A DNA stretch of 33,025 bases from Candidatus Aminicenantota bacterium (GTDB taxonomy: Bacteria > Acidobacteriota > Aminicenantia > Aminicenantales > Aminicenantaceae): positions 1-33,025 of the forward strand of contig JAGGYH010000097.1 in the NCBI GenBank assembly GCA_021162615.1, read 5' to 3'. The translations under genes were made by a program, and so were the position numbers. The notes beneath the pieces were generated by a model. The model was not told the origin of the DNA. It searched no databases and saw only the letters and a program-made list of their open reading frames with translations. Positions 1-33,025 of the stretch are shown one piece after another (the first letter of the stretch is position 1; each line of letters opens with the position of its first letter).

Positions 1-87
1 GTTACAGGGTACTCGCGGTGAAGGACCACAGCTTCGCACCCTGTGCCTCGCATCTGCAGCAACCTCGACTTGTGAATAATCCAGGTG
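1..87. repeat. Copy A of an 87-bp perfect direct repeat (left side cut by window edge)
   Basis: GTTACAGGGTACTCGCGGTGAAGG...CTTGTGAATAATCCAGGTG at 1-87 is identical to 267-353; contains internal inverted arms ACAGGGT...ACCCTGT. Confidence 0.95.
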
Positions 88-102
88 CACCTAAATTATT
101 CA
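73..102. repeat. 30-bp near-perfect palindrome at the end of copy A
   Basis: TGAATAATCCAGGTGCACCTAAATTATTCA is self-complementary except for the CC/AA positions. Confidence 0.85.
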
Positions 103-222
103 TAAAAAAATGGCGATGAGCAATTTTTTGTTTTGATATCAAGGAACTGCATACTTTTAAAAAAAATGACAACTGAAATATTTTTATTTGTTTTTACTTT
201 CATTTTAATCGCCATTTTTTTA
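103..222. repeat. About 120-bp AT-rich segment bounded by a 15-bp perfect inverted repeat (MITE-like, unproven)
   Basis: TAAAAAAATGGCGAT at 103-117 and its reverse complement ATCGCCATTTTTTTA at 208-222; lies between the two direct-repeat copies. Confidence 0.55.
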
Positions 223-266
223 CCATATAGGCAAGATAGGCAAGCCGATCTCACTGCATCTGCTTT

Positions 267-353
267 GTTACAGGGTACTCGCGGTGAAGGACCACAGCTT
301 CGCACCCTGTGCCTCGCATCTGCAGCAACCTCGACTTGTGAATAATCCAGGTG
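267..353. repeat. Copy B of the 87-bp direct repeat
   Basis: Identical to 1-87 by direct reading; ends just upstream of the first CDS. Confidence 0.95.
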
Positions 354-377
354 GATGAAACAAGGACGGAGGGATTC

Positions 378-1199
378 ATGAAGAAAGCTAAAGGATCATT
401 AAAGGTCATTTTTATTATTTCCTTTATATTTTTATTGGTGTCATCAGTTTCTGCCCAGGGAAAAATAGAATTCGGTTTTCACTATTCAGGTTGGAGCATG
501 AATGTACTTCGCGGGCTTATTGAGGGCATGCTGGAAGACGGCCTGGAGTCGGCTTTAAAGGATGATTTTCTTTCGGATATCCAGGGTGACTATCCTTATT
601 TAGAAGAGGAAAGTTATGAACAGAATGTTTCTTTTGATTCGAGCGGTGACAACTATGGATTTGAATTGCGTTGGTACCCAGGCGGGCACGACGGCTCTTT
701 CAGTTTAGGCCTTTCCGTGGAGAAAACGACCATGAGGGTGGCGCTAACGGATATATCTGCACAAATGGACCTTAATCCGGATGCTTTTTTTGAGGCCGGG
801 GGAAGTGCGGAATTTCTTATCAAGCCTCTTTCCTTTCATTTGAGCTTCCGCTGGGATCTGTTCCCTTCCTCTAGGATCCGTCCGTATTTTACGTTTGGTT
901 TTGGCGCGGCCACAGCAGCGGCGTTGGAAAACGCTGAGCTCAGCTATTCCTATTCAGGTGAACTCAATATCCAGAACCAGATACATGAATCCTATTCTGA
1001 AAGCGAGACCAAAACCCTAGGGGAGATCGTTGAGGAAATAGAAGATGATGATGAGGAGTTCACTCTGCCCGGATTTTTTCCTTTTATCCAGTTGAATTTG
1101 GGACTTAAAGGAGAAATAACAAGGAATGTCTATCTGCTTTTTGATGCGGGTATCTGGAATGGATTTATGCTGAGAGGAGGACTGGCCGTAAGGATATAA
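378..1199 (+). CDS. Exported outer-membrane beta-barrel-like hypothetical protein
   Basis: ORF 351-1199; ATG at 378 is preceded by GGAGG and gives a signal peptide MKKAKGSLKVIFIISFIFLLVSSVSA; alternating amphipathic strands and aromatic residues toward the C-terminus. Confidence 0.75.
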   Translation: MKKAKGSLKVIFIISFIFLLVSSVSAQGKIEFGFHYSGWSMNVLRGLIEGMLEDGLESALKDDFLSDIQGDYPYLEEESYEQNVSFDSSGDNYGFELRWYPGGHDGSFSLGLSVEKTTMRVALTDISAQMDLNPDAFFEAGGSAEFLIKPLSFHLSFRWDLFPSSRIRPYFTFGFGAATAAALENAELSYSYSGELNIQNQIHESYSESETKTLGEIVEEIEDDDEEFTLPGFFPFIQLNLGLKGEITRNVYLLFDAGIWNGFMLRGGLAVRI

Positions 1200-1229
1200 A
1201 AAAACATAAAATAAATTTAGGAGGTATTA

Positions 1230-2747
1230 ATGAATAAAAAGATTTTTGTGTCTGTTTTGTGTGTGTTTCTATTATCTGCATCTTTTCTTTCGGCTCAGCG
1301 GCAGCGGATGGAGCTGACCCAGGAGCAAAAACTGCTTCAGGTGATGCATTCCATTCACAGCCAGACGTTGTTTGATTATGTAAAAGAGCTGTCGTCTGAT
1401 AAGTACTGGGGCCGGCTCACAGGAACCGACGGTTATAATCAGAGTGCTCAATGGGTCATTTCCCATTTCAAAAAATGGGGGCTTCTCCCGGCCGGAGATG
1501 AAAATACTTATCTCCAGGCTTTTCCGAATCCTTATACACTTGTATTCAAAGACTGTTATGTCTCTATGAACATTCCGGTTGACGGAGAAACAGTTCAAAA
1601 ATACTACACGTATGAAGAAGAATTTATCCCCGGCTCTACATCCGGTTCCGGTGAAGTCACAGCTGAGGTGGTTTATGTGGGATACGGAATAACCGCTCCT
1701 GAACTGGATTTTGATGAATACAAAGGAATGGATGTCAAAGGGAAAATCGTTCTTGTGGAAAGGGAAGCTCCGGTGTCTCCGGATGCTGGTCCTGAAATCT
1801 TTAATAAATGGCGTCCCTATTCGTTTCATCAGTATAAGTTAAAAAATGCCGTAGCTCATGGCGCAAGGGGCATGCTGTACAACTACCACATAACAAATCC
1901 AAACAATGCTTATGATGAAAACTTCATTTACTCTCATGTGGGAGAGACGGTTGTAAATGATGTTTTTGCAGGCACCGGGAAAAAACATGCAGATTTGGTA
2001 GCCCGGATCAATAAAGAATTAAAACCGCAGTCCTTTGATACCGGAAAGGTCTTTACCATAAAAAACACGACAGAGCATCATCCTGACGGAATCGCCTATA
2101 ATGTCCTGGGCATGATCAAAGGCTCTGACCCTGTGCTCAAAGATGAGATAATCATTATCGGAGGTCATCTCGACCACCTGGGACGCTGTTACGAGATAAT
2201 ACCGGGGGCCAATGACAATGCCTCTGCGGTAGCTGTGATCATGGGGATTGCCGAAGCCATGGCAAAAAGTCCTGTTCAGCCCAGGCGTTCTGTTCTGTTT
2301 ATGTGCTTTGGCGCTGAAGAGCAGGGTGTTGTCGGGTCAAAATTTTATGTTGAAAATCCTGTCTTTCCCCTGGAAAAGACGGTTTGTCTGATAAACATGG
2401 ACGGAGTCGGAGCAGGGGATAAATTGAGTGCCTTGTGCGCAGAGGACTTTCCTGAACTATGGAGCTATTTTAAGAAAGCGAATGACAAATACACCCACAG
2501 GTTGGTTTTTCCCAGTTCTTTTGCGAACCTCGGCCGCCCCAGACTCGATGCAGCTCGCTTTTTATGGGCAGGGGTGCCTTCGCTGTCTTTTAGTGCCTTT
2601 GGAACACGCTCCTATTACCATGTGACTAAAGACAACATAGATACCATAACTCCTGAAATCATGGAGGACCTTGCACAGATGATATTCATGGCTGTGTTAG
2701 ACCTTGCCAATGAGGACAAAGCGGATTTCAGGAAAGCTGGAGATTAA
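1230..2747 (+). CDS. Exported M28-family zinc peptidase with PA-like insert
   Basis: Signal peptide; IIIGGHLDHLG...GANDNASAVAVIMGIAEA and GAEEQGVVGS are M28 metal-site motifs; GGAGG RBS. Confidence 0.9.
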   Translation: MNKKIFVSVLCVFLLSASFLSAQRQRMELTQEQKLLQVMHSIHSQTLFDYVKELSSDKYWGRLTGTDGYNQSAQWVISHFKKWGLLPAGDENTYLQAFPNPYTLVFKDCYVSMNIPVDGETVQKYYTYEEEFIPGSTSGSGEVTAEVVYVGYGITAPELDFDEYKGMDVKGKIVLVEREAPVSPDAGPEIFNKWRPYSFHQYKLKNAVAHGARGMLYNYHITNPNNAYDENFIYSHVGETVVNDVFAGTGKKHADLVARINKELKPQSFDTGKVFTIKNTTEHHPDGIAYNVLGMIKGSDPVLKDEIIIIGGHLDHLGRCYEIIPGANDNASAVAVIMGIAEAMAKSPVQPRRSVLFMCFGAEEQGVVGSKFYVENPVFPLEKTVCLINMDGVGAGDKLSALCAEDFPELWSYFKKANDKYTHRLVFPSSFANLGRPRLDAARFLWAGVPSLSFSAFGTRSYYHVTKDNIDTITPEIMEDLAQMIFMAVLDLANEDKADFRKAGD

Positions 2748-3883
2748 TGGTCCGCTTTTATCTGCCTACGAAAATTGTTTTTGGCGCTGGGTCTATCTCA
2801 AAGCTCGGAAAGATTGTTGAGGAGGAACTGAAAGCATCCCGAGTGTTTCTGGTTACAGATAAAGGAATAAGAGAGGCTGGAATTGACAAAGCCATTGTTT
2901 CCCAGTTTAAAAGCATAACCGTATTTGATGCTATAGAACCCAATCCCCGGCATACGACAGTTAACAGAGCCGGCAGCATTGCGAGAAAGATGAGACCTGA
3001 CCTCATCATCGGTCTGGGAGGCGGGAGTTCATTGGATGCCGCAAAAGCCGTGGCTCTTCTTGTGACGAATAAAGGCTCTATTGAAGACTACGAAGGAAAA
3101 CACAGGTATGTGTTTCCCCCGATTCCTGTTTTGGCTGTTCCTACTACTTGCGGGACCGGAAGCGAAGTCACATGGAGTTCCGTAATAACCCATACGGAAA
3201 GAAATTTTAAGATGTCCATTAAAGGGCCTCACACGTTTCCATCCGCGGCAGTCGTTGACCCGGATTTACTTATAACTCTTCCCCAAAGCCTTATTGCTTC
3301 CACTGGAATGGACGCTCTGGTCCACGCCGTTGAGGCCTTTTCTGTAAAGCCCTCCACTTTCATAACAGACCTTTTTGCCAAAGAGGCGGTCAGGCTGATC
3401 TTTCATCACCTGGAAAGAGCCTACAAAGACATAAAAGGGGATAAGGAAGCCAGGGAAAATTTGATGAAGGGAAGTATGCTGGCCGGAGTGGCGTTCGGGA
3501 ACAGTGATGTGGGGGCGGTCCACTGTATTGCTGAAGCAGTGGGGGCTTTGTATGACATCCCTCACGGGGTCGCTAATTCTATATTTCTTCCCTATGTGAT
3601 GGAGTTTAATCTTCCGGAAGCAGAGAGTTCATATGCTGATATCGCCGGTTTTATCGGTATTAATGGCAGGAGCAGGAGAGAAGCTGCGGAACGGTTGATA
3701 AAAGAGGTGAGGAACCTGTCCTCCGGATTGAATATTCCACGGTTTAAGGACATTGGGATAGAAGAAAGTCAATTTCCACTCATAGCGGAGAAGTCCTATC
3801 AAAATAATTCCAATCCGTCGAATCCGCGCAAAGCAAAAGTCAAAGACTACCTTCAGATCCTAAATACCGCGTTTTCAGACTGA
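2747..3883 (+). CDS. Iron-containing alcohol dehydrogenase family protein
   Basis: GLGGGSSLDAAKAVALL, PTTCGTGSEVTWSSVI, TGMDALVHAVEAF and DIPHGVANSIFLPYVMEFN are Fe-ADH motifs; start overlaps upstream stop (TAATG). Confidence 0.92.
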   Translation: MVRFYLPTKIVFGAGSISKLGKIVEEELKASRVFLVTDKGIREAGIDKAIVSQFKSITVFDAIEPNPRHTTVNRAGSIARKMRPDLIIGLGGGSSLDAAKAVALLVTNKGSIEDYEGKHRYVFPPIPVLAVPTTCGTGSEVTWSSVITHTERNFKMSIKGPHTFPSAAVVDPDLLITLPQSLIASTGMDALVHAVEAFSVKPSTFITDLFAKEAVRLIFHHLERAYKDIKGDKEARENLMKGSMLAGVAFGNSDVGAVHCIAEAVGALYDIPHGVANSIFLPYVMEFNLPEAESSYADIAGFIGINGRSRREAAERLIKEVRNLSSGLNIPRFKDIGIEESQFPLIAEKSYQNNSNPSNPRKAKVKDYLQILNTAFSD

Positions 3884-3936
3884 GCGGGTTTTTCTTTGAT
3901 GGGCCGGCAGTATTAACGAATTAAAAAGGAGATTTC

Positions 3937-4890
3937 ATGAAAAGCTCAAAACAGACCAAGGTTATCATATTTTTCAGTCTGTTCATTTTTTGTCTTTTTA
4001 TCTTTACTTCCTGTCAAGGCAAGGAAGAACGATTTACTTTTGCTTATTTGACTGATATTCATGTGCAGCCGGAACTGCATGCTGATAAAGGATTTCTGCA
4101 GGCTGTCAATGCGGTCAATGAGTTAAAGCCTGATTTCGTGCTGACCGGAGGCGATTTAGTGATGGATGCCATGGCGCAGCCGTATGAAAGGGCTTGTATG
4201 CTCTATGATATGTATAAGAATATTTCCGGAAATTTTGAAATGCCGGTTTACAACACCATAGGAAATCATGAGAATTTCGGGGTCAGCAAAAGAAGCGGTG
4301 CGGATCCGTCACACCCTGAATTCGGGAAGAAAATGTACCAACAACGGATTGGTGAACTCTATTATTCTTTTGACCACAAGGGCTGGCATTTCATGGTTCT
4401 GGATTCAATCGGCTTGCCTCCGGATTCCTCTTATGCGGGTCTGGTCGGTGAAGAGCAGATGGAGTGGATTGCACAGGACCTTCAGTCCGTTGCTCAAGAG
4501 ACTCCTATCGTCATAAGCACTCATATTCCTTTGGTTACCGCATACCCTCTGTTCAGCGGCAATCCTGTGGGGGATGAAATAAACAGCCTGGTCGTCAATG
4601 ATGCGCATGAAGTTCTGGAGCTTTTCAAAGAGCATAATCTGAAGCTTGTGCTTCAAGGCCACCTCCATATAATTGAAGATGTCTCTATCGGAGGCATACG
4701 CTTTATAACGGCCGGGGCTGTATGCGCGAACTGGTGGGAAGGGCCCCGTGACGGGATGGAAGAGGGCTTTGTTCTCGTCCATATTCAAGGAGAGGCTATC
4801 GAATGGGAATATATTGATTTTGGATGGGACCCCACTCAGTTCGAACAGCAAGAGGATGGAGATAATCCAAAGCAGTCAGAAAAAAAATAG
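3937..4890 (+). CDS. Calcineurin-like metallophosphoesterase, predicted lipoprotein
   Basis: Lipobox-like FTSCQG; motifs LTDIHVQ, GGDLVMD, GNHENF, STHIPL, GHLH; AAGGAG RBS. Confidence 0.88.
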   Translation: MKSSKQTKVIIFFSLFIFCLFIFTSCQGKEERFTFAYLTDIHVQPELHADKGFLQAVNAVNELKPDFVLTGGDLVMDAMAQPYERACMLYDMYKNISGNFEMPVYNTIGNHENFGVSKRSGADPSHPEFGKKMYQQRIGELYYSFDHKGWHFMVLDSIGLPPDSSYAGLVGEEQMEWIAQDLQSVAQETPIVISTHIPLVTAYPLFSGNPVGDEINSLVVNDAHEVLELFKEHNLKLVLQGHLHIIEDVSIGGIRFITAGAVCANWWEGPRDGMEEGFVLVHIQGEAIEWEYIDFGWDPTQFEQQEDGDNPKQSEKK

Positions 4891-4902
4891 GAGGATTTTG
4901 AC

Positions 4903-7689
4903 ATGTCTCAAAAAAGATCATATTCAATTTTTTTGGGAATTTTCCTGGTCATAATTTTAATCGGGACAAAGCCGCTGGGTTCTTTTGAGATAAAAAAACC
5001 CATGACGTTTCAGGACATCATGAAGTTTAAGGAGATCCATGATGCGGTTCTTTCAAACAACGGTCTCTGGGCAGCCTATTCAGCGGTACCGGATAGAGGC
5101 GACGGAGAAGCTGTGATCAAAGATTTAAAAAACGGAAAGGCCTATGTGCTAGAAAGAGGCACAAAGCCTGTTTTTACGAAAGATTCCTCATGGGTTGGAG
5201 TGGTTTTAAAACCGGAAGCTTTAAGGATTCTCGCAGAAGAAAAAGAGAAACCGAAAAACGGGATGGCTCTTTTGGAACTGGAAACAGGAAGTGTTTCGAA
5301 AGTTGAGAATGTCAAATCCTTTGCGTTTTCTGAAGATTCCTCATGGGTGGCTTATCATCTTTATAAAAAGGAAGAGAAAGAAAAAAAGGAAAAGAAAGAG
5401 GGGAAAAAAGAGGGAAGCAAGGAGACGGGTACTGATCTGGTCCTCATGAACCTCAACTCAAGAAAGGAGATTCACATTCCTTATGTGTCCGGTTATTGTT
5501 TTGATAAATCTTCCCGGTTTCTGGCCTACACGACCTTAAAGCCGGAAGGAAAAGACAACAGCCTGGGCGTCATTGACCTTGCCTCTAGCCTGGAAGGCCA
5601 CGAGGATATCATCAGGGAAGACGGAAAGAAATTTTCCGCACTCACCTGGACTGAGAAGGGAAGCAGACTTGCGTTTTCAGCTTCAGGAGATTCAGAGGGA
5701 AAAACGGGTAAAGTGTGTCTTTATATATGGGATGGGATTGAGAAAAATTTAATGCAGGTCCTTTCTTCGGATAAAGCTCCTGAAGGATGGGTTTTGCCTG
5801 AAAGGAATGATTTGTCCTGGAGTAAAGACAGCCGCCGTCTTTATTTCGGATTCCTTCCAAAAGAGATAGCCGAAGCCAGCCGTGTCAGAGAGGAGAAAGA
5901 GAAAGAAGACCCAGAGCAGGAAGACATTTATGATGTGAGCGCTATTCTTGAAAAAAGAGGAGTGGATGTATGGCACTGGGATGACCCTTTGATCAATCCT
6001 CACCAGAAAAATATGTGGCCCCGGATAAAGGAGCAGACTTATCTTGCTGTTTATCATACGGATACAGGCGGGTATATACAGCTTGCTGACAGGGATATGC
6101 CCAGGGTCCTCACAAATGAGAATGAGAATTATGCCCTGGGATTCCTGGACGCTCCTTATAGAAAAATGATTACATGGTATGGACAGATGAATGACCTCTA
6201 TCTCATAAACCTCAAGGACGGAAGCCGCACGCTCATTGTATCCCGCTTGGAGGACAGGGTTTCCCTTTCTCCAGAAGGCCGTTTCGTGGTCTATTACAAA
6301 GACAGGAACTGGTATATTTTCGACACCTCCTCAAGGGAAAGCCGGAACCTTACCGGGAATATTGGAATCCCTTTTTACAATGAAGACCATGATTATCCGA
6401 GTAAAGTGCCCGGATATGGAGCGGCAGGCTGGCTGGAGGGAGATGAAGCTGTATTGATCTATGATAAATATGATATCTGGAAATTTCCCGCTGTTGAGGG
6501 CCTGCCTGAGAATATAACCGGAGGTTTCGGCCGTCAAAACGACTATACTTTCCGCATCATCCGGCTTGATCCTGAAAAGGAATTTTTTAGCCTGAGAGAA
6601 CGCCTCCTTCTTTCCTCTTATCATAATCATAAAAAAAATTGGGGTTTTTACAAGGCGCAGCTCAATAAAACAGGTGTTGAAAAGCTTCTTGAAGAAAAGA
6701 AAAAGTTTAATTTTATAGCTAAGGCCAAGGAGGCAGATACCCTTCTCTATACAAGGGAAAGTTACACTGAATTTCCTGACCTCTGGGTCAGCGGACTCAG
6801 CTTAAGTTCTCCGGAAAAGATATCCGATGTGAATCCTCAAATAAAGGATTTTGCATGGGGGAGCGCGGAATTAGTGGAATGGGAAAGTGACGACGGGACT
6901 CCTCTTCAGGGAGTCCTTATCAAACCGGGAAATTATGAGCCGGGAAAGAGATATCCGGTCATTGTCTATTTTTACCGGTTTTTTTCTCAAAGACTTTATG
7001 AGTTCAATCAGGTGGTCATCAATCACAGGCCGTGCTTTCCTTATTATGCCAGCAACGGGTATGCTCTGTTTCTGCCTGATGTGAGATTTGATATCGGGAC
7101 TCCCGGGTTCTCAGCCACAAAGTGTCTTGTGCCCGGGATCCAAAAAATAATAGACATGGGTGTTGCAGATCCGGATGCTGTGGGCCTTCACGGCCATTCA
7201 TGGAGCGGTTATCAGACAGCTTTTGTGATCACCCAGACCGATATTTTCAAGTGTGCTGTTGCCGGAGCTCCGGTCTCTAATATGACGTCTTCTTACGGAG
7301 GCATACGCTGGGGGTCAGGCATGGCACGCCTTTTTCAGTATGAAAAGACACAGAGCCGCATAGGCGCAAGCCTTTGGGAGAGACGGGATCTGTATATTGA
7401 GAATTCTCCTCTGTTTTTTGCCGATCGAATCAATACGCCTCTTCTCATCATCTTCGGGGATGAAGACACGGCTGTTCCCTGGTATCAGGGGATAGAACTT
7501 TATCTTGCTATGAGAAGGCTTGAAAAAGACTGTGTGTTTCTTCAGTACCGGGGAGAGCCCCATCATCCTCAAAAGTATCCCAACAAGCTGGACTGGTTTA
7601 TGAGAATCAAAGAGTATTTTGACCACTATCTCAAAGGAGTGGAAGGGCCCGAGTGGATAACCAAAGGAGTCCCGTACAGAGGAAAGTGA
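4903..7689 (+). CDS. S9-family (prolyl oligopeptidase/DPP-like) serine peptidase
   Basis: Beta-propeller-like N-terminus, C-terminal catalytic motifs GLHGHSWSGYQT (nucleophile), FGDEDTAVPW (Asp), GEPHHP (His); K/E-rich insert EEKEKKEKKEGKKEGSK. Confidence 0.88.
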   Translation: MSQKRSYSIFLGIFLVIILIGTKPLGSFEIKKPMTFQDIMKFKEIHDAVLSNNGLWAAYSAVPDRGDGEAVIKDLKNGKAYVLERGTKPVFTKDSSWVGVVLKPEALRILAEEKEKPKNGMALLELETGSVSKVENVKSFAFSEDSSWVAYHLYKKEEKEKKEKKEGKKEGSKETGTDLVLMNLNSRKEIHIPYVSGYCFDKSSRFLAYTTLKPEGKDNSLGVIDLASSLEGHEDIIREDGKKFSALTWTEKGSRLAFSASGDSEGKTGKVCLYIWDGIEKNLMQVLSSDKAPEGWVLPERNDLSWSKDSRRLYFGFLPKEIAEASRVREEKEKEDPEQEDIYDVSAILEKRGVDVWHWDDPLINPHQKNMWPRIKEQTYLAVYHTDTGGYIQLADRDMPRVLTNENENYALGFLDAPYRKMITWYGQMNDLYLINLKDGSRTLIVSRLEDRVSLSPEGRFVVYYKDRNWYIFDTSSRESRNLTGNIGIPFYNEDHDYPSKVPGYGAAGWLEGDEAVLIYDKYDIWKFPAVEGLPENITGGFGRQNDYTFRIIRLDPEKEFFSLRERLLLSSYHNHKKNWGFYKAQLNKTGVEKLLEEKKKFNFIAKAKEADTLLYTRESYTEFPDLWVSGLSLSSPEKISDVNPQIKDFAWGSAELVEWESDDGTPLQGVLIKPGNYEPGKRYPVIVYFYRFFSQRLYEFNQVVINHRPCFPYYASNGYALFLPDVRFDIGTPGFSATKCLVPGIQKIIDMGVADPDAVGLHGHSWSGYQTAFVITQTDIFKCAVAGAPVSNMTSSYGGIRWGSGMARLFQYEKTQSRIGASLWERRDLYIENSPLFFADRINTPLLIIFGDEDTAVPWYQGIELYLAMRRLEKDCVFLQYRGEPHHPQKYPNKLDWFMRIKEYFDHYLKGVEGPEWITKGVPYRGK

Positions 7690-7732
7690 ATATCACACAA
7701 AAAATATATCAATGAAATCAAAGGAGGAATCA

Positions 7733-10264
7733 TTGAGAAAAATAAAAGCATTTCTGGGCTTGATTATTGTTTTGTTTTTGTTTCAGAGCGCAGCGGCTGA
7801 GATCCGGTCACCGCAGGATTTTTTGGGATTTAAAGTCGGAGCAGACAGGAAACTGGCGGATATGAATCAGATTATTGATTATTTCATGATTCTCGGAGAG
7901 CAAAGCCCCCTGATTGAGGTGGAAGAAGTGGGCAAGACCTCGATGGGAAATCCCTTTATCGTGGCTGTGATCACTTCGGAGGACAATCATAAGCATCTTG
8001 AAAAATATAGGCAGATCCAGCAGAAACTTGCAGATCCGAGAAAGCTGAAATCCGGGGAAGCGGAAAAACTTATTTCAGAGGGAAAAGCAGTGGTCATGGT
8101 GAATTGTTCTATTCATGCCACTGAAATAGCAGCCTGTCAGATGTCCATGGAGCTGGCTTATGATATGGCTGCAAAGAGAGACAAAACGACAAAAGAGATT
8201 CTGGATAATGTCATATTGATTTTAACTCCCATGCATAATCCTGACGGGATTCAAATGGTGGTTGACTGGTATAAAAAGTATCTCGGCACCAAATATGAGG
8301 GAGGGCGGATGCCCTGGCTTTACAATAAATATGTTGGTCACGATAATAATCGCGACTGGTTTATGTTCACACAGAAAGAAACAAAATTAACCATAAAAGT
8401 CCACAACGCATGGCATCCTCATGTGATTGTGGATATGCATCAGATGGGGAGCACGGGTCCGAGATTGTTTGTTCCTCCGTATGTGGATCCTTATGAGCCG
8501 AATATCGATCCCATACTCAGGCAGGAAGTGGCTATGATGGGAACATTCATGGCTACGGAACTTACATCAGAGGGAAAAGGTGGGGTCATGCACAGTATGG
8601 GATTTGATGCATGGACTCCGGCAAGAGCCTATCACCATTATCACGGAGGAATCCGTATTCTCACTGAGGCGGCCAGTGTCAAGATTGCAACCCCCATCGA
8701 CGTTCCGTGGGAAAGACTGAGCCCTCAGGTCAAACAGGAATCCGTAAGCATGCCCCTTCCCTGGAAAGGCGGGAAATGGACCTTAAGGGATATTGTGGAT
8801 TATGACTATTCTGCTGTTAGGGCCGCACTGACAAATGCGGCCCGTCTCAGGGAAAACTGGGTAAGGAACTTTTACCTGATTTTTAGAAAAGCAGTGGAAC
8901 AGACCGAGCCTCCATATTCTTATATCATTCCGGAAAAACAGCGTGACCTTTCCACTGCATTGAAAATGCTTGACATTTTAAAGACAGGCGGAGTGGAGAT
9001 ACACCGAGCTAAAAAACCTTTCACAGCCGGAGGATTCGAATACCCTGAAGGGACCTTTATCGTGTATATGGCGCAGCCGTTCGGAGGATTTGCGAAAACC
9101 CTGCTCGAACCTCAAGTCTATCCGGAAATAAGAGAGTTTCAGGGCGGCCCTCTCAAAACACCTTATGATGTGGTGGGCCACACCCTTCCTTTTCTGATGG
9201 GAGTCGAAGCAGTAAAAGTGGATGAGCCGTTTGAGGCAGAGACGCGGCTGGTAAAAGGGATAACAAAGCCTGCTCCGGTGATAGAACTTAAGAAAGGGGC
9301 GCTCTTTTACGTATGGGGTCATGAATCAAATGATGATATCGTGGCAGCTAACAGGCTTTTGGATAAAGGATATACCATTTTTTGGGCTGCTGAGGAATTT
9401 TCTTCTGAAGGGATGCTCTATCCTGAAGGAACCATGCTCATAAGGTGTTCTGACCGTACAGAGGATGACCTGAAAGCGGTTTCAAAAAATCTTCTTATCC
9501 GTTTCAGAGGCATAGAAGAGGAACCCGGAATAAAAGCCTATGTCTTCCGGAAACCGAGAATCGGCCTTTATAAAAGCTGGACAGCTTCCATGGATGAAGG
9601 GTGGACCCGGTTTGTTCTTGAGCAGTTTGAATTTCAATATAAAAGCCTTTTTGACAAGGACATAAGGGCGGGGAATCTTGCGGAAGATTTCGATGTCATT
9701 ATTTTTCCGGATCTCAGCGACAGGGCCATTTTCCAGGGAGTGCCGGAAGAATCTTTTCCTCCTGAATATGCCGGAGGAATAGGGGAGATCGGAGTAAAAA
9801 ACATGGAAGATTTCATTCAAAGCGGGGGAACGCTTGTGACTATGAATTCTTCTTCCGAATTCGGGATTAAACGCCTGCACATTGGCGTAGAGGACCGTGC
9901 TTCAGGGCTCAGGCGGGATGAATTTTTCATCCCCGGTTCTTTGCTCGCTGTTATCAATGATCGTGACCATCCCATAACTTATGGTTACGGAAGAGATGCG
10001 GTTGTTTTTTTTAGAAGAAGCCCGGTTTTTAAGGTATTTGAGGGAAGAAGTGTTGTGAAGTATGCTCCGGAGGCCCTTTTGAGCGGCTGGATCAGCGGAG
10101 AGGAGCATTTGACCGGCCATAGCGCCCTGGCGGATGTTCCGTTTGGAAAAGGAAGGGTTATCTTAATTGGATTTCCCGCTCAGTACAGGGCTCAGTCTCA
10201 CGGGTCCTTTAAATACTTTTTTAATTCCCTGTTTTATGGAGCAAGCACATTAAAGGATATGTGA
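7733..10264 (+). CDS. M14-family zinc carboxypeptidase-like exported protein
   Basis: NCSIHATEIAACQMS (HxxE zinc site), VDMHQMG (third ligand region), ILTEAAS (catalytic Glu region); TTG at 7733 follows GGAGG better than ATG 7712 and begins a signal peptide. Confidence 0.85.
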   Translation: MRKIKAFLGLIIVLFLFQSAAAEIRSPQDFLGFKVGADRKLADMNQIIDYFMILGEQSPLIEVEEVGKTSMGNPFIVAVITSEDNHKHLEKYRQIQQKLADPRKLKSGEAEKLISEGKAVVMVNCSIHATEIAACQMSMELAYDMAAKRDKTTKEILDNVILILTPMHNPDGIQMVVDWYKKYLGTKYEGGRMPWLYNKYVGHDNNRDWFMFTQKETKLTIKVHNAWHPHVIVDMHQMGSTGPRLFVPPYVDPYEPNIDPILRQEVAMMGTFMATELTSEGKGGVMHSMGFDAWTPARAYHHYHGGIRILTEAASVKIATPIDVPWERLSPQVKQESVSMPLPWKGGKWTLRDIVDYDYSAVRAALTNAARLRENWVRNFYLIFRKAVEQTEPPYSYIIPEKQRDLSTALKMLDILKTGGVEIHRAKKPFTAGGFEYPEGTFIVYMAQPFGGFAKTLLEPQVYPEIREFQGGPLKTPYDVVGHTLPFLMGVEAVKVDEPFEAETRLVKGITKPAPVIELKKGALFYVWGHESNDDIVAANRLLDKGYTIFWAAEEFSSEGMLYPEGTMLIRCSDRTEDDLKAVSKNLLIRFRGIEEEPGIKAYVFRKPRIGLYKSWTASMDEGWTRFVLEQFEFQYKSLFDKDIRAGNLAEDFDVIIFPDLSDRAIFQGVPEESFPPEYAGGIGEIGVKNMEDFIQSGGTLVTMNSSSEFGIKRLHIGVEDRASGLRRDEFFIPGSLLAVINDRDHPITYGYGRDAVVFFRRSPVFKVFEGRSVVKYAPEALLSGWISGEEHLTGHSALADVPFGKGRVILIGFPAQYRAQSHGSFKYFFNSLFYGASTLKDM

Positions 10265-10373
10265 TAGATTTTCTTTGACCGGGTGATTTTCTTATGATAT
10301 AAGCTTATTAAGATACACCCACCGTATCAGATTGTGATGAGTTAATAAATATGAAGAAAAAAGGGGATTTAAA

Positions 10374-11591
10374 ATGAAAGCATTAAGAAAAATTTTGGGA
10401 CTTTTTATTGTTTTGTTTATAGGACTTCCCATACTTTTTGCTGTCATATGGGCTGTAGGGCTCACCCGGTCTGCTGTGTCTCCTGAGTTTGTTTCTGACC
10501 TTCCCCAGGAGATAATCGAAGAAGTACCTTCGCTTGTTGAGGAAGTGTTTATAGAGGCCCAGGACGAAGAATTGATCAGTGATGAGGATACGAGAGCCTG
10601 GTTCAAGGCTGCTTCGGAGGTTGACATCTCTCCCCGTGAATTGATGAGGAATATGGGACTTGAAAGCTGGCTTGAGAACGAACTGTCAGGTTCTCTGGAA
10701 GAGATAGGGGACGTATTAAGAGGGAAAAGAAAAGCGGGGTCTATTGTCATTGACCTTCGTCCTTTAAAAAATGCGCTCCAAAGTGAAGATTTTAAGGATT
10801 ATATCACTCAGGTCATGGAACAGCTTCCTCCCTGTGATGAAGTGGATATTGAACGCTGGTACACGGTGATTGAAAGAGATTATGACCTGTTCGAGTTCCC
10901 CCCATGCACACCCGGTGTAGAGGTGTCAGATCAGGTTATACAGGATTACCTTGACGAATTAACCGATGACATATCGGACGAGATAGAAATTTTTTCGGGG
11001 ATGCGGTTTGTGCCGCTGAGCGTTACGCGGATTGTTAAACTGCTTTCCTACGGGATGTTTCTTTTACCGGCCTTGATCATTTTGCTGGGTTCGGTTATTG
11101 CGGCAACTTCAACAGCAGGCTTTTTCAGATGGAGCGGCTTGTCATTCCTGGCAGGAGGGCTTATCTCCTTGTTTACAGCGCTCTTTACCAAGCAATTGGC
11201 CTTTGCGGGGATCGGGCTTTCTCCATATTCATTCTCTAAAGATTGGTCGGCCGGGCTTCATGAACTGGTTCTGGAAAAGACAGCTTGGATACAGACCGCT
11301 GTTGTAGGCCACCTGTTCTCTCCAGTGATTGCTGTGGCCGGAGTGGTGAGTATCGTGGGATTTATTATTTTTGTGCTTTCTTTTATTGCAAGCGGCAAAC
11401 CCAAACCTGTTAAAGAAAAGCCCGCTGAAAAAAAGGAAGAAAAAAGGATCGAACAAAAAGAAGAAGAGAAAAAGGAAGAAGCTCCCCAGGAAAAAGCAGA
11501 ACCTGAAGAAGAGCCGGAAAGTGAGTCACAAAAAGAAAAGGAAGAAGAGAAAGAAGAACCTTCTGAAGAACCCGAAGAAAAGAAAGAATAA
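10374..11591 (+). CDS. Membrane protein with multiple TM helices and highly charged K/E-rich C-terminal tail
   Basis: Hydrophobic segments near the N-terminus and at residues of about 225-345; tail KPKPVKEKPAEKKEEKRIEQKEEEKKEE...; no family recognised. Confidence 0.75.
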   Translation: MKALRKILGLFIVLFIGLPILFAVIWAVGLTRSAVSPEFVSDLPQEIIEEVPSLVEEVFIEAQDEELISDEDTRAWFKAASEVDISPRELMRNMGLESWLENELSGSLEEIGDVLRGKRKAGSIVIDLRPLKNALQSEDFKDYITQVMEQLPPCDEVDIERWYTVIERDYDLFEFPPCTPGVEVSDQVIQDYLDELTDDISDEIEIFSGMRFVPLSVTRIVKLLSYGMFLLPALIILLGSVIAATSTAGFFRWSGLSFLAGGLISLFTALFTKQLAFAGIGLSPYSFSKDWSAGLHELVLEKTAWIQTAVVGHLFSPVIAVAGVVSIVGFIIFVLSFIASGKPKPVKEKPAEKKEEKRIEQKEEEKKEEAPQEKAEPEEEPESESQKEKEEEKEEPSEEPEEKKE

Positions 11592-11609
11592 GCTTTAAAA
11601 GGAGATGTG

Positions 11610-12428
11610 ATGAGAACGAGAACCATTTTAAAAATATTTTCTATGTGCTTGTTCATTGTTTTTCTGGTTCTTCCGGGATTTACAGGATCAAAAAATTCAG
11701 GCCAAAGGACCTATACGTCTAAATGGACACCCAGGAAGAATATAGCCAGCATTGATGTGGGAGGTTCGTTATCATTTATCCAAGCAGGATATAATTACGA
11801 ATACATGGATACGCTTTGGGGGGAAGATATGGCCATAAGTGATTATGTCGAAAATGCAGATGCTCTTGGATTCAGTGCCGGAGCAGGATTTTATATTGTG
11901 GAAAGCCTGGAGATTGCGGCCAGTTTGAACATATTCTCCAAATCGCTGGACGGAACCTACGGATTCAGCCTTCCGAATATATATTTATGGAATGATATTG
12001 CATCTGACGAGGCAGAAGCCAATCCGTTTTTTAAGGAAACAGTCTTTAGCCTTATGGTCAATTTTCATCCTGTTACTTCTGGAAGCCTCCGGCCGTTTGT
12101 TGGGGCCGGTATCAGCTATATTTCAGGCAAGATGGATTTGCTTTATGATATTATCTACGAAGAGACTTTTTACTGGGATTGGACGCATGATATAGATATC
12201 GCAGAGATTGAATTCGAAAAAACAAATGTCAATAAGCTTGGGTTTAATGTTTCCGGAGGCATGGATTTTTACATCACAAACAGAGTGGCTTTTTATGCTT
12301 CAGGAAGATACATCATTGCAAAACGGGAGGTAGAGCATCCTCTGACCACTCAATGGGAAGAGGGGGAAACACTTGAGCTGGATTTAGGGGGATTGTCAGC
12401 TAATTTAGGGATCAAGGTCTTCTTTTAA
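11610..12428 (+). CDS. Exported outer-membrane beta-barrel-like hypothetical protein
   Basis: AAAGGAG RBS before ATG 11610, signal peptide, FGxSAGAGFYIV/FVGAGISYISG/GLSANLGIKVFF OMP-type strands. Confidence 0.72.
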   Translation: MRTRTILKIFSMCLFIVFLVLPGFTGSKNSGQRTYTSKWTPRKNIASIDVGGSLSFIQAGYNYEYMDTLWGEDMAISDYVENADALGFSAGAGFYIVESLEIAASLNIFSKSLDGTYGFSLPNIYLWNDIASDEAEANPFFKETVFSLMVNFHPVTSGSLRPFVGAGISYISGKMDLLYDIIYEETFYWDWTHDIDIAEIEFEKTNVNKLGFNVSGGMDFYITNRVAFYASGRYIIAKREVEHPLTTQWEEGETLELDLGGLSANLGIKVFF

Positions 12429-12529
12429 ACAGAAGAGTCATTACGAAATCTTATTTTTTCAAAAAAAGGAACTTTTTATCCAGTGTTTTCGTTTAATCTA
12501 TTAAAGGATAAGTTTATTAGGAGGTTGAC

Positions 12530-13525
12530 ATGAAAAAGTTCATACTGTTTGTTTTGTTTCTCGTTATTCTGACTTTATTCATAGGGTCTGCACCGGCAAA
12601 GGAAGTCAACAAGCATTTTCATCAAACCTTTGATGTCAAACAAGGAGATGTGCTTCATCTTACGTACGGAGACGGTGATGTGACAATCATTCCATGGAAT
12701 GAGGACAGGATCGATGTGGAAGTGAATTACAGGGCTGAAATTGACAGGGTAGGAATCGGGCAGGAGCATGATTTTGATGTCGAATTCAGCCAGAGAGGGA
12801 GTTCCGTATACGTGACTGAAAAAAGAAGATACGGTTTTACTATAGGTTACATCAATGTGAGAAGATATGAATATATTTACGAGATCAAGGCTCCGAATTA
12901 TATTCGGTTGGATTTAAAAGGGGATGATGGAGATGTGAACATCGAAGGATGGAGAGAGGAAATCGAATGCAGGCTGGATGATGGTGATTTGTTACTCAAA
13001 GATATTGATGCAGGCAGGACAAGGATCTGGGGGGAGGATGGGACCACTGAAATAGAGGAATTCAAGGGAGAATTATCCATTTCCGTTGATGACGGGGATA
13101 TACGTCTTTCAGCATGTGAGGTTCCTGAATGCAGGCTGGATATGGAAGACGGGGATATTCAAGTAAAAAATTCCAGCGGCTCTTTTGACATCACTTCGGA
13201 TGATGGTGATGTGATTATGGATCAGACAGCGGCAGAAAAACTGTATATAAGGGCTGATGATGGGGATATTGATCTTAACCTTCTGGCATCAGACACCTTA
13301 AATGCCGACATAAAAACGGACGACGGTCCGGTTCGGGTCAATCTTGAAAGAGGATTTTCAACTTCTTTTTACACTTATTCTGATGATGGACGGATACGTA
13401 TTGAGCTGGAAAATATAGAGAATTTTGAAGATGAACGTCATTCTAAGTCCGGTGAGATAAACGGAGGGAAAGGGAAAATCCGTATCCGCACATCTGACGG
13501 GAACATCACTATTGGTGAGAGGTGA
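12530..13525 (+). CDS. Secreted DUF4097-like beta-helical protein with repeated DDGD motifs
   Basis: Signal peptide MKKFILFVLFLVILTLFIGSAPAK; about 11 repeats such as GDDGDVNIEGW, LDDGDLLLKDI, VDDGDIRLSAC, MEDGDIQVKNS, SDDGDVIMDQT, ADDGDIDLNLL; AGGAGG RBS. Confidence 0.8.
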   Translation: MKKFILFVLFLVILTLFIGSAPAKEVNKHFHQTFDVKQGDVLHLTYGDGDVTIIPWNEDRIDVEVNYRAEIDRVGIGQEHDFDVEFSQRGSSVYVTEKRRYGFTIGYINVRRYEYIYEIKAPNYIRLDLKGDDGDVNIEGWREEIECRLDDGDLLLKDIDAGRTRIWGEDGTTEIEEFKGELSISVDDGDIRLSACEVPECRLDMEDGDIQVKNSSGSFDITSDDGDVIMDQTAAEKLYIRADDGDIDLNLLASDTLNADIKTDDGPVRVNLERGFSTSFYTYSDDGRIRIELENIENFEDERHSKSGEINGGKGKIRIRTSDGNITIGER

Positions 13526-13532
13526 GATTGTT

Positions 13533-14585
13533 TTACTCTAAATAATATCCGATAGAGAAAAAACTGACCCAGTGGCGGAGCGAGAAAGGAGCTGTTGTCC
13601 CCATTCCTGATTTTTTGAGAGGCAGTACGCCTTCGCTGTAAGTGTCGGAAAAGCGAAAGAGTGTGCCGTTTATCTTTTTTTTCAGGGAATATGCCAGAAT
13701 TTTTTCTGTGGCGAGGAGGCCGAAAGGAATAGAGTATTTCCCGCACCAGTAGGTATTCCGGTAATCCAGATAAGTTTCTCCCCAGAGTTCTTTGGTCAAT
13801 CCTTTGATTTTGCGGCTGTCTACAGTCCCGGTGAGATAGGTCCTTATAAGGCGCTGGTCAAACTCTAAGGCTTTTTTCCAGGCTTTTTCCCCTTCTCCGA
13901 AAGGCGAATTGTTGAAGTCTTCTCCATAATGGTTTCCGTCAGAGGAAATGAGAAAAAAAATATCCTTTCCAGCTTCAAGGTCTTTTTCGTTCATATAATC
14001 CGCGATCACTTTGGCCAGCTTTTCTGAGACCTCATCCATTCGGGCAAAAGGCATGGGAGTGACCATGATGGGAGTGATCTTGACCTCAGGGTTAAAATAC
14101 TGAAGGAAGGGAAGAAGAGCTTCGATGGAGTGTTCGATCTCATGGGCCCTGTTATCTGTGATAAAAAACGCTTGGTCGAGCCGCTCTTTGATATATTCCC
14201 TCAGACCGGATACAGAGATAGGCTTCTTCAGGCCGGGCCAGTATTCGAAGCCGTCCAGGATCAGGATATTCTGGAGGCCGGGGATCTCGCTGCGGACCGT
14301 GCCGTGGGTGACGCCGAAGATGACCACTTCTTTAGTCTTAAGGATTTTGAAAAGAGGGTAGTAGATTCTTCCGGCATAGAGATAATCATCATGAGGAGAT
14401 ATGGCAGCCACAAGCTTCTGGTCTTCAAAAGACCTGTTTTCCTGACTTTCAAGATAATTCACAAGCTTGCGCATGCTTTCCGTGTTCCAACAGAAACCTA
14501 CGTCATCCCGGATGGGCCGCTTTTTCTGGGCGGCCAGGGATAAAACGCACACTCCGACAACAAAAAGAATAATGAGTCTTCGCAT
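13533..14585 (-). CDS. Memo-family (AmmeMemoRadiSam system protein B-like) protein with N-terminal signal peptide
   Basis: AAISPHDDYLYAGRIYYPLFK...VVIFGVTHGTV, EHSIEALLPFLQYFNPEVKITPIMV, FLISSDGNHYGEDF are Memo-like motifs; N-terminus MRRLIILFVVGVCVLSLAAQ is signal-like. Confidence 0.78.
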   Translation of the reverse strand: MRRLIILFVVGVCVLSLAAQKKRPIRDDVGFCWNTESMRKLVNYLESQENRSFEDQKLVAAISPHDDYLYAGRIYYPLFKILKTKEVVIFGVTHGTVRSEIPGLQNILILDGFEYWPGLKKPISVSGLREYIKERLDQAFFITDNRAHEIEHSIEALLPFLQYFNPEVKITPIMVTPMPFARMDEVSEKLAKVIADYMNEKDLEAGKDIFFLISSDGNHYGEDFNNSPFGEGEKAWKKALEFDQRLIRTYLTGTVDSRKIKGLTKELWGETYLDYRNTYWCGKYSIPFGLLATEKILAYSLKKKINGTLFRFSDTYSEGVLPLKKSGMGTTAPFSLRHWVSFFSIGYYLE

Positions 14586-14658
14586 GATTTTCCTTTCTCT
14601 TTTAAAAAACGGCTGCTTTTATGTTATCAAATGTTTTGGCTCTAGACGGACTTATCGA

Positions 14659-15309
14659 TTATAGTACACATAAAGAACCGTTTGAGTCAATTATTTGTTG
14701 ACGCTTCACGATTTGAGAGGACGTAGAGCCAAGAGCTTTGCGGATGCCGATCTCTTTGGTCCTCTGTTCTGCCATATATGCAGACAGGCCGAAAAGCCCT
14801 ATGCAGGCGATGATGATGACAAAAACCGCAATAGCGATCATGATGTAGACATACAGGATGTTTCCGTTGGGTTTTATCTCACTAGATAGGTGTGATTTGA
14901 GATGGATATCTTGGATAGGCTGGAGAAAATAATTGTAACCATTCCCCGCCCGAGTGTAATCTTCAAAAGATATTCCTGTTTCAGCTTGTATTTGACCGGC
15001 TGCGTATTGTTCCACAAGAGCCGGCATTTTTTGTTCAATGACCTCCGGCGAAACACCTTCTTTTAAAAGCACATAGGTGTGGACAGAAAAGCTCACATAA
15101 TTGGGCTGGCGGTCAAAGCCAATGGGCTCTAATGCACCTAAAAAGTCAAATCCGCATTTTTAACACTCTGGTCATGTCTTCGATTTCTGGAAAATCTGTT
15201 TTCATGGCGGGGCCTATGCCTGAGGGAATTAAAGCATGACATTTATTAAAGAAGAGGATTTATCTTTCCAGAAATTTCTGAATGCGACCTTGATGAGGTT
15301 TTTAATCAT
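14659..15309 (-). pseudogene. Eroded FtsX/MacB-type ABC transporter permease
   Basis: RBS AAGGAG, then MIKNLIKVAFRNFWKDKSSSLINV (15309-15238), then SGIGPAMKTDFPEIEDMTRVLKMRI*, then FLGALEPIGFDRQPNYVSFSVHTYVLLKEG...GLFGLSAYMAEQRTKEIGIRKALGSTSSQIV in another frame, then an unrelated C-terminus and stop; large internal pieces are missing. Confidence 0.85.
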
Positions 15310-15327
15310 GCCAAGGGCTCCTTTTTT

Positions 15328-17691
15328 TTAATGGGTCCAGGCATATCCGATTTTAACAAAAAATGTTCGGTCTGTCTGGGTTATATCAAGGCTTGTCATC
15401 CCCAGATAATTGTCCGAATAGCCGATAAAAACAACAGTCTGGGGGTTGAGTTTATAAGAAAAGAGAAACTGTGTGAATACGGTCTGAGTTTTAGGAGAGA
15501 CCGGAAAAACATAAAGTTCAGGATTTCGAGTCACATCAAGATATTGAACAATCGCCCGTAAAAATGTGCGAACACTGAAGTTGTATACGAATTTTATTTG
15601 TGACAGATTGGCTGTAAAAATCTTATTCTGATCACAGGTGAGCCGCTGGAATGTATGCTGGAGATTTAGATTGACATGTTGACCTAAGCTGAATTCAACA
15701 AAAGGAAGAAGATTCAGTCCCATTGCCTGCCGGGCATTATTGTAATCTATTGAGTCCCCATACAGAGCGGTCATGTTTAAGCGCACTCCTCCAAACGGCT
15801 TTATTTCAGTGACAATTACTGCCTGGTTCAGGTCATAATATTCAGATAAATAGAGCTGCCTTGTGTTTTTATACTGCAAGAGCACGGTGGACTGTAAGGG
15901 GCCATTGTACTGTGTCTGAATGCCAATTTCCCTGTCCGTCATATCTCCCTCATGATTATAGATGACATTTCCCCGCATACTCAATAGTATGTTCGTAAAC
16001 CAGTCTCTGCCTTTTCCCCAAAATCTGTAGCCAAGAAATCCGGACCCGCCTCTTAGGTCCACTCTGGGGACATATCCGTAATCGGCCCGAAAATTTGGAT
16101 TAAGGTCATTATAGTTAAAAAAGTACAGCCAGTTTCTTCCAATACTTTGGAATTCAGCTGTGATGGCATCTCCGGATAAAGGAGCTTTTTTTTGGCTGAA
16201 TATGTTTGAGGTTTGTTCTGAGTAGTCGGTTTCGGAATGAAGGTACTGAAAGCTGATGCTTTTGGTCTGGGAAAGCCGGAAAAATCCGTCAAATCCCGCC
16301 ACATGATTGTAGTAGTCATCAGAAACGCGGCCAGTGTAAAGAACTCCGATATGAGATGTCTGTCCTACATCCCTGCGGAATCGAAAAACCCCGCTGGCTA
16401 CCTCCTGATCGATGGAAGCAGATGAAGAGCCTTGGTTAGAGGGAAAAAGGAGATTATTGACTCTATCAAAGGTTCCAAAAACACCGAAGGCATTTTTCCC
16501 GATTTTACCGGTCAGTTTGAGTCCCCCCATAGGGTCAGCTACAGTCCGCGTAAAAACAGCCTCAATGGGAGTCAGGAAAAAATCAGCTCCCTCCAGAAAA
16601 AAGGGCCTTTTTTCCGGATACCGGATGGCAAACCGCGTGTTGACTTCGAGTTCTCTGATATCCGCTTCTATTTGTGAAAAATCAGGATTGACAGCGGCGT
16701 TGAGCATCAAATTAGGGGTAATGCCCCACCTGGCTGTGATCCCCGGATTAGGATCGATGTCCCCGTTTCCCATAGGGCTTTCAGGATTTGCAGGAAAATC
16801 GTCTCTTTTGTCTGTCCGGATTGTGGTCAGGGTCGGGTCAAGTTCGATGTTGGCTCCCGGGGATATTCCCTGCATTCCTGTTATCTTATTGAACTGGCAG
16901 ATGATACAGGTGATGTCTCTTTCTCTGGGGTGGGATGTCATGCGGTGGCGGACACTTCTTGGGTAGGACCGCTCAATGCTGAATCCCCATGTCTGGACTT
17001 CTGAGGTCTTTGGGAAACGGAGCTGGTTGAATGGGATCGCTATCTCAACGGCCCATCCCCAATCTGTGATTTTGCATGCTGAGGCCCAAATAGCATCCCA
17101 GGAAAAATCTTCATATCCCTCTGATTCACTGAAGTTAGCATCAGCTTGGACTCCCAGCGGATTGGCGCGGAACTGAAAGCCCCGTCGTTCGTCATTAAAC
17201 GTGTCGATCATAAAGCTGATGTGGTCATCCTGGATAAACGTGTCCATGGAATCGCGGTCCATAAGATGGGCCCGAATTTTTGAAGGATCCGGGTCATAGC
17301 AGCGCACAGCTACATAGAAGTAATGATTGTCATAAGTTACCAGACAATCGGTATCCACTGGTGCGGGAATGTTGTCACCGGGAAGCCATTCATAGGGAAG
17401 CTTGATGACAACCGCATTCTTCCATGCGTTTTCATCCAAGCTGCCATCTATTTTTATCTCAGAAGCGGCTTTGGTTACCAAATAATCTCTGGTCTCCCTT
17501 TGTTTTTGGGGGTTTGTTTCGCCGGGGGAAGTTAGATTGAATGGGAAAATTTTGTTTGAATCCGCATATGAATGAGCAAAAACAAGAAAACAGCATGATA
17601 ATATTAAAGAGAACCTGGTTATTATTTTAATGATGAAACAGTTGTGTTTCCAAAATATTTTCGGATCATATTTGCTGTTATTGATAATCAT
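15328..17691 (-). CDS. DUF5916-type outer-membrane protein with N-terminal CBM9-like domain
   Basis: IDGSLDENAWKNAVVIKLPYEW...DTDCLVTYDNHYFYVAVRCYDPDPSKIRAHLMDRDSM; MTARWGITPNLMLNAAVNPDFSQIEADIRELEVNTRFAIRYPEKRPFFLEGADFF-type motif; C-terminal barrel strands. Confidence 0.88.
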   Translation of the reverse strand: MIINNSKYDPKIFWKHNCFIIKIITRFSLILSCCFLVFAHSYADSNKIFPFNLTSPGETNPQKQRETRDYLVTKAASEIKIDGSLDENAWKNAVVIKLPYEWLPGDNIPAPVDTDCLVTYDNHYFYVAVRCYDPDPSKIRAHLMDRDSMDTFIQDDHISFMIDTFNDERRGFQFRANPLGVQADANFSESEGYEDFSWDAIWASACKITDWGWAVEIAIPFNQLRFPKTSEVQTWGFSIERSYPRSVRHRMTSHPRERDITCIICQFNKITGMQGISPGANIELDPTLTTIRTDKRDDFPANPESPMGNGDIDPNPGITARWGITPNLMLNAAVNPDFSQIEADIRELEVNTRFAIRYPEKRPFFLEGADFFLTPIEAVFTRTVADPMGGLKLTGKIGKNAFGVFGTFDRVNNLLFPSNQGSSSASIDQEVASGVFRFRRDVGQTSHIGVLYTGRVSDDYYNHVAGFDGFFRLSQTKSISFQYLHSETDYSEQTSNIFSQKKAPLSGDAITAEFQSIGRNWLYFFNYNDLNPNFRADYGYVPRVDLRGGSGFLGYRFWGKGRDWFTNILLSMRGNVIYNHEGDMTDREIGIQTQYNGPLQSTVLLQYKNTRQLYLSEYYDLNQAVIVTEIKPFGGVRLNMTALYGDSIDYNNARQAMGLNLLPFVEFSLGQHVNLNLQHTFQRLTCDQNKIFTANLSQIKFVYNFSVRTFLRAIVQYLDVTRNPELYVFPVSPKTQTVFTQFLFSYKLNPQTVVFIGYSDNYLGMTSLDITQTDRTFFVKIGYAWTH

Positions 17692-17942
17692 ATTATAAGT
17701 TCCTTCTTTTGATTGATTTGAATAATTGATTTATTAAAGCAAGGCATGATGAATTAGTTTTTGATTTGAAATATTATTATTCATCTTTTCGAAAAATAAC
17801 AAGCAAGAAGTGTGCCATGTTTTGGGTTATGGGCATTCATTGCTTTTCCGGGGGATTGAATCAGGAAATCTGTATCATTCCGAACATCAATTGTCCGATA
17901 ATGAACATTTTTGGTTCGGAATCCCTGCCGGGGGAAGAAGGC

Positions 17943-17972
17943 TTGCATTTTCTTGTTTCCTAAGGATAAAAT
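17943..17972 (+). promoter_or_regulatory. Candidate sigma70-like promoter for tRNA-Arg
   Basis: TTGCAT at 17943-17948, 18-bp spacer, TAAAAT at 17967-17972, 15 nt before the tRNA. Confidence 0.4.
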
Positions 17973-17987
17973 AGTCAGGAACAACGT

Positions 17988-18060
17988 GCGCCCGTAGCTC
18001 AGCGGATAGAGCGGTGGACTTCGAATCCAAAGGTCGGGGGTTCAAATCCCTCCGGGCGTG
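17988..18060 (+). tRNA. tRNA-Arg (anticodon TCG at 18021-18023), 3' CCA not encoded
   Basis: Acceptor GCGCCCG/CGGGCGT, D arm GCTC-AGCGGATA-GAGC, loop CTTCGAA, T arm GGGGGTTCAAATCCCTC; one mismatch at 27-43. Confidence 0.93.
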
Positions 18061-18066
18061 CTTTCT

Positions 18067-18093
18067 CTAACTTCTTATAAATAGGGGAGTTAG
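18067..18093 (+). other. Inverted repeat/hairpin just downstream of tRNA-Arg (possible processing or termination element)
   Basis: CTAACTTC (18067-18074) pairs with GGAGTTAG (18086-18093), 8 bp with one G-U, 11-nt loop; no clear U-tract. Confidence 0.4.
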
Positions 18094-18321
18094 TGATATT
18101 TTGGGGAAGATGTCTTTTTCCTCTTTCTTCTCTCATTGTATCAGCCAGTATAGAGTTTAACACATGCAAATATGTCACAAAATTCACTCATTTTAGTAGC
18201 TTTTTGCTTGGTCTGCTGATAAGAGGTCAACTGATTTTCTTTTCAATGTTTCTGTCAAGTGAAGATATCTTTGAGTTATTGCGATTGAGTTATGACCCAT
18301 TTAAGGACAGGAATATCAATC

Positions 18322-18597
18322 GCTTCTGTCGAAGTGAAACGGGCCGAGGTCGAGCCTGGGCATCCGATGATTCTGATCGTTCGGCAGTGTGAACTTCTGA
18401 ATTTACCGCGGTCATCGTTTTATTGCGGTTCTTGCGGCGGGGACGGATACAACCTGCTGCCCATGCGTTTGATCGATGAAGACTTCACGAGACATCCGTT
18501 CTGCGGGGAAGGCCTGGATCACGGCTTCGTATTCCTGACCGTGGTCATGGACCGGCTTTCTCGCTATGTTCTCTCTTTGAGGTTGTGGTTTAACATG
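18322..18597 (+). mobile_element. Degenerate IS3-family transposase (OrfB) remnant with internal deletion
   Basis: VEVKRAEVEPGHPMILIVRQCELLNLPRSSFYCGS...LPMRLIDEDFTRHPFCGE, then abruptly LDHGFVFLTVVMDRLSRYVLSLRLWFNMD, matching separated parts of IS3-family OrfB. Confidence 0.85.
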
Positions 18598-19752
18598 GAC
18601 CGCCGGCAGTATATATCCGTATAGGAACTCAAAAATTCTTCTCTTTTGTTCTTCCGACTGTGTGTCCGCGTTGACCGCCACGACCATGTCATGTTCAGGC
18701 ACGATAAAGATATATTGACCCTTTGCTCCCCTGGCTGCATAGATATATTGTTGTTCGTCTCCCTGCGGATCCGGCCTTTGAATCCACCAGAGATATCCGT
18801 ATCCCACGATATCCTGACCTGTGTTTCCAAAATCGACGTGCATTTCAAAGGATTCTCGAATCCAGTCTTCCGGCACAACCTGTTCCCCTTCCCACTTTCC
18901 TTTATTCAGATAGAGTAATCCGAAACGCGCCATATCCCGTGTTCTGAGAGCCAGGCCGCCGCCTGTATGGGGGTGTCCTTCCTGATTTTTAACCCAGAAT
19001 TTCTTTTCAATTCCTAGAGATTTAAAGAGAGTTTGTTCCGCGTATACATCTGCGTGCATTCCGGTGCGGCTTTTCAAGATTGCGGAAAGCAGAATCACTC
19101 CGCCGCTGTCATAGTTGAAATTCTTTCCCGGTTCGCCGGCCATAGGACGATTCAGATAGAATTTGTCCCAGCCCGTGGGTGTCCGGTTCAATCGATGATG
19201 AGGGGAATCCTGCCCATTTTCATGATAATCGACTCCGCTCCTCATGGTCAGGAGATCTTTCAAGCGTATGGAGGCTTTGCGTTCATCCATGTGAGCAATA
19301 TCTTTCATGTCGGGAAAAAAATCGAGGATTTTCTCGTCCACACCCTTGATGTCTCCTCGGGCAATAGCTATTCCGATCAAGGCGGAAGTAAAGCTCTTGG
19401 TCACAGACTGTAGGATATGAAGGCGCTCTCCATTCCAATTGTTGAAATACTCCTCTACGACCAAACAGCCATGGCGGACAACCAGGAGGCTTTGAATCCG
19501 GGGATAGCGTTGTCCCTTACGTATCAGGTCGACCAGTTCAGCCAACTTCCCCGAATCAAGTCCCTGCTCCGCCGGAGAAGATATTTTCCATTGGAACGAG
19601 GATGAGTTAGGTCGCGCGGGAGAGCTTGTCGCTAATTCCCGGCCGCCTATGAAGCAGGCCATGGCGACGGACAGACCGAGGACGTGGAGCAAGGAATAAA
19701 CGGACTGCTTTCGCAGATGACGAAAAGCCATTCTGACGTGGGTTTTAAACAT
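18412..19752 (-). CDS. Serine hydrolase (class C beta-lactamase-like) with chimeric N- and C-termini
   Basis: LLVVRHGCLVVEEYFNNWNGERLHILQSVTKSFTSALIGIAIARG (SxxK), NYDSGGVILLSAIL (YxS-like region); first 35 aa MFKTHVRMAFRHLRKQSVYSLLHVLGLSVAMACFI look like an FtsX/MacB permease N-terminus; last 61 aa are antisense to the IS3 remnant. Confidence 0.8.
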   Translation of the reverse strand: MFKTHVRMAFRHLRKQSVYSLLHVLGLSVAMACFIGGRELATSSPARPNSSSFQWKISSPAEQGLDSGKLAELVDLIRKGQRYPRIQSLLVVRHGCLVVEEYFNNWNGERLHILQSVTKSFTSALIGIAIARGDIKGVDEKILDFFPDMKDIAHMDERKASIRLKDLLTMRSGVDYHENGQDSPHHRLNRTPTGWDKFYLNRPMAGEPGKNFNYDSGGVILLSAILKSRTGMHADVYAEQTLFKSLGIEKKFWVKNQEGHPHTGGGLALRTRDMARFGLLYLNKGKWEGEQVVPEDWIRESFEMHVDFGNTGQDIVGYGYLWWIQRPDPQGDEQQYIYAARGAKGQYIFIVPEHDMVVAVNADTQSEEQKRRIFEFLYGYILPAVHVKPQPQRENIARKPVHDHGQEYEAVIQAFPAERMSREVFIDQTHGQQVVSVPAARTAIKR

Positions 19753-20214
19753 GATTAGCCTCCGGAGCGAAGCTGAATGACACGCCTTGTCCGCGCCGTG
19801 CAGCTTTTTATTGTAATGATGGGATATTCGTTTTTCTGTTGGTGTTTATTTTTACTTGATTTAATCAAATTCACATCCTTTAAGTAACTTTACCACCCAT
19901 CATACATATGAGACTTGGGTCAAGTCAACAAGTGATCCACAGAAAAGAGAGAATATCAGAAAATCAGCAGGCTGAATATCCCTGAAGACGATAAAAAAAA
20001 TATAAAAAGAAAAATAAAAACCAGATTTTTGTTCTCTTTATTGTTGTCTTTCATAAAAATCGGATCCGTATATCATCAACGAGAAATTTATGAGTTGTTT
20101 AATATCAAAATCATGAAAAGCGGGACTTCTGAAAAAAGAAATTGAAATAAAAAAAGATAAGGAATAACATAAACAGCATGAAAACATTCAAACAGTTATA
20201 GAAAAAGAGGAAAA

Positions 20215-20583
20215 ATGAAAAAAACAGCTCTAGTATTGATTTGTCTCATAATACTCAGTGGCAGCTGCAATATCTTTAACAAAGAAGCCCACTGTCTCAT
20301 TGTAGGAGAAATCACTATGCAGCAAGATACTTCTGGAAATGCTGAATTTCTTGGAGAAATAAAAAATGATGGGGATGAAAAAGCATTAAATGTAAAGATT
20401 ACATTCACAATCAAAGATTCTGGGGAGAACGTCCTTGATACGGCCTTCACTTATATCGATTCTAATGATTTGGATCCTGGACAAACAAGCAGCTTTGATT
20501 GTTTATCGAATGCTCCGTATTCTCAAGTTTCTTCGTATGAATATGAAATTAAATGGAATGAGTCAGCTACGGCTCTTTTTTAA
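20215..20583 (+). CDS. Small lipoprotein, FxLYD-like domain
   Basis: Lipobox-like LSGSC; EFLGEIKNDGDEKALNVKITFTIKDSGENVLDTAFTYIDSNDLDPGQTSSFD resembles FxLYD proteins; GAGGAAA RBS. Confidence 0.7.
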   Translation: MKKTALVLICLIILSGSCNIFNKEAHCLIVGEITMQQDTSGNAEFLGEIKNDGDEKALNVKITFTIKDSGENVLDTAFTYIDSNDLDPGQTSSFDCLSNAPYSQVSSYEYEIKWNESATALF

Positions 20584-21943
20584 TTAGGGTTATGGGTCGA
20601 GTGTCAGAGAAGTAAAATATCATGTCGTAAGCTGTGGCTAAATTAATGATCCTGTCCTCTGCAAAATGTATTTCCGGATAAGTGGCGCTGTAAAAATCTC
20701 CCACTCCAAAAAAAGGCCTTTCTTTATTTATATACGTATATAAATTTCCTGTTCTTGATATTCCTTTGATGTCGAGGATAAAATTCTTATAATCAGCCTG
20801 ACAGAAAAGATAGTTTACAGAGTTTTCAGGGGAAAAGATATTTAATTTCCATATAATGGGATTGGTGTCTTCACCAAAATAATCCTCTGTGACGGCAACA
20901 AACTGGCCTTCTGTGAATCCCGTTCCGATGACCAGATATTTATCTCCCAGCTTTTCTCTGAGATATCTTCCCATAGCAGGGCTTCCGTCTCTTGCATAGT
21001 GGGGATCATTGGCCACATGGGCGTTATGGGCCCAGACAGCTACTTTGGCTTCGTTCCCAACGATTTCTTTAAGCCATAAGACATGTTTAGCCATATGACT
21101 GTCTCTTAAGGATTTATTCTTATACATCCAGTAACGGTTTTCATGGGAGAGAATATGAGATTCGATGTTGTGCAGTAAAAGGTCTCTCTCCATCTTATCT
21201 TCCCCTGAATTGGAATGGTTAGAGAAAAACACCAGGGTCTTGTCTTTTAATGAAATCAGTAAATTTTCTATTTGCTGGAATTCTTCTTGTTTTAATTTTT
21301 GGTGATCTATCTTTCCCCATTTGGACAACGTATCCAGAATTTCAGAAACAAATTCATATAAATCTTTGTCATATTGAAAAAAGTGCTGGCTGAGTTCGTC
21401 GAGATACCAGATATCGATTTGGCTGTCTATTCCTATGAAATGAATCATATCTTCCTTTTGAAGGCTTGAGTTGTATTCCCGCATCCATTCGATCAATCCT
21501 CTGAATTCCTTATTTCGATGGATCCAGTGCAGACCGGAAAGGATGGAATCCAAGTCTCCCTTCCTTGAAGTAATATAGTTCTCAATCTCTAAAGATCTTT
21601 GAAACCGAAATCCGTATTCAAAACCAAGAGCTCTGCAGTTATGATTTTCTACGAGGTATTTGAAGATCCGCTGCTTTAGCTCGAAGAATTCTTTGACTCC
21701 ATGAGAGTCTTCGCCGAGACCTATGATTTGGGCGTTTTCAAAATAACTATCAAACTTGCGAAAGACCTCATCCTTGTATTGCAATGGAGAGACACTCGGA
21801 AGTTGGGTAATATTTTTATTTAATTCCTGAAGTGCCGTGATGTCTTTGTCCTGGGAATGATCACAGGAGGAAAAGAGAAAAACCAAAGTGATTACAGGCA
21901 GAATAGATAAAAAGAGGACCGGTTTTCTTGTGTTCTTAAGCAT
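20567..21943 (-). CDS. Erythromycin esterase-like family protein (predicted exported/lipoprotein)
   Basis: IIGLGEDSHGVKEFFELKQRIFKYLVENHNCRALGFEYGF, GLHWIHRNKEFRGLIEWMREYN, VAVWAHNAHVA; N-terminus with FLFSSCD lipobox-like. Confidence 0.82.
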   Translation of the reverse strand: MLKNTRKPVLFLSILPVITLVFLFSSCDHSQDKDITALQELNKNITQLPSVSPLQYKDEVFRKFDSYFENAQIIGLGEDSHGVKEFFELKQRIFKYLVENHNCRALGFEYGFRFQRSLEIENYITSRKGDLDSILSGLHWIHRNKEFRGLIEWMREYNSSLQKEDMIHFIGIDSQIDIWYLDELSQHFFQYDKDLYEFVSEILDTLSKWGKIDHQKLKQEEFQQIENLLISLKDKTLVFFSNHSNSGEDKMERDLLLHNIESHILSHENRYWMYKNKSLRDSHMAKHVLWLKEIVGNEAKVAVWAHNAHVANDPHYARDGSPAMGRYLREKLGDKYLVIGTGFTEGQFVAVTEDYFGEDTNPIIWKLNIFSPENSVNYLFCQADYKNFILDIKGISRTGNLYTYINKERPFFGVGDFYSATYPEIHFAEDRIINLATAYDMIFYFSDTRPITLIKKEP

Positions 21944-22092
21944 TCTATCATGACCTTTCTTTTTCGTATTATGGTTTTATGGACATTTATAAAGAGAATT
22001 TATTTAAAAACCAACGAGCATTTGGGAATAATACTTTTTTGAAAAGACCCAGTCAATAAAAAGAAGAAGAAATAAGCGAATCGAACTATATC

Positions 22093-22121
22093 TTGACCTT
22101 TAAAACACGTGGAATTAATAT
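22093..22121 (+). promoter_or_regulatory. Candidate sigma70-like promoter upstream of ferritin-like gene
   Basis: TTGACC at 22093-22098, 17-bp spacer, TAATAT at 22116-22121. Confidence 0.4.
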
Positions 22122-22160
22122 GAAAAATGCGAGAAAAATAAATAACGGGGAGGGAAAGAA

Positions 22161-23009
22161 TTGAAAAATAAAGAATTAATCACAATGTTGAATAGGGACC
22201 TGCGGGATGAACATGCCGCAGTGGTACGCTACCTTATCCACAGTTATCTGGAAGGGGAGGATACGGCTTTAGGTGCCAAGCTTCTATCAAGGACCAGGGA
22301 AGAGATGTGGCACATGCATTGGCTGGGAATGATCATCGCTCAGAAGGGAGGAGAGCCGGATATGACACCAGCTGCGTATCCTCATGACCCGACAAGCCGG
22401 GCTGCCATATTTAAATCTTATGTGGCCTATGAGAAAAAGCTGATTCCTCACTACAACCGGGAAGCGGATAAAGTGAATGATCCCCATATCAAAAGAGTTC
22501 TGCGAAGAGAGGCATGGGAATCAGGCATGCATGCTGCTAAGTTCCAGAAGATTCTGGATAAACTTTCTCCAGAAGAGGCTGAAGGACTGCCAGGGGGAGA
22601 GAATGAACTTCCGGGGGAATTTGTGAACAAGCTTCAAAAGGCTGTGGCTGGAAAATACACCCAGATGCTCCAGCACATAAGGGATTCCTGGGTTTTTCAG
22701 AAAGAGGCAGCAAAAGCATGGCAGATCATGGATTTTTCAATGACACAGATGAAACAGCTGGCCCATTTGGCAGAAGACGTGGCTGAAAATGGGATGCCCC
22801 CCAGATTTGAACTGGGAGAGATAGAAAAGAATACTTCCATTGGCCTGGCTCTGGAAAGAGCTGTTCAGCAGTTGAGAAAATCCAGGGAAAGACATATTGA
22901 GCTCACCAAGGATCCGGAAGCTCAAAAGCATAAAGGTTTCATGGCCAACCTGGATCTGACATTAAAGCAGGAACAGTATGAACAGGAAGAGATAGAGGAT
23001 TTGAAGTGA
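22161..23009 (+). CDS. Ferritin-like/bacterioferritin-like domain protein
   Basis: LNRDLRDEHAAVVRYLIHSYLEGEDTALGAKLLSRTREEMWHMHWLGMIIAQKGGEPD resembles ferritin-like four-helix proteins; GGGAGGG RBS and TTG start. Confidence 0.78.
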   Translation: MKNKELITMLNRDLRDEHAAVVRYLIHSYLEGEDTALGAKLLSRTREEMWHMHWLGMIIAQKGGEPDMTPAAYPHDPTSRAAIFKSYVAYEKKLIPHYNREADKVNDPHIKRVLRREAWESGMHAAKFQKILDKLSPEEAEGLPGGENELPGEFVNKLQKAVAGKYTQMLQHIRDSWVFQKEAAKAWQIMDFSMTQMKQLAHLAEDVAENGMPPRFELGEIEKNTSIGLALERAVQQLRKSRERHIELTKDPEAQKHKGFMANLDLTLKQEQYEQEEIEDLK

Positions 23010-23048
23010 TTTGGGAAGCCTGATTTTTTCTTTTTTGATTAAGGTGTG

Positions 23049-24278
23049 TTATCTTATTTCAAGCTGGAAATAGCCCTGTCTGTGGAGAATCCTGTATTTG
23101 GCACCTTTGACAACGACTTTAATGTTCTTGAATCTGCTTTGAATATCAGATAAAGGAGAGTTATAATACAGAAGGTAGCATTTATCGGCAGTGTCAGAAA
23201 CCATTTTAAGTGCTGTAGCCGGATTTTGGGCGCTGTTCACAATGCCTCCTGTGGATTGTGCCAGTTCAGAGAAAATTTGATACAGGTCTTCAGACTGCTC
23301 TCTCATATAAACTCCCGGTATTTGCTCGGGTGTTTTATTGAAGAACAAAAGGTTCATCATCACAGAAGAGTCGGCAAAGACTTGCTTCATGCGGTCCACA
23401 TTCATGTCCACATCGCGGTAGTATACCTGGAAGAGGTCTTGAATCTGGTTTAATAATGATTGGTTACCTTGGTAGTTGCTGACCAGACGGTTCATGGTAG
23501 TAGAATCCAGTTCCGGACGGAATTCTCTCTGGTAGAAAAGGAATGCGATCTTTTGACCGGGAAGAGATTTGAAATGGGATGCAAAAGCCAGGAAACTTTC
23601 TTCATTGACTATTCTCATATTTTCCAATTTTTCTAATGTTTCCCGGTAATTAGGGAGCAGCTGCTCCAAGGGAGAAACTTGACTGTCTGAAATGGTGGTA
23701 TCAATACTTGTCTGATACATGGTCTGCTGCCCGCCGGAAGCAGAGGATATGGAACTGACAATCCGCCTGAGGTCAACGATTGCGGAATTGTATTCTGCGG
23801 AGCCGGAAAGAGTATCCCTCCGGATGACCTGGATAATATCTTTAACGAGGTCCTCGCGGGATTTTATTTCCAGAGCTTTGGCGGAAAGGGAATACTGTTT
23901 TAATGGCGTAATGAGCATGACGCTGTCGCCTGATTGGAAGATGTTGTTGAAAAAATAAGCCATCCCTTCACTTAATCTGGGATTAAAATCGGTTATCTGA
24001 AAAAGAAAGCAGAAATGACGGCTCAAATCGGGTTTGACCGGCTGTTTTGACTCTTGTCTTATGACATGAGCTTTTTCCGTCAGATACAAAGCATTTATGT
24101 CTTGGCGGATGCTGTTTTCATATATTTCAAAGTCATCTATATTGAGATTATCTACAAATTGCTTTCCGTCAAACACTCTGACTGGAATTTCAATGTTACG
24201 GGCAGCAGGCTCCTGAGTTAAGGAGAAGCCTGAGGCTAGCAGTACAGCCATCAGACATCCAAAGATTTTTTTTATCAT
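23049..24278 (-). CDS. VWFA-related domain protein (acidobacterial type)
   Basis: IPVRVFDGKQFVDNLNIDDFEIYENSIRQDINALYL and FCFLFQITDFNPRLSEGMAYFFNNIFQSGDSVMLITPLKQYSL; signal peptide; AGGAGG RBS. Confidence 0.75.
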   Translation of the reverse strand: MIKKIFGCLMAVLLASGFSLTQEPAARNIEIPVRVFDGKQFVDNLNIDDFEIYENSIRQDINALYLTEKAHVIRQESKQPVKPDLSRHFCFLFQITDFNPRLSEGMAYFFNNIFQSGDSVMLITPLKQYSLSAKALEIKSREDLVKDIIQVIRRDTLSGSAEYNSAIVDLRRIVSSISSASGGQQTMYQTSIDTTISDSQVSPLEQLLPNYRETLEKLENMRIVNEESFLAFASHFKSLPGQKIAFLFYQREFRPELDSTTMNRLVSNYQGNQSLLNQIQDLFQVYYRDVDMNVDRMKQVFADSSVMMNLLFFNKTPEQIPGVYMREQSEDLYQIFSELAQSTGGIVNSAQNPATALKMVSDTADKCYLLYYNSPLSDIQSRFKNIKVVVKGAKYRILHRQGYFQLEIR

Positions 24279-24296
24279 GAAATTCCTCCTGTTTTC

Positions 24297-24324
24297 ATTA
24301 TATTATAATGTTTTATCCTGTCAA
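24297..24324 (-). promoter_or_regulatory. Near-consensus sigma70-like promoter for the VWFA-related gene
   Basis: Minus strand TTGACA (24319-24324), 16-bp spacer, TATAAT (24297-24302). Confidence 0.6.
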
Positions 24325-24438
24325 TCTCTTGTTGTTGGCAGCGTCCATCTTTTGATATCGATCAGAATGTGATTATTATGCCAGTTGATTTTCAAGCCTT
24401 ATGCAGTAAAGGGAAGCTGCCTTGGTGGTTAATAAAGA

Positions 24439-26676
24439 TCAGAAGGAATAGGAAAATTTTGTGTAAATTGCCTGGTCATTGGATCCTTCCTCTCCGATGC
24501 CGGCAAGACCTCTCTGATAAACAAGATTCAGCACTCCGCCGGATCGGGTGATTTTCCAGTTATAATTCACATAGAGATTAAATTTATGAAGAGTCGTGTT
24601 GTGCTGGAAATAGATTCGAAGATTCCTACGGCTGTCTATGTTATAGGTTCCTTCCAGAATGTATATCCTTGTGCTCATGTATGCGGGAGGAACATCAAAT
24701 CTGTATTTGATCCAGTTCGCCCTGATTACCATGTAGAAATTATTCGAGACAATAAAGTCCTTAAAGGCTTCATAGTAAGTAAAACCATGAGAAAAAAACT
24801 TCCCCCATCCAATAGAAAGGGAGAATGAGTCTCCCTTTGCTTTATAATAGCTGGAACTCAATTTAGTGAATCTGTTTTTGTATTCTCTTTCCCCGGTGTA
24901 TATTTTATATATGCCCCCTGTAGTTGGATTTAAAAGGTTAAAAACATAGTTCGGATCAAAATACGGAAGGGTGCCCAGCGAGAGGTAGTAAGCATCCCAT
25001 TCCTGAAGTTGGATTCTGTCCCCGTGTTCGACAATCCCTTCGGGGAAAAGAAAATTGAATTTATAATCCCAGGACTGAAGGACGGAAAACTTCCAGAACG
25101 TGTGAAAAGGAAAGGATAGTGTTTGATCGATTTGCCAGCTTTTGAGAAGGCCTTCAGTGTTCCAGTAAATATCATAGTGAGAGTCATAATCAACGGAGCT
25201 GATTCCTAAAGGAGTAAGGGGAAATGACTTCCCTAAGGAGGCTTCTATTTCCTGTCTATCATCATCTACAATATATCCGACCTGGTTTGCATTTTCCCAA
25301 TAATTCTTTTCAATCCTTTTAAGATCCAGATGGAAATAAAAGGAGGAAAGGTCAAAATGAAGTCTTAAAAAAGAGGCAGACCTGTCTTTTGAGAAATCCC
25401 CGTAGCTCAAAGAGAACTGGCCTGCAAGAGTGGTTGTTTGAGCTGGTTTCCATTCCATGCTTACAGCCGCCGCCCCATTGCTTTGTTTCTCCAGAATCTT
25501 ATTAGAAGCAGTGAGAGAAATACGGAATGATTTTATTAGTCCTGCAGTTATTTGAAGAAAAGAAAAGTTGGCGCTCTGGACTTCTTCGTCTTTTTTTGTT
25601 TGTGTGCTGATTCCTGAAAGCTCCAGCGTTCCAGTCTTTCCTTGAAATTTCAATCCGCCGTAAAGGTCTCCAATCCGAAGCGGATAAAACAAACTAAAGT
25701 TTTTGTCGAATGATTTTATATCTTTAAAAAAGAAAGGTCTTTTATCAGTCAGTTTAAGTTCGAACATGGTGAGGTTAACCTTTTCGTCAATCGGTTCTAC
25801 AGTGGCAAAGTCAGGATTTAAGGTTACTGAGCCTAGAAGATTTTTATTTGGAGAATAAGAAACATCGAATCCCGCTTCCTTCAATCCTGTCTTTTCTCCG
25901 GATGTAAATCCCGGAAGAATATAGGGATTGAAGCTGAAAGCTTTCCATTTTGCAAGAAGAAGTAAGCTTTTTATGAGATGGGGTTCATCCAGATTGAAAA
26001 TGGGATCGAGCGGACCGGACCAGAGCACGGTATCCAAACGGGGAACCACCCGGGACAAACTGATTCCCAAATTTATGTCAGTGTCCTCTTTATATCCTAA
26101 ATCAGCCAAATTGACAGAAATCTCTACACACCACCTGTTATCTTCTAAAGCTGCTGCTGAATTCCAGGAACCATCCCAACCGGTATCTATCTCTGTGCCG
26201 GTTTTAGAGATTTTTGCGTCCAACAGTGCTCCCATTAAATTGGTACCGAAAAAATAATAGTATTTCTTATCACTCACAGTCTCAATAAGAACATAGACCG
26301 AGTCATCGGTTCTTAAGTCAGCATCTTTTATGGTCATCTCACCTCTTAAAAAATTTGGATTTGAATCAAAGCATGAAAATCCGATATAAATATGTGAAGT
26401 ATCGTAGAGGATTTTAACGGATGTTTTGACCTCGGAGGCATTAGCCCTGTCAGGATGTACATAAAGAAGGCTGTTGGCTTCAGGAGCGTTCTTCCATATA
26501 TTCTCTTCGAGCTTGCCGTCTAAAAGGATGGGTTCTGTGATCTTTAAAGCAGGAATTTCCTCTTCCTCTTGAGAGTCACTAATCTGGCAAAAGATGGGAA
26601 GAGAGAGAAAAAGCCCTAAGAAGATGGAAATCCCTAATTTTATCAAAGGATAAGTTGAGTTTGATTTATCAGTCAT
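24439..26676 (-). CDS. DUF5916-type outer-membrane protein with N-terminal CBM9-like domain (second copy)
   Basis: LKITEPILLDGKLEENIWKNAPEANSLLYVHPDRANASEVKTSVKILYDTSHIYIGFSCFDSNP; GSVTLNPDFATVEPIDEKVNLTMFELKLTDKRPFFFKDIKSF. Confidence 0.85.
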   Translation of the reverse strand: MTDKSNSTYPLIKLGISIFLGLFLSLPIFCQISDSQEEEEIPALKITEPILLDGKLEENIWKNAPEANSLLYVHPDRANASEVKTSVKILYDTSHIYIGFSCFDSNPNFLRGEMTIKDADLRTDDSVYVLIETVSDKKYYYFFGTNLMGALLDAKISKTGTEIDTGWDGSWNSAAALEDNRWCVEISVNLADLGYKEDTDINLGISLSRVVPRLDTVLWSGPLDPIFNLDEPHLIKSLLLLAKWKAFSFNPYILPGFTSGEKTGLKEAGFDVSYSPNKNLLGSVTLNPDFATVEPIDEKVNLTMFELKLTDKRPFFFKDIKSFDKNFSLFYPLRIGDLYGGLKFQGKTGTLELSGISTQTKKDEEVQSANFSFLQITAGLIKSFRISLTASNKILEKQSNGAAAVSMEWKPAQTTTLAGQFSLSYGDFSKDRSASFLRLHFDLSSFYFHLDLKRIEKNYWENANQVGYIVDDDRQEIEASLGKSFPLTPLGISSVDYDSHYDIYWNTEGLLKSWQIDQTLSFPFHTFWKFSVLQSWDYKFNFLFPEGIVEHGDRIQLQEWDAYYLSLGTLPYFDPNYVFNLLNPTTGGIYKIYTGEREYKNRFTKLSSSYYKAKGDSFSLSIGWGKFFSHGFTYYEAFKDFIVSNNFYMVIRANWIKYRFDVPPAYMSTRIYILEGTYNIDSRRNLRIYFQHNTTLHKFNLYVNYNWKITRSGGVLNLVYQRGLAGIGEEGSNDQAIYTKFSYSF

Positions 26677-26686
26677 AGGATTCAGA

Positions 26687-26715
26687 ATTATTTTTCTTTT
26701 TTTATGTTATGTCAA
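26687..26715 (-). promoter_or_regulatory. Candidate sigma70-like promoter immediately upstream of the second DUF5916 gene
   Basis: Minus strand TTGACA (26710-26715), 17-bp spacer, AATAAT (26687-26692); ATG at 26676. Confidence 0.5.
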
Positions 26716-26983
26716 CAAAAATGTGCACAAAAGGAAAAATAATTTCCTTATTATTCCAAGCGCGTTGGTCGATAATTTGTGTTGACGGCATAATTTTCAT
26801 ATGATAATAATCTTTCATAAAAAAATCAGTCTTAAGTATACAGGTTTGAGAGGATATGGATTAAGTGAGGGAGAATTTAGTTCTGGTTAATGCGTTTTAC
26901 ACAAACAGCCTTCCTTAAATGTTCAAATTAACATTTTTTTCGTGATACTGCAGATGACATCATTCCATCAACCATTGATTTGA

Positions 26984-27973
26984 ATGAAAAGCAGAAAAAT
27001 TATTTTTAAATCCGCTTTCGTTATTGGTGTCGGCCTGTTTGTTTTTCTTATTATTAAGGTCGGCCCCATGAATATCTTAGAAAACATCAGTAAACTGACC
27101 TGGAAGAGCCTGGGCATACTTTTTGTCCTGAGATTAATCTACTGGGTGATTCGGACTTATATTTGGAGAAGGGTATGTCAGTGCTATGGGGACTCTTATT
27201 CTTTCTCAAACTTTTTCGCTGCCCGGATGGCAGGACACGCAGTGAGTTATTTAACTCCAGCCACTTATATTGGAGGAGCAGCATTCCGGACCATGTCTGT
27301 ATCAAGCCTGAATAAAACCAAAGTGCTTGCTTCTGTCATTGTCGAAAAAACAGTAGAGATTATAACGGCACTGCTGTTGACGGTCATAGGAGTATTGATG
27401 GCTGTCTTTCGGATTTCAATTCCTGAAGGATTTAAATATATTTCGATAATAGGGATTCTATTCGCTGTTCTTCTTATTCTTTTTGTTTTTTTAAAGCAGA
27501 GAAAGGGACTTATAACATGGTTTGTTCAAAGTTTGCAGAGAGTAAGGATCAAGCTGTCTTTTTTTGAGGAAAAAAGAGAGAAAATCAGAGAAACCGATGA
27601 CTATATTTCTGGTTTTTATAATAAAAACAAAAAAGAATTTTTAAGAATTTTCATATATTACTTGTTTCTCCATATATACTGGGTTTTTGAAATCTATTTG
27701 ACCATGTTTTTTTTAAGTGGAGAAAAAGTGGACTTTATATCATGTTTCCTCATTGTGACGCTTGGGACAGTTGTTTTTTTTATTCCCAATGTTCCTGCTT
27801 CATTGGGGACTTATGAAGCTGCGTATGTAGGCCTTTTTGTCTTGATGGGATTCAGTGCTGATTTAGGTATGTCTGTAACCATTTTCAGAAGGATATTAGC
27901 CTTATTCTGGGCAGGATTCGGGCTTTGTGTCATAGGAACCAGGAGGCTGCGGCAGTATGTAAGTCATTCTTGA
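26984..27973 (+). CDS. LPG synthase TM-domain/UPF0104-like flippase family membrane protein
   Basis: AARMAGHAVSYLTPATYIGGAAFRTMSVSS...VIVEKTVEIITALLL and PNVPASLGTYEAAYVGLFVLMGFS are typical motifs; about 8 TM helices. Confidence 0.82.
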   Translation: MKSRKIIFKSAFVIGVGLFVFLIIKVGPMNILENISKLTWKSLGILFVLRLIYWVIRTYIWRRVCQCYGDSYSFSNFFAARMAGHAVSYLTPATYIGGAAFRTMSVSSLNKTKVLASVIVEKTVEIITALLLTVIGVLMAVFRISIPEGFKYISIIGILFAVLLILFVFLKQRKGLITWFVQSLQRVRIKLSFFEEKREKIRETDDYISGFYNKNKKEFLRIFIYYLFLHIYWVFEIYLTMFFLSGEKVDFISCFLIVTLGTVVFFIPNVPASLGTYEAAYVGLFVLMGFSADLGMSVTIFRRILALFWAGFGLCVIGTRRLRQYVSHS

Positions 27974-28046
27974 ATTAATCTATGAATTGATTATTATGGA
28001 TGTGGCAGGAGATACGTGATTTACAAAAAAAAACAAGGAGTTTAAT

Positions 28047-28217
28047 ATGAAAGAAGGAGACAAAGAAAAACGAGGAAATATGAGTGGAAAAGCCAGTTTG
28101 ATAGGCCCTCTCTGGTTTATAGGCTGGCTGTTTACCATAGGACTTGCTGATCTGACCTTCTGGAAGGCTGTTTTAGCTTTGATCATATGGCCTTTTTATC
28201 TGGGAAATGCTTTGTGA
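28047..28217 (+). CDS. Small (56 aa) membrane protein not in the ORF track
   Basis: AAGGAG RBS then MKEGDKEKRGNMSGKASLIGPLWFIGWLFTIGLADLTFWKAVLALIIWPFYLGNAL*; two hydrophobic helices; lies between two same-strand membrane genes. Confidence 0.65.
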   Translation: MKEGDKEKRGNMSGKASLIGPLWFIGWLFTIGLADLTFWKAVLALIIWPFYLGNAL

Positions 28218-28248
28218 ATATTTTCAGATAAGTATTTTTTCCGATTAA

Positions 28249-29076
28249 ATGCCTACTGAATCCCGGGTTTCCAAATACCTAACTGCCCGCTCTATATGGG
28301 TGTGGCTTCCTCCCTGTGTGTTTCTTATACTGGCAGGAGTGGTCTTAGTAACGGGATTAAATAAAGATCTGTTTTTTCTCATCAACCAGACATCCCAAAT
28401 AACAGGGGATATGTTCTGGGCTTTTCTCACTTTTCTTTCAGATGGATTGGTGGTATTCGTTATTCTCTTTCCGCTGATTTACCGGAAGCCGCGGCTGATT
28501 TGGACTGTCTTGGTCGCTGCGGTTCTCTTAACATTATTCGGACAGGCGGTAAAGCATATTTCCCGAATTCCCCGGCCTCCGCGGGTTCTTTCTTCCGAGA
28601 GCTTCCATTTAATAGGTCCGGACTGGGGATATAATTCTTTTCCCTCAGGACATGCTTCCATGATATTCAGTTTAGCGGGAGTTTTTTCTCTGACAGTAAA
28701 AAGGAACTGGCTTCGGCTGCTGCTTATTGGATTGGCCTCTGTAATAGCGGCTGCCCGCATAGTGGTCGGAGTGCACTGGCCGGTTGATGTCTTAGCCGGT
28801 GCTGCCCTGGGATGGTTTTCTATCTGGATAGGGCTTGAGATTTCAGAAAGAACGGCCTGGGCTTGGAAAGGGATTGGACAAAAGATTTTAGGGGCTGTTT
28901 TTCTCGTCTTATGTGTTGCTCTCTTTTTTGCGGATCACACGGGTTATGAAGATATTATGGGATTTCAGCGGACAATAGCTGTCCTCTCTCTCGTTATAGG
29001 GGGACATGAGTATGCTAGGGTATACGGATGGAAGGGTCTGTTTGTCAAAGCCCCACCCACTTCTGTAAATGATTGA
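28249..29076 (+). CDS. PAP2-superfamily phosphatase, membrane
   Basis: KHISRIPRPP, YNSFPSGHASM and ARIVVGVHWPVDVLAG match the three PAP2 motifs. Confidence 0.9.
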   Translation: MPTESRVSKYLTARSIWVWLPPCVFLILAGVVLVTGLNKDLFFLINQTSQITGDMFWAFLTFLSDGLVVFVILFPLIYRKPRLIWTVLVAAVLLTLFGQAVKHISRIPRPPRVLSSESFHLIGPDWGYNSFPSGHASMIFSLAGVFSLTVKRNWLRLLLIGLASVIAAARIVVGVHWPVDVLAGAALGWFSIWIGLEISERTAWAWKGIGQKILGAVFLVLCVALFFADHTGYEDIMGFQRTIAVLSLVIGGHEYARVYGWKGLFVKAPPTSVND

Positions 29077-29090
29077 AGAGGTCAGGTAAA

Positions 29091-30608
29091 TCAAGTAATA
29101 AAAAGATTTTTACTGGGAAAGTTTGGCTCGCTCGTCACATTTATTCCGAGTCTTTTCAAACCGGCTTCATCGCCGGGTGTGGGGATATGAGTGATGTGCA
29201 TTTCTGTATTGTTGAGCTTGCTGAGCTGTTCCACGGCAAGTGCGGCAGCAGAGTTCACTGTGGAGCTTACACTGAGGGCAATAAGTGTTTCCGCTAGGTC
29301 CAGGTTAGGGCTTTTTATATTGAGGATTTTTCCTTTCAAGCTGCCTATGGAATCCATTACATGGTTAGTCAGCAGGTGAACCTGGTCTGGGATTCCCGCA
29401 CATTTCTTTATAGCATTCAGTATCATGCTTGATGAGGCATGCATTAAGGGTGAGTTATATCCTCTAATGATTGTCCCATCGTTCAGCTCTATAGCAGCTC
29501 CGCAGAAAATACCGTCGCTTCCTTTTTGTTTGATTCTGGCTTCCTCAGCGGCTTCCTTGGCAGGTTTGACAACCTTTCTGTCCTCAGACTTCACTCCGGC
29601 TTCCTTCATGAGAGATTCAATTCTGGTCACCGTGTCTTTTTCAATAAATCCCATTGCATATTCGCATTGATACCGGAAATTTCTTCTTATGATTTCCTGT
29701 TTGGCCGCCTCTCTGACCACAGCATCGTCAGTAATGGCAAATCCTGCTCTGTTCACTCCCATGTCTGTGGGCGACATATACACTGAATTGGCCCCTGTAA
29801 TGTGTTTTAAAATTCTTTTGAGCACCGGGAAAGCCTCCACATCCCGGTTGTAGCTGACAGCTTTTTTTCCGTAGGCTTTGAGATGGAAAGAGTCAATCAT
29901 ATTGAAATCGCCGATGTCCGCTGTGGCCGCTTCATAGGCTATGTTCACTGGGTGTTTGATGTCTAAATTCCAGATGGGGAATGTTTCAAATTTAGCATAA
30001 GAGGATCGAATAGCTTTTTTGTAATCATGATAAAGCTGGGACAGGCATATCGCCATTTTCCCGCTGCCCGGACCAGGTGCCGTGACTACGACAATGGGTT
30101 TTGAGGTCTCAATATAGGGATTGGCTCCATATCCTTTATCACTCGTAATGATATCAATATCAGAAGGATATCCAGGTATTGAATGGTGTGTGTATGTTTT
30201 TATGTCACGGCGTTCAAGCCTGTTGCGAAACTGCTGGACAACAGGCTGGTTGTTAAATCTGGTTATAACCACAGCCAGCACATCCAATCCCCAGCTGCGG
30301 AGGTCATCGATCAGCCTTAAAGTGTCCACATCATAGGTTATCCCAAAATCAGCCCTGATTTTTTTCTGTTCGATATCCCTGGAATTCACGCACAGAATAA
30401 TATCTGCTTTGTTTTTGAGTTTTTGAAGGAGACGGATTTTGGCGTTCGGATCAAATCCGGGAAGAACCCGGGCAGCGTGATAGTCAAACACGAGTTTTCC
30501 CCCAAATTCCAGATAGAGTTTCCCTCCGGAATTCTCAGCTCTTTTGATGATATGTTCGCTTTGTTCGGCCAAATATTTGTCTTTATCAAATCCTATTTTT
30601 TTTATCAT
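29091..30608 (-). CDS. DUF1846 (UPF0371-like) family protein
   Basis: MIKKIGFDKDKYLAEQSEHIIKRAENSGGKLYLEFGGKLVFDYHAARVLPGFDPNAKIRLLQKLKNKADIILCVNSRDIEQKKIRADFGITYD; PGPGSGKMAICLSQLYHDYKKAI. Confidence 0.9.
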   Translation of the reverse strand: MIKKIGFDKDKYLAEQSEHIIKRAENSGGKLYLEFGGKLVFDYHAARVLPGFDPNAKIRLLQKLKNKADIILCVNSRDIEQKKIRADFGITYDVDTLRLIDDLRSWGLDVLAVVITRFNNQPVVQQFRNRLERRDIKTYTHHSIPGYPSDIDIITSDKGYGANPYIETSKPIVVVTAPGPGSGKMAICLSQLYHDYKKAIRSSYAKFETFPIWNLDIKHPVNIAYEAATADIGDFNMIDSFHLKAYGKKAVSYNRDVEAFPVLKRILKHITGANSVYMSPTDMGVNRAGFAITDDAVVREAAKQEIIRRNFRYQCEYAMGFIEKDTVTRIESLMKEAGVKSEDRKVVKPAKEAAEEARIKQKGSDGIFCGAAIELNDGTIIRGYNSPLMHASSSMILNAIKKCAGIPDQVHLLTNHVMDSIGSLKGKILNIKSPNLDLAETLIALSVSSTVNSAAALAVEQLSKLNNTEMHITHIPTPGDEAGLKRLGINVTSEPNFPSKNLFIT

Positions 30609-30628
30609 GGTTGTTTTCTTTTGAGCAT

Positions 30629-30656
30629 ATTATATATAGGAAGGCTTTGAGGTCAA
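30629..30656 (-). promoter_or_regulatory. Near-consensus sigma70-like promoter for the DUF1846 gene
   Basis: Minus strand TTGACC (30651-30656), 16-bp spacer, TATAAT (30629-30634). Confidence 0.55.
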
Positions 30657-30708
30657 CAAAAAACAATTATATCATCCGGATTGTGAAAGCTTCAAGCCGC
30701 TCAAAGAG

Positions 30709-31949
30709 TCATGAACAGGCCTTTTTTTTTATTTTTACTATGATATCTTTGTATAGCGGGGATTCTCTCATCCCTTCAAAATAAGGGTTTTTTTGGACAG
30801 CCGGCAGGTCGCTGAATCCGTTTTCTACTGCAGTGTCTAGATATCTCAGAGCTGATTTTTCATCCTTGTTTAAGGCATAAGCCTGAGCCAAGTCAAACAA
30901 AATATACTTATGCATGTCCTTATTTTCTTCGCTTGCCTTAACAGCTATCTCATACAAAATCACGGCCTTGATAGGGTGGTTGTTTTTTAAATGTTGATTT
31001 CCTGTTTGGGCCGCTCTTGAACCGATCGAGTTAAGGAGGCGTATGGCCATGCTTTTATCCTCCAGACTGTCTTGTTTCTGATATTCATTCAAAAGAAAAT
31101 AGAGACTCATTTGAGCGAACAGCTTTTCTAAATCTTTATAGTCTTCTGGGGATTTTTCTATGTTGTCGAGAATTTTTCTACATGTGCGAATGATATTTGA
31201 TTCTCTTTGATTGCGTTTTGTTCCATTTTGAAGAAATTGTTTATAGGCCTCACTTTGTTCAAGGCGCGTTAAACTTTCTTTTATTTCAGAGATGTCTTTG
31301 AGGCTGCTGATAAAGGGAGAGCAGGCTATTTTATTCTGGTCTTTTGGAATCACATTCTTCTTCATCCTCATGATTTCCATCCACTCCAGTGCAGAGGCAA
31401 ACACATCAGAAGGAGGCCAGTTATGAGTTCCCTCGAAAAAATGAATTCTGTGTGGGATACCAGCCACCGGGTGGTTTATTACCTTGGAAAAAGCAGCGGC
31501 AGCCCGGGCTCCGCCTGAAAAACCGGTGGTATACACGCTTTTTTTATCTATACTGAGGCGTGAGTTCGTGTCATCCCACAGGGCGTGCATGGCGCTGAAA
31601 ACATCTTCCCATGGACCATTTCGTGAGTTATGAGAACCGGCTATGATGTAATTGAATTTTTCTGCAGCTTCTTTAAATCGCTCTACAGGGACTTTTCCCC
31701 TGGCAGATGGATCAAAAGCATAAAGGATCGGCCATGATTTTCCGGAGTATATTCCTGTGGAAGATAGAGCGCATAACTTTGAAAAGGGGAGTTCTGGCAT
31801 ATGACTCTGCCTATAATATTTCCTTTTTCAAGGCCGGAGTCGGATTGTATGGGAATTCCCCATGCAGCCAGAAGGCTCAAAAAGATATTGACTGCAAAAA
31901 AAATCACGTTGCATTTAAAGCTTTTTAATCTCCTCGTATATAATTTCAA
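30709..31949 (-). pseudogene. Exported alpha/beta hydrolase with TPR-like C-terminal region, frameshifted at about 31738-31741
   Basis: Frame 1 (ORF 31683-31949) gives signal peptide and SYALYLPQEYTPEN; frame 2 (ORF 30709-31800) continues KSWPILYAFDPSARGKVPVERFKEAAEKFNYIIAGSHNSRNGPW...YTTGFSGGARAAAAF. Adding one A to CCGGAAAATCATGG restores TPEKSWPILYAFDP. Confidence 0.82.
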
Positions 31950-32769
31950 CGATGCTGGGCCACCGACTCTGGCTTTCTTCTATCCCGAATTCCTTTTTCA
32001 CTTCTTCTAAAGATTTTCCTTGTTGTATCAGATTCTTTATTCTTTCCTGTTTTTTCTCAAGGGAGTCTACGAGGCTCTGGATTTCCTTTTTATGGGCTAT
32101 TTCGCCGTGTCCGTGGATAAAGGTATCTGCTTCCAGTTCCAGAATTCCTTTTAATGTCTTGACCAGTCCGAAGGAATTTCCGTTTTTGTGTTTGTGTATC
32201 AGGGGATCCCTGTCCAGGAAAATAAGGTCTCCGAGAAACGCAACTTTCTGTTCTGGGAAAAAAACAACAATATCGCCGTCTGTATGGGCCGGGTAAAAGT
32301 AAATGAGTCTTATATTCTCTTCTCCGATGTAGAGGTCCAGCTCATTGCTGAATGTGATGTTTGGCAGATGTTCTCTCAATTCTTGATCTTCAAATGCTTT
32401 ATCCATATGTTGAAGGGTATTGCTGTGAGCTATGATGTCAATTCCTTTGGGAAAGCCTGAAAGACCGTTTACATGGTCTCCATCGCTGTGAGTGAGGATT
32501 ACATATTTGACAGGATTTGGAGTGAGCTTTTTGATCTCTCCTATCATTTGAACAGCTGATTCCCTGGTCATTTTTGCGTCAATGACAACGACTTGATTTT
32601 CTCCGATAAAAAACCCGGTGTTAGCACCGCTGCCCCCTGTAACCTCATAAATACTTTCTGTGACTTTTGTAATTTCAAGGGGAGGTGTTTCTCTCTGTGC
32701 CTGTGTATACAGGGGAAAAAGTGAAGCGGCAGCAAAGAGAATAATAAAAAGCCTTCTGTATTTTTTCAT
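31915..32769 (-). CDS. Exported MBL-fold metallo-hydrolase
   Basis: Signal peptide; YVILTHSDGDHVNGLSGFP, FYPAHTDGDIVVFFPEQKVAFLGDLIF, FIHGHGEIA; TAGGAGGATAAA RBS. Confidence 0.88.
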   Translation of the reverse strand: MKKYRRLFIILFAAASLFPLYTQAQRETPPLEITKVTESIYEVTGGSGANTGFFIGENQVVVIDAKMTRESAVQMIGEIKKLTPNPVKYVILTHSDGDHVNGLSGFPKGIDIIAHSNTLQHMDKAFEDQELREHLPNITFSNELDLYIGEENIRLIYFYPAHTDGDIVVFFPEQKVAFLGDLIFLDRDPLIHKHKNGNSFGLVKTLKGILELEADTFIHGHGEIAHKKEIQSLVDSLEKKQERIKNLIQQGKSLEEVKKEFGIEESQSRWPSIVEIIYEEIKKL

Positions 32770-32875
32770 TTTATCCTCCTAAAATTCAGATATGGATTAA
32801 ACTCCCTTTATGTCATCATAGAATATGGCTCTTTTTCATTCAACCATAATTTTATGGATTATTGATGACATATCT

Positions 32876-33025
32876 TTATAAGGATGAAGCTGAAAGAGAA
32901 AATTTGTGAATAATTATTTCCTCAGTGCTTTTTATTTCCAGTTGGTTCCCTCTGGCTTTTAATGTCTTTTTATCCGGCACCGCGATTGCGAGCTGTTTTT
33001 CTCCTTGTTCAATACGGTCTTCATA
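32876..33025 (-). CDS. Partial CDS (C-terminal 49 aa), truncated by window edge
   Basis: Open frame from the window end: YEDRIEQGEKQLAIAVPDKKTLKARGNQLEIKSTEEIIIHKFSLSASSL*; no family recognised. Confidence 0.4.
   Translation of the reverse strand, partial: YEDRIEQGEKQLAIAVPDKKTLKARGNQLEIKSTEEIIIHKFSLSASSL

Follow-up and report, generated by a model that had tools for sequence, protein, structure and literature searches.

Is an open reading frame that begins like an ABC permease, continues as a serine hydrolase and ends antisense to an insertion sequence a functional gene, or a by-product of rearrangement that happens to remain open? The question is raised by a 446-codon frame in the window, by which we mean the whole 33,025-base contig analyzed, in a draft genome of 2.85 Mb and 146 contigs. 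A sequence-only reading had described this frame as a double chimera, with the captured first transmembrane helix (TM1) of an FtsX/MacB-type permease at one end and a tail supplied by an IS3 relic at the other. The double chimera, the ORF, its boundaries and the antisense register were borne out, the chimera as supported by sequence comparison; an IS91-type element end immediately upstream had been missed, and the view of the tail as an acquired part seems in need of revision (see below). The features discussed are as follows:

17988-18061, plus strand: tRNA-Arg(TCG), left edge of a segment absent from the same-genus genome
18313-18600 (about), plus strand: relic of IS3 orfB, lacking 72 internal codons and broken mid-gene at the hydrolase junction
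18412-19752, minus strand: chimeric ORF, 446 aa plus stop (stop codon 18412-18414)
18415-18597, minus strand: tail running antisense through the IS3 relic (residues 386-446, predicted disordered)
18598-19605, minus strand: serine hydrolase core (residues 50-385)
19606-19647, minus strand: linker (residues 36-49)
19648-19752, minus strand: start of a MacB/FtsX-type ABC permease, comprising its N-terminus and a shortened TM1 (residues 1-35)
19759-19763, minus strand: Shine-Dalgarno-like GGAGG, 6 nt before the ATG, read from the sequence
19816-19967, minus strand: IS91-type end repeat, full-length copy of ~152 bp, pointing at the chimera
19899-19928, minus strand: TTGACT-18-TATGAT, a sigma70-like promoter within the repeat (10 of 12 matches), outward to the chimera

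The hydrolase core and its relatives

The only Pfam domain in the 446-residue protein is PF00144, the beta-lactamase family (residues 88-370, 103.6 bits against a cut-off of 27), and the catalytic motifs are intact, with S-x-x-K present as S116-V-T-K119, Y-x-N/S as Y214-D-S, and K/H-T-G as H262-T-G. By profile and motifs, the protein would be assigned to the class C-like PF00144 family. It was not recognized as a class C beta-lactamase, i.e., an AmpC-type resistance enzyme, as NF033085 from NCBIfam scores 14.4 bits against a cut-off of 415 and the other NCBIfam class C beta-lactamase models score equally far under theirs. Sequence and Foldseek searches match Lsa45 (8dc1), PIB-1, EstG and 6-aminohexanoate-dimer hydrolase. 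Among named GTDB genomes, the core has its closest recovered relative in a Candidatus Aminicenantes bacterium.

A hydrolase at L014 (contig G018:C138) is 85% identical to the window core (residues 49-385), with DNA homology over window positions 18599-19605 and nothing further within the 6.6-kb stretch compared. Further relatives, at 53-63% identity, align from query residue 37-53 to 384-387, and a broken one (L126) covers residues 85-392; residues 1-36 and 393-446 are covered by no match more than 50% identical. The complete relatives (53-85% identity) carry leaders of their own and stop 1-6 codons past the equivalent of ILPAV. No close homolog with either end of the chimera was identified in the 95 genomes of the order or in a GTDB contig scan, homologs with both ends in genomes lacking the IS3 relic being what the sequence-only reading had named as evidence against itself, and the fusion was found in no second genome (38 genomes of the family, the 95 of the order, GTDB contig scan). 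A hydrolase gene of a type that occurs elsewhere in the same family of bacteria has been rearranged at both ends, receiving a foreign start and a foreign tail. As a separate observation, the unfused hydrolase of one relative (L055, G009:C34) has a complete permease gene beside it on the other strand (4006-5112 and 5179-7845), so the two gene types can be neighbors.

The dN/dS ratio against L014 is 0.09 (dS 0.96, 337 codons, Nei-Gojobori with Jukes-Cantor). Purifying selection acted on the hydrolase core in the past, although this signal may largely predate the fusion. At positions where at least four of the five other homologs agree, the window protein and L014 have four private departures each, and the fused copy thus gives no hint of accelerated decay. 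This bears on the main competing explanation, namely that the gene was recently stranded and is decaying: the same rearrangement would have occurred, but the ORF would be open by accident, with no useful expression or export and with stops not yet collected. We regard this as a serious possibility with a somewhat less than even chance. Besides the lack of an excess of unusual substitutions in the core, the 446 codons without a frameshift or an internal stop argue against it; evidence in its favor is found in the regions flanking the core. An AlphaFold model based on seven sequences has a helix at residues 3-35 and a mostly confident core, with pLDDT below 50 at residues 31-50 and 388-446.

The permease-derived front end

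Residues 1-35 do match the start of FtsX/MacB-type permeases, as had been claimed, with identities of 43-56% from Met1 onward. Three permease starts of the same genome align without gaps (43-49% identity, E 1.3e-4 to 6.2e-4; frames of 795-857 aa), and the best match, L057, reaches 56% over 36 aa (E 9.9e-11, 9.2-kb search). The DNA likeness to permease starts of other genomes ends at query base 912, which is window position 19649 and the end of codon 35. One could argue that this N-terminus is a native hydrolase leader resembling a permease start by chance, given that hydrolase leaders are likewise basic and then hydrophobic and that the likeness spans only 35 aa. However, ungapped matches from Met1 to many permeases, their end at codon 35 at the DNA level, and the fact that the leaders of the hydrolase relatives are unrelated to that of the window make a chance resemblance hardly credible.

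Between this segment and the core, 14 residues (36-49) of unassigned origin have no DNA match to L014 or to the permeases, and the 5' junction can thus be placed only within 19606-19648. The join is in frame and lies behind a good Shine-Dalgarno sequence, both of which speak against a stranded gene.

A profile search, in which the profile included the window sequence and so inflated the window's own score, retrieved 24 permease-start matches in the source genome and up to 128 in one relative. All 47 other permease N-termini inspected (42 passing a simple script pattern and five judged by eye) run on into a permease, and only in the window ORF does an enzyme follow. Since permease starts are very common, ready-made N-in export signals in these genomes, their capture could recur; no recurrence was seen among those 47. 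Short frames checked for foreign domains on other permease N-termini turned out to be contig ends or permease relics. In a set of 29 permease starts, N4 and G30 never vary and K17 is conserved in 97%, while the window protein carries T, A and S at these positions (N23, A9 and R11/G26-type positions, fixed by the search pattern, were left out of this count). The replacement of near-invariant residues fits a release from permease constraint, via reuse or decay, and is among the points in favor of a stranded gene.

The basic start and the hydrophobic stretch of the permease N-terminus are retained, the latter being only ~19 residues long, with a histidine and a mean hydropathy peak of 1.9, which counts against the explanation proposed below. 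TM1 of FtsX/MacB permeases has an N-in topology, which is the right one for a signal anchor, and the permease helix may be the exporter or anchor of the enzyme. The periplasmic MacB domain and the C-terminal FtsX domain are absent from the protein, in which Pfam finds only PF00144; judged by its domains, the chimera is no permease despite the permease N-terminus and TM1 in its first 35 residues.

The IS3-antisense tail and the surrounding DNA

On the plus strand, the ORF at 18292-18624 matches a full-length IS3 OrfB frame of 293 aa that lies elsewhere in the genome, on contig C105 (54% identity over relic residues 8-72 and 57% over relic residues 75-104). The matched stretches are 216 bases apart in C105, which indicates an in-frame deletion of 72 codons in the relic; no complete integrase core was found in it (rve, 12.9 bits only). 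At 18598, give or take a few bases, the IS3 match breaks off in mid-gene and the hydrolase match begins. Given that the tail frame and the relic frame both have codon starts at 1 mod 3, the last 61 residues are antisense to the relic codon for codon. This register had been recognized in the sequence-only reading, whereas the extent it gave for the relic (18415-18597) covers no more than what lies beneath the tail, the relic itself spanning about 18313-18600.

As the native stop lies only a few codons further in the relatives, the IS3 junction cost the hydrolase little more than its stop, and the frame then continues antisense through orfB, reaching the next stop after 61 codons. From the stop-complement codon frequency of C105 orfB, the chance that such a frame is open is about 18%, so that its openness needs no selection, a point that also favors a stranded gene. 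The tail, with its pLDDT below 50, looks like a read-through following stop loss rather than an acquired module, and any role for it would be a matter of inference. A YqaJ match of the tail (E 0.069), below the cut-off, was taken as chance.

The chimera lies in DNA that differs from that of a same-genus genome. The tRNA-Arg(TCG) is 96% conserved in G001, the sole same-genus genome compared, where it is followed by 11 kb of quite different genes (window 18062-22158 versus L052 2278-13277), and the two genomes are similar again only from window position 22159. The DNA 3' of this tRNA is a candidate for a variable site, and a search for a flanking attachment-site repeat copied from the 3' end of the tRNA found none. 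A MacB/FtsX-type permease relic is located at 14662-15309 on the minus strand; it retains an N-terminus (15309-15238) and a C-terminal fragment, while parts of the middle are gone. It was considered as the other half of the same permease gene and rejected, having an N-terminus of its own. Together with the difference from G001, this decayed permease indicates that the neighborhood turns over readily. Such relic-rich surroundings (the IS3 relic, the decayed permease and a solo IS91-type end) are also what would be expected around a stranded gene. The route of rearrangement was likely an IS-mediated deletion or rearrangement.

The IS91-type end, a proposed explanation and known systems

The ~152-bp repeat, not noticed previously, lies 63 bp upstream of the chimera start codon. 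Searches with the upstream DNA recovered at least 12 copies in the source genome and others in relatives; at nine distinct loci the repeat lies downstream of the C-terminal sequence of an IS91-type Y2 transposase (EDEDPFIPSKGWAEMIKKV...) or of a PF04986 match. The window copy is a solo end, with no transposase beside it. Hexamers similar to its promoter-like site occur in most other copies. Promoter-like matches in the region (four versus a shuffle mean of 4.8) are no commoner than in shuffles, which counts against the explanation proposed below. In many copies a co-directional ORF begins within about 10-210 bp, and the repeat frequently stands alone, immediately before genes of the same orientation (window 19816-19967; L093-L109, L114-L119). 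The repeat, with its conserved outward sigma70-like site, is possibly a mobile promoter of these bacteria. The oriIS end of ISCR1, a relative of IS91, carries two outward promoters, which add to the expression of downstream genes (PMC13393415), and by analogy the IS91-type end is a plausible source of the chimera promoter. IS91-like transposition, thought to be able to move adjacent genes (PMC13393415), is likewise plausible as one agent of the rearrangement. A search for structured RNA in the leader with Rfam returned the tRNA only.

Several contig ends carry the IS91-type repeat and, in a draft of 146 contigs, this raises the possibility of an assembly chimera, in which sequences lying apart in the organism would have been joined in one contig. 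However, both junctions are outside repeated DNA: DNA searches covering 18066-18640 and 19600-20560 recovered neither junction a second time in the same genome, only the diverged repeat at up to 78% identity, which makes an assembly error unlikely. In addition, coincidence at two false junctions at once would be required for a single open frame to result. We consider this explanation very improbable.

We slightly favor, at little better than even, a rearranged hydrolase that is transcribed from the IS91-type end, exported N-in by the permease start, and placed outside the inner membrane with a tolerated tail. The comparisons show that the native leader gave way, without a break in frame, to a permease's start codon, ribosome-binding region and first 35 codons, and that the last codons and stop were lost at the junction with the broken IS3 element. 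In the proposal, transcription would start at the outward promoter just upstream, and the basic permease start (MFKTHVRMAFRHLRKQ) with the shortened TM1 would direct N-in export, so that the hydrolase, whether anchored or released, would end up outside the inner membrane. The tail would be inert, a disordered read-through, and the enzyme would still act, like its relatives, as a cell-wall-like or ester hydrolase. The presence of a Shine-Dalgarno sequence and a promoter-like site fits this proposal and counts against a stranded gene. Nevertheless, with the fusion in only one genome, selection after the fusion is not measurable, and thus the stranded gene fits nearly as well. A stronger proposal is that of a working new gene put together from four parts, each mobile or broken: the IS91-type end as promoter, the permease as source of the start signals and anchor, the hydrolase as core, and antisense IS3 for the tail and stop. 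Such a gene would be kept since membrane tethering is useful; we consider this proposal less likely than not.

If expressed, the gene would be an unusually readable case of an exported enzyme being re-equipped, as its parts, the two junctions and the likely promoter source are identifiable, and unfused relatives with native ends allow comparison. With the PF00144 class C-related hydrolases (Lsa45, PIB-1, EstG, 6-aminohexanoate-dimer hydrolase), the protein shares the core fold and the S-x-x-K, Y-x-S and H-T-G motifs; in contrast to its close hydrolase relatives, it alone has a permease-derived N-terminus and a 61-residue antisense-IS tail. With the MacB/FtsX-type permeases of the same genomes it shares the first 35 residues, but it lacks anything past the shortened TM1, and N4, K17 and G30 are replaced. 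Genes are already known to acquire mobile or foreign DNA by in-frame fusion and to gain signal peptides in this way, as in YPO1552 of Yersinia, where part of the signal peptide is MITE-derived (PMC2229807). The window ORF resembles this case in that foreign DNA fused in frame supplies an export signal (here predicted), but the signal would come from a permease gene and a second element gives the tail and stop. As in IS91/ISCR1, the end of a Y2-transposase element with an outward promoter-like site lies beside a rearranged gene, whereas in the window this end is solo, without a transposase, and its promoter is putative. The rearrangement is thus an accident of a known kind, here well resolved, and the fusion gene is a new instance rather than a new kind of system.
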